Shown here: in pieces, positions 1-59,317 of the stretch
How the letters are laid out: each line of letters opens with the position of its first letter
Numbering within the stretch: the stretch's first letter is position 1
Origin: Flavobacteriaceae bacterium
GTDB lineage: Bacteria > Bacteroidota > Bacteroidia > Flavobacteriales > Flavobacteriaceae
NCBI GenBank assembly: GCA_947461425.1
Contig: CANHKZ010000002.1
Location: 1 to 59,317, forward strand
Length of the DNA: 59,317 nucleotides
Reading direction: 5' to 3'
The notes under the pieces: generated by a model
What the model saw: only the letters and a program-made list of their open reading frames with translations
Told to the model about the DNA's origin: nothing
The model's database searches: none
Position numbers and translations under genes: made by a program

Positions 1-13
1 AAAACCATACAAC

Positions 14-99
14 GCTCGGATGGTGAAATTGGTAGACACGCTGGACTTAAAATCCAGTGAACAGCAATGTTCGTGCGGGTTCAAGTCCCGCTCTGAGTA
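14..99 (+). tRNA. tRNA-Leu (anticodon UAA)
   Basis: An 86-nt class II cloverleaf. The acceptor stem pairs GCTCGGA with TCTGAGT (two G-U pairs), the anticodon stem-loop is CTGGA-CTTAAAA-TCCAG giving anticodon TAA, a variable arm follows, and the T arm is GCGGG-TTCAAGT-CCCGC. The long variable arm and UAA anticodon fit tRNA-Leu. CCA is not encoded. A strong terminator follows directly. Its promoter lies outside the window. Confidence 0.95.
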
Positions 100-103
100 C
101 TAA

Positions 104-130
104 AGCCTCTTCAATTGAAGAGGTTTTTTT
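104..130 (+). terminator. Rho-independent terminator after tRNA-Leu
   Basis: The stem CCTCTTC / GAAGAGG with an AATT loop is followed by seven T residues, five nucleotides after the tRNA. It ends the tRNA transcript. Confidence 0.9.
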
Positions 131-177
131 GTTTTTACAGAAAAAAATGAGCGCTAATTTTTAGCGTGATCAAGAAT

Positions 178-525
178 ATGGGAACTTTTGTAATTACAAA
201 ACGGTTTAACGACGAATACAAATTTGTATTTGCTTCTAGAAAAGGGAAAACTATTTTCACCAGTTTGAGTTACGAACTTAAATTTGAAGGAGAACAAGCA
301 ATAGAAAAGTTTAAATCCAATACTAACCTAGCTACCTTCTTAAAGTTTAAATCAACTAAAGGAAACTATTATTTTAAGGTATTGTTAGATGGAGTTAACT
401 TTGCTACAAGTAGAAAGTACACTACAGAACTTAGACTTAACAAAGGGATTAACGAAATTGTAAAGTATGCCTCAATTTCAGAAGTATTGGACTTTTCAGC
501 TAATGATGTTATTTTTACTGATTAA
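178..525 (+). CDS. YegP-like DUF1508 (UPF0339) family protein
   Basis: A 115-residue soluble protein without signal peptide or membrane segment. It resembles the DUF1508/YegP fold as two tandem repeats: residues about 2-45 (FVITKR..YKFVFASRKGKTIFTS) and 50-105 (FLKFKSTKGNYYFKVLLDG). The biochemical role of the family is unknown. The ORF track begins at a GTG (166), but ATG 178 gives the family-like MGTFVITKR start and is preferred. A small CGCTAA/TTAGCG hairpin (152-166) lies just upstream. It is a single gene between two terminators. Confidence 0.8.
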   Translation: MGTFVITKRFNDEYKFVFASRKGKTIFTSLSYELKFEGEQAIEKFKSNTNLATFLKFKSTKGNYYFKVLLDGVNFATSRKYTTELRLNKGINEIVKYASISEVLDFSANDVIFTD

Positions 526-572
526 CAATTTAGAATTAATCAATAGTTAGCATAAAGGAATTGGTTTAAGAA

Positions 573-612
573 TAAAAAAAGCCGTTACACCAAGTGTACG
601 GCTTATTTTTTT
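573..612. terminator. Bidirectional terminator between the YegP-like gene and the lipoprotein gene
   Basis: AGCCGTTACAC / GTGTACGGCT form a stem with one bulge and a short loop. There is an A-run before it and a T-run after it, so it can stop transcription from both converging genes. Confidence 0.85.
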
Positions 613-627
613 CTCTGTAGTAATTGA

Positions 628-804
628 TTACTTTACAGCAGCAGTATCAACAGCAGCAGTATCAACAGCAGCAGTATCAACAGCAGTAGTGTCCATAGCA
701 GTAGTATCTACAGCAGGAGCTTCTTCAGCAGGAGCTTCAGCTTTCTTACAAGATACAACAGTTAATACAGCAACAACAGCTAAACTTAAAAATACTTTTT
801 TCAT
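628..804 (-). CDS. Small repeat-containing lipoprotein (58 aa), not on the ORF track
   Basis: Reading the minus strand from ATG at 804 gives a complete 58-residue ORF: a Lys-start signal peptide and lipobox ending VVSC (Cys19), then an Ala/Pro/Glu-rich linker and tandem pentapeptides of the type VDTAA (three exact 15-bp copies at the end, two diverged VDTTA/MDTTA copies before them), ending VK. It should be lipidated on Cys19 and stay membrane-anchored. No function is recognised. A TATCTTTG promoter element lies about 38 nt upstream and a terminator directly downstream, which supports a real gene. The ORF track omits it only because it is short. Confidence 0.8.
   Translation of the reverse strand: MKKVFLSLAVVAVLTVVSCKKAEAPAEEAPAVDTTAMDTTAVDTAAVDTAAVDTAAVK
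638..700 (-). repeat. 15-bp tandem repeat inside the lipoprotein gene
   Basis: The unit cagcagtatcaacag (plus strand) occurs in three perfect head-to-tail copies followed by decayed copies, coding the VDTAA pentapeptides. The 15-bp period keeps the frame, so copy-number change would lengthen or shorten the lipoprotein tail without inactivating it. Confidence 0.8.
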
Positions 805-841
805 CTTAATTTATTATAAAAGGTTAATTATTAATTCATGG

Positions 842-849
842 CAAAGATA
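842..849 (-). promoter_or_regulatory. -7 promoter element for the lipoprotein gene
   Basis: TATCTTTG on the minus strand matches the Bacteroidota consensus TAnnTTTG, about 38 nt before the ATG. No clean TTG -33 element is seen. Confidence 0.55.
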
Positions 850-974
850 TAAATTTTTTAATATGTAAAATATTTTTTCATTTTTTTTTTAAATAATATT
901 TGACAATTTCTCTTCTTTTTTAAAAAAAATGGTCGAAAATCACCAAACGATTCCAATTTACACCAAAAATAGCA

Positions 975-2201
975 CTACATTTTTTTCATAATAGCGGTGA
1001 CTGCACCTGTATTGTTTTGAACAAAAATAGCGCTGATTGCTCCTTTTGATTTCCGAACCTCTTCATTGTCAATTAATTCATTAAATACTAATTCTAAACT
1101 TTCCACAGAACTAACAGAAATACATCCTCCTAGATGAACCAATTCAATAGCTTCTGCAAAATGAGAATAATTCGGCCCAATTACTATAGGAATGCCAAAA
1201 GTAGCAGGTTCTAGTATATTGTGTATACCAGACTGACCAAAACCACCTCCAACATATGCAATATCTGCATAACTATAAATCTTGGTTAAAATTCCAATAG
1301 TATCAATAATTAATACTTCGTAATCAGCTAGGTCTTTGTTTTCTTTTTCTGAATACAATAGCACTTTTTTATTACAATTGTTTTTTAATTGTTGAATTTG
1401 TTCAGATTTAATATTGTGAGGTGCAATTATATATTTACACTCTGACCACTTATAATTTATGAAATTCATAAGTAATTCCTCGTCTTTAGGCCATGAACTA
1501 CCTATTACTATAGTTGTTTTGTTGTCTTTAAATTTGTCAATACAATCCAATGTATTGTCTCTTTCTAAAATACTTGCTACCCTATCAAAACGTGTATCTC
1601 CGGAAATAAGCGCGTTTTTTTTCCCTATTTGATGTAGTAATTTTAATGATTTTTCGTTTTGAACAAAGAAATAACTAAAGCTGTCTAAGGCTTTTCTGTA
1701 GAATCCGCCATACCATTTAAAAAAAGTTTGTTTTTCTCTAAAAATCCCTGAAATTAAAAAGACTGGAATTTTATTTTCCTTTAGTTTAAACAAGTAATTA
1801 GGCCAAAATTCATATTTGATAAAGAAAACTATATCAGGATGTACTGTATCGATGAATTTTTGAGCGTTTTTTAAAGTATCTAAAGGCAAATAAACGGTTG
1901 CATCGGCTATTGTATTGTTTTTTCTCACTTCATAACCGGATGGAGAAAAAAAGCTAACTATAATTTTGTGAAAGGGGTATTTTTTTTTGATTTTTTCAAT
2001 TACGGGTAATCCCTGCTCGTATTCTCCCAATGATGCAGCATGAAACCAAATAGTTTTGTCAGTGGGCTTTATTTTTATTTTTAAGATAGGAAAGACCTCT
2101 TTTCTTCCCGCTACGAAAAGTTGTATTTTAGAATTAAATAGCGCAATAATTTGTAAAACGACTGCAGCTATCGAAATAAGTATATTGTAAATAAAATGCA
2201 T
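975..2201 (-). CDS. waaA: 3-deoxy-D-manno-octulosonic acid (Kdo) transferase
   Basis: This 408-aa GT30 enzyme transfers Kdo from CMP-Kdo to lipid IVA at the inner membrane, the first step of LPS core assembly. The N-terminus is hydrophobic (residues 1-30). The acceptor-side motif FHAASLGEYEQG carries Glu60, the position of the family's catalytic base, and the KYEFWPN motif is at 129-135. The C-terminal donor-binding lobe has DTIGILTKIYSYADIAYVGGGF and HNILEPATFGIPIVIGP. Length is normal. It is transcribed away from the aminotransferase/galE pair. Confidence 0.93.
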   Translation of the reverse strand: MHFIYNILISIAAVVLQIIALFNSKIQLFVAGRKEVFPILKIKIKPTDKTIWFHAASLGEYEQGLPVIEKIKKKYPFHKIIVSFFSPSGYEVRKNNTIADATVYLPLDTLKNAQKFIDTVHPDIVFFIKYEFWPNYLFKLKENKIPVFLISGIFREKQTFFKWYGGFYRKALDSFSYFFVQNEKSLKLLHQIGKKNALISGDTRFDRVASILERDNTLDCIDKFKDNKTTIVIGSSWPKDEELLMNFINYKWSECKYIIAPHNIKSEQIQQLKNNCNKKVLLYSEKENKDLADYEVLIIDTIGILTKIYSYADIAYVGGGFGQSGIHNILEPATFGIPIVIGPNYSHFAEAIELVHLGGCISVSSVESLELVFNELIDNEEVRKSKGAISAIFVQNNTGAVTAIMKKM

Positions 2202-2270
2202 ACCAATTATTTTGGAGCTAAAATACAGTTTCTTTATTTTATTTTGATTGGTTAGAACTCATTAAATCCC

Positions 2271-2278
2271 TATTTTTG
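2271..2278 (+). promoter_or_regulatory. -7 promoter element upstream of the sugar aminotransferase
   Basis: TATTTTTG matches TAnnTTTG 55 nt before the ATG at 2334. Together with the 22-bp gap to galE it suggests one promoter for both genes. Confidence 0.5.
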
Positions 2279-2333
2279 TTTTCGTTTTACAAAGTGACTC
2301 AGTTTAAATTGGATTTTTTGATAAAAAAAGCAA

Positions 2334-3467
2334 ATGAAAAAAATACAAATGGTTGACTTGAAAAGTCAATATAACGCAATAAAAGAAACAGTTGACACTT
2401 CAATTCAAGAAGTTTTAGATACCAATACTTACATAAATGGACCACAAGTTCATTTGTTCCAAAAATCTTTGGAAGAATATCTAGGTGTTAAACATGTTAT
2501 TCCATGTGCAAATGGCACAGATGCTTTGCAAGTTGCGATGATGGGGCTGGGATTACAACCTGGTGACGAGGTTATTACCGCTGACTTTACATTTGCAGCA
2601 ACTGTTGAAGTAATAGCTTTATTACAATTGACACCAGTTTTGGTAGATGTGGATATCTACAATATGAATATTGCAATCGATAAAATCAGAAAAGCAATTA
2701 CACCAAAAACAAAAGCAATTGTTCCTGTTCATTTGTTTGGACGTGCGTCAAATATGGAGGCAATTATGGCTTTAGCCAAAGAACATAATTTGTATGTAAT
2801 TGAAGATAATGCGCAAGCGATTGGAGCGAATTGTAAATTTTCGGACGGAACTAAAAAGAAAGCTGGAACAATAGGTCATGTAGGGGCAACATCTTTCTTT
2901 CCCTCTAAAAATTTAGGTTGTTATGGAGATGGAGGGGCAATTTTCACAAATGACGATGAATTAGCACATACTCTAAGAGGAATTGTAAATCACGGAATGT
3001 ATGAAAGATACCATCATGATGTGGTAGGAGTTAACTCTCGATTGGATAGTATTCAAGCTGCTGTATTGAATGCTAAATTACCATTATTAGACCAATACAA
3101 TAAAGCGAGACAAAATGCCGCCAGAAAATACTCCACAGCATTAGAAGGACATAAAAATATTATTGCGCCAAGTATTTGTGACATTTGTGATTGTCATGTT
3201 TTTCATCAATATACCCTACGAATAATTGATGCCGATAGAAATGGATTGATGCAACATTTGTTAGATAAGGGAATTCCGTGTGCTATATACTACCCAATTC
3301 CGCTACACAGCCAAAAAGCATATGCTGACGCACGTTATCAAGAAGAAGATTTTCCAGTTACGAATCAATTGGTTCAAGAAGTGATTTCATTACCAATGCA
3401 CACAGAATTGGATGATGAACAAATCCAATTTATAACAGATAGTATTTTAGAATTCTTAAATAAATAA
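2334..3467 (+). CDS. DegT/DnrJ/EryC1/StrS family sugar aminotransferase
   Basis: This 377-aa PLP enzyme belongs to the family that aminates nucleotide-linked keto-sugars for surface polysaccharide or LPS. The start MKKIQMVDLKSQY is typical. PLP-site residues are visible: CANGTDAL (58-65), EDNAQAIGA with Asp158 for the pyridine nitrogen, and the Schiff-base Lys192 in FFPSKNLGCYGDGG. The following RYHHDVVGVNSRLDSIQAAVL is the usual active-site segment. It sits next to waaA and 22 bp before galE, consistent with envelope sugar synthesis. The exact sugar substrate cannot be told. Confidence 0.88.
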   Translation: MKKIQMVDLKSQYNAIKETVDTSIQEVLDTNTYINGPQVHLFQKSLEEYLGVKHVIPCANGTDALQVAMMGLGLQPGDEVITADFTFAATVEVIALLQLTPVLVDVDIYNMNIAIDKIRKAITPKTKAIVPVHLFGRASNMEAIMALAKEHNLYVIEDNAQAIGANCKFSDGTKKKAGTIGHVGATSFFPSKNLGCYGDGGAIFTNDDELAHTLRGIVNHGMYERYHHDVVGVNSRLDSIQAAVLNAKLPLLDQYNKARQNAARKYSTALEGHKNIIAPSICDICDCHVFHQYTLRIIDADRNGLMQHLLDKGIPCAIYYPIPLHSQKAYADARYQEEDFPVTNQLVQEVISLPMHTELDDEQIQFITDSILEFLNK

Positions 3468-3489
3468 ATGGTTACACCTTAAAATAAAA

Positions 3490-4503
3490 ATGAAAATACT
3501 TGTAACAGGAGGGTTGGGTTTTATTGGTTCGCATACTGTTGTAGAACTACAAAATGAAGGTTTTGAGGTAGTAATTATAGATAATCTATCCAATACCTCT
3601 TTGTCTGTTTTAGACGGGATAAAAAATATAACTGGGAAAATGCCTGTATTTGAAAACTTGGATTTACGCGACAAACAGAAAGTACAAGATTTTTTTAAAA
3701 GGCATATGAATATTGATGGTGTGATTCATTTTGCTGCTTCAAAAGCCGTTGGAGAAAGTGTTGAAAAGCCATTATCGTATTATGAAAATAACATCAATAC
3801 ATTGGTCTATGTTTTGCAAGAATTAGAACAAAAACCAACTGCTAATTTTATTTTTAGTTCCTCTTGTACCGTATATGGTCAAGCCGAAACCATGCCTATT
3901 ACTGAAGATTCTTCCGTTCAAGTGGCGCTGTCGCCTTATGGCAACACCAAACAAATGGGAGAAGAAATTATTACCGATACCACTAAAGTAACTAATATCA
4001 ATGCTATTTTATTGCGTTATTTTAACCCGATAGGATCGCATCCTTCAGCCGAGATAGGGGAGTTGCCATTAGGAGTACCGCAAAATTTAGTGCCTTTTAT
4101 AACACAAACCGGAATTGGGTTGCGTCAAGAATTATCGGTATATGGAGATGATTATCCAACACCTGACGGAACGGCAATTCGCGATTATATTCACGTAGTT
4201 GATTTGGCCAAAGCCCATGTTATTGCAATGCAACGCTTGCTAGAAAAGAGAAACCTTTCTAAAGTTGAAACTTTTAATCTAGGAACGGGAACAGGCAGCT
4301 CTGTTTTAGAAGTAATTCATGCTTTTGAAAAAGTAAGCGGACAAAAGTTACCTTATAAAATTGTTGCAAAAAGAGAAGGAGATATTACTGTGGCGTACGC
4401 CAATACTCATAAAGCGAATACTGTTTTAGGATGGAAAGCCCAATCAACACTTGAAGAAGCAATGGCTAGCGCCTGGAAATGGGAACAGAAAATTAGAAGT
4501 TAA
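3490..4503 (+). CDS. galE: UDP-glucose 4-epimerase
   Basis: A 337-aa extended SDR enzyme interconverting UDP-glucose and UDP-galactose. The NAD-binding glycine motif GGLGFIGSH is at 7-15, the catalytic Ser region SSSCTVYG at 123-130, and the YxxxK pair is Tyr150/Lys154 (SPYGNTK). NPIGSHPSAEIGE and GDDYPTPDGTAIRDYIHV are GalE-specific. It follows the aminotransferase by 22 bp, so probably one operon supplying sugar nucleotides. Its stop codon overlaps the stop of the convergent M23 gene. Confidence 0.95.
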   Translation: MKILVTGGLGFIGSHTVVELQNEGFEVVIIDNLSNTSLSVLDGIKNITGKMPVFENLDLRDKQKVQDFFKRHMNIDGVIHFAASKAVGESVEKPLSYYENNINTLVYVLQELEQKPTANFIFSSSCTVYGQAETMPITEDSSVQVALSPYGNTKQMGEEIITDTTKVTNINAILLRYFNPIGSHPSAEIGELPLGVPQNLVPFITQTGIGLRQELSVYGDDYPTPDGTAIRDYIHVVDLAKAHVIAMQRLLEKRNLSKVETFNLGTGTGSSVLEVIHAFEKVSGQKLPYKIVAKREGDITVAYANTHKANTVLGWKAQSTLEEAMASAWKWEQKIRS

Positions 4504-5177
4504 TTTATTTTTAATAAAACATCCGGGTCTGGACAATTAGCACTGTAAAAATCCAACATCTTTGAGCTGCAAACACCAGGGTAATCTCCAAACTTATTTT
4601 CCATATCAATAATTATCTGAAAATGTAAATGGGGAGCATAATCTCCGTTGATTGGTGGTAAACCCAAATTTCCAATTTGCTCACCTTTACATACAGTATT
4701 TCCAATTTGTTTGTCTATTAAACTTTCTTCGCTTAAATGGCCATAAAGCGTGTGAAAAATAAAATCTTTTATTTGGTGTTGAATAATAATCGTTGGACCA
4801 TAATCACCCAAAGCAGTATTGTTTTGCAAACTGTGAATAGTGCCATTTAACGCTGCATGAACGCTAGCCGAATTATTGATCCAGAGATCCAAACCAATGT
4901 GAATATTGCGTTCGTCTGAATTTTCAGCATTAAATACACTACTTCTTTTGTATAAGTTTCTTTTTTCAATATACCCACCAAAAGCAATTTTTCCTTTATT
5001 AAAATCCAAATGATTTTGGATAAAAACGCTATAATCTTCAGCTGAATCTAATTTTGAAATATTAATATTTTGGTTTGAAACGGACAAATCAAGTGGGACA
5101 TATTCAGAATATGGAATGTTGGGTGCAATCACTTTTGAAGATTCAATTTGGTTCAATAATTCTAAAAGATTAGCCAT
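4500..5177 (-). CDS. M23 family metallopeptidase (LytM-like)
   Basis: A 225-aa protein with a C-terminal M23 zinc peptidase domain: His93 and Asp97 in HIGLD, YGHL with His147, and HLHF with His183/His185, the complete ligand and catalytic set. Such enzymes cut peptide cross-links in peptidoglycan. No signal peptide is evident in the N-terminal 80 residues, which is unusual for a wall enzyme, so location is uncertain. A TATATTTG element lies about 18 nt upstream of the ATG. Its stop codon overlaps that of galE. Confidence 0.85.
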   Translation of the reverse strand: MANLLELLNQIESSKVIAPNIPYSEYVPLDLSVSNQNINISKLDSAEDYSVFIQNHLDFNKGKIAFGGYIEKRNLYKRSSVFNAENSDERNIHIGLDLWINNSASVHAALNGTIHSLQNNTALGDYGPTIIIQHQIKDFIFHTLYGHLSEESLIDKQIGNTVCKGEQIGNLGLPPINGDYAPHLHFQIIIDMENKFGDYPGVCSSKMLDFYSANCPDPDVLLKIN

Positions 5178-5194
5178 ATTTTTCGGTTTGATTT

Positions 5195-5202
5195 CAAATA
5201 TA
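5195..5202 (-). promoter_or_regulatory. -7 promoter element for the M23 peptidase
   Basis: TATATTTG on the minus strand, 17 nt before the ATG at 5177. It overlaps the end of the fabD terminator T-run, so the two transcription units are packed head-to-tail. Confidence 0.5.
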
Positions 5203-5236
5203 AAAAATCCTCATAAACAAATTGTCAATGAGGATT
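5202..5236 (-). terminator. Rho-independent terminator of fabD
   Basis: On the minus strand AATCCTCAT pairs with ATGAGGATT around a 13-nt loop and is followed by a T-run. It lies 22 nt after the fabD stop. Confidence 0.75.
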
Positions 5237-5257
5237 GAATATATTATAATGAATGTA

Positions 5258-6130
5258 TTATGCAGAAATTGTAACCGCTTCTTTATTAATTTTGTTTACC
5301 AATCCAACCAATACTTTTCCTGGCCCAACTTCCGTAAAACTAGTAGCGCCATCCTGAATCATTTGATTTACAGATTGTGTCCATTTTACTGGGGCTGTTA
5401 ATTGAATAATCAGATTTTTCTTGATCTCATCTGGGTCGGAAACAGCAGTCGCCGTTACATTTTGATATACTGGACAAATTGGTGTTGAAAAAGTAGTTGC
5501 TTCAATAGCTGCAGCTAATTCTTCTCTTGCGGGTTCCATCATTGGCGAGTGAAAAGCACCTCCAACAGGCAAAATTAAAGCGCGTTTGGCTCCAGCCTCT
5601 TTCATTTTTTCACAAGCCAATTCTACGGCTTTGTATTCGCCAGAGATTACTAACTGACCCGGACAATTATAATTTGCTGCCACAACAACACCGTCAATAG
5701 AAGCGCAAATGTCTTCTACTATTGTATCTTCTAAATTTAAAACTGCCGCCATAGTTGAAGCAGTAATTTCGCAGGCTTTTTGCATAGCTAAAGCGCGCTT
5801 CGATACTAATTGTAATCCGTCTTCGAAAGACAGCGTTCCGTTGGCAACTAAAGCAGAAAATTCTCCTAAAGAGTGACCAGCCACCATTTCTGGTTGAAAG
5901 TAAGCTAAAGTTTTAGCTAAAATAACCGAATGTAAAAAAACGGCAGGTTGCGTTACTTTTGTTTCTTTTAATTCTTCGGCAGTTCCTTCAAACATAATAT
6001 CAGTAATTCGAAATCCTAAAATGACATTGGCTTTTTCGAAAAGTTCTTTTGCCAAAGGGGAATTCTCGTATAATTCTTTACCCATTCCGGTAAATTGTGC
6101 TCCTTGTCCAGGAAATACATATGCTTTCAT
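5258..6130 (-). CDS. fabD: Malonyl-CoA:ACP transacylase
   Basis: A 290-aa cytosolic enzyme loading malonyl onto acyl carrier protein for fatty-acid synthesis. It starts with MKAYVFPGQGAQFTGMG. The nucleophile motif GHSLGE is at 85-90 (Ser87), and the catalytic His is in GGAFHSPMM near residue 199; Gln9 of PGQGAQ forms the oxyanion region. Length is normal. It has its own TACTTTTG promoter element and its own terminator, so it is likely monocistronic. Confidence 0.95.
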   Translation of the reverse strand: MKAYVFPGQGAQFTGMGKELYENSPLAKELFEKANVILGFRITDIMFEGTAEELKETKVTQPAVFLHSVILAKTLAYFQPEMVAGHSLGEFSALVANGTLSFEDGLQLVSKRALAMQKACEITASTMAAVLNLEDTIVEDICASIDGVVVAANYNCPGQLVISGEYKAVELACEKMKEAGAKRALILPVGGAFHSPMMEPAREELAAAIEATTFSTPICPVYQNVTATAVSDPDEIKKNLIIQLTAPVKWTQSVNQMIQDGATSFTEVGPGKVLVGLVNKINKEAVTISA

Positions 6131-6173
6131 AACGTTTATTTCAAGTTTAGTGTTGTGTACTTTAGTTGAATCA

Positions 6174-6181
6174 CAAAAGTA
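6174..6181 (-). promoter_or_regulatory. -7 promoter element for fabD
   Basis: TACTTTTG on the minus strand, about 43 nt upstream of the fabD ATG and between the pirin stop and fabD. Confidence 0.5.
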
Positions 6182-6193
6182 CTATTTTTGATT

Positions 6194-6910
6194 TTATTGC
6201 TCCATCGGAATTTCCATCACTAAAAATCGAGAATCTAAATTGGCTTTGATTTCGACTTCATTGGTTTCCCAAATTCCTATGGCATCTCTTTTTTCTAGTT
6301 TTTCTCCGTTTACTTCAATTTCACCTTCGATATTCATGATATAGAATCCATTACCTTCTTTTTTTTGAGCTAATTTTTTAGAAAAATCTGCATCAAAATC
6401 ACTCAAATAAAACCAAGCGTCTTGATGAATCCAAACTCCTTCGTCAGCTGAATTTGGGGATAGAATTTGAGCAAAATTATTTTTTTGCTTTGTAATATCT
6501 AAAGTAATTTGTTGGTATCTCGGTTCCACATTTCTCTGTTTTGGAAATAACCAAATCTGAAATAATTTTGTCCGTAAGTCTGCATTTGGATTGAATTCAC
6601 TATGCTGAATTCCAGTACCGGCACTCATTACTTGAACCTCTCCCGTTTTGATAATAGATTCATTTCCCATACTGTCTTTATGAGCCAAATCGCCTTCTAG
6701 TGGAATCGTAATAATTTCCATATTGTCATGTGGATGTGTTCCAAAGCCCATTCCAGCAGCAACTGTATCGTCATTAAAAACGCGAAGCGTTCCAAATTGA
6801 ATTCGTTCTGGATTGTACCAACTTGCAAAACTAAAACTGTGGTAAGCATTTAACCAGCCATGATCAGCGTGTCCTCTTGAATTTGCTTTGTGAAAAACTG
6901 TAGTTGCCAT
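6194..6910 (-). CDS. Pirin family protein (YhhW-like bicupin)
   Basis: A 238-aa bicupin. The N-terminal cupin carries the metal set HPHDNME (His59, His61) and GTGIQHSEFNP (His103, Glu105). The bacterial relative YhhW has quercetin 2,3-dioxygenase activity, but physiological roles of pirins vary. A TAAATTTG -7 element lies about 29 nt upstream, and a perfect TACTTTA-AGG-TAAAGTA palindrome just beyond it may be an operator. No signal peptide; cytosolic. Confidence 0.9.
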   Translation of the reverse strand: MATTVFHKANSRGHADHGWLNAYHSFSFASWYNPERIQFGTLRVFNDDTVAAGMGFGTHPHDNMEIITIPLEGDLAHKDSMGNESIIKTGEVQVMSAGTGIQHSEFNPNADLRTKLFQIWLFPKQRNVEPRYQQITLDITKQKNNFAQILSPNSADEGVWIHQDAWFYLSDFDADFSKKLAQKKEGNGFYIMNIEGEIEVNGEKLEKRDAIGIWETNEVEIKANLDSRFLVMEIPMEQ

Positions 6911-6938
6911 TGGTATAGATGAATTTGTGATTAGAGTA

Positions 6939-6946
6939 CAAATTTA
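6939..6946 (-). promoter_or_regulatory. -7 promoter element for the pirin gene
   Basis: TAAATTTG on the minus strand, 29 nt before the pirin ATG. The adjacent palindrome at 6966-6982 covers the expected -33 region. Confidence 0.5.
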
Positions 6947-6965
6947 AGTTGAATTAACAGATTAG

Positions 6966-6982
6966 TACTTTAAGGTAAAGTA
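6966..6982. promoter_or_regulatory. Perfect palindrome TACTTTA-AGG-TAAAGTA, candidate operator of the pirin gene
   Basis: Seven-base arms around a 3-bp centre lie across the expected -33 region of the pirin promoter. A third TACTTTA half-site is at 7006-7012. The arms resemble operators of redox/quinone-sensing HxlR-type repressors, but no such regulator gene is in the window, so this is inference. Confidence 0.4.
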
Positions 6983-7132
6983 AGAATTTATCGTTCGGTG
7001 ATTAATACTTTAGTGTTTATAAAATAATACTAAAAAAAACAATTATTATTTTTTCGGCTTTATACAAAAAGTCCTTGTCTTTATGCAGAAATAGTTAGGT
7101 GTTTTAGTATTTTTTTTATATTAAAATACAAA

Positions 7133-7453
7133 TTATTTTTTTTCTGGTAATAATTTAAAAGAAGTGGCTTTGAAACGATTGTCCACGATTGTACCAACCA
7201 CTTCGGCTTTTCTAACGGTGGCACAAAAACCATCGCCAGCGTGTGCGTCGCCATGTGAATCAATTGAAGTTCCATCTACAAAATAAGTTTTTCCGTCAAT
7301 GCGAACGGCTAAATCGCAGTCGTGTCCTTTCATTTTGAATTGGCACTGACCGCAAGCTGCTTCAACGATTTGAGATTTAGATTGTTCTTTTTTGTCTTGC
7401 GCATTTATTAATGCTACAGAAAACAGAAATAATAACGAAGCTATTTTTTTCAT
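7133..7453 (-). CDS. Secreted DUF6370-like Cys/His-rich small protein
   Basis: A 106-aa protein with a clear signal peptide (MKKIASLLFLFSVALINAQ, cleavage near 19). The mature part contains CxxC (Cys34, Cys37), HxC (His44, Cys46), a histidine pair (His67, His71) and Cys77, as in DUF6370 proteins. The pattern suggests metal binding or disulfides in the periplasm; function is not established. It starts 16 nt after the aminotransferase gene and is probably cotranscribed with it. The overlapping ORF 7081-7275 in another frame is a shadow. Confidence 0.75.
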   Translation of the reverse strand: MKKIASLLFLFSVALINAQDKKEQSKSQIVEAACGQCQFKMKGHDCDLAVRIDGKTYFVDGTSIDSHGDAHAGDGFCATVRKAEVVGTIVDNRFKATSFKLLPEKK

Positions 7454-7469
7454 CTTTTAATAATTATTT

Positions 7470-8660
7470 TTATTCAGATACTGCTAATTTTATTCTTCTT
7501 AATGCTTCCGTTAATAACTCTTCGCTGGTTGCATAAGAAAAACGGATACAATTTGGATTTCCAAAAGCATCACCAGTAACGGTTGCTACATTGGCTTCGC
7601 CTAATAGGTACATTGAAAAATCATTGGCATCCTTAATAAATGTTCCTTTTAATGTTTTTCCGAAGAAAGAAGATACGTCTGGGAACACATAAAAAGCGCC
7701 TTCCGGAACGTTAATTTTGATTCCAGGAATATCTTGAAGCAATCCTACTACTAAATCTCTGCGGCTTTTGAAAGCGGCAACCATTTCGTTAAGGACGCTT
7801 GGATCAGCATCGACAGCAGTAATTGCAGCGCGTTGTGCAATTGAATTGGCTCCTGAAGTTACTTGGCCTTGTATTTTTGTACAAGCTTTTGCAATAAATT
7901 CTGGTCCACCAATGTAACCAATTCTCCATCCGGTCATTGCGAAAGCTTTTGCTAATCCATTTACTGTAATGGTTTTTTCTAACATTCCAGGGATTGAACC
8001 TATACTGCAGAAAGTGCCAGAGAAATTGATGTGCTCATAGATTTCGTCGGCAACAACATAAACGTGAGGATGTTTTTCTAAAACTTTGGCCAAAGCAGTT
8101 AATTCTTCTCTATTATAAACAGAGCCACTTGGATTGCAAGGGGAACTGAACCACATCATTTTTGTTTTTGGTGTGATGGCTGCTTCTAATTGTTCTGGTG
8201 TGATTTTGAAATCACTATCTATAGTTGTTGGAACTTCAACAGGAATTCCACCTGATAATTTTACTATTTCGAAATAAGAAACCCAATACGGAGCAGGTAA
8301 AATCACTTCGTCTCCATCGTTTAGCATTACTTGAGCAATATTGTATAAGGATTGTTTTGCGCCTGTTGAAACGACGATTTGTGACGGTTTGTAATCTAAT
8401 CCGTTGTCTCTTTTGAATTTTCTGCAAATGGCTTCTTTCAGTTCTCCATAACCTTCGACTGGAGAATAAGTGCTGTAGTTTTCGTCAATAGCTCGTTTTG
8501 CTGCATCTTTAACGAAATCTGGGGTATTGAAATCGGGTTCACCTAAACTTAAACTGATGATATCTTTTCCTTGTGCTTTTAATTCTCTGGCTAAAGCAGC
8601 CATGGCTAAGGTTTGTGAAGTTGCTAAGTTGTTAATTCTGTCTGAAAGTACGTTGCTCAT
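7470..8660 (-). CDS. Class I/II pyridoxal-phosphate aminotransferase, probably aspartate aminotransferase
   Basis: A 396-aa cytosolic fold-type I aminotransferase of the aspartate/prephenate (subgroup Ib) type. SLGEPDFNTP (38-47), STGAKQSLYN (98-107), PCNPSG (174-179), ADEIYEH with Asp205, the PLP Lys238 in NGLAKAFAMTGWRIGY, and the substrate carboxylate Arg in NCIRFSYA are all present. It likely makes aspartate from oxaloacetate and glutamate; prephenate or aromatic substrates cannot be excluded. It is 63 nt downstream of the desaturase and 16 nt upstream of the DUF6370 gene. Confidence 0.88.
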   Translation of the reverse strand: MSNVLSDRINNLATSQTLAMAALARELKAQGKDIISLSLGEPDFNTPDFVKDAAKRAIDENYSTYSPVEGYGELKEAICRKFKRDNGLDYKPSQIVVSTGAKQSLYNIAQVMLNDGDEVILPAPYWVSYFEIVKLSGGIPVEVPTTIDSDFKITPEQLEAAITPKTKMMWFSSPCNPSGSVYNREELTALAKVLEKHPHVYVVADEIYEHINFSGTFCSIGSIPGMLEKTITVNGLAKAFAMTGWRIGYIGGPEFIAKACTKIQGQVTSGANSIAQRAAITAVDADPSVLNEMVAAFKSRRDLVVGLLQDIPGIKINVPEGAFYVFPDVSSFFGKTLKGTFIKDANDFSMYLLGEANVATVTGDAFGNPNCIRFSYATSEELLTEALRRIKLAVSE

Positions 8661-8723
8661 TTTAAATCGTGTTGAATTGTCTAATCCGTAGTTGTCGAAT
8701 TGGGTATAGTTAGTTTTTGTGTT

Positions 8724-9821
8724 TTATGCGCTTAATTCAGGGTTCATTCCTAAATTTTTTAAATGCGTAAAATGCGAATAAATAGCTGCTCTTGTAGTTT
8801 TAAACTCATGATACGGTAGGTTGCATTCTTTAGCAGTTTGTTTTACAAACTCAGCAATTTTATTATAGTGAATATGAGAAATATTAGGAAAAATATGATG
8901 TTCAATTTGGTGATTTAAACCACCTGTATAGTAATTAATTAGCCAGTTTTTTGGAGCAAAATTAGCCGTTGTATATAATTGATGGATTGCCCAAGTATTT
9001 TCAATTTCTCCTTCGTCATTTGGGATTGGATTTGCAGTTTCGTCAACTACATGTGCCAATTGGAATACAACGCTTAAAATCAATCCTGCGGTGTAGTGCA
9101 TTACCAAAAAACCGAGTATAACTTTCCACCAAGTGATTCCTAAAACCATAGGAATTACCAACCAAATAGAAAAATAAATAACTTTAGTAACGATTAAGGT
9201 TGTCCAACGGATGACTGGTTTTTTGAATTCGCCATACGATAAATTGCGTTTCAAATAGCGTTTCATTTGAAGAAAATCGGTTGTGATAGACCAATTGAAA
9301 GTCAATAAACCGTAAAGAAAAACAGAGTAATAATGTTGAAATTTGTGATAACTATACCATTTTGCAGTTTTTGAGAAACGCAAGATTCGACCTGCTTCAA
9401 GGTCTTCGTCATGTCCTAAAATATTGGTATACGTATGATGCAACACATTATGTTGCACTTGCCAGTTATACACATTTCCAGCTAAGATATAAATACTACC
9501 TCCCATAAATTTGTTTACCCAAGATTTATTTGAGTATGCACCATGATTGCCATCGTGCATTACATTCATTCCAACGCCTGCCATTCCAACGCCTATAATT
9601 AGATTCAATAACAAATACGTCCAAAAAGGCATTTCAAGTGCTAATAAAAAAAAGTAAGGCGTTAAGAAAATAGAAAACATTACGATTGTTTTCAAATGCA
9701 ATTTCCAATTTCCTGTTTTATTAAGGTTGTTTTCTTTGAAATAATTATTGACACGAGAATTTAAAATTCTAAAAAATTTTAAATCGTCTTGTTTAGCAAA
9801 AGTGGGTGCGTTTGAATCCAT
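8724..9821 (-). CDS. Membrane fatty-acid (acyl-CoA) desaturase
   Basis: A 365-aa integral membrane di-iron desaturase. The three histidine boxes are HDGNH (89-93), HNVLHH (124-129) and HQIEHH near 310, the last with Gln in place of the first His as in front-end/linoleoyl-CoA-type desaturases. Hydrophobic segments lie at about 45-85, 105-120, 165-185 and 205-250. It adjusts membrane fluidity by introducing a double bond; regiospecificity cannot be read from sequence. A TATCTTTG promoter lies about 20 nt upstream. Confidence 0.9.
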   Translation of the reverse strand: MDSNAPTFAKQDDLKFFRILNSRVNNYFKENNLNKTGNWKLHLKTIVMFSIFLTPYFFLLALEMPFWTYLLLNLIIGVGMAGVGMNVMHDGNHGAYSNKSWVNKFMGGSIYILAGNVYNWQVQHNVLHHTYTNILGHDEDLEAGRILRFSKTAKWYSYHKFQHYYSVFLYGLLTFNWSITTDFLQMKRYLKRNLSYGEFKKPVIRWTTLIVTKVIYFSIWLVIPMVLGITWWKVILGFLVMHYTAGLILSVVFQLAHVVDETANPIPNDEGEIENTWAIHQLYTTANFAPKNWLINYYTGGLNHQIEHHIFPNISHIHYNKIAEFVKQTAKECNLPYHEFKTTRAAIYSHFTHLKNLGMNPELSA

Positions 9822-9840
9822 ACATTACATAATTAAGTAA

Positions 9841-9848
9841 CAAAGATA
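9841..9848 (-). promoter_or_regulatory. -7 promoter element for the desaturase gene
   Basis: TATCTTTG on the minus strand, with a TTG 15 nt further upstream (a shorter spacer than usual). It is 19 nt before the ATG at 9821. Confidence 0.5.
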
Positions 9849-9904
9849 ATTATTATAAATTTTCAATCTGCACATTTGCGCTACAATTTCCAATCTAAAA
9901 ATAT

Positions 9905-9912
9905 TACTTTTG
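9905..9912 (+). promoter_or_regulatory. -7 promoter element for rsmG
   Basis: TACTTTTG, 16 nt before the rsmG ATG at 9929. It is divergent from the desaturase promoter about 60 bp away. Confidence 0.5.
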
Positions 9913-9928
9913 TTAAAAATTTTTAAAA

Positions 9929-10558
9929 ATGGAAGAAATTCTGAATCATTTTCCTAATATAACTGAAGTTCAAAAAAATCAATTTGAACAATTGGATTTT
10001 TTATACCATGATTGGAATGAAAAAATAAACGTTATTTCCCGAAAAGATATTGATGCTTTATACACGAAACATATTTTGCATTCTCTTGGGATCGCAAAAA
10101 TTCAGTCTTTTGTTCCCGGTACTTTTATTTTGGATGTAGGAACCGGCGGTGGGTTTCCAGGTATTCCGTTGGCGATTTTGTTTCCAGAAACAAGGTTCTA
10201 TTTGATTGATGTCATTGCCAAAAAAATAAAAGTTGTTCAGGCTGTTGCGGAGTCTTTGGGCTTGAAAAATGTGAAAGCAGAACAAATTCGTGCCGAAAAT
10301 GTAAAAGGCGATTTCGATTTTATAGTTAGTCGAGCGGTAACTAATATGCCCGATTTTGTTTCTTGGGTAAAAACCAAAATCAAAAAACAACACAAACACG
10401 AATTAAAAAACGGGATATTATATCTTAAAGGTGGTGACTTGACTGAAGAATTAGCAGCTTTTCCAAAAGCGACTTTGTACAATCTAGCTGATTTCTTTGA
10501 AGATGAATTTTTTGAAACTAAGAAAGTAGTGCATTTGCCTTTGAAATTTACGATTTAA
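9929..10558 (+). CDS. rsmG: 16S rRNA (guanine-N7) methyltransferase RsmG
   Basis: A 209-aa SAM-dependent methyltransferase that methylates G527 of 16S rRNA (GidB). LSRKD-like NVISRKDIDALYTKHILHSLGI, the SAM motif LDVGTGGGFPGIPLAI (about 67-82), and SRAVTNMPDFVSWVK are diagnostic. The normal family length is about 205-215. It stands alone between its own promoter and a strong bidirectional terminator. The stop codon lies inside the first of three TACGATT motifs (10549-10576). Confidence 0.95.
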   Translation: MEEILNHFPNITEVQKNQFEQLDFLYHDWNEKINVISRKDIDALYTKHILHSLGIAKIQSFVPGTFILDVGTGGGFPGIPLAILFPETRFYLIDVIAKKIKVVQAVAESLGLKNVKAEQIRAENVKGDFDFIVSRAVTNMPDFVSWVKTKIKKQHKHELKNGILYLKGGDLTEELAAFPKATLYNLADFFEDEFFETKKVVHLPLKFTI

Positions 10559-10576
10559 GATATACGATTTACGATT
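10549..10576 (+). repeat. Three short TACGATT(T) direct repeats
   Basis: TACGATTT occurs at 10549 and 10563 and TACGATT at 10570, over the end of rsmG and the start of the spacer. Short A/T-rich repeat clutter of this kind is common in flavobacterial spacers; no function is claimed. Confidence 0.5.
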
Positions 10577-10593
10577 GTAAATTGTTAAAAATA

Positions 10594-10628
10594 AAACCCA
10601 CAAACTGAATTTCAGTTTGTGGGTTTTT
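10594..10628. terminator. Bidirectional terminator between rsmG and pruA
   Basis: AACCCACAAACTGAA / TTCAGTTTGTGGGTT form a 15-bp perfect stem with almost no loop, with A-run before and T-run after. It serves both converging genes. Confidence 0.9.
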
Positions 10629-10659
10629 TTATATCGTACCTCGTACTTTATAAATTGTC

Positions 10660-12285
10660 TTATCCTAAAAATGGATACCTATAATCTTCTGGAGCAACCA
10701 ATGTTTCTTTAATAGTTCGTGGCGAAGCCCAACGCAATAAATTCAATGCAGATCCTGCTTTGTCATTCGTGCCCGAAGCTCTCGCACCACCAAAAGGTTG
10801 TTGTCCTACCACAGCTCCCGTTGGCTTGTCATTGATATAGAAATTTCCTGCGGCATTTTGAAGCGCTACAGTAGCTTGCTCAATAGCATAACGATCGGTA
10901 CTGAAAACAGCGCCTGTTAAAGCATATTCAGAAGTAGTGTCAACTAATTGTAAAGTTTCTGACCATTTTGCATCTTCATACACATAAATGGTGATCACTG
11001 GACCGAACAATTCGGTTTCCATTGTCGTGTATTTTGGATTGGTCGTTACAATAACCGTTGGTTCAATAAAATACCCTTTTGATTTATCGTAATTTCCTCC
11101 GACGATAATTTCAGCATCTGCATCTTTTTTAGCTTGGTCAATATAACTCGCTAATTTGTCAAATGAACCTTCATGTATTACCGCTGTGATAAAGTTTGAG
11201 AAGTCTTCTGGAGATCCCATTTTCATAGATTTTGTATCGGTAATTATTTGTTCTTTAACTGCTGGCCATAAACTTTTTGGAATATATGCTCTAGAGGCTG
11301 CAGAACATTTTTGTCCTTGGAACTCAAAAGCACCCCGAACAATTCCCGTAGCAACTTGTTTTACCTTTGCCGAAGGATGTGCAATAATAAAATCTTTTCC
11401 TCCTGTTTCCCCGACAATTCTTGGATAGGTTTTGTAATGGTGAATGTTAGTTCCAATTTTAGCCCAAATGTCTTTAAATACATGAGTCGATCCTGTAAAG
11501 TGAACGCCTGCAAAATCGCGACTTGCTAAAACGGTATCGGTTATCATCAAAGCATCTCCAAAAACGACATTGATTACACCATCTGGCAAACCTGCTTCTT
11601 TGAAAATATCAATAATAATTTTGGCAGAGAAAACTTGACTATCACTAGGTTTCCAAACGACAACATTTCCCATCATGGCAGCACTTGCAGGTAAATTAGC
11701 TGCAATAGCTGTGAAATTAAAAGGCGTAATAGCATAGATGAAGCCTTCAAGTGGTCTATATTCTAAACGATTCCAAACAGACGAATCTGATGTAGGTTGG
11801 TCACTATATATTTGGGACATGAATTCTACATTGAAACGCAAAAAGTCAATCAACTCGCAAGATGCGTCAATTTCAGCTTGATGAATTGTTTTAGATTGCG
11901 CTATCATGGTTGCAGCATTGATTTTAGCTCTATAAGGTCCGGCTATCAATTCGGCCGCTTTTAAGAAAATAGCAGCACGTTGTTCCCACGCCATATTTGC
12001 CCATGCTTGTCTTGATTCCAATGCATTTGCGATGGCTTTTTCTATATGCGATTTTTCAGCTAAATGATAGATTCCCACGATATGTTTGTGATCGTGTGGA
12101 GCCGACATCGTTCGGGTATTTCCGGTTCTAATTTCTTCACTTCCAATTGATAATGGTACATCAATAGTCGTATTCCACATGGTTTTGTAAGCGTCAAGCA
12201 CCGCGGTCTTTTCTGCTGAATTAGGTGCGTAAGTTTTAACGGGTTCATTTACCGCTTTGGGTACTTTAAAAAATCCTTTTAACAT
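10660..12285 (-). CDS. pruA: L-glutamate gamma-semialdehyde (1-pyrroline-5-carboxylate) dehydrogenase
   Basis: An aldehyde dehydrogenase of 541 aa that oxidises glutamate semialdehyde to glutamate in proline catabolism. It has the NAD-site ITPFNFTAIAANLPASAAMMGN and VWKPSD, the catalytic Glu in VGETGGKDF, and the nucleophile Cys in FQGQKCSAASRAYIP. The ORF track starts at 12333, but MLKGFFKVPKAVNEPV (ATG 12285) is the family-like start. A TACTTTTG promoter element lies about 95 nt upstream. No PutA-type proline dehydrogenase domain is fused, so it is a stand-alone enzyme as usual in Bacteroidota. Confidence 0.93.
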   Translation of the reverse strand: MLKGFFKVPKAVNEPVKTYAPNSAEKTAVLDAYKTMWNTTIDVPLSIGSEEIRTGNTRTMSAPHDHKHIVGIYHLAEKSHIEKAIANALESRQAWANMAWEQRAAIFLKAAELIAGPYRAKINAATMIAQSKTIHQAEIDASCELIDFLRFNVEFMSQIYSDQPTSDSSVWNRLEYRPLEGFIYAITPFNFTAIAANLPASAAMMGNVVVWKPSDSQVFSAKIIIDIFKEAGLPDGVINVVFGDALMITDTVLASRDFAGVHFTGSTHVFKDIWAKIGTNIHHYKTYPRIVGETGGKDFIIAHPSAKVKQVATGIVRGAFEFQGQKCSAASRAYIPKSLWPAVKEQIITDTKSMKMGSPEDFSNFITAVIHEGSFDKLASYIDQAKKDADAEIIVGGNYDKSKGYFIEPTVIVTTNPKYTTMETELFGPVITIYVYEDAKWSETLQLVDTTSEYALTGAVFSTDRYAIEQATVALQNAAGNFYINDKPTGAVVGQQPFGGARASGTNDKAGSALNLLRWASPRTIKETLVAPEDYRYPFLG

Positions 12286-12379
12286 AGTAATTGTATTAAA
12301 AAATCTATGGATGAAATAGATTTGAATTAGCAAAAATTGATAGAATTATTGTAAAATTTACGAATAATCTAAACGCATA

Positions 12380-12387
12380 CAAAAGTA
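12380..12387 (-). promoter_or_regulatory. -7 promoter element for pruA
   Basis: TACTTTTG on the minus strand, predicting a leader of roughly 90 nt. The leader contains a short ATCTAT/ATAGAT hairpin of unknown meaning. Confidence 0.45.
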
Positions 12388-12456
12388 CAAAGGATAATTT
12401 AAAATAGACAGGAATTAAACGGAATAAATTAAAATTTATTCAAAAGAAAGACTGTA

Positions 12457-12843
12457 TTAATTTAGTGCAAAAGGAGCGCTAAGTCTAAATGAAGGAACAA
12501 TTACTTTGAAATTTTTAGTTGTTGTAAAGTTGATCATGTTAAAATGTCCTTTCATAGCACCATGAGGTGAAGAAAGTAGACAACCCGAACTATAAGTATA
12601 AAATTCTCCTGGTTTTAAAACAGGTTTTTTCCCAATAACTCCCTCGCCATCAACTATTTCTAATTCGTTTAACGAATCAAAAATTTCCCAATGGCGCGAA
12701 ATTAATTGTACCGAGTCTTTACTGTGATTTTCGATTTTTATTTGGTAACTAAAAGCAAAATGGATTCGGTAGTTTTTGAAGTAAGTACCTTCAAAACTAG
12801 TCAAAACGGAAATTTTAATGCCTCTTGTTATTTGAGAAACCAT
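12457..12843 (-). CDS. apaG: ApaG family protein (Co2+/Mg2+ efflux-associated)
   Basis: A 128-aa single-domain protein of the ApaG/DUF525 fibronectin-like fold, including HFAFSYQIKIENHS, LISRHWEIFDS, GVIGKKPVLKPGEFYTYSSG and GAMKGHF. The precise role is unclear; mutants in enterobacteria have cobalt/magnesium phenotypes. The track start at 12867 falls inside the TAATTTTG promoter element (12865-12872), so the start MVSQITRGIKISV at 12843 is chosen. Confidence 0.9.
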   Translation of the reverse strand: MVSQITRGIKISVLTSFEGTYFKNYRIHFAFSYQIKIENHSKDSVQLISRHWEIFDSLNELEIVDGEGVIGKKPVLKPGEFYTYSSGCLLSSPHGAMKGHFNMINFTTTKNFKVIVPSFRLSAPFALN

Positions 12844-12864
12844 AGTTAATTTTAAAATACTCAT

Positions 12865-12872
12865 CAAAATTA
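12865..12872 (-). promoter_or_regulatory. -7 promoter element for apaG
   Basis: TAATTTTG on the minus strand, 21 nt before ATG 12843. Because it overlaps the upstream candidate start at 12867, it decides the start codon. Confidence 0.5.
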
Positions 12873-12915
12873 CAAAAAAATGAATTCTATTTTACATTTA
12901 ACAATAAAATGTTTA

Positions 12916-14169
12916 TTAATTGATAATGTTCAAAGAGGATGCAGTTCCTTTTCCAATTACTCTAACGTATCGATCAGTATTCTCTTTGTAATAAACTAAA
13001 ACGGTGTATTCATTTTCAGTTTGAAAAAAATTTCCGTCAATAGCTTTTTCTGAATCAATTGTGCCATTGGGTTGAACGGCAACATATTCATAATTGGTAA
13101 ATCCTTGTTTGATTAAAATAGCTTTTTCATAAACTCCCTTTTCAGAATTGAAGTCCATTTTGTTTTCGGGTGTAAAAGCATAGTTGTTAAATAATCCAGT
13201 TACATAAACTGATCCGTCTGAGCTTCTATGATTAGGTGCTGAAAGACTAAAATAAATCCAAGAGTAATCTGCTTCAATTTCACTATTTTCAGAGAATAAT
13301 CTTCGAACTACAAAGTTTCCATTTGTATCTTGCCAATTGTAATAAGTTGAACTTCCGCGCGCTTCATTGGTAAATAAATAGGAAGTGTAAATTTCTTTTT
13401 GACTATCAACTCGAGCAATTGCATTACTGGCTACTCTGATTTCTTTATTGTCAAAATATAAATATTCATTACCAGCCCAAAATTGTGTTTGCGTATCATA
13501 TTTATAGATTAAATCATTTCCAATTGTAAATTGAGGTTTAACATTAGTAATAGCAGTTTGAAATTTACCATTTTGAAGCACTAGTGTTTTTACATTTTTT
13601 AATGCATTTTGGAAATTAATTTCTTTTGATTTTATAGTAAATTCCAAATTGTGTTTGGAATCTAAATGGTCTATTGTTCGTGCTCTTTTTACTTGAATAA
13701 GTACGGTAGCCAAATCCTCATACACTATGAATTTTCTGGAGAAAACAACTTCCTTTTCTTCATTCATTATTTTCAATATATAATTACCACTGATTTTTAT
13801 TTTTGTATTCACATTTGGCAAGTCTAATTTGAAATGGGTGTAAAGTTGTAAGCAATTAAATGAATTGGATGTGTTTAAAATTCGTTGATTATCAAATCCC
13901 ATCAAGTATTCATTTTTTTGTAAATTGGAAGGAATCCAGTCATAATCACAATGAACAACTTCATAAAAATAGGAAGTATCATTTCCGAAAAGATCATCAA
14001 ATTGTAGTTGAAATTCATTGCCTAATTGAAATATGGGTACAAGGTTTTGATTATTCTGTACAAAAGAAACAGTCTTAATATTGTAGGGAGGCGTAATTTC
14101 TTTTTCTACTTGGGCTTTAGCCAAACTAAAAGCTAAAAGAAGTATAATTTTTAACAAATGACGTTGCAT
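12916..14169 (-). CDS. Type IX secretion system plug protein (DUF5103)
   Basis: A 417-aa protein with a signal peptide (MQRHLLKIILLLAFSLAKAQ). It matches the DUF5103 family, whose F. johnsoniae member binds the periplasmic side of the SprA translocon and plugs the channel. N-terminal beta domain: IKTVSFVQNNQNLVPIFQLG, followed by YYEVVHCDYDW-type (FYEVVHCDYDWIPSNL) and VLIQVKRARTIDHLDS segments; the C-terminal part has SDGSVYVTGLFNNYAF. Location should be periplasm/outer membrane. It follows the methyltransferase gene by about 48 nt. It fits with gldB/gldC elsewhere in the window. Confidence 0.85.
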   Translation of the reverse strand: MQRHLLKIILLLAFSLAKAQVEKEITPPYNIKTVSFVQNNQNLVPIFQLGNEFQLQFDDLFGNDTSYFYEVVHCDYDWIPSNLQKNEYLMGFDNQRILNTSNSFNCLQLYTHFKLDLPNVNTKIKISGNYILKIMNEEKEVVFSRKFIVYEDLATVLIQVKRARTIDHLDSKHNLEFTIKSKEINFQNALKNVKTLVLQNGKFQTAITNVKPQFTIGNDLIYKYDTQTQFWAGNEYLYFDNKEIRVASNAIARVDSQKEIYTSYLFTNEARGSSTYYNWQDTNGNFVVRRLFSENSEIEADYSWIYFSLSAPNHRSSDGSVYVTGLFNNYAFTPENKMDFNSEKGVYEKAILIKQGFTNYEYVAVQPNGTIDSEKAIDGNFFQTENEYTVLVYYKENTDRYVRVIGKGTASSLNIIN

Positions 14170-14217
14170 AATTGATTGATTTACGAATTATAAATATAAG
14201 CAATTAGTGGCTTTTGA

Positions 14218-14988
14218 TTATTTTAAACAAACTGGGATAATTTCGCCAGAAGCCAAACAAAATTTTGTTACTAATTCAGGACTTATTTTTTTGGTGTAAT
14301 CTTCTTCAATTACAGTAAATCCTATACTTCGTAATTTATCAAAATAATCACGTCCATACACTCTGACGTGATCGTATTGTCCGAAAATTTCAGCACGTTC
14401 TTTTTCGTCAGTTATAGAATCATCAGAATAAGTAGCGGCTCTGTTCAAGTCCTGTGGAATTTGAAGAACGGCCATTCCTCCGGGTTTTAAAACGCGATAT
14501 AATTCTTGCATAGCTTTAGTATCATCTGGAATGTGTTCCAAGACGTGGTTGCAAAGGATCATGTCATATTGATTGTCTTTAAAAGGCAAGTTGCAAATAT
14601 CCGCTTTTACATCAGCTAAAGGTGAAAATAAATCGGTAGTTGTGTATTGAATATTTTTTTGCTTTTTAAAACGCTTATAAAATTCTTGTTCTGGGGCAAA
14701 ATGCAACACGTTTTTTTTCTCTTTTGCAGTAAAAAAATCCGTTTCATTTTGTAAATACAACCATAATAAACGATGTCTTTCTAATGAAAGTGTACTTGGA
14801 GAAAGCACGTTGTTTCTTTGGGTACCATAGCCATAGGGTAAAAACATTCGGAAACTTTTCCCATCAATAGGATCAGTAAATGTATTTCCTTTTAATAAAA
14901 AAGCTAAAATAGGTTGTGCCACAATACTTAGCCGAATTAAGATAGGGCGAGGTATGGTATTAAGAATGAATTTGAATAGTTTTTTCAT
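14218..14988 (-). CDS. Class I SAM-dependent methyltransferase
   Basis: A 256-aa protein with a Rossmann methyltransferase core: VLHFAPEQEF (motif I, with Pro replacing a glycine), YTTTDLFSPLADVKADICNLPFKDNQYDMILCNHVLEHIPDD and LYRVLKPGGMAVLQIP. The N-terminal 35 residues are hydrophobic/amphipathic (PILIRLSIVAQPILAFLL), suggesting membrane association. The substrate is unknown. It overlaps the stop of map by one base (TAATG), so the two are translationally coupled. Confidence 0.8.
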   Translation of the reverse strand: MKKLFKFILNTIPRPILIRLSIVAQPILAFLLKGNTFTDPIDGKSFRMFLPYGYGTQRNNVLSPSTLSLERHRLLWLYLQNETDFFTAKEKKNVLHFAPEQEFYKRFKKQKNIQYTTTDLFSPLADVKADICNLPFKDNQYDMILCNHVLEHIPDDTKAMQELYRVLKPGGMAVLQIPQDLNRAATYSDDSITDEKERAEIFGQYDHVRVYGRDYFDKLRSIGFTVIEEDYTKKISPELVTKFCLASGEIIPVCLK

Positions 14989-15806
14989 TATATATTTAAT
15001 GGATTTTGTCTAAACTCATCTTCCTCATTACTCACAATACCCATAGCATCATAGATGTATTTGAAAGTCGAAAGCAATTCGGGTTTTCCGTCTACAAGTG
15101 CAACATCGTGTTCAAAATGCGCTGAAGGCTTATTATCAGCCGTGGTAATTGTCCAACCGTCTTTGTGTTGTTTGATATTCTTGGTGCCGAGATTAATCAT
15201 CGGTTCAATAGCCACTACCATTCCTTCTACAAATAATTTTCCACGGCCTTTTTTACCATAGTTGGGCATTTCAGGTTCTTCATGCATTTTTTCACCTAAT
15301 CCATGACCCACTAATTCACGAACCACTCCATAGCCATGCGCTTCAGTATATTTTTGAATTGCATTTCCCACATCTTCCACGCGATTCCCTGCTTTAAATT
15401 CGCGAATTCCTACATAAAGGGATTCTTTAGTAATTTGAAGTAATTTTTTGGTTTCAGGAGCTACTTCGCCTATTTCAAATGTGTAGGCGTGATCGCCGTG
15501 AAAACCATTTTTAAAAGCACCACAATCTACCGAAATAATATCGCCACTTTGCAATGGGGTATTGTTTGGAATACCATGAACAACTTGAGTGTTTGGACTC
15601 ATGCAAAGTGAGTTAGGGAATCCATATAATCCTAAAAAACTGGGTAAAGCTCCATGATCTCTGATAAATTCTTCAGCTAGTTTGTCTAGATATAAAGTGG
15701 TTACCCCTTCTTTGATTTCAGAGGCAATCATTCCTAAGGTTTTAGATACAATTAAGGCACTTTCCCGCATTAATTCTATTTGTTCCTTTGATTTAACTAT
15801 AATCAT
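14988..15806 (-). CDS. map: Type I methionine aminopeptidase
   Basis: A 272-aa cytosolic metallopeptidase removing N-terminal Met from new proteins. Ligands are visible: His in VVHGIPN, Asp in ISVDCGAFKNGFHGDHAYTF (two Asp), His in LVGHGLGEKMHEEP, Glu in AIEPMI and Glu in HFEHDVAL. The C-terminus runs about 15 residues past the usual end (DEFRQNPLNI). It has a TACTTTTG promoter inside the palindrome GTTACAAAAGTAAC just upstream, and overlaps the methyltransferase start by one base. Confidence 0.95.
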   Translation of the reverse strand: MIIVKSKEQIELMRESALIVSKTLGMIASEIKEGVTTLYLDKLAEEFIRDHGALPSFLGLYGFPNSLCMSPNTQVVHGIPNNTPLQSGDIISVDCGAFKNGFHGDHAYTFEIGEVAPETKKLLQITKESLYVGIREFKAGNRVEDVGNAIQKYTEAHGYGVVRELVGHGLGEKMHEEPEMPNYGKKGRGKLFVEGMVVAIEPMINLGTKNIKQHKDGWTITTADNKPSAHFEHDVALVDGKPELLSTFKYIYDAMGIVSNEEDEFRQNPLNI

Positions 15807-15824
15807 ATCATAAAAATAAGGTTA

Positions 15825-15832
15825 CAAAAGTA
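15825..15832 (-). promoter_or_regulatory. -7 promoter element for map
   Basis: TACTTTTG on the minus strand, about 18 nt before the map ATG and directly after the TolC-gene stop. It lies inside the inverted repeat GTTAC-AAAA-GTAAC. It implies map need not depend on the upstream efflux operon. Confidence 0.5.
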
Positions 15833-15838
15833 ACACTA

Positions 15839-17227
15839 TTAATCCGGATTTGCCATTATCCTAAATAATTCAGCATTTGAGTTATAAAAACGATTTTCTA
15901 GATTTAATTGCGATAGTTGTGCAATGACTAAATTATTTTCTCTTGTATTTAAAAGAAAAATAGAGCTCTCGCCAAAAGAAAATAATCGTTCTTCAGATCG
16001 AAGCATTATACTATTATCTTTTACTAAGTCAGTGATAATTTTCCGTTGTCTATCAATTGATTTTATTTCTGTTTGTTGTGCATTTATTTTGTTCTTGAGT
16101 TGAACTCTTTCTAGTTCTAGAGACAGTTTTGCATCCTGAATTTTGAATTTTGCTATTTGTAAAGCACCTCTTTCTTTTCTCAGAAAAATGGGAAAGTTAA
16201 AATTCATTCCTATCTTATAATTATTAAAATTAGTAGAATTCCAATAATTAGGTTCTGATAAATAATGATAACCAAGGTCAATTTTTGGTAATAAACTGTT
16301 TGCTTTTAACTTTCTTTCTACTTCTAAAATATCAAGTTTGTTTTGGATAGCGTTTATTTTTGGATGATTTTCAATTGAAATCGTACTAACTAAAAGCTCA
16401 TTAATTTTTAATGTTTCTTCTATAGATTTATCAAGATTAAATTCAGGAATAATAATATCTTGTAATTCAAATGGAATGTTATTATCTAGCCATAAATAGT
16501 TTGACAATTCTAATTTTGCTTTGATTAATTTTAATTGTGATTCTTCAAGGTTTAATTTTCTATTTTTTAAAACAATTCCTGCCTCAACGCTATCAATTTG
16601 AGGTTTGTCTCCATTTTGAATTAAACTTGTAATTCCTTTAAATCTAATTTCAGCATTATTTAAATATTCTCTATAAAGTTGTACTTCATTGTAATTTCTT
16701 TTCCAGTTGAAATAGGCTAATGAAGCATTGTAAAGCACTTCAATTGCTTGGAGTCTTCTTTCAGCTTGACTTAATTGAATTTGAATTTTTGCTTTTCTTA
16801 GGTCAGCCATTCTCTGGTTAATAAACAATCCTTGTCCCAAAGGGATGTTGATGCCTAAAGAAGTTAATCCCTGATTTGGTAAAACATGCTCTGGATTTAC
16901 AAATATACCTTCGCTATTATCAAAACCTGCTTTTATTTCAATTCCATACCAAGTAGGAATTTTAAAACTACTATTTAAAATTGAAAAATAGTCCTGGTCT
17001 TTGTATTGTTTTTTATCAAAATCAACTTCAATTTTTGGGTCAAACCCGCCTCTTGCCATCATTAAATTAGCTTGAGCCATGTTAATTTCAAGATTAGCAC
17101 TTTTAGCCAATGGATGAAATTTTTTTACATAGCCTAAGAATTCATTATAGCTAAGTTCTTTCAAGTTTTGATCTTGTGCCCATCCAATATTTGCGGTTAG
17201 GAATAAGATTAAAATTAATTGTTTCAT
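15839..17227 (-). CDS. TolC family outer-membrane efflux/secretion channel
   Basis: A 462-aa protein with a signal peptide (MKQLILILFLTANIGWAQ) and long amphipathic coiled-coil helices rich in Leu/Glu/Lys/Gln (for example LRKAKIQIQLSQAERRLQAIEVLYNASLAYFNWKRNYNEV), typical of the two OEP repeats of TolC. It would form the trimeric outer-membrane duct for the HlyD adaptor and ABC protein encoded immediately upstream (12-nt gap). It is the last gene of the seven-gene operon. Substrate unknown. Confidence 0.9.
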   Translation of the reverse strand: MKQLILILFLTANIGWAQDQNLKELSYNEFLGYVKKFHPLAKSANLEINMAQANLMMARGGFDPKIEVDFDKKQYKDQDYFSILNSSFKIPTWYGIEIKAGFDNSEGIFVNPEHVLPNQGLTSLGINIPLGQGLFINQRMADLRKAKIQIQLSQAERRLQAIEVLYNASLAYFNWKRNYNEVQLYREYLNNAEIRFKGITSLIQNGDKPQIDSVEAGIVLKNRKLNLEESQLKLIKAKLELSNYLWLDNNIPFELQDIIIPEFNLDKSIEETLKINELLVSTISIENHPKINAIQNKLDILEVERKLKANSLLPKIDLGYHYLSEPNYWNSTNFNNYKIGMNFNFPIFLRKERGALQIAKFKIQDAKLSLELERVQLKNKINAQQTEIKSIDRQRKIITDLVKDNSIMLRSEERLFSFGESSIFLLNTRENNLVIAQLSQLNLENRFYNSNAELFRIMANPD

Positions 17228-17239
17228 GTATATGAAATT

Positions 17240-18586
17240 TTATTTTTTATCTTTTGTGTTTCCCTCTTTGGGTTGGTAATAATTAGGTGGAAATCCATTT
17301 AATTGTCGCCATAATTCAAACCAAATAGGCACATTATCTAATAAAGCTAGAGTTTGAGCCCCAGAACCCATACTAATCTGTTTTGGCCAAGCCTCTTCTT
17401 CTTGGTCTGGAGCAATTAAAACTCTAAATTTTCCATTTGTACTAATAAAATTTTCCACCGCTACAATTTTCCCGCCAAAAGTTCCATAACTTAAGTTAGG
17501 CCACCCAGAGAAAACTATGGTTGGCCATCCATCAAACCAAATACGTACTTTTTCACCTTTGTGAACTAATGGTAAATCATTCGGACTTACAAACGTTTCT
17601 ACTGCGATATCATATTTTGAAGGCATGATACTTACAATTTGAGTTCCTTCTTTGATGATTTCTCCTAGACCAGATTGAATTGCTCTGTTGACATACCCAC
17701 TTTGTGGTGCTTTAATAAAGTACATTTCATTACGAATCGTATAATTTACATATTGATTTTGAAGCTTATTTACTTGAGCTTCTGTATCATATTGATTACT
17801 TAATGCTGTAAATTGATCACTTCTTGCCTTTGAACCTTTTTCAGTATATTCAGCAATAATTCTATTTATTTCCACCTTAGTATTGATAAACTCATTTTTG
17901 CTTGTGAGTAATTTATTTTCTTGTGTTATAATTTTAGCTTCCGCTTCTTGTAATTTCAATCTTTTTTCTTCCACATCAGTTAAGGGTTTCAAACCCTCTT
18001 TATTCAGTGTTACAGAACGATTAAACTGGGTTATGGCAATTTTTATTTGGGTTTTAACTGCTTCTAAATCCATGCTGTCACTTTTTACTTTTAAAAGTGA
18101 TTGACGAATTTTATTTTTTGCTTGTTCTAGTTTTAGTTTTTTTTCATTTTCAATAGCATCAATTTGGCTTGTAAGGACATTTACCTTTCCATCATATGAT
18201 GACATCGCCATTTTTTTTGCGTCTACTTGATTTTTGATATTTTTTATCAAATTAGGATCAATGTAGTCTTCTTTTATCTCAGAAATAAATAAAATTGTAT
18301 CTCCTTTTTTAACATAGTCACCCTCTTTTACATACCATTTTTCGATTCTACCAGCAATAGCTGAATGAATAGTTTGTGGTCTTTGATCCGGTTTCAATGT
18401 AGTTACTGCTCCTGAACCCGAAATGTTCTGAGTCCAAGGAAGGAATAGAATTACTAATCCTATTAATGAGACATACAAAATTATTTTGTTTAGTATTTTA
18501 TAATGTGGACGATTAGCCAAATTTTTAACTGTACTAAACTGGTCGATATTTTCCTCTATTGGATTTTTTTTAGAAATATTAAGCAT
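17240..18586 (-). CDS. HlyD family membrane-fusion (periplasmic adaptor) protein
   Basis: A 448-aa adaptor with one transmembrane segment at about 34-53 (IILYVSLIGLVILFLPW). It has a biotinyl-lipoyl half (AIAGRIEKWYVKEGDYVKKGDTILFIS), a long coiled coil (about 115-275), the second lipoyl half (FIKAPQSGYVNRAIQSGLGEIIKEGTQIVSIMP) and a beta-barrel with VRIWFDGWPTIVFSGWP. It links the inner-membrane ABC protein (5 nt upstream) to the TolC channel (12 nt downstream), as in type I secretion or drug export. Confidence 0.92.
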   Translation of the reverse strand: MLNISKKNPIEENIDQFSTVKNLANRPHYKILNKIILYVSLIGLVILFLPWTQNISGSGAVTTLKPDQRPQTIHSAIAGRIEKWYVKEGDYVKKGDTILFISEIKEDYIDPNLIKNIKNQVDAKKMAMSSYDGKVNVLTSQIDAIENEKKLKLEQAKNKIRQSLLKVKSDSMDLEAVKTQIKIAITQFNRSVTLNKEGLKPLTDVEEKRLKLQEAEAKIITQENKLLTSKNEFINTKVEINRIIAEYTEKGSKARSDQFTALSNQYDTEAQVNKLQNQYVNYTIRNEMYFIKAPQSGYVNRAIQSGLGEIIKEGTQIVSIMPSKYDIAVETFVSPNDLPLVHKGEKVRIWFDGWPTIVFSGWPNLSYGTFGGKIVAVENFISTNGKFRVLIAPDQEEEAWPKQISMGSGAQTLALLDNVPIWFELWRQLNGFPPNYYQPKEGNTKDKK

Positions 18587-18591
18587 AGATA

Positions 18592-20256
18592 TTATTTTTT
18601 CGAATCATTAATTATTTTACCATCTTCCATTGTAATCTTTCTAGAGCATTTTTTTTGCCAATAGTTATTTTTTGAAGATATAATAATGGTCCATTTGTTA
18701 GCTGAATCAGTTAAAAAGTCTATAATTTCATGAGTAGCTTTCTCATCCATTTTGTCTAACGGATCCTCTAAAAATAAAATTTTAGGTTTGTTAATTATAC
18801 TTCTCGCTAATAATATTTTTTGGGCATTTGATGACGATAGTTGTCTACCATCAGGATAAATTCTAGTTTCTAAACCTTCAGGTAAAGTTTTTATAAAAGA
18901 ATCCAATTTCACGCATTCAATTGCCCATTTTATATCTTCATTTGATATATCGGGGTTGTTTAGTGTTATGTTATCTAAAATACTACCATCAAAAGGAGTT
19001 TCTCCCTGAGTGATTATACTTATCTGAGAACGATAGTGATTTAGATCAATTTTTCGGTAGGTATCATCGTTGATAAAAATAGATCCAGATGTTGGCTCCA
19101 TTATGCCGGATAAAATTCTCATAAGAGTTGTTTTTCCTGACCCATTATTTCCTTCTAAAAATATCTTTTCTGAAGGTTCGATTAACAAATTCACATTAGA
19201 CAAAATTTCATCTGTAGAATCAGGAAATTTGAATGTAAGATTATCTGTTGTTAATGCTATATTGGTAAAACAAAAATCAGATTTTACATCATTAAATCCT
19301 TCCATTTTAAGATCAACAATCTGTCCAATTTTTTCTACAGAAGTCAATACATCATACAAGCTTTCTAATCCAACAATAATTTTCTCTACTGAGTTTATCA
19401 CCAATAAAATGATGATTTCAGCAGCAACAAATTGTCCAATGTTCATTTTCTGATTTAACACTAAAAATCCTCCAATTAATAACAAACTAGCTGTTATAAT
19501 TACTTTAAAGATGATAAGGTGTGTGTATTGTTGTTTAATTACCTTAAAATGTTTTTCTCTGTAATGAACATACTCTGCAACTAAACTATTATTTTTTTCA
19601 AGTGCAAAAGAAAAGTTTTCTTGCTTTTTGAAACTGAAATTATTTCTAGCTATTTCTTGAAGCCAACTCACCACTTTATACTTGTATTTGGATTCCTTCA
19701 TACTTGATGACAAACCTGGATAGTAGGAAAATTTGAAGATAAGATAGAGTAAAATTAACAGTAAAACTCCAAAAAAGATGAAGAAAGGATGGTAAAGGGA
19801 TAATAAAATAATACCAAATATAATTTGTAACAAAGCCGTTGAAAAATCAATTAATAGTTTTGAAGTTCCTTTTTGGATCGTTAATGTGTCAAAAAAACGA
19901 TTGGCTAATTCTGGTGGATATTGATTATAAATCTCTTCAAATTTTATTTTTGGTAAGCGATAACTAAATTCAAACGAAGAACGAACGAATATTTTTTGTT
20001 GTAAATTTTCAGTTATTCGCAATTGCATTAGGGACAAAACACCAACAAGTGCTACCCCAATAACTACAATTATTACTAATACAATCCATGAAATACTTAC
20101 TCTTCCTGCTTGGATTAAATTAATAATAGCTTGAATTCCTAAGGGCAATGAAAGACTTACTAAACCTGAAAATATGGCATAAAAAAATATTTGAGAGATA
20201 TCTTTTTTATCTACTTGTAGTAAATTATAAAATCGTTGTAATGGTGTTGGACTCAT
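18592..20256 (-). CDS. ABC half-transporter (membrane domain fused to ATPase) with degenerate catalytic motifs
   Basis: A 554-aa fused permease-ATPase. The first ~320 residues form a type I exporter membrane domain with six hydrophobic segments; there is no N-terminal peptidase domain. The ATPase has an intact Walker A (EGNNGSGKTT, about 368-377) and Q-loop (IITQGETPFDGSI). However, the signature reads LSSSNAQK instead of LSGGQ, Walker B reads ILFLEDPLD (Asp-Glu order swapped to Glu-Asp), and the switch-His position reads IIISSKNN with no His. It lies between the TetR gene (6 nt) and HlyD gene (5 nt). Activity may be slow or rely on a different mechanism. Confidence 0.9.
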   Translation of the reverse strand: MSPTPLQRFYNLLQVDKKDISQIFFYAIFSGLVSLSLPLGIQAIINLIQAGRVSISWIVLVIIVVIGVALVGVLSLMQLRITENLQQKIFVRSSFEFSYRLPKIKFEEIYNQYPPELANRFFDTLTIQKGTSKLLIDFSTALLQIIFGIILLSLYHPFFIFFGVLLLILLYLIFKFSYYPGLSSSMKESKYKYKVVSWLQEIARNNFSFKKQENFSFALEKNNSLVAEYVHYREKHFKVIKQQYTHLIIFKVIITASLLLIGGFLVLNQKMNIGQFVAAEIIILLVINSVEKIIVGLESLYDVLTSVEKIGQIVDLKMEGFNDVKSDFCFTNIALTTDNLTFKFPDSTDEILSNVNLLIEPSEKIFLEGNNGSGKTTLMRILSGIMEPTSGSIFINDDTYRKIDLNHYRSQISIITQGETPFDGSILDNITLNNPDISNEDIKWAIECVKLDSFIKTLPEGLETRIYPDGRQLSSSNAQKILLARSIINKPKILFLEDPLDKMDEKATHEIIDFLTDSANKWTIIISSKNNYWQKKCSRKITMEDGKIINDSKK

Positions 20257-20262
20257 AATTTT

Positions 20263-20934
20263 TTATTTTAATGTTTTTTCAACTAAATCAATGTAAAAAT
20301 CAGTAACAGTTTTGTTATCGTTGCAATCAGTAATTGTTTTTAAATGGTCTTTTAAAAATTGTTGATGAAGCGCTCCCTCCACAATAGATGAAGCAAGACT
20401 CTTTTTGAATTCATAGCTCGGTTTTACTTCATTTATTATATCGATAATACGATTAATGATTCGTTTATACACTAAAAAAAAACCTTCTTTATTTTCTTCA
20501 TCAACCTCTTTAGTTAGTAAAGTCTTAGTGAATTCTTGAATGATAATTTTATTTAATATTGATTCATTTATATGCAAAGTGGTAGTGTCATCCTCTACTT
20601 TTTCTGTTACAACTTTGATTGCTTTTTTGAGTTTTTCCATAGAATTTTCAATGTTGCTAGTACTAAATACTAATTTATATTCTATCCATCCCCAATACCA
20701 AGATGATAAATACAACATTAGTTTGTGTTTGCTTTCAAAATAACGATATATGGAACTCTCATTAGAGTTTATTTTTTCACCTAACTTTTTAAAGGTGAAG
20801 TTTTCAAAACCAATTTCGTCGATTAACACTATACTTTGTTCAATAATTTTCTTTCCAAGTTCAGATGTCTCGGGATTTTTTACGTATAATTTGTTATTAA
20901 CGGAAATGATTATATTTGAAAGTATACTCTGCAT
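20263..20934 (-). CDS. TetR/AcrR family transcriptional regulator
   Basis: A 223-aa one-component repressor. The N-terminal helix-turn-helix covers about residues 28-72 (KKIIEQSIVLIDEIGFENFTFKKLGEKINSNESSIYRYFESKHKLMLYL), with the typical SIYRYF recognition region. The C-terminal all-helical ligand domain is unlike specific named regulators. It lies inside the operon between the DUF2490 gene (2 nt) and ABC gene (6 nt). It probably controls the operon; a perfect 17-bp palindrome at the operon promoter is a candidate site. Confidence 0.88.
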   Translation of the reverse strand: MQSILSNIIISVNNKLYVKNPETSELGKKIIEQSIVLIDEIGFENFTFKKLGEKINSNESSIYRYFESKHKLMLYLSSWYWGWIEYKLVFSTSNIENSMEKLKKAIKVVTEKVEDDTTTLHINESILNKIIIQEFTKTLLTKEVDEENKEGFFLVYKRIINRIIDIINEVKPSYEFKKSLASSIVEGALHQQFLKDHLKTITDCNDNKTVTDFYIDLVEKTLK

Positions 20935-20936
20935 AA

Positions 20937-21647
20937 TTAGTCGTGTATTACTGGTGAAAAATCATTTTTATTTGTCAAATCCAGGTTGTAAAGTACTGCT
21001 ATATTTAGAAAATCTCTACCTGTTTCGTCATTTATTTTATAATCAAATTGATGGATGTAGCCTGATTGCACTGCAATTTTATTGGTTAATTCATATCCAA
21101 TACCTAAGAAAATTCGGTTTCTTTCAAAGTAAGGTTCGTTATCTGTAAAAAAAATCTCATTCCAAGCTGTAAAATAATAGGTTTTTGGAATAATTTTTTT
21201 GTTGTTAATTGGAATTACTGTTCCTATTCTATATCTAAATCTATTTCTAAAACCATTTGACGTAAAACGTTGTTCAGCTCGATATCGATGTTCTATGGTG
21301 GCTAAGCGAAATTCATTTTTTAAATTCAATTGTAACCAACTTCGAACTTCACTATTTTGCATGGGCAACTCAAAATTTCCTCCTTCGCTATAGGTATTGT
21401 ATGAACCAAGTCCAGTAGTCATTGCAAAATTATTATTTAATTTATAGGAGACTCCTCCTTTGTACTCATAGTAATGAAATTGATTATAGAAAGACAAGCT
21501 CCTTAACTGGGTTTCAAAAAACACATTCCATTTAGGGCTAGTTTTGAATGTAAAATTTAACACATTCCAACTCCCAAGTTCATTTTGAGAGTGGATTGTT
21601 CCAAAAACCATAACAAATAAAAGAGAAATGTATCCTTTCAATTTCAT
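20937..21647 (-). CDS. DUF2490 outer-membrane beta-barrel protein
   Basis: A 236-aa protein with a signal peptide (MKLKGYISLLFVMVFGTIHSQ) and alternating aromatic/polar strands (WNVFFETQLRSLSFYNQFHYYEYKGGVSYKLN, FRLATIEHRYRAEQRF, YFERNRIFLGIGYEL) ending in LNIAVLYNLDLTN, as in DUF2490 barrels. No substrate is known. It is placed 7 nt after terC and 2 nt before the TetR gene, so it belongs to the export operon and may add an outer-membrane component. Confidence 0.8.
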   Translation of the reverse strand: MKLKGYISLLFVMVFGTIHSQNELGSWNVLNFTFKTSPKWNVFFETQLRSLSFYNQFHYYEYKGGVSYKLNNNFAMTTGLGSYNTYSEGGNFELPMQNSEVRSWLQLNLKNEFRLATIEHRYRAEQRFTSNGFRNRFRYRIGTVIPINNKKIIPKTYYFTAWNEIFFTDNEPYFERNRIFLGIGYELTNKIAVQSGYIHQFDYKINDETGRDFLNIAVLYNLDLTNKNDFSPVIHD

Positions 21648-21654
21648 AAACTGA

Positions 21655-22350
21655 TTATTCTTTTTTTGGTGTTGTTTTCATTTGAATTATGTCTACTACA
21701 AATGCAAATGCCATTGAAAAATATATATATCCTTTCGGTATTTCAAAATGCAAACCTTCTGCTATTAAAGATACTCCAATCATCATCAGGAAACATAAAG
21801 CTAAGATTTTAAAAGACGGGTGTTTGTAAATAAATTCACTAATTGGTTTTGATGCAAATAACATTATAATTACTGTTACAATTACAGCAGTGTACATTAC
21901 CCAAAGTTCATTTACCATTCCAACAGCCGTGATTATTGAATCTACTGAAAACACTAAATCTAAAAGAATTACCTCGCCAAGTAACTTGCTAAATTTTCTA
22001 ACTTTAGTATTGTTTTCTGTATTTGAGTTTGCAGCTTCTGTTTTGTGATAAATTTCTTTAGTACTTTTGTAAATTAAAAAGAGACCTCCTAGAATTAAAA
22101 TGATTCCTTTCCCTGTAAATTCGGTGTTAAGAATAGAAAATAAGGTTGTGTCAAGTTTTAAAATCCAAGAAATAAATCCTAGTAAAATCAATCTCATTAT
22201 CATAGCGAGTACCATTCCCCAATACCTTAGTTTATTTCTTTGTTCTTCAGGAAGTTTGTCAGCTAGTATAGATATAAAAATAATGTTGTCAATTCCTAGA
22301 ATTACTTCTAGTGCAATCAATGAAATTAAAGGGATTATTGCATCTAACAT
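21655..22350 (-). CDS. TerC family integral membrane protein
   Basis: A 231-aa inner-membrane protein with about seven transmembrane segments. The family motifs LEVILGIDNIIFISIL (residues 14-29) and LLDLVFSVDSIITAVGM carry the conserved membrane-embedded acidic residues. TerC proteins are linked to tellurite resistance and metal-ion (for example Mn) efflux; the substrate here is unknown. It is second in the operon, 10 nt after the LRR gene and 7 nt before the DUF2490 gene. Confidence 0.9.
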   Translation of the reverse strand: MLDAIIPLISLIALEVILGIDNIIFISILADKLPEEQRNKLRYWGMVLAMIMRLILLGFISWILKLDTTLFSILNTEFTGKGIILILGGLFLIYKSTKEIYHKTEAANSNTENNTKVRKFSKLLGEVILLDLVFSVDSIITAVGMVNELWVMYTAVIVTVIIMLFASKPISEFIYKHPSFKILALCFLMMIGVSLIAEGLHFEIPKGYIYFSMAFAFVVDIIQMKTTPKKE

Positions 22351-22360
22351 AGTTTGTATA

Positions 22361-22993
22361 TTAAAAATTTATTTTAAAACCGAAGTTAATATTTTGAACT
22401 TCTTGAATTTCAGGTTTAATTTTATTATTACTTAAATCAAGAAATTTGAGATGATTTAATGGTTCAAGTCTTGGGATTTCTATAAATTTATTTTGGTTAA
22501 GGTATAGAAATTCCAAATTTTTAAAAAGCAACATTTCAACTGGTAGCGAGGACAGATTATCGTTTTCTAGATGTATAGATTTTAAATTGGGTAATTTTGC
22601 AAGTATCTTTAAAGTTTTTGGTAAATCCATTCTTTTTTCTTCATTTAAATAGATTTCTTCCAAATTTGTTAAATTAGAAAACTCTTCTGGCAACTGAATA
22701 AAATCGTTACCACTCAAATCTATCTGTTTTAAGCTTTTTAATTTTGTTATTTCAATGGGAATTTCTTTTAAATGATCATTTTTCAAATTAATATATTCTA
22801 AATTGATGAACTTTAACCAATCGCCTTTAGAAAGTTTAATTTTTTGGTTTTTCAAGTTCAAGCGGTATACATTTTCAGGGTTTTGTAGTGCTTCGCTAAG
22901 CGTTGTAAACTCTTTATTTCTATCTATAGTTTGGCTATACATTGTATAAGAAAAAATCAGCAGCAGTATAATTATGGATAAGATTTTTTTCAT
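22361..22993 (-). CDS. Secreted leucine-rich-repeat protein
   Basis: A 210-aa protein with a signal peptide (MKKILSIIILLLIFSYTMYSQ) and about six leucine-rich repeats of 23-24 residues (LKQIDLSGNDFIQLPEEFSNLTN, LKSIHLENDNLSSLPVEMLLFKN, LEFLYLNQNKFIEIP, LKFLDLSNNKIKPE). It is exported, probably a binding scaffold; partner unknown. It is the first gene of the minus-strand operon, just after the promoter/palindrome region. Confidence 0.85.
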   Translation of the reverse strand: MKKILSIIILLLIFSYTMYSQTIDRNKEFTTLSEALQNPENVYRLNLKNQKIKLSKGDWLKFINLEYINLKNDHLKEIPIEITKLKSLKQIDLSGNDFIQLPEEFSNLTNLEEIYLNEEKRMDLPKTLKILAKLPNLKSIHLENDNLSSLPVEMLLFKNLEFLYLNQNKFIEIPRLEPLNHLKFLDLSNNKIKPEIQEVQNINFGFKINF

Positions 22994-23019
22994 AATGATT
23001 ACATTTTTGATTTTTATAA

Positions 23020-23039
23020 CAAAAATAATTGCAAATATA
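23020..23039 (-). promoter_or_regulatory. Two candidate -7 elements for the LRR-TerC-ABC operon
   Basis: On the minus strand TATATTTG (23039-23032) and TATTTTTG (23027-23020) both match TAnnTTTG, 26-46 nt before the LRR-gene ATG. The first touches the 17-bp palindrome. Confidence 0.5.
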
Positions 23040-23054
23040 ATAGTATTACTATTA
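23038..23054. promoter_or_regulatory. Perfect 17-bp palindrome, candidate TetR operator
   Basis: TAATAGTA-T-TACTATTA is a perfect 8+1+8 inverted repeat. It overlaps the upstream edge of the TATATTTG -7 element and fills the promoter spacer, an ideal repressor position. The TetR gene lies in the same operon. Binding is inferred, not shown. Confidence 0.5.
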
Positions 23055-23080
23055 ATAATGAAATTTTAACTTTTATTTAT

Positions 23081-23112
23081 AAAAAAAGCTGCTCTAATTT
23101 GAGCAGCTTTTA
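23081..23112 (-). terminator. Rho-independent terminator of gpmI
   Basis: AGCTGCTC / GAGCAGCT form a stem around a 6-nt loop; on the minus strand a run of seven T follows. It lies about 20 nt after the gpmI stop. Confidence 0.85.
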
Positions 23113-23131
23113 GAAGTAATAATTAACTATT

Positions 23132-24649
23132 TTACAACAAAGAATGACTTGTCATAGCATCTGGCTGAGCTACGCCCATTAATTCTAGTATAGTTGGCGC
23201 AATGTCACCTAATACTCCATCATTAATTTTTTTCAAATCTTTGTCCACTAAAATAATAGGAACAGGATTCGTTGTATGTGCTGTATTTGGCGACCCATCA
23301 GGATTAATCATCGTTTCGCAATTGCCATGATCAGCAATAATGATTGTTGTATAATCATTGGATAGAGCCGCTTCTACTACTTCTTTTACACAAATATCTA
23401 CTGCCTCACAAGCTTTAATTGCCGCTTCCATAATTCCAGTGTGTCCTACCATGTCTCCGTTAGCAAAGTTCAAACAAACAAAATCTACCTCACCTTTATT
23501 CAATTCAAGGACCAAAGCATCTTTCAGTTCGAAAGCGCTCATTTCAGGTTGTAAATCGTAAGTGGCTACTTTAGGAGAGTTTCTTAAGATTCGTGTTTCG
23601 CCTTCAAAAGGTGTTTCTCTACCGCCTGAAAAGAAAAACGTCACATGTGGGTATTTCTCTGTTTCGGCAATACGGATTTGTTTCTTATTGGCTTTTTCTA
23701 AAACTTCACCCAAAGTTTCTGTAATGTTGTCTTTATTGTAAACCACTTTTACATTTTGGTAGGTTTCGTCATAATTAGTTAGCGTTACATAATACAAATT
23801 CAATTTGTGCATGTTTTGTTCGTGGAAATCTTGTTGCGAAAGTACTTCGGTTAATTCACGACCTCTATCGGTTCTAAAATTGAAGAAAATAACCACATCG
23901 TTCTCTTCAATAATTGCTAAAGGATTTCCATTATTATCTATTTGAACTAAAGGATGAATGAACTCATCGGTAACATTATTTTCATAACTTGAAGCAATAG
24001 AAGCAACAAGGTCTTTTGTAGCTATTCCTGTTCCGTGAACAACTAGATTATAAGCTAATTTTACTCTTTCCCAGCGCTTGTCACGATCCATGGCATAATA
24101 TCGTCCAATCACAGAAGCGATTTTTACAGGAGTATTTGAAATATAATTTTCTAAATCTTGAATGTATTTTTTTCCTGATTTTGGATCCACATCACGACCA
24201 TCTGTAAAAGCATGTATAAATACTTTGTTTAATCCGTATTCTTGTGATGCATCTATCAGACCTCTTAAGTGCGAAGTGTGCGAGTGAACACCGCCATCTG
24301 AAACTAAACCTAAAAAGTGCACTTTTTTATCATTTGCTTTGGCATAATTAAAAGCATCAATCAAAACCTTTTCTTTGGCTAGTGTTTTATTGGCTACAGC
24401 CAAATTAATCTTTGCCAAATCTTGATAGACAATTCGTCCAGCACCCAAATTCATGTGACCTACTTCAGAATTTCCCATTTGACCATCAGGTAAACCAACG
24501 TTTAAACCGTCAGTTCGCAATTGTGCACTCGGATATTTAGTATATAAACTAGTAATAAAAGGGACATTGGCATTGTCAATTGCAGATACTTTCGGGTCTG
24601 GAGATTTTCCCCAACCGTCCAAAATCATAAGGATTACTTTCTTGTTCAT
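23132..24649 (-). CDS. gpmI: 2,3-bisphosphoglycerate-independent phosphoglycerate mutase
   Basis: A 505-aa cytosolic glycolytic enzyme of the alkaline-phosphatase superfamily interconverting 3- and 2-phosphoglycerate with two Mn ions. LMILDGWG supplies the first metal Asp. The phospho-Ser is in MGNSEVGHMNLGAGRIV. Further metal ligands are in FTDGRDVDPKS, NFANGDMVGHTG and IIADHGNCE. The ORF track starts at 24670, but the TATCTTTG promoter at 24668-24675 overlaps that start, so MNKKVILMILDGWG at 24649 is chosen. A terminator follows. Confidence 0.95.
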   Translation of the reverse strand: MNKKVILMILDGWGKSPDPKVSAIDNANVPFITSLYTKYPSAQLRTDGLNVGLPDGQMGNSEVGHMNLGAGRIVYQDLAKINLAVANKTLAKEKVLIDAFNYAKANDKKVHFLGLVSDGGVHSHTSHLRGLIDASQEYGLNKVFIHAFTDGRDVDPKSGKKYIQDLENYISNTPVKIASVIGRYYAMDRDKRWERVKLAYNLVVHGTGIATKDLVASIASSYENNVTDEFIHPLVQIDNNGNPLAIIEENDVVIFFNFRTDRGRELTEVLSQQDFHEQNMHKLNLYYVTLTNYDETYQNVKVVYNKDNITETLGEVLEKANKKQIRIAETEKYPHVTFFFSGGRETPFEGETRILRNSPKVATYDLQPEMSAFELKDALVLELNKGEVDFVCLNFANGDMVGHTGIMEAAIKACEAVDICVKEVVEAALSNDYTTIIIADHGNCETMINPDGSPNTAHTTNPVPIILVDKDLKKINDGVLGDIAPTILELMGVAQPDAMTSHSLL

Positions 24650-24667
24650 GAGAATTTTATTTTTACA

Positions 24668-24675
24668 CAAAGATA
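24668..24675 (-). promoter_or_regulatory. -7 promoter element for gpmI
   Basis: TATCTTTG on the minus strand, 18 nt before ATG 24649. Confidence 0.5.
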
Positions 24676-24779
24676 AGTCATTTCTAAAAATCTTAGAAGC
24701 TATCTAATTCATAATATTCTAAAGTAACAAAAGCCTAACAAAACAATTTCATTTTGTTTGAAATAGATAGTAAACGGAC

Positions 24780-27197
24780 TTACAACGTTTTTAATTTTTT
24801 CAAAGAATTGTAGTCAATAAAGTAACGAACACTAACTGATAAAACATGATCTAAATTCTCTTTATCAATCACGTTACGGATGTTTGTTTCCAAATCTCTT
24901 TTGAATTCATTTTCAAATAATGCAGCATTATTTCGATATAAAATTGAAATTTGACTTCCGGGTGCAAACCACCAGGAATAAGATAAATCCAGATTCCACG
25001 CATTAAAATTAGAATTAGCATCTTCAATAAAATTTGACGTTGCTAGTAATGTTCCGTCATTTTGAAGGCTGTAATATTGATTGTAGATCGCATAACTTAA
25101 ATAATGACGTAGTGAAAGATTGAAATTCATATCACTATTAATGGTAAACTTACCTTGCAATGTGTTGACATAGGTGGTGCGATCTCTTCGTCCCATAAAA
25201 ATTTCATTTGAAACGCTGTTGTTTCCTACATAGCCCAAATTGTTATTTTGTTGACTAAAATCAAGGGTATAATTTAAAGAAAATTGATCAGAAAAACGGT
25301 ATCTGGGTGAAATTGACAATCCATATCCTACTCGACCTTTTTCATTTGCAATCCCATATGACGGATTAAATTCGAAGGCAAAACGATTGTTGTAATTGGA
25401 AGAGTAATAAAAATAGGTATTAATTACTTCTGGAATTTCAAGGAATCGAGATTGGTTTTGTGTACGGGGTTCGTAAAAATCATAGGTTTTTATTGGTCTC
25501 GTATTAAATCCACCACCATAATAATTATTTTTTTTAGTCATGGAATTGATATTCAAATTGACCATTCCCTGTTGGATTCGACCTGATCTATTGTCAAATT
25601 CTGAATAGGCATTGACATTAAGATTGAACATGTTAAAAGATTTGGTAGGTTTTAAAATACGGTAACTCCAGTTGGAATAAACACTATGGTAATTACTTTG
25701 AAACTGTATACCCATATCGTCTTTGTCAAAATCTCTTGAAATATATTCAGCGCCACCTCCAAATTGGATTTTTCCACTAGTCTCTCCAAAATTGATACTT
25801 GAACTAAATCCTTGTTTGTTATCTACACCAAGACCATTTACAATACTATATTTATAATCTCCGGATAGATTATAGGTATTTTCCTTCGTATTCAAATTAA
25901 ATAAAAGAGCAGAAACATTTCCATCACGTCCATTTCCATTTCGAGTTACATTGGTATTCACGAATGAAACCGACGAATTAGTTCCAAAACGCTGGTCTAA
26001 AACCAAAACGTTATAATTTGCCAAAGGTTCTATTAGGGCTTTTCGTGTTGCTTTAGTTACATCATTAGTAATTGTAGCTTCCGTTTTTTCTGTAACAGCA
26101 TTTAATACCCCAATACCTAATCCATTTTTGGTTCTTCCTGAGATTTTTAAGGCATTTAGTAAATTTACTTTGGCGGGATATTCTGAAAATGATTCGTTTG
26201 AAAATAATTCGGTATTCATAGTTGGGCTTCCGCCAATTCTTCGGGAATAAAACAAATCACCTTTGCTAAACAATTCAGTGCCTTCAGTAAAAAACGGACG
26301 ATTTTCGTTGAATTGTTGTTCAAAGGGTCCAAGATTCAAAATGACATTATCAAATGCTGCTTGCCCAAAGTCTGGAACTAAAATGGCATCTAAAGTAAAT
26401 GCATCATTAATGCCATATTTAATGTCAACACCGCCTTTTAAATCTCCTTTTGTTTTTTGATAAGCATTCGAATTCAAATAAAATGAAGAATATGGAATTA
26501 AGAATAAACGGGTGGGAGTTGTTATATTTTCAATTCCATTCAATACGCCTTCTTGGTTACCTCTAGAATTGATTTTATTGTCAATCAAATTCCAAGAATA
26601 AAACGTACGAGCACGTCTAAAATCTCGTACAAAATTAATTCCCCAAGTTTGTTTTTTCTCCGTCGAAAAACGAAGCGCAGCATACGGAATTCGAATTTCA
26701 GCAGTCCAACCAAAATCAGTAATTTGTGTTTTACTTTCCCAAATAGCATTCCAAGAAGAGTCTTCGCCGTTATTTTCAGTAAAAAGAAAATCCTCTTGCA
26801 CCCCAGCAGCACTTATTAGAAAACTAAATTCTTGTTGGCCATCATTGTAACCATTTATAAATATACCTATTCTATCTGCAGTTCCTGAATTATCCCGCTG
26901 ACTTAACTCTTTCATTATTTTACCAGGTTCTTCATCGTACATAGTAGCCGCAAAATAAACAGCTTCATTGTCATATACAACACGGATTTCTGTTCGATTA
27001 TTTTTAGGTTCAGGTGTACCGTTATCAGGCATCCACATGACAAAATCTTTTGCTACATCTGCTTTTAACCAACCTCCTTCATCAAATTTTCCATCAATTA
27101 TTATTTTTTGGGTTGTCAATTGAGTGGTTAACGTTTTTTTTTGGCTGAATCCTAAACAAAAGAAAAAAACAAAAATAAAATTGAAAATGGATTTCAT
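24780..27197 (-). CDS. DUF5916 outer-membrane protein with N-terminal family 9 carbohydrate-binding-like domain
   Basis: A protein of 805 aa. Signal peptide MKSIFNFIFVFFFCLGFSQ. Residues about 25-230 form a CBM9-like beta domain (IIIDGKFDEGGWLKADVAKDF, VVYDNEAVYFAATMYDEEP, FGWTAEIRIPYAALRF). The rest is DUF5916 (VDIKYGINDAFTLDAILVPDFGQ, RPFFTEGTELFS, FYSRRIGG) ending in beta-barrel strands rich in aromatic residues and YFID. Likely an outer-membrane barrel with a ligand-binding periplasmic domain; function unproven. The track start at 27266 is replaced by ATG 27197, which begins the signal peptide. Confidence 0.85.
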   Translation of the reverse strand: MKSIFNFIFVFFFCLGFSQKKTLTTQLTTQKIIIDGKFDEGGWLKADVAKDFVMWMPDNGTPEPKNNRTEIRVVYDNEAVYFAATMYDEEPGKIMKELSQRDNSGTADRIGIFINGYNDGQQEFSFLISAAGVQEDFLFTENNGEDSSWNAIWESKTQITDFGWTAEIRIPYAALRFSTEKKQTWGINFVRDFRRARTFYSWNLIDNKINSRGNQEGVLNGIENITTPTRLFLIPYSSFYLNSNAYQKTKGDLKGGVDIKYGINDAFTLDAILVPDFGQAAFDNVILNLGPFEQQFNENRPFFTEGTELFSKGDLFYSRRIGGSPTMNTELFSNESFSEYPAKVNLLNALKISGRTKNGLGIGVLNAVTEKTEATITNDVTKATRKALIEPLANYNVLVLDQRFGTNSSVSFVNTNVTRNGNGRDGNVSALLFNLNTKENTYNLSGDYKYSIVNGLGVDNKQGFSSSINFGETSGKIQFGGGAEYISRDFDKDDMGIQFQSNYHSVYSNWSYRILKPTKSFNMFNLNVNAYSEFDNRSGRIQQGMVNLNINSMTKKNNYYGGGFNTRPIKTYDFYEPRTQNQSRFLEIPEVINTYFYYSSNYNNRFAFEFNPSYGIANEKGRVGYGLSISPRYRFSDQFSLNYTLDFSQQNNNLGYVGNNSVSNEIFMGRRDRTTYVNTLQGKFTINSDMNFNLSLRHYLSYAIYNQYYSLQNDGTLLATSNFIEDANSNFNAWNLDLSYSWWFAPGSQISILYRNNAALFENEFKRDLETNIRNVIDKENLDHVLSVSVRYFIDYNSLKKLKTL

Positions 27198-27296
27198 AAA
27201 ATAAGGTTTCAGTAGAATAATTACAATATAGACAACGAAGTTGAAGTAAAAAAAATTGAATAACATACATTAGTAGGTTTTTTCAATTATTTGTTA

Positions 27297-27304
27297 CAAA
27301 AATA
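27297..27304 (-). promoter_or_regulatory. -7 promoter element for the DUF5916 gene
   Basis: TATTTTTG on the minus strand, about 100 nt before ATG 27197. Confidence 0.4.
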
Positions 27305-27400
27305 GCGCAACGTATTTAAGAGTAATACTGTTAAAACTTTTTTTTATGTTAAATTTATAGTAAATAACTGGATTGTAATTAATTAAGCTTTTTTTTATTC

Positions 27401-27408
27401 TACTTTTG
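27401..27408 (+). promoter_or_regulatory. -7 promoter element for the L,D-transpeptidase-like gene
   Basis: TACTTTTG, 36 nt before ATG 27445. A TTG lies 25 nt upstream, at long spacing. Confidence 0.45.
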
Positions 27409-27444
27409 TATTTCTCAAATTAATTGAAATCAAACCAATTCAAA

Positions 27445-28131
27445 ATGGTATTAAAAGTTCTTACAATTGCCCTTTTATTCTTCACATCAGTCTTTTTTAT
27501 TTCAAATCCAAAATCGAATGCTATAATCAATCGATCTCCCAATTTGGAAACAGAAACTAGAATAGTGTATGCTAATTTGCAAACTAATAATTTTGTACCA
27601 CCTCAAATTCAATCTTTTTCAGAGGCTTTAATAGGCTTTTATAAATTGAAAGAAAAAGGAATAATCAAAAAAAACATTCTTACTTTAATTGATTTTAGTT
27701 TGTCTTCGAATGTGAAACGTCTATGGGTAATTGACCTAACAACAAATACTATTTTGGTTCAATCACTTGTAGCACACGGACGAAATACTGGTGAGGAATT
27801 TGCAAATTCGTTCTCAAATAACGCCCAATCTTTCAAAAGTAGTATTGGTTTTTATGCAACTGCAGAAGTATATTCAGGTAAACATGGACTTTCACTTCGA
27901 TTAGATGGTCTTGAAAAAGGAATTAATGATAATGCAAGAAATAGGGGTGTGGTAATGCATGCCGCTGATTATGTGTCTGCTTCTTTTATAAAAAATAACA
28001 AACGATTGGGACGAAGTCAAGGGTGTCTAGCTGTTCCAATTGGTCTTTCTAAAGAGATTATTACAATTATTAAAGACAAATCGTGTCTATTTATTTACCA
28101 TCCAAAATCCTTTTCTTCTCTGTCTTCTTAG
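27445..28131 (+). CDS. Murein L,D-transpeptidase catalytic-domain protein (YkuD_2 type)
   Basis: A 228-aa exported protein. Residues 1-25 are a hydrophobic signal/anchor (LKVLTIALLFFTSVFFIS). The catalytic region has VMHAADYVSASFIKNNKRLGRSQGCLAVP, giving the His and the nucleophile Cys of the HxxDY..GRSxGC pattern of YkuD_2 proteins. It would modify peptidoglycan or its lipoprotein links in the periplasm. The track begins at a TTG (27424); ATG 27445 is preferred. Its stop codon overlaps the stop of the convergent GNAT gene. Confidence 0.85.
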   Translation: MVLKVLTIALLFFTSVFFISNPKSNAIINRSPNLETETRIVYANLQTNNFVPPQIQSFSEALIGFYKLKEKGIIKKNILTLIDFSLSSNVKRLWVIDLTTNTILVQSLVAHGRNTGEEFANSFSNNAQSFKSSIGFYATAEVYSGKHGLSLRLDGLEKGINDNARNRGVVMHAADYVSASFIKNNKRLGRSQGCLAVPIGLSKEIITIIKDKSCLFIYHPKSFSSLSS

Positions 28132-28568
28132 ATTTGTTTGTACATTAAATAGTGAGGTCCTACACCTTTAATTTCAAACTCAATACCTCTTGATTCATAA
28201 CCCATTTTTTTGTAAAATCCAATGGCAGAGGAACGAGCGTTGAACCAAATTAAAGTGGCTTTTTGAGTGAAACAAAAGTTTTCTACTTCGCTAACAAGCG
28301 CTTCTCCAATTCCTTGTTTTTGATATGCAGTTAGAACAGCCATACCTCTTATTTGGAAAGATTTTTGTTTCAAAAAAGTAGTATTTCCAATTTTAAATAA
28401 TGAGATTACTCCAACGAGTTGCTCATTAGAAAAAGCGCCAAAATGAAGCGTTGATGGTAAATCATCCCCATCAAAATGACAACTTCCAATTGGTTTTCCA
28501 ACTCTCAAAACAGAATGTCTAACGGGATAAGTGTCAATGGAAGTGATTTTTAGTATGCAATACTTCAT
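28128..28568 (-). CDS. GNAT family N-acetyltransferase
   Basis: A 146-aa single-domain acetyltransferase. The acetyl-CoA loop is KSFQIRGMAVLTAYQKQGIGEALVSEVENF (Q-x-x-G-I-G), followed by LIWFNARSSAIGFYKKMGYESRG, the typical last strands. The substrate cannot be told from sequence. Its stop codon overlaps that of the L,D-transpeptidase gene. Confidence 0.88.
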   Translation of the reverse strand: MKYCILKITSIDTYPVRHSVLRVGKPIGSCHFDGDDLPSTLHFGAFSNEQLVGVISLFKIGNTTFLKQKSFQIRGMAVLTAYQKQGIGEALVSEVENFCFTQKATLIWFNARSSAIGFYKKMGYESRGIEFEIKGVGPHYLMYKQI

Positions 28569-28693
28569 TATTTGATCTTGAATTTATTTACAAATTAAGG
28601 AGATAATAATTTCATACTAAAATATTTATGAAATTATTGTCCGAGTTTATTGGGAAAAGTAAATGGATAGTTTGGTATTTTTTTAAAAAAAAC

Positions 28694-28725
28694 TTGCAAT
28701 GATGAAAACTTATTATTTATATTTG
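28694..28725 (+). promoter_or_regulatory. Promoter of the first tRNA-Gly
   Basis: TTG at 28694 and TATATTTG at 28718-28725, spaced by 21 nt, match the Bacteroidota -33/-7 promoter; the tRNA begins 12 nt further on. Confidence 0.65.
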
Positions 28726-28737
28726 CACCTCATTAAT

Positions 28738-28810
<73 letters not shown>

Positions 28811-28814
28811 CTAA

Positions 28815-28842
28815 AGCCTCAAATCTAATTTGAGGTTTTTTA
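28815..28842 (+). terminator. Terminator after tRNA-Gly copy 1
   Basis: CCTCAAAT / ATTTGAGG stem with CTA loop followed by six T, six nt after the tRNA. It lies between the two tRNA copies, so copy 2 may rely on read-through or its own weak promoter. Confidence 0.85.
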
Positions 28843-28856
28843 TTTATTGTTTTTAT

Positions 28857-28929
<73 letters not shown>

Positions 28930-28933
28930 CTTT

Positions 28934-28962
28934 AAAGCCGAAACTTTTGTTTCGGCTTTTTT
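28934..28962 (+). terminator. Terminator after tRNA-Gly copy 2
   Basis: AAAGCCGAAAC / GTTTCGGCTTT with TTTT loop and a T-run. Its end touches the stop codon of the convergent pepE gene. Confidence 0.88.
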
Positions 28963-29668
28963 ATTTTATAAAACCTAAATCGGAACCGCTTTCTAATTCT
29001 TCGGGTGTTTTGTTTTGTCTAAATAGTCGCGCTTTGAGATTGCCTTTTAAAACGATTGTGTCTCCTTTTATATCAAGCCAACTTCCTTCTCGAAGTCCTA
29101 GAACTGGTATGAAATTGAATGAATGAAATTCATTGATTCGATCTTCTCGGGTTTCTCCCATGTGAGTGTCAAGTCCTTCAGAATCTATAAAATGCGGATT
29201 CAAATTAAACGGAATCATACCTAAAGTTTGAAAACTGGGAGGGTAAACGATGGGCATGTCATTAGTAGTTTGCATCGTCAATCCCGCAATATTGCTACCA
29301 GCACTAGTACCTAAATAAGGAGTGCCACTTTTTATTTTTTTTGCTAAAACTTCCATCACTTGATTTTTGTACAATTGGCTAACCAAAACAAATGTATTAC
29401 CACCACCGGTAAAAATTCCTTCTGCATTTTGAATAGCTTTTGCAGGACTTTCAAATTCATGAATCCCCTTTACAGCAATATTTATTTTGGCGAAAGCCAA
29501 TGCAACCTTTGCAGTATACTCCTCATTGGTCATTCCGCCAGAACGAGCATAAGAAATGAAAAGAATAGTTTTGCAATCTTTAAAATGCTTTTGTAACTCA
29601 GGCAATAAGTAGTCTAAAAAATCACTTCCATAAAGAGTAGAAGTACTGGCTAGAAGGATATTTTTCAA
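28961..29668 (-). CDS. pepE: Dipeptidase E (Asp-specific, S51 family)
   Basis: A 235-aa cytosolic serine peptidase with a class I glutamine amidotransferase-like fold that cleaves Asp-X dipeptides. The family motifs are GIFTGGGNTFVLVSQLY (about 88-104) and the nucleophile elbow LGTSAGSNIAG with the catalytic Ser near 121, followed by NLNPHFIDSEGLDTHMGETREDRI. Length is typical. It converges on the second tRNA-Gly and shares its terminator region. Confidence 0.92.
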   Translation of the reverse strand: MKNILLASTSTLYGSDFLDYLLPELQKHFKDCKTILFISYARSGGMTNEEYTAKVALAFAKINIAVKGIHEFESPAKAIQNAEGIFTGGGNTFVLVSQLYKNQVMEVLAKKIKSGTPYLGTSAGSNIAGLTMQTTNDMPIVYPPSFQTLGMIPFNLNPHFIDSEGLDTHMGETREDRINEFHSFNFIPVLGLREGSWLDIKGDTIVLKGNLKARLFRQNKTPEELESGSDLGFIK

Positions 29669-29768
29669 GTTGTAGTAATTTATGATTTAATGTAAAGGTA
29701 AAGAAACCAATTTTTTAATTAACAAATTTTTACCAACACATTAGTAATTAATTTTAAGGAACTAAGAG

Positions 29769-29776
29769 TACTTTTG
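29769..29776 (+). promoter_or_regulatory. -7 promoter element upstream of the CarboxypepD_reg-like gene
   Basis: TACTTTTG, 32 nt before ATG 29809. Confidence 0.45.
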
Positions 29777-29808
29777 TAAATTATTCAAATGAATTGAATA
29801 GTGATTAT

Positions 29809-30546
29809 ATGGTGCGATTGATTTATATCTTAATGTTTGGTTTGATTGCCAATACGTATTCTCAAGAAAGTATTAGTTTTCAATGTCATGGTAAAGTGAC
29901 TAATGAATTGAATACGGTTGACGGAATTTATGTTGTTAATTTGAAAACAGAAAACACTTCCATTACTGATAAAGAAGGCTATTTTACTATAGCTGGTAAT
30001 GTAGGTGATACCTTGTTTTTTTCTTCATTTCAATTAAAGTCTAGAAAGATCGTCTTAACTCAAGAAAACTTAAAAGGCAAGTTGTTATTTGTTACTATGC
30101 TGCCCATCTTGAATGAATTGAAAGAGGTTGTTATAAAACAGCCAGTGGTTTCCGCAGAGTCTTTGGGTATAATTCCCTATGGTCAGAAAAAGTATACTCC
30201 AGCCGAACGTAAATTAGCCACTGCATCCTCTGGAAGATTGAATCCAATGGGATTGGATCCGTTATTAAATTATTTATCAGGCAGAACAGCCATGTTGAAA
30301 AAAGAATTGGAAGTGGAAAAAAAAGAAAGGTATTTAGTTCAGCTAGAGAACTTGTTTGATAAAAAACATTTTGTGAACATACTGCAAATTCCTTCTATAC
30401 ACGTTAAAGGCTTTATGTATTTTGCAGTAGACAATCCAAAATTCACAAGAGTTTTAAAAACTAAAAACCGAACGGCTACAGAGTTTTTATTGGCTGAATT
30501 GGCTACGCAATACATTGAAATTATTAGTCCAAAAGAAGAGAATTAA
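29809..30546 (+). CDS. Carboxypeptidase-regulatory-like (CarboxypepD_reg) domain protein
   Basis: A 245-aa exported protein. Signal peptide MVRLIYILMFGLIANTYSQ. Residues about 25-105 form the beta-sandwich seen at the N-terminus of TonB-dependent receptors (GKVTNELNTVDGIYVVNLKTENTSITDKEGYFTIAGNVGDTLFFSS), followed by VTMLPILNELKEVVIK and a charged C-terminal half. No barrel is attached, so it is a stand-alone envelope protein of unknown role. The track start is a TTG (29794); ATG 29809 is preferred. Confidence 0.75.
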   Translation: MVRLIYILMFGLIANTYSQESISFQCHGKVTNELNTVDGIYVVNLKTENTSITDKEGYFTIAGNVGDTLFFSSFQLKSRKIVLTQENLKGKLLFVTMLPILNELKEVVIKQPVVSAESLGIIPYGQKKYTPAERKLATASSGRLNPMGLDPLLNYLSGRTAMLKKELEVEKKERYLVQLENLFDKKHFVNILQIPSIHVKGFMYFAVDNPKFTRVLKTKNRTATEFLLAELATQYIEIISPKEEN

Positions 30547-30590
30547 ATTCTTTTATAGATTGATTTTTAGAATAGTTTCAAAAGAATTCC

Positions 30591-30598
30591 TATTTTTG
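30591..30598 (+). promoter_or_regulatory. -7 promoter element four nt before the DUF6702 start codon
   Basis: TATTTTTG is followed by only four bases and then ATG (30603). The transcript should start at or beside the ATG, a leaderless arrangement. Confidence 0.5.
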
Positions 30599-30602
30599 AA
30601 CG

Positions 30603-31106
30603 ATGAAGAAAATCTTTTTTATGACCTTTTTAGGTCTTTTATTATTAAGTGTCTCGGCTTTTGAAGTTCATAAGTTTTATATGGCTATTTTTCAGGTCAA
30701 TTATGTGCCTGAAAAGAAGATGGTCCAAATCACCTCTCGTATTTTTGTCGATGACTTGAATTTGGCTATTGAAAAAAAATTTGGCAAAAAAGTCTTTTTA
30801 GGTTCAGAGAAAGAGTCTTCAGAAGATCAACAAATGCTAAAAAAATATTTCACTGATAATTTGACGATTACAATAAATGGAGAACTGCAACCCGTTATTT
30901 TTTTAAGCAAAGAATTGGATGGTGATATTTTGGTTTGTTACAGCAGAATTGTATCAGTTGCTAAACTTCAGTCAGCTGAAATCACCAATACATTGCTTAC
31001 ACATTGGAATTCAGAACAACAAAATATTTTGCATTTCAACGCATTTGGTAAAAAAGAAACGTTTCTTTTTACCCCTTCACATAAAACAGAAATGTTAAAA
31101 TTCTAA
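30603..31106 (+). CDS. DUF6702 family periplasmic protein
   Basis: A 167-aa exported protein with signal peptide MKKIFFMTFLGLLLLSVSAF and a mature start EVHKFYMAIFQVNYVPEKKMVQITSRIFVDDLNLAIEKKFG, characteristic of DUF6702. Function unknown. In this phylum it often sits just before an M1 peptidase gene, as here (56-nt gap). Apparently leaderless promoter. Confidence 0.8.
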   Translation: MKKIFFMTFLGLLLLSVSAFEVHKFYMAIFQVNYVPEKKMVQITSRIFVDDLNLAIEKKFGKKVFLGSEKESSEDQQMLKKYFTDNLTITINGELQPVIFLSKELDGDILVCYSRIVSVAKLQSAEITNTLLTHWNSEQQNILHFNAFGKKETFLFTPSHKTEMLKF

Positions 31107-31162
31107 TTTTCACGAATCATTTTATATAAATTAACTATTTTCACAAGCTAAAATTTCTCAAA

Positions 31163-33406
31163 ATGAAAAAAATCGCATTATTATTACTTTTACCAGTAAT
31201 AACATTGGCTCAGGAGAAGCCAGCTGCCGTAGCTCCGAAACAAACTGGAAAGTACGACACGAATAAATTCAGTCAAATGTATGATTTGTTGGCTACGCCT
31301 AATATGTACCGTTCAGCTTCAGGCGCACCAGGACCAGCATATTATCAGCAACAAGCAGATTACAAGATTGATATTGAATTAGACGACAAAAATTCAAAAT
31401 TGATGGGTTCTGAAACAGTTACTTATACTAATAATTCGCCAGATACTTTAGAGTATTTATGGGTACAATTGGATCAAAATCAACAAGCTAAAACTTCTCA
31501 AACACCTTTAGTGGAAAGTCAAAAAATTGATCAGGTTTTGCCAGCTGAAAAGTTTGCTGCTGACTATTTGAAAGAAAAGGCTGATCGCGGATTTCATATT
31601 GAATATGTAAAAGACATAAAAGGTGCTCCTTTATCGTACACCATCAATCAAACGATGATGCGTATCAATTTGCCTGTACCAATGAAACCAGGTTCAACAT
31701 TTACTTTTTCTACAAAATGGTGGTATAACATCAACAATTATAGAAAAGAAGGAGGTCGATCTGGCTACGAGGCATTTGATAAAGACAGTAACAAAATTTA
31801 TGTAATTGCACAGTTTTATCCAAGAATGGCGGTTTACAATGACGTAGAAGGATGGCAAAACATGCAATTCTGGGGAACTGGCGAGTTTGCCTTGCCTTTT
31901 GGAAACTTTGATGTGAATATCACCGTTCCAGCTGACCATATTATTGAAGCAACGGGTGAATTAACAAATCCTGCTGAAATATTTACTCCAGTACAAATGC
32001 AACGCTATGTATTGGCTCAAAAAACGTTTGACAAGCCAGTTGTAATTGTTACACAAGATGAAGCAACCGCTGCTGAAAAAGGTTTTTCAGACAAGAAAAA
32101 AACGTGGAAATTTAGCGCTAAAAACGTGAGAGATTTTGGAATTGCCTCTTCTAGAAAGTTTATTTTTGATGCCATGGCAGTAAAATTAAGTACTAAAACC
32201 GTGATGGCTACTTCAGTTTATCCAAAAGAAGCAAATCCGCTTTGGGGAGAAACTTCTACACGTACTGTAGCACATACTTTGAAAAGCTATTCGTCTCATA
32301 CATTTGATTACCCTTATCCAAAAGCGGTTTCTGTTTCGGCAGAAGATCAAGGAATGGAATACCCAATGATTTGTTGGAATTTTGGAAGACCTGATGAGAA
32401 TGGTGTGACAAGTGAGCAAGTTAAAAACGGAATGATAGGAGTTGTTATTCATGAAGTAGGACATAACTTTTTTCCAATGATTGTTAATTCAGATGAACGT
32501 CAATGGTCATGGATGGACGAAGGGTTGAACACGTTTATGCAATATATGGCAGAACAAGAAATGGGTACTAATTTCCCATCAAGACGTGGTCCAGCAAAAA
32601 ATATTGTTCCTTACATGAGTGGTGATCAAAAATTCTTAGAGCCAATTATGTCTAATTCTGAAACTATTTATCAATTTGGTAATAATGCTTATGGAAAACC
32701 AGCAACTGGATTAAATATTTTGAGAGAAACCATTATGGGTCGTGAATTGTTTGATCATGCTTTTAAAGTGTACGCTAACCGATGGAAATTCAAACACCCA
32801 ACTCCAGAAGACTTTTTTAGAACAATGGAAGATGCTTCTGCTTTTGATTTGGATTGGTTTGTTAGAGGTTGGTTTTATTCTACAGATTTCGTAGATATAG
32901 GTGTAGAAGACGTAAAACAATATTATGTTTCTGAAACGGCAACTTCTGATTTAAAAGATGTAAAGGTAAGACGAGGCCGTTTTGGTTCGGAAAAAGGACC
33001 ATTTGTATATTTAGTTTCAGGTCAAAATGCAGAGATGAATCCAAAGGATAAGAAAGCATTGAAAATTCAAGACGTTAAATTGCTTTCGGATTATGTAGAT
33101 CAAAATCTATCTACCGAAGAAAAAGCCAATTTGAAAGCTCCTAACTATTTTTACGAAGTAACTTTCAATAAACCAGGCGGAATGTTAATGCCAATTTTAG
33201 TGGAATTGACTTACGAAGACGATACAAAAGAAAGTTTCAAATATCCTGCTCAGATTTGGAGAAAAGGTAACGATACGGCTCGAAAAGTATATGCTACACA
33301 AAAAGCGGTCAAAAAAATTCAAATTGATCCAAAATTAGAAACAGCGGATATTGATGTAACAAATAACACTTGGCCAAAACAAGAAGTCAAATCAAAATTT
33401 GAATAA
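31163..33406 (+). CDS. M1 family zinc metallopeptidase, exported
   Basis: A 747-aa protein with signal peptide MKKIALLLLLPVITLAQ. N-terminal M1 beta domain (about 45-270: YKIDIELDDKNSKLMGSETVTYTNNSPDTLEYLWVQLDQN). The gluzincin site is HEVGHNFFPM followed 18 residues later by the third ligand Glu in WMDEGLNTF. A GxMEN-like motif reads DQGMEYPMI, so Asn is replaced by Tyr. Likely a periplasmic or surface aminopeptidase-type enzyme. A terminator follows. Confidence 0.9.
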   Translation: MKKIALLLLLPVITLAQEKPAAVAPKQTGKYDTNKFSQMYDLLATPNMYRSASGAPGPAYYQQQADYKIDIELDDKNSKLMGSETVTYTNNSPDTLEYLWVQLDQNQQAKTSQTPLVESQKIDQVLPAEKFAADYLKEKADRGFHIEYVKDIKGAPLSYTINQTMMRINLPVPMKPGSTFTFSTKWWYNINNYRKEGGRSGYEAFDKDSNKIYVIAQFYPRMAVYNDVEGWQNMQFWGTGEFALPFGNFDVNITVPADHIIEATGELTNPAEIFTPVQMQRYVLAQKTFDKPVVIVTQDEATAAEKGFSDKKKTWKFSAKNVRDFGIASSRKFIFDAMAVKLSTKTVMATSVYPKEANPLWGETSTRTVAHTLKSYSSHTFDYPYPKAVSVSAEDQGMEYPMICWNFGRPDENGVTSEQVKNGMIGVVIHEVGHNFFPMIVNSDERQWSWMDEGLNTFMQYMAEQEMGTNFPSRRGPAKNIVPYMSGDQKFLEPIMSNSETIYQFGNNAYGKPATGLNILRETIMGRELFDHAFKVYANRWKFKHPTPEDFFRTMEDASAFDLDWFVRGWFYSTDFVDIGVEDVKQYYVSETATSDLKDVKVRRGRFGSEKGPFVYLVSGQNAEMNPKDKKALKIQDVKLLSDYVDQNLSTEEKANLKAPNYFYEVTFNKPGGMLMPILVELTYEDDTKESFKYPAQIWRKGNDTARKVYATQKAVKKIQIDPKLETADIDVTNNTWPKQEVKSKFE

Positions 33407-33412
33407 GTTTTC

Positions 33413-33443
33413 ATAAAGGCTCCAATTGGAGCCTTTATTTTTT
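33413..33443 (+). terminator. Terminator after the M1 peptidase gene
   Basis: AAAGGCTCC / GGAGCCTTT with AATT loop, then a T-run, about 8 nt after the stop. Confidence 0.88.
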
Positions 33444-33480
33444 TTATGATAATTTTAAAATAGTAGGTCTTGAATTTTGG

Positions 33481-33488
33481 TATCTTTG
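33481..33488 (+). promoter_or_regulatory. -7 promoter element for tatA-PAP2
   Basis: TATCTTTG, 24 nt before the tatA ATG. Confidence 0.5.
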
Positions 33489-33512
33489 TGATCAAGAAAA
33501 AAATAGATAATT

Positions 33513-33905
33513 ATGTTTGGTATAGGTGGAGGCGAATTAATTTTCATCATGTTTATTGTCCTAATGTTATTTGGTTCTGATAAAGTTCCTGAAATTGCAA
33601 GAACATTAGGCAAAACAATGGCGCAAATTAAAAACGCTACGAACGATATAAAATCAGAAATTCAAAAAGGAGCCGAAGCAAATGGATTGGACAAACAATC
33701 ATTAGCCGATTTGACTGGAAATATTTCTGCTGAAATTGAAAAAGCCAAAGGTAATTTATTAGGGGATCCTTCTGCCATAACTGATTTTCCTGAAGTGGTA
33801 ACTTCTGAAATCAATAAAGTGCAACAAGGACTTTCGATTGAGGAAAACACAACTAAAACCATCGCCGTTGAAGAAGTAGATGGCCCTATAAAGCGTCAAG
33901 GATAA
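33513..33905 (+). CDS. tatA: Sec-independent protein translocase subunit TatA/TatB
   Basis: A 130-aa protein of the Tat system that exports folded proteins. One N-terminal membrane helix (GGGELIFIMFIVLMLFG, about 4-20), the FGSDKVPEIARTLGKTM hinge and amphipathic helix, then a longer, charged tail than E. coli TatA, making a TatA/TatB assignment ambiguous. No tatC is in the window. Its stop overlaps the ATG of the PAP2 gene by one base. Confidence 0.9.
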   Translation: MFGIGGGELIFIMFIVLMLFGSDKVPEIARTLGKTMAQIKNATNDIKSEIQKGAEANGLDKQSLADLTGNISAEIEKAKGNLLGDPSAITDFPEVVTSEINKVQQGLSIEENTTKTIAVEEVDGPIKRQG

Positions 33906-34462
33906 TGTTGGAAAAGGTTTTGACTTTAGATTCTCAGTTATTGATTTTTCTGAACGGTTTAGGTTCGGAGAATTATGACGGGCTTTGGCTGTTTATTACC
34001 AAACAATCCAATTGGACACTTGTTTTTTTAATTGTGTTGTATTTGGTTTATAAAAAAATAGGCATAAAATCAACGCTCTATTTATTGGTTTTTGTTTCAC
34101 TTTTATTAGTTGTGACAGATCAAACTACCAATCTGTTTAAAGTTACTTTTCAGCGATTACGACCCTGTAATAATCCGGATATTAATACCATTATTCGAAT
34201 TGTAAAGCCAAGTAATTCCTTTAGCTTTTTTTCTGGGCATGCAGCCAATTCTATGGCGACAATGACTTTTTTATTCTTGATTTTGAAAAAGTATTACGGC
34301 TATGCTTTTCTAGTATTTTTATTTCCTTTGATTTTTGCCTATAGCCGAATTTACTTAGGCTTGCATTATCCGTTGGATATTTTGACAGGTTATTTGTTTG
34401 GGGCTACTTTTGGTTTTGTAACCTACAAACTGTATCAAAAATACATTCTAAAGGACTCTTGA
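33905..34462 (+). CDS. PAP2 family membrane phosphatase
   Basis: A 185-aa protein with about five transmembrane segments and the three PAP2 motifs: KVTFQRLRP (KxxxxxxRP), FFSGHAANSM (SGH) and SRIYLGLHYPLDIL (SRxxxxxHxxxD). It hydrolyses lipid phosphates such as phosphatidate or undecaprenyl diphosphate; the substrate is uncertain. It overlaps tatA by one base (TAATG) and its end overlaps the convergent O-methyltransferase gene by 15 bp. Confidence 0.9.
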   Translation: MLEKVLTLDSQLLIFLNGLGSENYDGLWLFITKQSNWTLVFLIVLYLVYKKIGIKSTLYLLVFVSLLLVVTDQTTNLFKVTFQRLRPCNNPDINTIIRIVKPSNSFSFFSGHAANSMATMTFLFLILKKYYGYAFLVFLFPLIFAYSRIYLGLHYPLDILTGYLFGATFGFVTYKLYQKYILKDS

Positions 34463-35089
34463 AACAGTTAATCCATCTCTAATTGGTAATAAAACCGTTT
34501 CTACTCTAGTGTCATTTTTTAGCAATTGATTATATTCTAAGAGGACTTTGGTGCTCCAATCATTATTTTGAAGTGGTTCTAAAATTTTTCCGCTCCACAA
34601 CACATTGTCTGATAAAATGATGCCTCCTTTATTCATTTTAGGAACGATCATTTCAAAATAATGAATATAATTTTCTTTGTCGGCATCAATAAAGACTAAA
34701 TCAAATTGCAGGTCAAGACTTGGAATAATGTTTATGGCTTCTCCCAAATGCTGCACGATTTGAGTTCCCCAAGGCGATTTGTCAAAATACTTTCGTTGAA
34801 AATCAACTAATTCCTCTTTGATATCGATGGTGTGTAATTGTCCTTTATCTTGCATGCCCTCACACAAACACAAAGCCGAATAGCCCGTGTAGGTGCCAAT
34901 TTCAAGAATGTTTACAGGTCGAATCAATTTAGACAACATACTCAAAACACGTCCCTGAAAATGGCCGCTTAACATTCTGGGCAACAAAATCTTTTGATAG
35001 GTTTCTTTGTTTAAATCCGCTAAATGTTGCGGTTCGTTTTCAGAATGGTGTTCGATATAATCTTCGAGTTCTTGAGAAATGAAGTGCAT
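34448..35089 (-). CDS. Class I SAM-dependent O-methyltransferase (catechol/caffeoyl-CoA type)
   Basis: A 213-aa cytosolic enzyme of the methyltransferase 3 family. NILEIGTYTGYSALCLCEGM is the SAM site, HTIDIKEE binds the ribose, DLVFIDADKENYIHYFEMIVPKMNKGGIILSDNVLWSGKI carries the metal-binding Asp/Asp/Asn set. The acceptor is unknown. It has a TAACTTTG promoter 22 nt upstream. The last 15 bp overlap the PAP2 gene on the other strand. Confidence 0.92.
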   Translation of the reverse strand: MHFISQELEDYIEHHSENEPQHLADLNKETYQKILLPRMLSGHFQGRVLSMLSKLIRPVNILEIGTYTGYSALCLCEGMQDKGQLHTIDIKEELVDFQRKYFDKSPWGTQIVQHLGEAINIIPSLDLQFDLVFIDADKENYIHYFEMIVPKMNKGGIILSDNVLWSGKILEPLQNNDWSTKVLLEYNQLLKNDTRVETVLLPIRDGLTVSRVL

Positions 35090-35111
35090 TGGATATTTTT
35101 TTCAATTGGTG

Positions 35112-35119
35112 CAAAGTTA
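35112..35119 (-). promoter_or_regulatory. -7 promoter element for the O-methyltransferase
   Basis: TAACTTTG on the minus strand, 22 nt before the ATG at 35089. Confidence 0.45.
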
Positions 35120-35183
35120 TTAAATTATCAAAACACAGGTGAGCATTTATACGAATTGATGAAATTAATTAACTAATACTCCT

Positions 35184-35191
35184 TAAATTTG
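35184..35191 (+). promoter_or_regulatory. -7 promoter element four nt before the rlmN start codon
   Basis: TAAATTTG, then four bases, then ATG (35196). Predicts a leaderless rlmN mRNA. Confidence 0.5.
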
Positions 35192-35195
35192 CGCC

Positions 35196-36236
35196 ATGCA
35201 AATCGAGAAAAAAGATATTCGGGCCTTATCCAAAGAACAATTGCGTGATTTTTTTATTTCCAATGGAGACAAAGCTTTTCGTGGCAACCAAGTCTATGAA
35301 TGGTTGTGGAGTAAAGGCGCACATTCTTTTGAGGATATGACTAATGTGGCAAAACCCACTCGGCAGATGCTCGAAGACCATTTTGTTATCAATCATATCA
35401 AAGTCGATACAATGCAACGTAGCGAAGACGGAACAGTTAAAAATGCCGTTCGTTTGCATGATGGATTAATTGTAGAATCGGTTTTAATTCCTACCGCAAC
35501 AAGAACTACGGCTTGTGTTTCTAGTCAGGTGGGGTGTAGTTTGGATTGTAATTTTTGTGCTACTTCACGCTTAAAGCGAATGCGTAATTTAGAACCAGGA
35601 GAAATTTACGACCAAGTAGTAGCAATTGACAGAGAAAGTCGTTTGTATTACAATCACCCACTTTCTAATATTGTTTTTATGGGAATGGGAGAGCCGTTGA
35701 TGAATTACAATAATGTCATCAAGGCAATTGATATGATTACCTCGCCAGAGGGTTTGGGAATGTCTCCCAAACGAATTATGGTTTCGACTTCAGGTGTGCC
35801 AAAGATGATTAAGAAATTAGCCGATGATGACGTTAAATTCAAATTAGCGGTTTCATTACACTCTGCCATTGACGAAATCCGTTCTCGAATTATGCCTTTT
35901 AGCGAAAATTTTCCTTTGGCTGATTTGCGTGAATCCTTGGAATATTGGTACCGAAAAACAAAAAGTAAGATTTCTTATGAATATGTAGTTTGGAAAGGAA
36001 TCAATGATGACAAAGCTTCGGTTGACGCCTTGGTCAAATTCTGTAGGTATGTTCCTTGCAAAGTAAATCTAATCGAATACAATCCAATTGATGATGGCGA
36101 ATTTCAACAAGCATCAGAAGAAGCTATTGCAGCTTACATTAAAGCATTGGAAGCTTCTGGCATTGTAGTCAAAGTAAGAAGAAGTCGCGGCAAAGATATT
36201 GATGCAGCTTGTGGACAATTGGCTAATAAATCTTAA
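35196..36236 (+). CDS. rlmN: 23S rRNA (A2503-C2)/tRNA (A37-C2) methyltransferase RlmN
   Basis: A 346-aa radical SAM enzyme that methylates A2503 of 23S rRNA and A37 of some tRNAs. The 4Fe-4S motif is GCSLDCNFCATS (CxxxCxxC), the SAM-binding GMGEPLMNYNNV follows, and the C-terminal methyl-carrying Cys is in DIDAACGQLA. The N-terminal RNA-binding helical domain ENQ-type (FRGNQVYEWLWSKGAHSFEDMTN) is intact. Length is normal. Confidence 0.96.
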   Translation: MQIEKKDIRALSKEQLRDFFISNGDKAFRGNQVYEWLWSKGAHSFEDMTNVAKPTRQMLEDHFVINHIKVDTMQRSEDGTVKNAVRLHDGLIVESVLIPTATRTTACVSSQVGCSLDCNFCATSRLKRMRNLEPGEIYDQVVAIDRESRLYYNHPLSNIVFMGMGEPLMNYNNVIKAIDMITSPEGLGMSPKRIMVSTSGVPKMIKKLADDDVKFKLAVSLHSAIDEIRSRIMPFSENFPLADLRESLEYWYRKTKSKISYEYVVWKGINDDKASVDALVKFCRYVPCKVNLIEYNPIDDGEFQQASEEAIAAYIKALEASGIVVKVRRSRGKDIDAACGQLANKS

Positions 36237-36266
36237 AAATCACCTTTTTTAATTAGACTTGCTAGG

Positions 36267-36295
36267 TTGTAAAGATATTATCTTTAGTACCTTTG
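36267..36295 (+). promoter_or_regulatory. Full -33/-7 promoter of the polyprenyl synthetase gene
   Basis: TTG at 36267 and TACCTTTG at 36288-36295 are separated by 18 nt, close to the ideal Bacteroidota promoter. The ATG at 36302 lies six nt past the -7 element, so the leader is very short or absent. It also excludes the TTG at 36293 as start codon. Confidence 0.65.
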
Positions 36296-36301
36296 ATCGC
36301 A

Positions 36302-37279
36302 ATGAATATTACTTCTCAAATAAAACAGCCTATTTTGACCGAAATGGAACTTTTTGAAAAAAAGTTCTTTGAATCGATGTCTTCCAATGTGGCGTTGTTA
36401 AACAGAATTACCTATTTTATTGTCAATCGAAAAGGAAAACAAATGCGTCCGATGTTTGTTTTTTTGACAGCTAAAATGGTGTCAGATGGCAATGTTAATG
36501 AGCGAACGTATCGAGGTGCATCAGTAATCGAATTGATACATACGGCCACTTTGGTTCATGATGATGTGGTGGATGATAGTAATCGCCGACGTGGATTTTT
36601 CTCTTTAAATGCGCTTTGGAAAAATAAAATTGCGGTTTTAGTGGGTGATTATCTACTTTCTAAAGGATTGTTGCTATCTATTGATAATGGTGATTTTGAT
36701 TTATTACGGATTATATCGGTTGCCGTTCGTGAAATGAGCGAGGGCGAGTTACTTCAGATTGAAAAAGCCCGCCGATTAGATATCACAGAAGATATTTATT
36801 ACGAAATTATCCGCAAAAAAACAGCAACATTAATAGCTGCTTGTTGTGCCTTAGGAGCCCAATCAGTTATTCAAGATGGAGTGCAAGTTGACAATATGTA
36901 TCGCTTTGGAGAACTAATTGGGATGGCCTTCCAAATCAAAGATGACTTGTTTGATTACACCGAGGATGCTATTGGAAAACCTACAGGAATTGACATTAAA
37001 GAACAAAAAATGACTTTACCTTTAATTCATGTTTTGAATACGTGTACAGCTAAAGAAAAAAGTTGGTTAATCAATTCGATAAAGAACCACAATAAAGACA
37101 AGAAAATGGTTAAAGAAGTGATTACTTTTGTTAAGAGCAATAATGGTTTGATTTATGCCGAAAAAAGGATGCTTCAATTCCAACAAAAAGCATTACAGTT
37201 ATTGGCTAATTATCCTGATTCTACATACAAAGAGTCCTTAATTTTAATGGTTAATTATGTGATCGAAAGGAAAATATAA
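36302..37279 (+). CDS. Polyprenyl (octaprenyl-type) diphosphate synthase
   Basis: A 325-aa trans-prenyltransferase making long-chain isoprenoid diphosphates, probably for menaquinone side chains. First aspartate-rich motif LVHDDVVDDSNRRRG, second motif FQIKDDLFDYTEDAIGKPTGIDIKEQKMTLPLIH, and the IPP-binding KGKQMRPMF near residue 45 are all intact. The product chain length cannot be read. ATG 36302 is chosen over the track's TTG, which lies within the -7 box. Confidence 0.92.
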   Translation: MNITSQIKQPILTEMELFEKKFFESMSSNVALLNRITYFIVNRKGKQMRPMFVFLTAKMVSDGNVNERTYRGASVIELIHTATLVHDDVVDDSNRRRGFFSLNALWKNKIAVLVGDYLLSKGLLLSIDNGDFDLLRIISVAVREMSEGELLQIEKARRLDITEDIYYEIIRKKTATLIAACCALGAQSVIQDGVQVDNMYRFGELIGMAFQIKDDLFDYTEDAIGKPTGIDIKEQKMTLPLIHVLNTCTAKEKSWLINSIKNHNKDKKMVKEVITFVKSNNGLIYAEKRMLQFQQKALQLLANYPDSTYKESLILMVNYVIERKI

Positions 37280-37406
37280 TTTTTATAGAGGATTTTTATT
37301 TATTTTAGTTTCTTAAAACAGCCGAATAATTTATAATTTTTGACTACTATTTTCAAAAATTACTAATATCTTAAATTAAAGGTGAATAATTTAAAATATT
37401 AATTAT

Positions 37407-37414
37407 TAAATTTG
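37407..37414 (+). promoter_or_regulatory. -7 promoter element four nt before the response-regulator start codon
   Basis: TAAATTTG, then TCTG, then ATG (37419). The third case of exactly four bases between -7 element and ATG in this window. Confidence 0.5.
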
Positions 37415-37418
37415 TCTG

Positions 37419-38198
37419 ATGAAAATTCCAAAACAAAAAATAGTACTGATAGAAGACGATGTGGCCCTAGGAAACTCTATCCTGGAATTATTGCTATTGA
37501 GTAATTTTGATGTCACTTGGTTTGAAGATAGTAGGGAGGCCTTACAATATCTCAATGAGCAAACCCCAGATTTAATTATTAGTGATCTGATGATGCCAGC
37601 AATGAACGGTGAAGAATTGTATCTTAACATTCGGAAAAATAAAAAATTTGTAACCGTACCTTTCATCATTATTACGGCTAACATTGATGATGAGGTTAAA
37701 TTGCGACAGTTGGAACATGGCGTAAATGACTATATCATGAAGCCGTTTAAAGTGAAAGAGTTGATTTTTAAAGTAAATAATGTATTAGAACTTAAAAGAA
37801 ATATTGAAAAGAACTTTGGAATTGACCCTTTCTCTAAAGTTACTATTAAATTATCTGAAAAAGATTTTCTTACCTCATTAAATGAACTTCTTTTAAAAGG
37901 GATTAAAAAAAGACCGGATTTAGATGAATTATCTAAAAAATTATTTATCAGCAAGTCTACCCTCGATAAACGAATTCGAAAACTTACCAACAAAAATATT
38001 AGTCAATACATTAGAGAATTTAAAATTCAATATGCTATGAAGTTGATTGATTTGGGTGAAAGAAATATTCAATTTCTTGTTGACGAAACTGGTTTTGCCT
38101 CTTTTTCTTATTTTTCAACTAGTTTTAAGGGCTATAGTAAATCCAGTCCTAGAGATTACATTAAATCTGTGCAAACTGCGGGTTTTAAAAAACAATAA
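37419..38198 (+). CDS. Response regulator with receiver and AraC-type DNA-binding domain
   Basis: A 259-aa regulator. Receiver domain 1-120: acidic pair Asp13/Asp14 (LIEDD), phosphoacceptor Asp56 (IISDLMMP), Thr in IITAN and Lys in DYIMKPF are intact. C-terminal AraC/XylS double helix-turn-helix (about 160-255: DLDELSKKLFISKSTLDKRIRKLTNKNISQYIREFKIQYAMKLI, FLVDETGFASFSYFSTSFKGYSKSSPRDYIKS). No kinase is adjacent on the same strand; the nearest is the PAS kinase at 39174-41498, transcribed toward it. Confidence 0.92.
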   Translation: MKIPKQKIVLIEDDVALGNSILELLLLSNFDVTWFEDSREALQYLNEQTPDLIISDLMMPAMNGEELYLNIRKNKKFVTVPFIIITANIDDEVKLRQLEHGVNDYIMKPFKVKELIFKVNNVLELKRNIEKNFGIDPFSKVTIKLSEKDFLTSLNELLLKGIKKRPDLDELSKKLFISKSTLDKRIRKLTNKNISQYIREFKIQYAMKLIDLGERNIQFLVDETGFASFSYFSTSFKGYSKSSPRDYIKSVQTAGFKKQ

Positions 38199-38728
38199 TA
38201 ATTTTATAAAATTTTGAATTAGTACTATTCTTTTCTATCGGAAAGGTAAATAGCGGATTTAATATATTTAATTGTTTACTTTTCAGGAGTTGAAAAGACA
38301 ATTTAATCGATTTAATATTTAAAATTCTTATAAATCCAAATACACTTCGCTCCCTGGAATAATTTAGACATGATTTTGAATCCTAATTATAAGAATGCTT
38401 CCTATAGCAATAGAATTATAGTAGCCTTAACTTTCTTTTTTTTGTTTTATTCGGAATTATACTTTGTAAAAATTAGTCATTACAAAACTCAACTTTCCCT
38501 ATATTTTGTAAACGTCAATATTGTGATATATAAAAGAAAATCAAAATAAAAGATGTTGCAATAAATTTTCAATAAAAAATTAAATTATGAGTATTTTTTT
38601 TTAATTTATCTATTAAAACAAATTGAAATAAAAATACTTGGCTTACCTTTGGTACAAGATTTGGGATCTTTCTTACCGGGCAGTCTGTTCAGAAGATTTA
38701 TTGGGGGCAATGAATTTATGATTACATT
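38199..38728. other. 530-bp spacer with little recognisable content
   Basis: Between the AraC-type regulator and the response-regulator pseudogene. No terminator hairpin, tRNA or known family is seen. One 59-codon ORF (38370-38549) with a hydrophobic stretch is listed separately. The segment just before 38729 is less AT-rich and could be further decayed coding sequence; its frames gave no recognisable protein. Confidence 0.6.
38370..38549 (+). CDS. Possible 59-aa membrane peptide (weak call)
   Basis: ATG 38370 to TAA 38549 gives 59 residues with a hydrophobic segment RIIVALTFFFLFYSELYFV and a basic tail ending KRKSK. It has no family resemblance, no clear promoter and lies in a decaying region, so it may be chance. 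Confidence 0.2.
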   Translation: MILNPNYKNASYSNRIIVALTFFFLFYSELYFVKISHYKTQLSLYFVNVNIVIYKRKSK

Positions 38729-39169
38729 TTAGTTAAAGCAGGCTGCTTCAGGTAAGATTTTACTAGTTTCCCTTTCATAACTTTTCTCACATTTTTTTAA
38801 GTTTTTTTTAGAATTACATTCTAAATGTATTTTTCCACTATTTATCTCAATTCTCGAAAAAAGGTTTTTTATAATTCTCTTGCGCCCAAAATTGTCACCA
38901 ATTAGTTCGTCTAATTCTTCTATACTTGCTGTTAAAATCATTACGTAAATCTCTGAGAGTTTTGAGGATATGTGTTTTTTAGAAATATACCCATTCAACT
39001 TAGGAAGTATCACTTCTTATAGAACTAAGTTAGGGAAGTGTAGTGTAACTTTTTCTAATCATTCTAATCCTTCTTGGGTTTCAAATATTTGGGATCCAAC
39101 TTAGGGATCTAATTCAACAATTGCCTCACCTAATTTGATTTCATCATCAATTAGTAAGTCTTTCTTCAT
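38729..39169 (-). pseudogene. Decayed response-regulator receiver domain (three in-frame stops)
   Basis: Starting four nt after the histidine-kinase stop, the minus strand reads MKKDLLIDDEIKLGEAIVEL, then in the same frame TAA (codon 23), ...ETQEGLE, TGA (37), LEKVTLHFPNLVL, TAA (51), EVILPKLNGY and ...VMILTASIEELDE...IIKNLF. This is a receiver domain: LIDDE acidic pair, VILPKLNGY after the phosphosite, ILTAS and the Lys of KxPF (here KNLF). The phosphoacceptor position is Glu, not Asp. The track ORF 38729-39013 is its last part. No frameshift is needed, so decay was by point mutation. Confidence 0.85.
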
Positions 39170-39173
39170 TTTA

Positions 39174-41498
39174 TCATGATTTCACTAATGGAAAAGACAA
39201 AGTTACTTTGGTTCCCTTACCTAATTTACTAACTACTTGAATAGTTCCTGAATTTCTTTCGGTAAATGTTTTTACAATATACAAACCAAGTCCAGTACCT
39301 TGAATGCCTTCTGTATTACTAGCTCTAAAAAAGGTATTAAATAATTTTGGCATATCTTTTTCTGGTATTCCTAATCCAAAATCAATAATTTGAATTTCGA
39401 TTTGATTGCGTTTTGAGATTAGATTTAGTTCTATAGTACTACTTCCTTCAGAATATTTAAAGGCATTATTTAATAAATTAAACAATGAATATTCCATTAA
39501 ATTTTTATCTGCAATTACATTAAAATTTGTTCCAATAAATTCAGTTTTTACTTTTCGTCCTCCTTTTTGATGGGAATAACTGGTTTCAATGACATCTAAG
39601 CAAATTTGTTTAAGGTCAAATGAAGTAGGATTAAAATTGGTTTTACCTGCATCATCTTTTGATATTGTTAAAACATCATTCATTAATTCTACAATCCGAT
39701 CAATTTCCTCAGTAATTGTGTTAATTCTTTTTTGTAATTGGGTGGAGTTTACAAAATTATGACCTTCAATGTACATTTCTATTAATTCCGCACTTGTTCT
39801 TATAGTAGTCATTGGAGTGCGAAATTCATGGGATATTGTTGAAACTAAATTAGTCCGAAGTTCATTCAATTCTCTTTCTTGTACTAATGCTTTTTCCATT
39901 GCATGCTGTACTTGTTTTTTTTGAGTAATATCTCTTGCACTTGTTTGAAAACCCACAGGTTTTTCATCAACAATTACAATGCTTCCTTTTATTTCAAACC
40001 ACACATATTCATTATTTTTATTCTTGAATCGCGCTTCAACATAGGAATCATCTGCTTTTTTAATAAAACTTTCAAAACGTTCTTGAAGATTTTCTAAATC
40101 TATTGGATGAACAAATAGCATTGGTGATTGACCAATTAGTTCCTCAGGTGTATACCCCATTAATTTATTTATTGAGGGGGAAACATATTCAAATGAAGTA
40201 TCTAAATTATGTAAACAGACTAAGTCAACAGTATTATCTGCGAGTAAGCGGTACATATTTTTAGCCTCGTTGAGTTGAATGTTTTTATTGCGGTTATTTT
40301 CATCAATTAACAATCTATTTTGTTCTTCTACATTTTTTTGTTCAGTAATATCCTGCATCGCACCAATCATACGAATTGGAGTGCCATGTTCGTCTCTAAT
40401 AATTATTGCCTTATCTAAAACGTATGCGTAAGTATTATCTGATTTGAGGTATCGGTATTCGTCATCCCATTTTAAAGCAGTACTATTAAGAATGTCTTGA
40501 TACTTTTTTAAATACCTTTTACGATCTTCTGGATGCACAAAATTTTCACAAACATTCGAATTAATGATGTTATTTTTGAAGTGGTGTCCAAAAAGTGTTG
40601 AGTATGTCTCTCCAACAAAAATTTCATCTGTTAGGATATTCCAATCCCAAAGTGCATCAGAAGTAGCTTGGCTAGCATAACTAAAACGTTCATTACTTAT
40701 TTTTAAAGCTGCCTCCGCATTTTTTTGAGCTGTAATATCTACTCCAAAGCCTACCATCATTTCTAATTTATCATCTTGATCATAAACAGGGGCAAATTTT
40801 CGAGTATAAAAATAGGATTCTTCATCGTTTTTATCAATCTCATCAATCCATTCAATTACTATATTTGATTTGGCTGCCTCTGTAAATCGCTCTCTCCGCT
40901 CTTTTGCAAATAATGGAGCTCTTCCAGTATGTTTAGCGTATTCAAAATCATCTTTTCCTATAATAAATTTATTCAGCTCCTCATTTTGAATTGCGGCGGG
41001 ATTTACATACAAATATTTATGATTACTATCAAAAACAGCTACCTCAGTGGGAAGTCGATCAAGTATTTTTTTATAAAATACTTTTTGTTCAAGTTCAATA
41101 TTTTGAATCTCTAGTTGATAAAGAGTTGCTATTTGAGAGCCAATATTAGTTGCTATTTTTAGTTGAATGGGCGTTAGCTTTTTTGGATTTAAATCCCAAA
41201 AACATAATGTGCCATCATTATTTTCATTTCCGAATGAGATTGGAATACCCATTTGAAAATTGGGATGTGTTTCTGTATGAATAGTGTTGTATTTAATAAC
41301 TTTTTCATTCAGTAATTTATGGCTTTCTGCGGTAAAATTAGAATCATCAACTGTTTTTACTAGTACTGTAAAGTTACTGTTTTCTTTTATTGACAATACA
41401 GCCAAAGGAATTTCAAATATTTCAGCTGCTAATGAAAGAATAGAAAGGCATTCCTCTTTGAATTTTTTTGAAAGGGTAATTTTGGTATTTAAGGGCAT
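39174..41498 (-). CDS. Soluble PAS-domain sensor histidine kinase
   Basis: A 774-aa kinase without transmembrane segments. GAF-like domain at about 10-130, three PAS domains (about 142-258, 270-385, 415-525, each ending in an ITQ/ITAQK or ITEQK linker), HisKA with phospho-His557 (STISHEFRTPM), and HATPase (LFNLLNNAFKYSEG N-box, IIDFGLGIPEKD, GTGLGLYIVKTF). It senses a cytosolic signal. Its partner gene directly downstream is the receiver pseudogene, so it is either orphaned or signals to another regulator such as that at 37419. Confidence 0.93.
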   Translation of the reverse strand: MPLNTKITLSKKFKEECLSILSLAAEIFEIPLAVLSIKENSNFTVLVKTVDDSNFTAESHKLLNEKVIKYNTIHTETHPNFQMGIPISFGNENNDGTLCFWDLNPKKLTPIQLKIATNIGSQIATLYQLEIQNIELEQKVFYKKILDRLPTEVAVFDSNHKYLYVNPAAIQNEELNKFIIGKDDFEYAKHTGRAPLFAKERRERFTEAAKSNIVIEWIDEIDKNDEESYFYTRKFAPVYDQDDKLEMMVGFGVDITAQKNAEAALKISNERFSYASQATSDALWDWNILTDEIFVGETYSTLFGHHFKNNIINSNVCENFVHPEDRKRYLKKYQDILNSTALKWDDEYRYLKSDNTYAYVLDKAIIIRDEHGTPIRMIGAMQDITEQKNVEEQNRLLIDENNRNKNIQLNEAKNMYRLLADNTVDLVCLHNLDTSFEYVSPSINKLMGYTPEELIGQSPMLFVHPIDLENLQERFESFIKKADDSYVEARFKNKNNEYVWFEIKGSIVIVDEKPVGFQTSARDITQKKQVQHAMEKALVQERELNELRTNLVSTISHEFRTPMTTIRTSAELIEMYIEGHNFVNSTQLQKRINTITEEIDRIVELMNDVLTISKDDAGKTNFNPTSFDLKQICLDVIETSYSHQKGGRKVKTEFIGTNFNVIADKNLMEYSLFNLLNNAFKYSEGSSTIELNLISKRNQIEIQIIDFGLGIPEKDMPKLFNTFFRASNTEGIQGTGLGLYIVKTFTERNSGTIQVVSKLGKGTKVTLSFPLVKS

Positions 41499-41710
41499 AT
41501 TTTTTAGGTATTGGGATTAAATTTTTTTAGAAGTTTGCAAATGCATTTTGGTAGCAGAAAGCAAAGCAACCTTTATTTGCATAAAAATATAAGTTTCTTT
41601 ATAAATAACACTTTATTTAGGTAAATAATTTTAAAACTTAATTTAATTTTTCTTTTCTTAGGTTTCCAATATTCATTTTCAATTCATAAATATATCGATG
41701 TGAAACTTTG

Positions 41711-41718
41711 TATATTTG
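41711..41718 (+). promoter_or_regulatory. -7 promoter element for dnaG
   Basis: TATATTTG, 19 nt before ATG 41738. It rules out the track's TTG start at 41708. Confidence 0.5.
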
Positions 41719-41737
41719 TAACTTTACTACTATCAAA

Positions 41738-43714
41738 ATGATTTCAAAAACAACCATTGATACTGTTTATGAAACTGCCCGAGTTGAGGAGGTTATTGGC
41801 GATTTTGTTCAATTAAAACGCGCTGGTAGTAATTTTAAAGGCTTGAGTCCTTTTTCTGACGAACGATCTCCTTCTTTTATGGTTTCGCCAGTAAAACAAA
41901 TTTGGAAAGATTTTAGTTCAGGAAAAGGGGGTAATGCTATTGCCTTTATAATGGAACACGAGCATTTTTCGTATCCAGAAGCCATTCGGTATTTAGCTCG
42001 AAAATACAATATTGAAATTGAAGAAACTGAGCAATCAGACGAGGAAAAAGCGAATACCGACATCAAAGAAAGTATGTATTTGGTTTCTGAATTTGCTAAA
42101 AATTATTTTCATGATACACTACTTCATTCTGAGGAAGGAAAGGCAATTGGACTTTCGTATTTCAAAGAAAGAGGGTTTACAAATGAAACTATTGCAAAGT
42201 TTGCTTTAGGATATTCACCTGAAATTTGGGATGCCTTTACAAAAGAAGCACTTGGGAAAGGCTATAAACTAGAGTTTTTAGAAAGCACTGGTTTGACTAT
42301 TCCTAGGGAGGACAGACCATTCGATCGTTTTAAAGGACGTGTAATGTTCCCAATTCAAAGTATGTCGGGAAGGATACTTGGTTTTGGCGGACGAATCTTA
42401 TCAAACGATAAAAAAGCGGCCAAGTACCTCAATTCGCCTGAAAGTGAAATTTATCATAAAGGCAAAGTGTTGTATGGTATTTTCCAAGGAAAACAATCCA
42501 TTGCTAAATTAAATAACTGTTATTTAGTTGAAGGATATACTGATGTTATTCAGTTTAATCAAGCAGGAATTGAGAATGTCGTAGCTTCTTCAGGAACAGC
42601 ACTTACTCCAGATCAAATCCGATTGATTAATCGTTTGACAAAAAATATTACTGTTCTTTTTGATGGAGATGCCGCAGGACTTCGAGCTTCTGTTAGAGGG
42701 ATTGATTTGATTCTTGAAGAAGGGATGAATGTAAAAGTATGTGCCTTTCCCGATGGTGAAGATCCAGATAGTTTTGCCAAAAAAACTTCCTATGATGATT
42801 TAGTTGCTTATTTAGAAAATAACGCAAAAGATTTCATTCAATTCAAAGCGTCGCTTTTAATGAAAGACGCCCAAAATGATCCCGTTAAAAAAGCAGATTT
42901 GATTAGGGATATGGTGCAAAGTATTTCTAAAATTCCGGACCGAATCCAAAGAGAAATTTATATTCAGGAATGTTCCCGAATAATGGATATATCAGAACAA
43001 GTTTTGGTGAGTACTTTAGCACAACTCGTTCAAAAAGACATTGCTGAAATTGGAAAAAAACAAAAGCAAGACCAAAAAGCCTTTGAGGTTGTAAAAAATG
43101 AGTCCCCAATTCAGGCTCAAAAAATCGATATTCTATTTCATTTAGAACGAAAAATTATTGAAATTTTATTGCTTTATGGTAATAAAACTGAAGAGTTTGA
43201 AGATTTACTTTTAAAAACAAACAGTGAAGGAGAAATTGAACAAGTAGTCGAAAAGAAAGAATACAAAGTATATCAACGTATTTATTTGAGTTTACAAGAA
43301 GATGAAGTTGAGCTAGCTAATCCTTTGTTTAGAGCGATTTTCAACGATCTTATTACCTACTATTTACAAAATGAAGAGTTTGGAATTGAAAATTATTTAA
43401 AACATTTACCAATTCAATTTGCTCAAGAGGTTACTGATATTTTAATGGATGATGAGAGGGTAACACTCCATAAATGGGATGGTCAAAATATATTTGTAAA
43501 ACAAAAAACAGAATCTATAAGTCAGCATACCTCTGAAATAATTATTTCAATGCGAGAATATTTGATTAATAAGTTAATTCTCGATTTAATGCAAGAATTT
43601 GGCGAAAAGCAAGAACCTGAGCAAGAAGAATTAAAAATAATGATTAACGATTATAACAAATTGAAAGTCAACCTAACTGCTACAATCGGGAGAATTCGTT
43701 CCACTTATATATAA
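41738..43714 (+). CDS. dnaG: DNA primase, with zinc ligands of the CHC2 domain lost
   Basis: A 658-aa primase that makes RNA primers at the replication fork. N-terminal CHC2 domain (1-95), TOPRIM catalytic core (about 250-345: YLVEGYTDVIQFNQAGIENVVASSGTALT, VLFDGDAAGLRAS, PDGEDPDSF with the metal-binding acidics) and a C-terminal helicase-binding region. The usual zinc ligands CPFH...CFGC read SPFS...DFSS, so all four are gone while the surrounding fold (GSNFKGLSPF, SPSFMVSPVKQIWKDF) is kept. ATG 41738 is chosen over TTG 41708. Confidence 0.95.
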   Translation: MISKTTIDTVYETARVEEVIGDFVQLKRAGSNFKGLSPFSDERSPSFMVSPVKQIWKDFSSGKGGNAIAFIMEHEHFSYPEAIRYLARKYNIEIEETEQSDEEKANTDIKESMYLVSEFAKNYFHDTLLHSEEGKAIGLSYFKERGFTNETIAKFALGYSPEIWDAFTKEALGKGYKLEFLESTGLTIPREDRPFDRFKGRVMFPIQSMSGRILGFGGRILSNDKKAAKYLNSPESEIYHKGKVLYGIFQGKQSIAKLNNCYLVEGYTDVIQFNQAGIENVVASSGTALTPDQIRLINRLTKNITVLFDGDAAGLRASVRGIDLILEEGMNVKVCAFPDGEDPDSFAKKTSYDDLVAYLENNAKDFIQFKASLLMKDAQNDPVKKADLIRDMVQSISKIPDRIQREIYIQECSRIMDISEQVLVSTLAQLVQKDIAEIGKKQKQDQKAFEVVKNESPIQAQKIDILFHLERKIIEILLLYGNKTEEFEDLLLKTNSEGEIEQVVEKKEYKVYQRIYLSLQEDEVELANPLFRAIFNDLITYYLQNEEFGIENYLKHLPIQFAQEVTDILMDDERVTLHKWDGQNIFVKQKTESISQHTSEIIISMREYLINKLILDLMQEFGEKQEPEQEELKIMINDYNKLKVNLTATIGRIRSTYI

Positions 43715-43746
43715 AAAAATGAAAGCTTTTACTTTCATTTTTTAAT
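43713..43746. terminator. Bidirectional terminator between dnaG and the NarL-type regulator
   Basis: AAATGAAAG / CTTTCATTT with a short TTTTA loop, A-run before and T-run after, between converging genes. Confidence 0.8.
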
Positions 43747-43760
43747 TTTGTAAGTTGCAT

Positions 43761-44390
43761 CTAAACAATCGCTAATGTTTTTGCTTTGTTAACCAAGTCT
43801 ACTAAATTTGTAACATTCAATTTAGTTAGTAAACGGAGTTTGTAAGTACTAATAGTTTTTTCGTTTAGTTTTAAAATATCAGCAATCTCATGATTCTTTT
43901 TTCCGTCGCTTAAATAACGTAATACTTCTACTTCTCGATTTGAAAGTTTGCGGTATACTCTTTCGTTTTTATTTTGTTTAGCTATCAAATCCAGGTTTTT
44001 CTTAATGGTATCATCCATAATAATTTTTCCTTGATGTACTTTAATTATAGCTTCTGCTAAATCCCCAAGTTTTGCAGTTTTATGAATAAAACCAGATGCC
44101 CCCGCTTTAATCGAATTTGGGGCATATATTTGCTCAGTAAGATTAGAGTAAATAATGATTTTTGTTTTTGGAAATTCTTTTAAAATGGATTTAACTTCAA
44201 AAATACTTGTAAGCCCATCTAATTCTAAGTCTATTAAAAGAACATCAATCTCTTTGGTTTGTAAAATCTCTCTTAACATGGAAAAGTTTCCAATATTAGC
44301 GACTATAGAGATATCCGAGTGGTCTTTAAAGTATGACTTTACTCCAAAGTGTACCACTGGAAAATTATCAGCAACACATACTGCTATCAT
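43761..44390 (-). CDS. NarL/FixJ-type response regulator
   Basis: A 209-aa regulator. Receiver 1-120 with acidic residue Asp8 (VADNFPVV), phosphoacceptor Asp54 (LLIDLELDG) and Lys in FIHKTA. LuxR-type helix-turn-helix at about 145-205 (RKLSNREVEVLRYLSDGKKNHEIADILKLNEKTISTYKLRLLTKLNV). No cognate kinase is adjacent. In this group such regulators often pair with distantly encoded kinases. Confidence 0.92.
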   Translation of the reverse strand: MIAVCVADNFPVVHFGVKSYFKDHSDISIVANIGNFSMLREILQTKEIDVLLIDLELDGLTSIFEVKSILKEFPKTKIIIYSNLTEQIYAPNSIKAGASGFIHKTAKLGDLAEAIIKVHQGKIIMDDTIKKNLDLIAKQNKNERVYRKLSNREVEVLRYLSDGKKNHEIADILKLNEKTISTYKLRLLTKLNVTNLVDLVNKAKTLAIV

Positions 44391-44480
44391 AAAATGATTG
44401 TTTAAGAATTATTATTTGTTTTTGGAAAAGTAAAATTAATAAATAAAAACTCTTAACAATTGATAATCAGTTAAAATGTG

Positions 44481-45287
44481 TCATTTTAACGATTGTGGAA
44501 GCAGACAAACTGGAATTGGCTGCATTTTATGCTGATTAATTGTATTTAATCGCTTGTAAATTTCCATAACTTTTTGTTCTCTTTCCGTAAAAGAAGCGGC
44601 CGATTTTTCAAGCTCGTCTTGTTGCATTGCCCATTCTAATTCATCATAACTAGCACCCAACTGGTCTTCATCTGTTCGATTATCGCCAAACAGTCCATCA
44701 GTAGGCGAAGCAGTTACTATTGACTCGGGAATTTTTAAGTAGGCACCCAATGCAAAAACATCCGATTTTAATAAATCAGCGATTGGACTAATGTCAACTC
44801 CGCCATCTCCATACTTTGTATAAAAACCAACACCAAAATCTTCAACTTTATTGCCAGTTCCGGCCACTAATAAACCATAAATTCCACCGTAATAATACAG
44901 TGTAGTCATTCGGATTCGAGCACGAGTATTGGCTAAGGTTAACTGTATTTGATGTGCCTCGGAATCGTTTGGAAAGACTTCTTTGAAAGTTTCAAATACG
45001 GATGTCAGATTGGATTCGGCTCTTGCAACATTAGGGAAACGTTGCATTAATTGGTGGATGTGCTCTCTGCTTCGGGCAACATGACTTTCAGCTTGATGAA
45101 TTGGCATTTCTACGCACACAACTTTCAAACCTGTTTGTGCACAAAGGGTTGAAGTAACTGCTGAATCAACTCCTCCAGAGATTCCAACTACAAAACCATT
45201 CATTTTTGCATTTGTAGCATATGTTTTTAACCAATCAACGATGAATTCATTTACTTTTTCAGCCTGAAGTGTGTTTTTTTTAACCAT
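44481..45287 (-). CDS. nadE: NH3-dependent NAD+ synthetase
   Basis: A 268-aa cytosolic enzyme converting deamido-NAD to NAD with ammonia. The ATP pyrophosphatase P-loop SGGVDS (37-42), ANTRARIRMTTLYYYG, GTGNKVEDFGVGFYTKYGDGGVDISPIADLLKSDV and SPTDGLFGDNRTDEDQLG are all present. No glutaminase domain is fused. It is divergent from gldB, an arrangement kept in Flavobacterium. Confidence 0.95.
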   Translation of the reverse strand: MVKKNTLQAEKVNEFIVDWLKTYATNAKMNGFVVGISGGVDSAVTSTLCAQTGLKVVCVEMPIHQAESHVARSREHIHQLMQRFPNVARAESNLTSVFETFKEVFPNDSEAHQIQLTLANTRARIRMTTLYYYGGIYGLLVAGTGNKVEDFGVGFYTKYGDGGVDISPIADLLKSDVFALGAYLKIPESIVTASPTDGLFGDNRTDEDQLGASYDELEWAMQQDELEKSAASFTEREQKVMEIYKRLNTINQHKMQPIPVCLLPQSLK

Positions 45288-45316
45288 AATAATTTAGGTA
45301 TTAAAATAGAGGAATG

Positions 45317-45324
45317 TATATTTG
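45317..45324 (+). promoter_or_regulatory. Possible -7 element of the gldBC transcript
   Basis: TATATTTG on the plus strand, about 145 nt before the gldB ATG, giving a long leader that contains the inverted repeat at 45343-45401. Confidence 0.35.
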
Positions 45325-45342
45325 CAAAGTGATTTTTAAAAT

Positions 45343-45401
45343 CTACCAAATTTCCTGAATAATTGGAAACAAATTTAATTAATAAATTATGAATTTGGTA
45401 G
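45343..45401 (+). repeat. Inverted repeat in the nadE-gldB spacer
   Basis: CTACCAAATT (45343-45352) and AATTTGGTAG (45392-45401) are perfect 10-bp arms around 39 nt, with a further TTTCC/GGAAA pair inside. It could be an operator or a leader hairpin for gldB. Confidence 0.45.
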
Positions 45402-45469
45402 TATCAAATTAGTTTTTACAAAAACAGTTGGGACTAATCATACAATACAAATGCTATAAAAGAACAGAT

Positions 45470-46432
45470 ATGGTAGCTAAAAGAATTTTGTTTACAATTT
45501 CATTTTGTTTGGTTTTTTTTGGCTGTGATAAAAAAACCGCTGTAGAACAAGCTGTTGTAGCATTACCAGTGGAAATTAAGGTAGAGCGATTTGATCAATT
45601 ATTTTTTGAATCGACACCGAGTGATTTAAAAAAAATCAAGAAACAATATCCCTTTTTTTTCCCTACAGAAGTTCCAGATAGTGTTTGGGAGAATAAAATT
45701 CAAAATCCGCTTTGGCGAGAATTATATCATGAAGTACAAAAAGAGTATGAAAATATTGAACCTTTACGTTCTGAATTAACAGAATTATTTAAACACATAA
45801 AATATTATTTTCCGAAAACTAAAACCCCAAAAGCAATCACCGTAATTGGCGAAATGGATTATAATAGCAAAGCCATTTATGCAGACAGTTTAGTTATTAT
45901 TTCATTAGAATTGTACTTAGGAAAAGATCATAAATTCTATGAATTTCCCAATTATATCAAGCAAAATTTTGAGCCAAAACAAATAATACCTGATGTAGCT
46001 ACCAGTTTTTCAAGCACTAAAATAAATCTTGGTAATGATAAAACAATGTTGAGTCAAATGGTGTATTATGGAAAGCAATTGTACCTCAAAGATTTATTTT
46101 TACCAAATTATTCCGATGCTGAAAAAATGGGATATACCCAAAATGAGATTATTTGGTGTCAAGAAAATGAAGGGTATATTTGGCGTTATTTTTTAGAAAA
46201 TGAATTGTTGTTCAGTGACGAACCTAAATTGCGATCCCGCTTTATAGCTCCAGCTCCCTTTTCGAAATTTTATTTAGAAATTGACAATGAGTCTCCTGGT
46301 CAAGTTGGTGCCTGGATAGGTTGGCAAATCGTTCGCTCATTTGCTGAAAATAATGAGCTCGCGATTGCGGATATATTAAAAATGAATGCTAAAGAATTGT
46401 TTAAAAAATCAAAATATAAACCAAAGAAATAA
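45470..46432 (+). CDS. gldB: Gliding motility lipoprotein GldB
   Basis: A 320-aa lipoprotein: signal peptide MVAKRILFTISFCLVFFGC with lipobox Cys19. The mature protein has the GldB features FDQLFFESTPSDLKKIKKQYPFFFPTEVPDSVW, ITVIGEMDYNSKAIYADSLVIISLELYLGKDHKFYEFPNYIKQNF and SPGQVGAWIGWQIVRSFAENN. It is required for gliding motility in F. johnsoniae, with unknown biochemical role. The track start (TTG 45428) is replaced by ATG 45470. It overlaps gldC by one base (TAATG). Confidence 0.92.
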   Translation: MVAKRILFTISFCLVFFGCDKKTAVEQAVVALPVEIKVERFDQLFFESTPSDLKKIKKQYPFFFPTEVPDSVWENKIQNPLWRELYHEVQKEYENIEPLRSELTELFKHIKYYFPKTKTPKAITVIGEMDYNSKAIYADSLVIISLELYLGKDHKFYEFPNYIKQNFEPKQIIPDVATSFSSTKINLGNDKTMLSQMVYYGKQLYLKDLFLPNYSDAEKMGYTQNEIIWCQENEGYIWRYFLENELLFSDEPKLRSRFIAPAPFSKFYLEIDNESPGQVGAWIGWQIVRSFAENNELAIADILKMNAKELFKKSKYKPKK

Positions 46433-46767
46433 TGTCAGCTATCCTTACTTCAGAAATTAAATTTGAAATTGAATTAGACCAAAACCGTGTTCCTGAAAAA
46501 TTATTTTGGACTGCTCAAGATGGCGGAGTAACTAAAGAAGAAGCCAAAGCGATTATGTTGTCAGTTTGGGATGGTAAGGCCAAGGAGACTATGCGGATTG
46601 ATTTGTGGACCAAAGAAATGCCAGTTGACGAAATGAAAATCTTCTTTCATCAAACTCTAGTTGCTATGGCAGATACTTTCAAACGTGCAACAGATGATGA
46701 AAAAATGGCAGATACTATGAAAGATTTTTGCGACTATTTTGCCGAGAAATTGAAGTTGACAAAATAA
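46432..46767 (+). CDS. gldC: Gliding motility protein GldC
   Basis: A 111-aa cytosolic protein, start MSAILTSEIKFEIELDQNRVPEKLFWTAQDGGV, matching GldC, which aids but is not strictly required for gliding. No signal peptide. It begins within the gldB stop (TAATG), so the pair is translationally coupled, and a terminator follows. Confidence 0.93.
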   Translation: MSAILTSEIKFEIELDQNRVPEKLFWTAQDGGVTKEEAKAIMLSVWDGKAKETMRIDLWTKEMPVDEMKIFFHQTLVAMADTFKRATDDEKMADTMKDFCDYFAEKLKLTK

Positions 46768-46784
46768 AAATAAAATAAATGAAC

Positions 46785-46819
46785 CAAAAAGCCAAAACGA
46801 TTCGTTTTGTCTTTTTTGT
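46785..46819. terminator. Terminator between gldC and engB
   Basis: CAAAACGA / TCGTTTTG core with extending A/T pairs and a T-run on the plus strand. It lies between converging genes and may work on both. Confidence 0.75.
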
Positions 46820-46834
46820 TTTTGTTATACAGAT

Positions 46835-47455
46835 TTAAAATTCGTTTTGGTTTTTAAATACTTCTTGATTGACTTCGTCAATATAATTTAAAACGTCTTC
46901 TTTTCCTGTAAATTCTGTAGCTGAAGTTACAAAGTATTGTGGCATTTCAGCCCAATTATTGGCAAACATTTTCTTTTTATAAGCTGCTACATGAGAATCG
47001 ATTTTTACTTTACTTATTTTGTCTGCTTTGGTAAAAATGATACAAAAAGGTATTTCACTTTCTCCCATATACGACATGAATTCAATATCGATATTTTGTG
47101 CTTCATGACGGATGTCTATCAACACAAAAGCACAAACTAATTGTTCCCGAGTTTCAAAATAATCGGTTATGAATTGCTGGAATATCGACTTTGTTTTTTT
47201 AGAAACTTTGGCATATCCATAACCAGGTAAATCAACCAAAAACCAATTTTTGTTTATCAAAAAGTGGTTAATTAATTGTGTTTTACCAGGTCTTCCTGAG
47301 GTTTTAGCTAAACTTTTATGATTAGTCAACATATTGATAAGAGAGGATTTCCCTACGTTAGAACGACCAATAAAGGCATATTCGGGTAAATAATCTTTCG
47401 GACATTTATCAACTTGTGAGTTGCTAATGATAAATTCAGCAGTAGTAATTTTCAT
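46835..47455 (-). CDS. engB: Ribosome-biogenesis GTP-binding protein EngB (YsxC/YihA)
   Basis: A 206-aa TRAFAC GTPase for large-subunit assembly. G1 GRSNVGKSSLI (31-41), G2 Thr in KTSGRPGKTQ, G3 DLPGYGYAKV, G4 FTKADK and G5 SATE are all intact. It follows the alpha/beta-hydrolase gene by 20 nt and is probably cotranscribed with it. Confidence 0.95.
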   Translation of the reverse strand: MKITTAEFIISNSQVDKCPKDYLPEYAFIGRSNVGKSSLINMLTNHKSLAKTSGRPGKTQLINHFLINKNWFLVDLPGYGYAKVSKKTKSIFQQFITDYFETREQLVCAFVLIDIRHEAQNIDIEFMSYMGESEIPFCIIFTKADKISKVKIDSHVAAYKKKMFANNWAEMPQYFVTSATEFTGKEDVLNYIDEVNQEVFKNQNEF

Positions 47456-47475
47456 ATAATATTTATTATACTGTT

Positions 47476-48249
47476 TTAAGAAATGGGTTGGTACACATTA
47501 GTTAACCAATCTTCTAAAACGCTATTGAATTCCTCAGGGTGTTCCATCATAGCAGCATGCCCACATTTGTCAATCCAGTATAAAGTTGAATTAGGCAATA
47601 GTCGGTTGAATTCATTTGCTACCTCTGGGGGTGTAACTTTATCATTTCGTCCCCAAATGATACAGGTTGGGACGTTCATTTTTGGAAGATCTTTTGCCAT
47701 ATTGTGTCGAATGGCACTTTTAGCAATAGTGAGCGTCTTGATTAATTTCATTCGGTCATTTACAGTCGCATAAACCTCTTCTACTAGTTCTGGTGTGGCT
47801 ACTTTAGGATCATAAAAAACATCCTCAGCTTTTTTCTTTATGTACTCGTAATCACCTCTTTTAGGATAACTATCACCCATGGCACTTTCATATAAACCAG
47901 AGCTTCCAGTAATCACTAAACCAGCTACTTTTTCAGGATACATTTTGGTATGATACAAAGCTATATGACCTCCAAGCGAATTACCCAATAAAATTACGCT
48001 ATCCAATCCTTTAAATGTAATAAAATCTTTTACGTATTTGGCAAATGCTTTAACATTAGTCCTCAAAAGGCTTTGCGTATAAATTGGTAAATCAGGAATG
48101 ATTATTTTGTAACCTTTGTTTGCGAAATAATTAGCAACTCCATCAAAATTACTTAAGCCTCCCATTAGTCCATGTAAGATAATAATTGGAGTTCCCTCAC
48201 CGTCTTCAAAATAACTGTATTTACCTTCTTTTTTATAGTGTTGTTCCAT
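47476..48249 (-). CDS. Alpha/beta hydrolase
   Basis: A 257-aa cytosolic hydrolase. HGLMGG oxyanion region (26-31), nucleophile elbow LGNSLGGH (Ser near 93), acid in WGRNDKVTP and catalytic His in CGHAAMMEHP. No signal peptide. Substrate unknown. It precedes engB by 20 nt and has a TATATTTG promoter 28 nt upstream. Confidence 0.9.
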   Translation of the reverse strand: MEQHYKKEGKYSYFEDGEGTPIIILHGLMGGLSNFDGVANYFANKGYKIIIPDLPIYTQSLLRTNVKAFAKYVKDFITFKGLDSVILLGNSLGGHIALYHTKMYPEKVAGLVITGSSGLYESAMGDSYPKRGDYEYIKKKAEDVFYDPKVATPELVEEVYATVNDRMKLIKTLTIAKSAIRHNMAKDLPKMNVPTCIIWGRNDKVTPPEVANEFNRLLPNSTLYWIDKCGHAAMMEHPEEFNSVLEDWLTNVYQPIS

Positions 48250-48277
48250 TTTTCGGATCCCTATTTTTCAATTTTGA

Positions 48278-48285
48278 CAAATATA
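48278..48285 (-). promoter_or_regulatory. -7 promoter element for hydrolase-engB
   Basis: TATATTTG on the minus strand, 28 nt before the hydrolase ATG at 48249. Confidence 0.45.
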
Positions 48286-48461
48286 GGATTTAATACAGAA
48301 ATATTAATTTCTGAAGCTCTTTTTTAATTATTTAATCCTTTTTTCTTATAAAAAGGACTTATTTTTTAATTCTTGCGGCTGGTTTAAGACTCTTTTATAA
48401 ACAGGTTTAAATTAGTTTTTAAACCGTTGATTCTCTAAAAAATAAGGCTTTTAGGCCCAAA

Positions 48462-48507
48462 GTGGGTAAACTTATTAACAAAGTGGTATATTGTGGTAAA
48501 ATGTGGT
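48462..48507 (+). promoter_or_regulatory. Candidate MraZ operator: GTGG[T/G] direct repeats at 10-bp spacing
   Basis: GTGGT starts at 48483, 48493 and 48503, exactly 10 bp apart (5-bp box plus 5-bp spacer), with GTGGG at 48462, two turns further up. The geometry equals the known E. coli MraZ operator (TGGGN repeats with 5-nt spacers). They lie just upstream of the mraZ -7 element, so autoregulation of the dcw cluster is inferred. Confidence 0.6.
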
Positions 48508-48528
48508 AAAATATTTTATATTTTTGCT

Positions 48529-48536
48529 AAGAATCA
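48529..48536 (+). promoter_or_regulatory. -7 promoter element of the dcw cluster (mraZ promoter)
   Basis: TATTTTTG, 15 nt before the mraZ TTG start codon and 26 bp after the start of the last GTGGT box. Confidence 0.55.
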
Positions 48537-48551
48537 TTTAAATCTAATTTT

Positions 48552-49025
48552 TTGAACACAATTGTAGGAACATATGAATGTAAAGTTGATGCTAAAGGGA
48601 GGGTATTGTTACCATCTCCTTTGAAAAAGCAATTAGCTTCTTCATTGCAAGAAGGTTTTGTATTGAAGCGTTCCGTTTTTCAGCCTTGTTTGGAATTGTA
48701 TCCAATGCAGGAGTGGAATTTAATGATGCAAAAAATCAACAAGTTGAACCGTTTTGTAAAAAAGAATAATGATTTTATTCGTCGTTTTACCGCGGGTGTA
48801 AAGGTGGTCGAAATTGATGCTTTAGGACGATTATTAGTGCCTAAAGATTTAGTAGGATTTTCAAGTATTACTAAAGATGTTGTTTTTTCTTCAGCAGTTA
48901 ATATTGTTGAAATTTGGGATAAAGACTTGTATGAAAAATCAATAAATGGAGAAGATATTGATTTTGCTGATTTGGCTGAAGATGTTATGGGTAATGTAAA
49001 TGATGATTACAATGGAATATCATAA
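48552..49025 (+). CDS. mraZ: Division/cell-wall cluster transcriptional regulator MraZ
   Basis: A 157-aa protein with two AbrB-like SpoVT repeats (about 5-55 GTYECKVDAKGRVLLPSPLKKQL and 78-125 GVKVVEIDALGRLLVPKDLVGF). It forms a ring that binds direct repeats before its own gene and regulates the dcw cluster. The start codon is TTG: the family-like N-terminus MNTIVGTYECKVDAKGR begins there, and the nearby ATG is out of frame. The gene end overlaps rsmH. Confidence 0.93.
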   Translation: MNTIVGTYECKVDAKGRVLLPSPLKKQLASSLQEGFVLKRSVFQPCLELYPMQEWNLMMQKINKLNRFVKKNNDFIRRFTAGVKVVEIDALGRLLVPKDLVGFSSITKDVVFSSAVNIVEIWDKDLYEKSINGEDIDFADLAEDVMGNVNDDYNGIS

Positions 49026-49908
49026 TCCGGTTTTGTTGCATGAGTCGGTAGACGGTTTGAATATTAAACCAGACGGTATTTATGTAGATGTCACTTTTGG
49101 AGGCGGCGGTCATTCAAAAGAGATTTTAAATCGACTTGGTCCCAATGGAAAGTTATTTGCCTTTGATCAGGATGAAGATGCTTTGGCGAATACTTTAGAA
49201 GACAATCGCTTTGTTTTAATCAATGAAAATTTCAGATTTATCAAACGTTTTTTACGCTTTCATAATGTTAAATCTGTTGACGGAATATTGGGGGACCTCG
49301 GAGTTTCTTCACATCAATTTGATGTAGCCGAAAGAGGTTTTTCAACTCGGTTTGATGCCGAATTGGATATGAGAATGAGTCAAAAAAATGATTTAAGCGC
49401 ATACAGAGTTGTTAATGAGTATGACGAAGAGAGTTTAAGAAGGGTTTTTTTGGATTATGGTGAGTTGAAAAATGCACCCGCAATTGCTAGAGTGATTTTG
49501 GAAGCAAGAGAAAAAATGCCTATTAGAAATACAGAGCAATTAAAGCAAGTGTTGAGTCGTTTTTTACCAGCGCACAAAAGCCATAAAATTTTAGCTCAAA
49601 TGTACCAAGCAATTCGAATTGAGGTGAATTTAGAGATGGATGTTCTAAAAGAATTTCTAGAGCAGTCTTTGGAAATATTGAATGTAGAAGGACGTTTAAG
49701 TGTCATTTCGTACCACTCTCTTGAAGACCGATTGGTGAAGCGTTTTGTTAAAAACGGAATGTTTGAGGGTGAGCCAGAACGGGATTTTTTCGGAAATTTT
49801 TCTGTTCCTTTTAAAACTATTGGAAAACTAATTGTTCCTAATGAAGAAGAAATTAGAGAAAATAATAGGGCGCGAAGTGCTAAATTAAGAATTGCCGAAA
49901 AAATATAA
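49012..49908 (+). CDS. rsmH: 16S rRNA (cytosine1402-N4)-methyltransferase RsmH (MraW)
   Basis: A 298-aa SAM enzyme methylating C1402 of 16S rRNA. Start MEYHNPVLLHESVDGL is the family N-terminus; in-frame ATGs at 49000 and 49003 are possible alternatives. SAM motif YVDVTFGGGGHSKEIL, then GILGDLGVSSHQFD, MRM, and the C-terminal ISYHSLEDRLVKRF. It overlaps the mraZ end by 14 bp, suggesting coupling. Confidence 0.95.
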   Translation: MEYHNPVLLHESVDGLNIKPDGIYVDVTFGGGGHSKEILNRLGPNGKLFAFDQDEDALANTLEDNRFVLINENFRFIKRFLRFHNVKSVDGILGDLGVSSHQFDVAERGFSTRFDAELDMRMSQKNDLSAYRVVNEYDEESLRRVFLDYGELKNAPAIARVILEAREKMPIRNTEQLKQVLSRFLPAHKSHKILAQMYQAIRIEVNLEMDVLKEFLEQSLEILNVEGRLSVISYHSLEDRLVKRFVKNGMFEGEPERDFFGNFSVPFKTIGKLIVPNEEEIRENNRARSAKLRIAEKI

Positions 49909-49917
49909 TACTAGAAT

Positions 49918-50265
49918 ATGAAAAATGGTGTTTATGGCATATTAAAAGCGCGATTTCTTCTTGATGAAGATGCAATAAAAAACTGGCGGTTTATAGTGTT
50001 TATAATTTTCTTGGTTATTGTTATGATTTACAATACGCAAAGTTACGAGAAAAAAGTATTCCGTATCTCAGAGCTTACCAATGAAGTAAAAGAATTGCGT
50101 TCTGAATTTGTAGACAGACGTTCTGAATTAATGAAGTTAAAAATGGAGTCAACCGTTGCAAGACAAATGGAAGCCAGGCAAATACTTCCATCAACAGTGC
50201 CTCCTATTAAAATTAAAGTAGTTAAAGAAGTAGAAAAAGGTTTTTTTGATAATTTATGGCAATAG
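49918..50265 (+). CDS. ftsL: FtsL-like cell-division protein
   Basis: A 115-aa bitopic protein: cytosolic head, one membrane helix at about 24-42 (WRFIVFIIFLVIVMIYN) and a periplasmic coiled coil (ISELTNEVKELRSEFVDRRSELMKLKMES). Sequence is poorly conserved in FtsL proteins; the assignment rests on topology and place between rsmH and ftsI. It overlaps the PBP gene by 10 bp. Confidence 0.85.
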   Translation: MKNGVYGILKARFLLDEDAIKNWRFIVFIIFLVIVMIYNTQSYEKKVFRISELTNEVKELRSEFVDRRSELMKLKMESTVARQMEARQILPSTVPPIKIKVVKEVEKGFFDNLWQ

Positions 50266-52256
50266 AAGATAAACATATTTCGTATCGAATTTATCTCGTG
50301 GCTTTCGCTATGTTTTTGATGGCGGTTGCTATTGTCTTCAAATTAACAAATATTCAGTGGGTTCAAGGAGATTATTATCGAAAAAAAGCCAAAGAAAAAA
50401 CCGTTCAAAATTTTAAGATTCATGCCAATAAAGGTAATATTTATTCGTCAGACGGAAGTTTGTTGGCTACTTCAATTCCAAATTATGAAATTCGTTTTGA
50501 TGCTTATGTCCCAAAATCAGAATTATTCACAAGTACGGTAGACTCTTTGTCAGATTCATTAGCTTATTTACTTGGAAAACCATCAAATTATTATGAAAAA
50601 GCTTTGCGTAAAGCCAGAGCCTCAAACAACAGGTATTTTTTAATAGCTCGTGGTTTGAGTTATACCGATTATGTTAAAATAAAAGGTTTTCCATTATTTA
50701 AGGAAGGAGCAAATAAAGGCGGAATTATTGTTAAGCCTGAACCTGTTCGGGAATATCCTATTGGTAGAATTGCTGAAAGAACGATCGGGTATGAAAGAAT
50801 GAGGCCAGACAGTACTCCTGATGGAAAAGGAATTGAATGGGCATATAGGAACTACTTAAATGGTAAAGATGGGAAGATTTTAAAACAAAAAATTGCGAAA
50901 GGGCAGTGGAAGCCAATTCGAGATTTTAACGAAGTTGACCCTGTAGATGGATATGATGTTATTTCGACTATAGATGTTTTTATTCAAGATATAGCACATC
51001 ATGCTCTATTAAAGCAATTGGAAGAGTATGAAGCAGAACACGGTTGTGTGGTGGTAATGGAAACCAAAACAGGTCATATTAAAGCAATATCAAACTTAGG
51101 AAGACTAAGTGATGGAAGCTATAACGAAACTCAAAATTTTGCTATTATTGAAGCACATGATCCTGGATCCACATTCAAATTAGTTGATTTGATGGCCGTT
51201 TTGGAAGACAAAGTAGCTGATACGAGTACCGTTTTTGATGCCAAAGGCGGAGTAATAACTTACTTTGGGCAAAATGTAGAAGATTCTCACAAAGGAATGG
51301 GAAGAGTTTCTTTAGGACATGGATTTGAAGTTTCTTCAAACACAATAATGGTGCAATCGGTTTACAACAATTACAAAAATAATCCTTCAAAATTTATAAA
51401 ACATATTGAAGATTGGGGATTAGATAAAAAAATCGGTTTAGAATTAAAAGGAGAAGCAACACCAATAATTCCGAAACCAGGACAAGCTAGATGGTCCAAA
51501 ATTTCACTCCCATGGATGGCTTTTGGATATGGAATTAACATCACACCCATGCAAACGCTGACTTTTTATAATTCGGTAGCAAACAATGGTGTGATGGTAA
51601 AGCCGCAATTAGTATCAGAAATTAAAAAATGGAATACCACAATTAAAAAATTTGATACTCAGGTAATGAATCCCAGAGTTTGTTCACCTGAAACATTAAA
51701 AAAAGTACGTGCCTTGTTAGAAAACGTTGTTAAACGCGGAACTGCAAAATCCTTGTTTACTAAAGAGTTTCCGATGGCAGGAAAAACTGGAACTGCACAG
51801 ATGAATTACGGTAATAAATCTGGTTCAGGTATGTACTATGCATCTTCATTTGTAGGTTATTTTCCTGCAAACAAGCCACAATACACCTGTATAGTAATGG
51901 TTCATAGGCCAAACACAGCCCATAACAATTACTATGGAGCTGATGTTGCGGGACCCGTTTTTAAGCGAATTGCTCAAAAAATATTTACAGATGCACCCTC
52001 AACTAATACCATAAAAAAAATAGATAAAAGAATTCAAAAACAAGAATTGGATTATGCTGTCTTTAATAAAATTTCTCAAAAACGCCAAAACACAATTCCT
52101 AATGTAAGGGGAATGTCTGGAATGGATGCGCTGGCTTTATTAGAAAATATGGGGATCAGAGTTAAAATGAAAGGTTTTGGAAAAGTCAAAAAACAATCCT
52201 TACAAGCAGGACAAAATATAGCAAAGAACACAATTATAGTATTAGAATTATCGTGA
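50256..52256 (+). CDS. ftsI: Division-specific penicillin-binding transpeptidase with PASTA domain
   Basis: A 666-aa class B PBP crosslinking septal peptidoglycan. Membrane anchor at about 12-30, dimerisation domain to about 225, transpeptidase with SxxK Ser305-Lys308 (DPGSTFKL), SxN at 360-362 (VSSNTIM) and KTG near 508 (AGKTGTAQ). A single C-terminal PASTA domain (TIPNVRGMSGMDALALLENMGIRVKMKGFG) is usual in Bacteroidota. It overlaps ftsL by 10 bp and murE by 4 bp. Confidence 0.94.
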   Translation: MAIEDKHISYRIYLVAFAMFLMAVAIVFKLTNIQWVQGDYYRKKAKEKTVQNFKIHANKGNIYSSDGSLLATSIPNYEIRFDAYVPKSELFTSTVDSLSDSLAYLLGKPSNYYEKALRKARASNNRYFLIARGLSYTDYVKIKGFPLFKEGANKGGIIVKPEPVREYPIGRIAERTIGYERMRPDSTPDGKGIEWAYRNYLNGKDGKILKQKIAKGQWKPIRDFNEVDPVDGYDVISTIDVFIQDIAHHALLKQLEEYEAEHGCVVVMETKTGHIKAISNLGRLSDGSYNETQNFAIIEAHDPGSTFKLVDLMAVLEDKVADTSTVFDAKGGVITYFGQNVEDSHKGMGRVSLGHGFEVSSNTIMVQSVYNNYKNNPSKFIKHIEDWGLDKKIGLELKGEATPIIPKPGQARWSKISLPWMAFGYGINITPMQTLTFYNSVANNGVMVKPQLVSEIKKWNTTIKKFDTQVMNPRVCSPETLKKVRALLENVVKRGTAKSLFTKEFPMAGKTGTAQMNYGNKSGSGMYYASSFVGYFPANKPQYTCIVMVHRPNTAHNNYYGADVAGPVFKRIAQKIFTDAPSTNTIKKIDKRIQKQELDYAVFNKISQKRQNTIPNVRGMSGMDALALLENMGIRVKMKGFGKVKKQSLQAGQNIAKNTIIVLELS

Positions 52257-53716
52257 GCATCCTTAAAGATATAATATACAAAGTAGCTATTGACTCCATA
52301 AAGGGTTCGACAGATATTGGTATTGGTAAAATTGATTTTGATTCAAGAAAAATTGAAAAGAATGATCTTTTTGTTGCCATTCGCGGCACCCTTTCTGATG
52401 GTCACGATTATATTCCAAAAGCAATCGAGTTAGGTGCTTCATCAATCATTTGCGAAATTCTTCCCAATCAATTAGAAACAGGAGTAACTTATATCCAGGT
52501 GAAAGATACCAACGCTGCTTTGGCAGTTGTAGCCGCAAATTATTATGGAAACCCATCTCAAAAATTACGATTAGTCGGAGTAACAGGTACAAATGGTAAG
52601 ACTACTATTGCCTCATTATTATACCAATTGTATAAAAAAGCAGGATATAAAGTAGGCTTGCTATCCACAGTAAAAATTTTAGTTGATGACGTGGAATTCA
52701 AAGCGACACATACCACTCCAGATTCGCTAACAATTAATCGGTATTTAGCCAATATGGTTGAGACGGGTGTTTCCTATTGTTTTATGGAAGTAAGTTCACA
52801 CGGTATTCATCAAAAACGAACTGACTCCTTGCATTTTGCAGGGGGGATATTTACCAATTTATCTCACGATCATTTGGATTATCATGCCACATTTTCAGAA
52901 TACCGTGATGTTAAAAAATCTTTTTTTGATAATCTACCTAAATCGGCTTTTGTATTATCAAATATTGACGATAAAAACGGTGCTGTTGTATTGCAAAATA
53001 CAGTGGCAAAAAAGTGTACCTACGCATTAAAATCCTATGCAGACTATAAAGCACAAATTTTAGAGAGTCAGTTATCTGGTTTATTATTAAAAATAAATGG
53101 TAATGAGGTTTGGGTAAAATTGATTGGAACTTTTAACGCTTATAATTTATTAGCTATATATGGAACAGCTATTGAATTAGGCATGGAAAGTCTAGAAGCA
53201 CTTCGATTATTGTCAGAGTTGGAAAGTGTTTCTGGTCGTTTTCAATATCTAGTGTCAACTTCAAATGTCACAGCAATTGTTGATTATGCGCATACGCCAG
53301 ATGCATTAGATAATGTGTTAAAAACGATTAATGATATCCGTACTAAAAATGAACAATTAATAACTGTTGTGGGTTGTGGTGGAAATCGCGACAAAACAAA
53401 ACGTCCTATTATGGCTGGTATTGCATCTGACTTAAGTGACAAAGCAATATTTACATCGGATAATCCGAGAAATGAAGATGCAGAAGTTATTATTAGTGAA
53501 ATGGAAGCGGGAGTTGCTCCTATTAATTTTAAAAGAACGCTATCAATTATTGATAGAAAAAACGCCATAAAAACTGCCTGTCAATTGGCTCAGCCCAACG
53601 ATATTATTTTAATTGCTGGCAAAGGTCATGAAACATATCAAGAAATTAATGGAGTGCGTCATGATTTTGATGACATGAAAATTGTAAAAGAACTATTAGA
53701 ACAACTCCATAAATAG
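52253..53716 (+). CDS. murE: UDP-MurNAc-L-Ala-D-Glu:meso-diaminopimelate ligase
   Basis: A 487-aa cytosolic ATP-dependent ligase. P-loop VTGTNGKTT (110-118), SSHGIHQKRTDSLHF, FTNLSHDHLDYHATFSEY, and the DNPRNED motif that selects meso-diaminopimelate. Start is GTG inside the ftsI stop (GTGA overlap), so translation is coupled. murF does not follow, as is usual in this phylum. Confidence 0.95.
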   Translation: MSILKDIIYKVAIDSIKGSTDIGIGKIDFDSRKIEKNDLFVAIRGTLSDGHDYIPKAIELGASSIICEILPNQLETGVTYIQVKDTNAALAVVAANYYGNPSQKLRLVGVTGTNGKTTIASLLYQLYKKAGYKVGLLSTVKILVDDVEFKATHTTPDSLTINRYLANMVETGVSYCFMEVSSHGIHQKRTDSLHFAGGIFTNLSHDHLDYHATFSEYRDVKKSFFDNLPKSAFVLSNIDDKNGAVVLQNTVAKKCTYALKSYADYKAQILESQLSGLLLKINGNEVWVKLIGTFNAYNLLAIYGTAIELGMESLEALRLLSELESVSGRFQYLVSTSNVTAIVDYAHTPDALDNVLKTINDIRTKNEQLITVVGCGGNRDKTKRPIMAGIASDLSDKAIFTSDNPRNEDAEVIISEMEAGVAPINFKRTLSIIDRKNAIKTACQLAQPNDIILIAGKGHETYQEINGVRHDFDDMKIVKELLEQLHK

Positions 53717-53722
53717 ATAATT

Positions 53723-54952
53723 ATGCTGTACTACTTATTTGAATATTTAGATAAAATTTTAAATGTATCTGGAGCTGGAGTTTTCCAATACATCACCTTT
53801 AGATCAGGTTTGGCATTTTTGCTTTCGTTGTTGTTATCTACAATTTACGGAAAGCGAATTATCAATTTCTTACGCAATCAACAAGTAGGAGAAACGGTTC
53901 GGGAACTAGGTTTGGCAGGACAAAACGAAAAAGCGGGAACACCAACTATGGGTGGTTTAATTATCATATTTGCCACCTTGTTACCAGTCTTTTTATTTGC
54001 CAAATTACATAATATTTATATAGTACTACTTATTGTAACTACTTTATGGATGGGTATAATTGGCTTTATTGACGATTATATTAAAATTTTCAAGAAAGAT
54101 AAACAAGGTTTAAAAGGAATTTTTAAAGTGTTTGGACAAGTTGGATTGGGAGTAATAGTAGGTTCAGTTCTTTATTTTAGTCCTGCAGTTACTGTTTTAG
54201 AAAACGCATCCAATTCACCAGTAATAAAACAAACTTCGGCAACTTCATTAACACAAGCGCCAGTTGAAATAAAATCGACTGCAACAACGATTCCGTTTTT
54301 TAAGAATAATGAATTTGATTATGCTGAGGTTTTAGCGTGGACGGGTGAAGGATATCAAAATTGGGCATGGTTAATTTTTATTCCAGTGGTCATTTTTATT
54401 ATCACGGCCGTTTCAAATGGAGCTAATTTGACAGACGGTATAGATGGTTTAGCTGCGGGGACTTCAGCAGTTTCAGTACTAGCATTAGGAATTTTTACTT
54501 TCTTATCAGGAAATATTATTTTCTCCAATTATTTGAATATCATGTATATCCCAAATTCCGGAGAAATGACCGTTTTCATTGCCGCATTTGTTGGAGCATT
54601 GATTGGGTTTCTTTGGTACAATTCGTATCCAGCTTCCGTTTTTATGGGTGATACAGGAAGTTTAACAATTGGTGGAATCATTGCAGTATTAGCAATTGCC
54701 GTTCGTAAAGAAATGTTAATCCCGTTGTTGTGTGGAATTTTCCTTGTAGAAAATTTATCGGTAGTAGTACAAGTGGCCTATTTTAAGTATACAAAAAAGC
54801 GTTTTGGCGAGGGGCGAAGAATATTTTTAATGTCTCCATTACATCATCATTATCAGAAAAAAGGATATCACGAAAGTAAGATTGTTACTCGTTTTTGGAT
54901 TGTATCCATTATGCTAGCCATTTTGTCAATTGTTACTTTAAAACTGAGATAG
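53723..54952 (+). CDS. mraY: Phospho-MurNAc-pentapeptide transferase
   Basis: A 409-aa membrane enzyme with about ten helices making lipid [48 protein letters not shown] (catalytic Asp), [12 protein letters not shown] and [14 protein letters not shown] are all present. It is about 45 residues longer than E. coli MraY because of an insert near 150-205 ([11 protein letters not shown]...), a known feature of Bacteroidota MraY. The stop is followed within 4 nt by the left inverted repeat of the inserted cassette. Confidence 0.95.
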
Positions 54953-54955
54953 TAA

Positions 54956-54994
54956 TTAATTAAAAATTAGAGATTAAAAATTAAAAATTCCGCG
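54956..54994 (+). repeat. Left inverted repeat of the four-helix-bundle cassette
   Basis: TTAATTAAAAATT-AGAG-ATTAAAAATTAAAAATTCCGCG matches the reverse complement of 55361-55399 over about 38 bp with few mismatches and 1-2-nt gaps. It starts four nt after the mraY stop and ends two nt before the cassette gene ATG. Confidence 0.7.
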
Positions 54995-54996
54995 AT

Positions 54997-55350
54997 ATGA
55001 AAGAGAATATCATTCAACAGAAATCTTTCCTTTTTGCAGTCAGAATAGTTAATTTATATAAACATTTAATCACGAGTAAAAAGGAGTTTGTTTTAAGTAA
55101 ACAAATATTAAGAAGCGGAACATCCATTGGATCCAATATAGAAGAATCTATTGGAGGTCGTTCAGATAAAGAGTTCTTATTCAAGTTGGAAATTTCATAT
55201 AAAGAAGCTCGTGAAACAATTTACTGGCTAAAACTTTTGAAAGAAACAGAATATATTTCTACCGCTGAGTTTGAAAGTATTTTTAGTGAAGCAGAAGAAA
55301 TATGTAAAATATTGGCAAAAATAATAATAACCCTAAAAGGCAAGAATTAG
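54997..55350 (+). CDS. Four-helix-bundle protein (23S rRNA-intervening-sequence/S23 family)
   Basis: A 117-aa helical protein with hallmark segments FLFAVRIVNLYKHL, VLSKQILRSGTSIGSNIEESIGGRSDKEFLFKLEISYKEARETIYWLKLL and ICKILAKIIITL, as in the S23/IVS family (related to Avd of diversity-generating retroelements). Family members are often encoded in mobile inserts, for example in spirochaete 23S rRNA genes; biochemical role unknown, probably nucleic-acid binding. It sits between mraY and murD with inverted repeats on both sides and no own promoter visible. Confidence 0.88.
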   Translation: MKENIIQQKSFLFAVRIVNLYKHLITSKKEFVLSKQILRSGTSIGSNIEESIGGRSDKEFLFKLEISYKEARETIYWLKLLKETEYISTAEFESIFSEAEEICKILAKIIITLKGKN

Positions 55351-55360
55351 ATTATTATTA

Positions 55361-55399
55361 GTGCGATTTTAATTTTTTAATTCTCAATTTTTAATTTAA
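55361..55399 (+). repeat. Right inverted repeat of the four-helix-bundle cassette
   Basis: GTGCGATTTTAATTTTTTAATTCTCAATTTTTAATTTAA, partner of 54956-54994. It starts ten nt after the cassette gene stop and ends three nt before the murD ATG. Confidence 0.7.
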
Positions 55400-55402
55400 A
55401 AG

Positions 55403-56740
55403 ATGATGCGATTAGTTGTTTTAGGAGGAGGAGAAAGTGGGGTTGGTACAGCTATCCTAGGAAAGAAAAAAGGATATGCCGTTTTTGTATCTGATTTTGG
55501 TAAAATAAAAAAAAATTACAAAGAAGTTCTAAACTATAACGGTATTGCTTGGGAAGAAGAAAAGCATACAGAATCGTTGATTTTAAATGCTGATGTGGTG
55601 ATGAAAAGTCCGGGAATTCCTGAAAAATCACCAATTGTAAAAAAGCTCATTGAAAAAGGCGTCAAGGTAATTTCAGAAATTGAGTTTACCGCTCCTTTTA
55701 CTAAAGCGATTACAATAGGAATTACAGGAAGTAACGGTAAAACAACCACTACAATGTTGACTTACCATTTGCTTAAATCAGCTGGGTTGAATGTCGGATT
55801 GGGAGGGAACATCGGAAAAAGTTTTGCTTGGCAGGTTGCTGATAATGATTTTGATTCGTACGTTTTAGAGTTGAGCAGTTTTCAATTGGACGGAATTATA
55901 GATTACAAACCGCATATTGCCATCATAACAAATATTAGTCCAGATCATTTGGATCGTTACGATTATAAGTATGAAAATTATATCGAATCAAAGTTTAGAA
56001 TAACCATGAATCAAACGAAAGACGATTATTTGATTTATGATGCTGATGATAAAGCAATAACAAACTGGTTACAAAATAACACAACAAAAGCAACATTAAT
56101 TCCTTTTTCATTGAACCAAGTTTTCACTGAAGGGGCTTATTTAAAAGATAATAAAATCGAAGTAAAGATGATGAATCAAGAAGAATTTTCAATGGAAACC
56201 GAAACAATTGCTTTAGAAGGCAAACACAATATGAAAAATGCAATGGCAGCTACCTCTGTGGCTAAGTTGATGCAAATCAGAAATGCAACTATTAGAGAGA
56301 GTTTGTCTAATTTTCAAGGAGTGGAGCACCGTTTAGAAAAAGTATTGAAAATCCAAAATGTACAATACATCAACGACTCTAAGGCAACCAATGTAAATGC
56401 TTCTTTCTTTGCATTAGACAGTATGACTTCGCCAACAGTTTGGATAGTTGGAGGAGTTGATAAAGGAAATGATTACAATGAATTGTTGCCACTAGTAAAC
56501 GAAAAAGTAAAAGGAATTATTTGTTTGGGTGTTGACAATAAAAAAATTATTGATGCTTTTGGCAATGTTGTTGACGAAATGATTGAGGTAGATAATATGC
56601 CAGACGCGGTTAGAATGGCCCAGCGTATGACACAAAAAGGCGATACGGTATTGTTGTCACCAGCCTGTGCAAGTTTCGATTTGTTCGAAAACTATGAAGA
56701 CAGAGGCAAACAATTCAAACAAGCGGTTTACAATTTATAA
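55403..56740 (+). CDS. murD: UDP-MurNAc-L-alanine:D-glutamate ligase
   Basis: A 445-aa cytosolic ligase. N-terminal UDP-binding GGGESGVGTAILGKKKGYAVFVSD, P-loop ITGSNGKTTTT, LELSSFQLDGI, ITNISPDHLDRYDYKYENYI, HNMKNAMAA and NDSKATNVNA are diagnostic. Either ATG 55403 or 55406 may start it. Its leader is the right inverted repeat of the cassette, so its translation may be influenced by that hairpin. Confidence 0.95.
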   Translation: MMRLVVLGGGESGVGTAILGKKKGYAVFVSDFGKIKKNYKEVLNYNGIAWEEEKHTESLILNADVVMKSPGIPEKSPIVKKLIEKGVKVISEIEFTAPFTKAITIGITGSNGKTTTTMLTYHLLKSAGLNVGLGGNIGKSFAWQVADNDFDSYVLELSSFQLDGIIDYKPHIAIITNISPDHLDRYDYKYENYIESKFRITMNQTKDDYLIYDADDKAITNWLQNNTTKATLIPFSLNQVFTEGAYLKDNKIEVKMMNQEEFSMETETIALEGKHNMKNAMAATSVAKLMQIRNATIRESLSNFQGVEHRLEKVLKIQNVQYINDSKATNVNASFFALDSMTSPTVWIVGGVDKGNDYNELLPLVNEKVKGIICLGVDNKKIIDAFGNVVDEMIEVDNMPDAVRMAQRMTQKGDTVLLSPACASFDLFENYEDRGKQFKQAVYNL

Positions 56741-56773
56741 TACAATTTAGTAATTCATTATACGACAACTGCT

Positions 56774-58075
56774 ATGAAAATGAAACAGCTACTAAGCAAT
56801 TTAAAAGGAGATAAGGTAATTTGGTCATTTTTGGCTTTATTGGCTTTGTTTTCTTTTATGCCTGTTTTTAGTGCCAGTACTAATTTAGCCTTTGGTCGTG
56901 ACGGCGATGGAAATACGCTGGGATATTTGGTTAAACATTTGGCTCATTTAGGAATGGGTTTTACAATTATTTATTTTGTTCACAAAGTACCGTACCATTA
57001 CTTTAGAGTGCTTTCGCGAATTGGTTTGCCAATTGTATGGGGATTACTAACACTTACCCTTTTAAAAGGAACTAATATCGGTGGTGCTAACGCCAGTCGA
57101 TGGTTGCAATTACCATTTATAGGAATTTCATTCCAAACATCGTCTTTTGCAGCGATCATCTTATATATTTATGTTGCACGTTATTTGTCCAAGACTAGAG
57201 AAAAACCAGTTACTTTTAAAGCCTCTTTCGTTGAGTTGTGGATTCCCGTATTCATCACTTTGGCGTTGATATTACCTGCTAATTTTTCTACAACCGCCTT
57301 AATGTTTGTTATGGTTGTGATGATAGCTTTTGTAGGTCAATACCAACTTAAATACATAGGCTATATTATAGCAATGGCCATAACAGGATTGCTGATTTTT
57401 TTCATTTTGTCAAAAGCTTTTCCAGATTCAAAATTCTTTAGTAGGGTAGATACATGGATTAGTAGAATTGAAAATTACGGAACAGATAAAGTGGGTGAAG
57501 ACGAATACCAAATTAACGCAGCCAAAACGGCTATCGCATCGGGTAATTTCACAGGGGTTGGTCCTGGGAAAAGTGTCCAAAGACATTTTTTACCTCAATC
57601 CTCATCCGATTTTATTTATGCAATTATTGTAGAAGAATACGGACTGGTTGGCGGACTTGTAGTTTTGGGATTATATCTTTTACTCCTTTTCCGATTTGTA
57701 ATTGCAGCCCATAAAACAAATACCCTTTTCGGAAAATTAGTCGTCATTAGTTTAGGTTTTCCTCTAATATTTCAGGCACTTATAAATATGGCAGTTGCAG
57801 TGGAGTTGTTGCCCGTTACAGGACAAACATTGCCGTTAATTAGTAGTGGAGGAAGCTCTATTTGGATGACCTGTTTTGCACTTGGTATTATAATCAATGT
57901 AACTAAGAAAGAAGAAGAAATTGAACAAGAACAGAAGGAAGCTGCAAAACGAGAAGAAGCGCTCCAAAAATTAATAGATCAACAATTAGAACTAGACGAG
58001 CAACCGAAAGAGATTACCAATTATTCCATTCAAGATAGTTCGAAAAACCCATTAAATGCAGTGTTAAATAAATAA
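56774..58075 (+). CDS. ftsW: Septal peptidoglycan glycosyltransferase FtsW (SEDS family)
   Basis: A 433-aa membrane protein with about ten helices. SEDS motifs: [26 protein letters not shown], the loop [50 protein letters not shown] with the catalytic Asp region, and [17 protein letters not shown]. The C-terminal cytosolic tail is charged ([19 protein letters not shown]). Place between murD and murG supports FtsW rather than RodA. Confidence 0.94.
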
Positions 58076-58085
58076 CGAATTAACC

Positions 58086-59174
58086 ATGAGAACATATAAA
58101 TTCATACTAAGCGGAGGAGGAACAGGAGGTCATATTTACCCTGCAATTGCTATCGCTAATGAATTGAAATCTCGTTTTCCAGATGCCGATATTCTTTTTG
58201 TTGGCGCTAAGGATAAAATGGAAATGCAGAAAGTTCCTCAGGCGGGATATCGAATTAAAGGCCTTTGGATTGCTGGTTTGCAAAGGCGGTTGACTTTTAA
58301 TAACGCCTTGTTTCCTGTAAAGCTAGTAAGCAGTTTGTTGCATTCACGACATATTATCAAACAATTTAAACCGGATGTTGTAATTGGAACTGGCGGTTTT
58401 GCCAGTGGCCCTTTATTACAAATGGCAAACAGCGCTAGAATTCCTACGGTCATTCAGGAACAAAATTCCTATCCCGGAATCACTAATAAATTATTGAGTA
58501 AAAAAGCTAATACCATATGTGTTGCTTACAAAAATTTAGAGCGCTTTTTTCCAAAAGAAAAAATAGTTGTAACGGGCAATCCAGTACGACAGGATTTGAT
58601 TGATGTGGAAAGCAAAAGGGCAGAAGGTTTAGCCCATTACAATTTAGATCCTAATAAAAAAACCATTCTGGTTTTAGGGGGTAGTTTAGGCGCACGACGA
58701 GTAAATCAATTGATCGAAAAAGAACTGGATTTTTTCGCTTCACAAAATGTACAACTGCTTTGGCAATGTGGAAAATTATATTTCGACGAATATCGAAAAT
58801 ACAATAACAAAAACGTACAAGTGATGGCTTTTATTGAGCGAATGGATTTGGTATATGCTTCGGCTGATATAGTTATTTCAAGAGCAGGTGCCTCCTCTGT
58901 TTCGGAATTATGCATCGTAGGTAAACCGGTTGTTTTTATTCCGTCACCAAATGTAGCAGAAGATCATCAAGCTAAAAATGCAAAATCAGTTGCTGATAGC
59001 AAAGGGGCTATTTTGATTCGCGAAAGTGAGTTGGACAGCACTTTTGAAACGATTTTTTCAGACTTGATTTCCAACGAAAAGCAACAACACGAATTAAGTC
59101 AGAATATTAAAAAATTGGCTTTGCCAAACGCCACAAAAGCGATTGTAGAAGAGATAATAAAATTAATTAAATAA
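58086..59174 (+). CDS. murG: UDP-GlcNAc:undecaprenyl-PP-MurNAc-pentapeptide GlcNAc transferase
   Basis: A 362-aa GT28 enzyme making lipid II at the inner leaflet. [15 protein letters not shown] (9-23), [43 protein letters not shown] and the donor site [35 protein letters not shown] are complete. It starts 10 nt after ftsW. Confidence 0.96.
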
Positions 59175-59213
59175 AGAAAACGCAACACTTTATTGTTTTG
59201 TTGCATGAAAGAA

Positions 59214-59317
59214 ATGAACTTAAATCAAATACATAACGTCTTTTTTATAGGAATCGGAGGCATCGGGATGAGTGCTCTAGCACGTTATTTCAAAACTTTA
59301 GGGAAAAACGTTACAGG
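59214..59317 (+). CDS. murC: UDP-MurNAc:L-alanine ligase, 5' end only
   Basis: The window ends 34 codons into this gene. MNLNQIHNVFFIGIGGIGMSALARYFKTLGKNVT shows the N-terminal nucleotide-binding GIGGIGMS of MurC. An in-frame ATG at 59205 is an alternative start. It follows murG by 39 nt, across a weak GCAACA/TGTTGC hairpin (59182-59204). Confidence 0.92.
   Translation, partial: MNLNQIHNVFFIGIGGIGMSALARYFKTLGKNVT

Follow-up and report, generated by a model that had tools for sequence, protein, structure and literature searches.

A predicted DnaA box abuts the MraZ operator at the dcw promoter of Flavobacterium and other Bacteroidia

It is proposed that the promoter of the dcw cluster carries a composite operator, in which MraZ would block access to the -33 region and the replication initiator DnaA would occupy a box right beside the MraZ array, so that dcw transcription would follow the state of replication; we give this reading a probability of roughly 0.7. 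What the sequences establish is the presence and fixed spacing of the sites, how well they are conserved, and that the DnaA-like box is the same as the oriC boxes of the genus; that the two proteins bind, that the operon is repressed and in which direction DnaA acts we infer. The MraZ operator itself fits a known kind, and the new part is the predicted DnaA box that abuts the array. The initial annotation of this DNA recognized the MraZ boxes and missed both the DnaA-box element that lies between box 1 and box 2 and the cover of the -33 region by the array. Our literature search, partial in coverage and with most subscription journals outside it, returned no report of a DnaA box at mraZ in Bacteroidota, which is weak evidence of novelty.

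To our knowledge, the link between replication and division in Bacteroidota is largely open. Through this pairing, expression of the division genes may be linked to chromosome replication, and a class-wide, single-copy predicted DnaA box at the promoter of mraZ-rsmH-ftsL-murE and the remaining dcw genes offers a concrete, mutable site at which to test this link. The analysis also yields a DnaA-box consensus for Flavobacterium, TTATNAACA, and a predicted oriC at rpiB-rnr.

The MraZ box array and its gene context

The gene mraZ (48552..49025, forward strand, TTG start) encodes a transcriptional regulator of the PF02381 family (E 1.3e-23; 83.2 bits against a cut-off of 23), in which two matching stretches mark a two-domain protein and whose sequence matches the solved MraZ structures 1n0e, 9qlg, 9sx6 and 9qlr. 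TTG occupies the start position in 78 of 80 Flavobacterium loci, as in the source genome, a conserved non-ATG start. The first dcw gene after mraZ is rsmH/mraW (49000..49908, forward; PF01795, 4.7e-94), whose start overlaps the end of mraZ by 26 nt (49000-49025), suggesting translational coupling of the two genes. It is followed by an ftsL gene of the Bacteroidota type, FtsL_2 (49918..50265, forward; PF19579, 5.8e-41), and the full order reads mraZ, rsmH, FtsL_2, a penicillin-binding protein with a PASTA domain, a Mur ligase, mraY and murD, past which lie a large membrane-protein ORF and a murG-like ORF (the unscanned ORFs of the cluster are named from context). Between mraY and murD the cluster also holds a 23S_rRNA_IVP four-helix-bundle gene (54997-55350; PF05635, 6.4e-29). 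No mraZ was found in the listed genomes of family groups f16 and f82; the f16 genomes measure 300-600 kb, the size of endosymbionts, and a published Blattabacterium genome is without dnaA and without DnaA boxes (PMC2768785).

Upstream of mraZ the operator-promoter stretch reads CCCAAAGTGGGTAAACTTATTAACAAAGTGGTATATTGTGGTAAAATGTGGTAAAATATTTTATATTTTTGC. It contains four boxes on the forward strand: box 1 (GTGGG, 48462..48466), box 2 (GTGGT, 48483..48487), box 3 (GTGGT, 48493..48497) and box 4 (GTGGT, 48503..48507), the last standing 16 bp before a predicted -7 promoter element TATTTTTG (48519..48526, forward) of the Bacteroidota TAnnTTTG type. The start positions of the four boxes had been given exactly in the initial annotation, which described the boxes as exact 10-bp repeats; this is true of boxes 2-4, and box 1, at 21 bp or two helical turns from box 2, falls outside the 10-bp register. 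The assignment of box 2 draws on its sequence, on genome-wide pattern counts and on conservation in the genus; the GTGG core of box 1 is kept in 80/80 Flavobacterium loci and is not universal outside the family. In Bacteroidota the -33 element lies about 19-21 bp upstream of the -7 element, so box 3, which overlaps the expected position, covers the -33 region. The mraZ ORF begins 45 bp downstream of the array, with the dcw genes after it. The three-box array arose in none of 20,000 dinucleotide shuffles of 48401-48551 and has one copy in the whole 59-kb window (the entire stretch of DNA analysed, 59,317 nucleotides); the GTGGT triple occurs once in the 1.9-Mb assembly, against 0 for the reversed control pattern.

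The comparison of sequences upstream of mraZ took in 80 Flavobacterium species together with wider samples of the order, the class and the phylum. Two or more boxes in phase precede the gene in 80/80 loci of the genus, 69/70 of the order and 64/70 of the class, where shuffling gives means of 1.5, 0.6 and 0.7, respectively, although the sampled genomes are kin, so that shuffle counts overstate significance and are not probabilities of independent events. Three consecutive boxes occur in 173 of 215 loci, and of the 195 loci in which both the last box and TAnnTTT[GA] were found, 160 have the box 15-16 bp before the element. Of 61 Flavobacterium genomes, 56 carry exactly one relaxed three-box array and none carries the reversed control, and MraZ therefore looks like a one-site local regulator in Flavobacterium. 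The conservation upstream of flavobacterial mraZ on which the earlier reading of an MraZ operator depended is thus present, both in the genus and across Bacteroidia, and that reading holds: judged by its sequence, the single-copy array directly upstream of mraZ is an ordinary MraZ operator that fits the published boxes, with binding and repression predicted. The suggestion that GTGGT instead of TGGG is a Bacteroidota signature does not survive the wider sample. Among 42 family representatives of Bacteroidia the fifth base at box 2 is T in 19 and G in 17, and the sampled genomes of family group f5 have mainly GTGGG; with T or G throughout Bacteroidia, the contrast is not a phylum difference. 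Outside Bacteroidia, MraZ boxes are found in most loci of the phylum sample and lie downstream of a TTGACA-type promoter wherever such a promoter is visible, as in E. coli.

The DnaA-like box and its counterparts at the probable oriC

Between boxes 1 and 2 lies TTATTAACA (48472..48480, forward), a predicted DnaA box that ends 2 bp before box 2, starts 47 bp upstream of the -7 element and is identical to 9-mers at the probable oriC. In 80 Flavobacterium species this place reads AAACTTAT[T/C]AACA; eight of the nine positions never vary, and the one exception is position 5 (65 T, 15 C), which is the degenerate fifth position N of the DnaA-box consensus TTWTNCACA as used in PMC7561715. TTATTAACA differs from this consensus by A for C at position 6, and the C-type forms TTATCCACA and TTTTCCACA stand at this position in 12 loci from other lineages. 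As position 6 is mostly A here and C in the reference consensus, membership among DnaA boxes rests on the comparison with oriC. A second DnaA-like 9-mer, TTATAAACA, is found at 48395-48403, about 70 bp upstream of the composite operator.

When TTWTNMACA was sought on both strands in the 154 nt before mraZ, it was found in 80/80 loci of the genus, 68/70 of the order and 62/70 of the class (shuffling gives means of 14, 11 and 10), against a background of 4.9% of 2,733 other windows from the same loci. By family group of Bacteroidia (n=61), the match is forward in 46, on the reverse strand only in 8 and absent in 7, and the latter two classes count against the composite reading; the reverse-only matches carry less weight, since TGTGGAWAA is in part similar to an MraZ box. 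A single copy of the rigid composite TTWTNMACA-NN-GTGG-N6-GTGG is found in each of 75 of the 296 class genomes, against a total of 2 for the reversed control, and in all 31 of these 75 genomes whose mraZ had been located, the coordinates of the composite fall just upstream of this gene.

An inverted box pair in the source genome led to the rpiB-rnr intergenic region (G000 contig C1, about 17950-18740), a stretch of about 800 bp and about 80% AT that carries TTATGAACA (reverse), TTATTAACA, TTATAAACA and TTATCAACA (reverse). Three other genomes of the genus, F. ammonificans among them, show these boxes at the same spacings of 134 bp and about 118 bp, and a fourth, G048, shows the 134-bp spacing. 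GC3 skew, noisy in single 20-kb samples, switches at rpiB-rnr and again about half a chromosome away in both complete relatives (n=2). From these features the rpiB-rnr intergenic region is very probably the oriC of Flavobacterium, and its boxes are the same 9-mers, TTATNAACA, as at mraZ. Across the source genome as a whole, TTATYMACA is rarer than its reversed control, with 120 occurrences against 219. A two-box cluster upstream of dnaB was considered as oriC and rejected, since the GC3 skew switches at rpiB-rnr instead. TTATNAACA boxes are conserved around the accA end and upstream of dnaB (L241 2734-2888, L240 2942-3096), which makes the region of this replicative helicase gene a possible further DnaA target. 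DnaA boxes beside dnaA are few and scattered and form no flanking clusters, as the gene lies away from oriC in this group; the same holds in Elizabethkingia (PMC8994065).

In domain IV of the source-genome DnaA protein, residues R399, R407, K415, R432, D433, H434 and T436, which we take to be the DNA-contact residues, are conserved. Both P423 and T435 are replaced by A in the source genome, where box position 6 is A rather than C, and across 18 genomes residues 423 and 435 differ from E. coli where position 6 is A. Residue 435 is T in G151, which has a C-type site, and A or S with A-type sites, G059 being the exception; with few lineages and this one exception, a covariation of residue 435 with box position 6 is suggestive only.

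A longer MraZ site that included TTATYAACA could also account for the fixed 2-bp offset, and the first alternative to be weighed is that the operator is for MraZ only, with TTAT[TC]AACA an extended flank involved in ring closure or DNA bending and DnaA uninvolved. The distance from the end of TTWTNMACA to the next box is indeed fixed, at 2 bp (66 cases) or 12 bp (21 cases, with one box missing), and the flanks AAAC and AACAAA are likewise invariant or nearly so across the genus. However, the element is absent from E. coli mraZ and from 22 of 24 outgroup mraZ upstreams of the phylum sample, almost all of which have MraZ boxes, while the other two are without a phased box pair. As the outgroup boxes mostly lack TTWTNMACA, the composite operator, as far as this sample resolves it, seems to have originated in Bacteroidia. 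In family group f5, moreover, the neighbouring MraZ box is degraded to AAGTC, AAGGC, GAGTC or AAGTA, yet TTATNAACA is intact in 12/12 and varies at N alone, which argues that the element is constrained on its own and not merely as the flank of an MraZ box. The same 9-mers also stand at oriC without the MraZ triple array. We consider the MraZ-only explanation unlikely.

Less likely still is that TTAT[TC]AACA serves another factor, or is an upstream promoter element, and not a DnaA site. The element does lie upstream of a promoter in AT-rich DNA, and DnaA binding here is a prediction from sequence; against this stands the limitation of the variation within the genus to the degenerate DnaA position, and a wider forward spectrum that includes the canonical box (TTATCAACA 39, TTATTAACA 36, TTTTCAACA 25, TTATCCACA 7, TTTTCCACA 5, others 5). 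An IHF site was tried and rejected, as TTATTAACA breaks what we presume to be the IHF consensus. That the repeats are chance or low-complexity DNA without a regulator, in an AT-rich region with short motifs, is so improbable as to be negligible, being refuted by the shuffles, the single copy in 56 of 61 genomes and the GTGG cores kept in 80/80 loci.

Proposed regulation and comparison with known systems

In the composite operator, MraZ, the first gene product of the cluster, would bind the 10-bp-phased AAAGTGG[T/G] boxes 2-4, with box 1 joining the MraZ site from the same face of the DNA two turns upstream of box 2, and the bound protein would cover the -33 region and repress its own operon. 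DnaA would bind TTATTAACA at 48472-48480, abutting box 2 and, in Flavobacterium, sandwiched by box 1. As this site abuts the MraZ boxes, DnaA and MraZ would be expected to compete for, or share, one stretch of DNA, and dcw transcription would then track how much DnaA is available and, through it, the initiation of replication. Against this, isolated DnaA boxes are weak sites as a rule. As to the sign of the effect, we lean slightly towards DnaA antagonizing MraZ rather than co-repressing with it. A class-wide ancestral DnaA-MraZ switch, with DnaA occupancy acting as the direct gate on MraZ repression and replication initiation setting the timing of division-gene expression, is a more tentative extension that we regard as possible, if slightly on the improbable side.

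A link between the replication initiator and an mraZ-rsmH-ftsL operon has a counterpart in another phylum, since the yllB-ylxA-ftsL-pbpB operon of B. subtilis is under DnaA-dependent control. The E. coli mraZ operator (Pmra) likewise has GTGGG three times ahead of mraZ, at intervals of exactly 10 bp, and the likeness to E. coli MraZ-site geometry claimed in the initial annotation is confirmed. In E. coli, however, the boxes lie downstream of a TTGACA element and no DnaA box occurs within 154 nt upstream of mraZ, whereas in Flavobacterium they cover the -33 region and abut the DnaA-like box. According to the summary in PMC8475190, which cites Eraso 2014, E. coli MraZ is a repressor of its own cluster, and MraZ repression is reported there for both E. 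coli and M. genitalium. The geometry also matches the Mollicutes MraZ consensus (AAAGTGKN3)3 (Fisunov et al. 2016, as quoted in PMC5282649): the AAAGTGG core and the 10-bp period are shared, and boxes 2-4 fit the quoted consensus almost to the letter. Unlike in the Bacteroidia composite, a DnaA-box neighbour is not mentioned for this operator in the literature consulted.

A parallel to the pairing itself comes from E. coli, where the reported MraZ site at the mioC promoter overlaps its DnaA box (Eraso 2014, as cited in PMC4446571). This box is TTTTCCACA. The mioC case likewise combines an MraZ site and a DnaA box in one promoter and is a precedent for contact between MraZ and DnaA. The mioC gene lies beside oriC, whereas the pairing in Bacteroidia is at the dcw promoter itself and is kept across the class.
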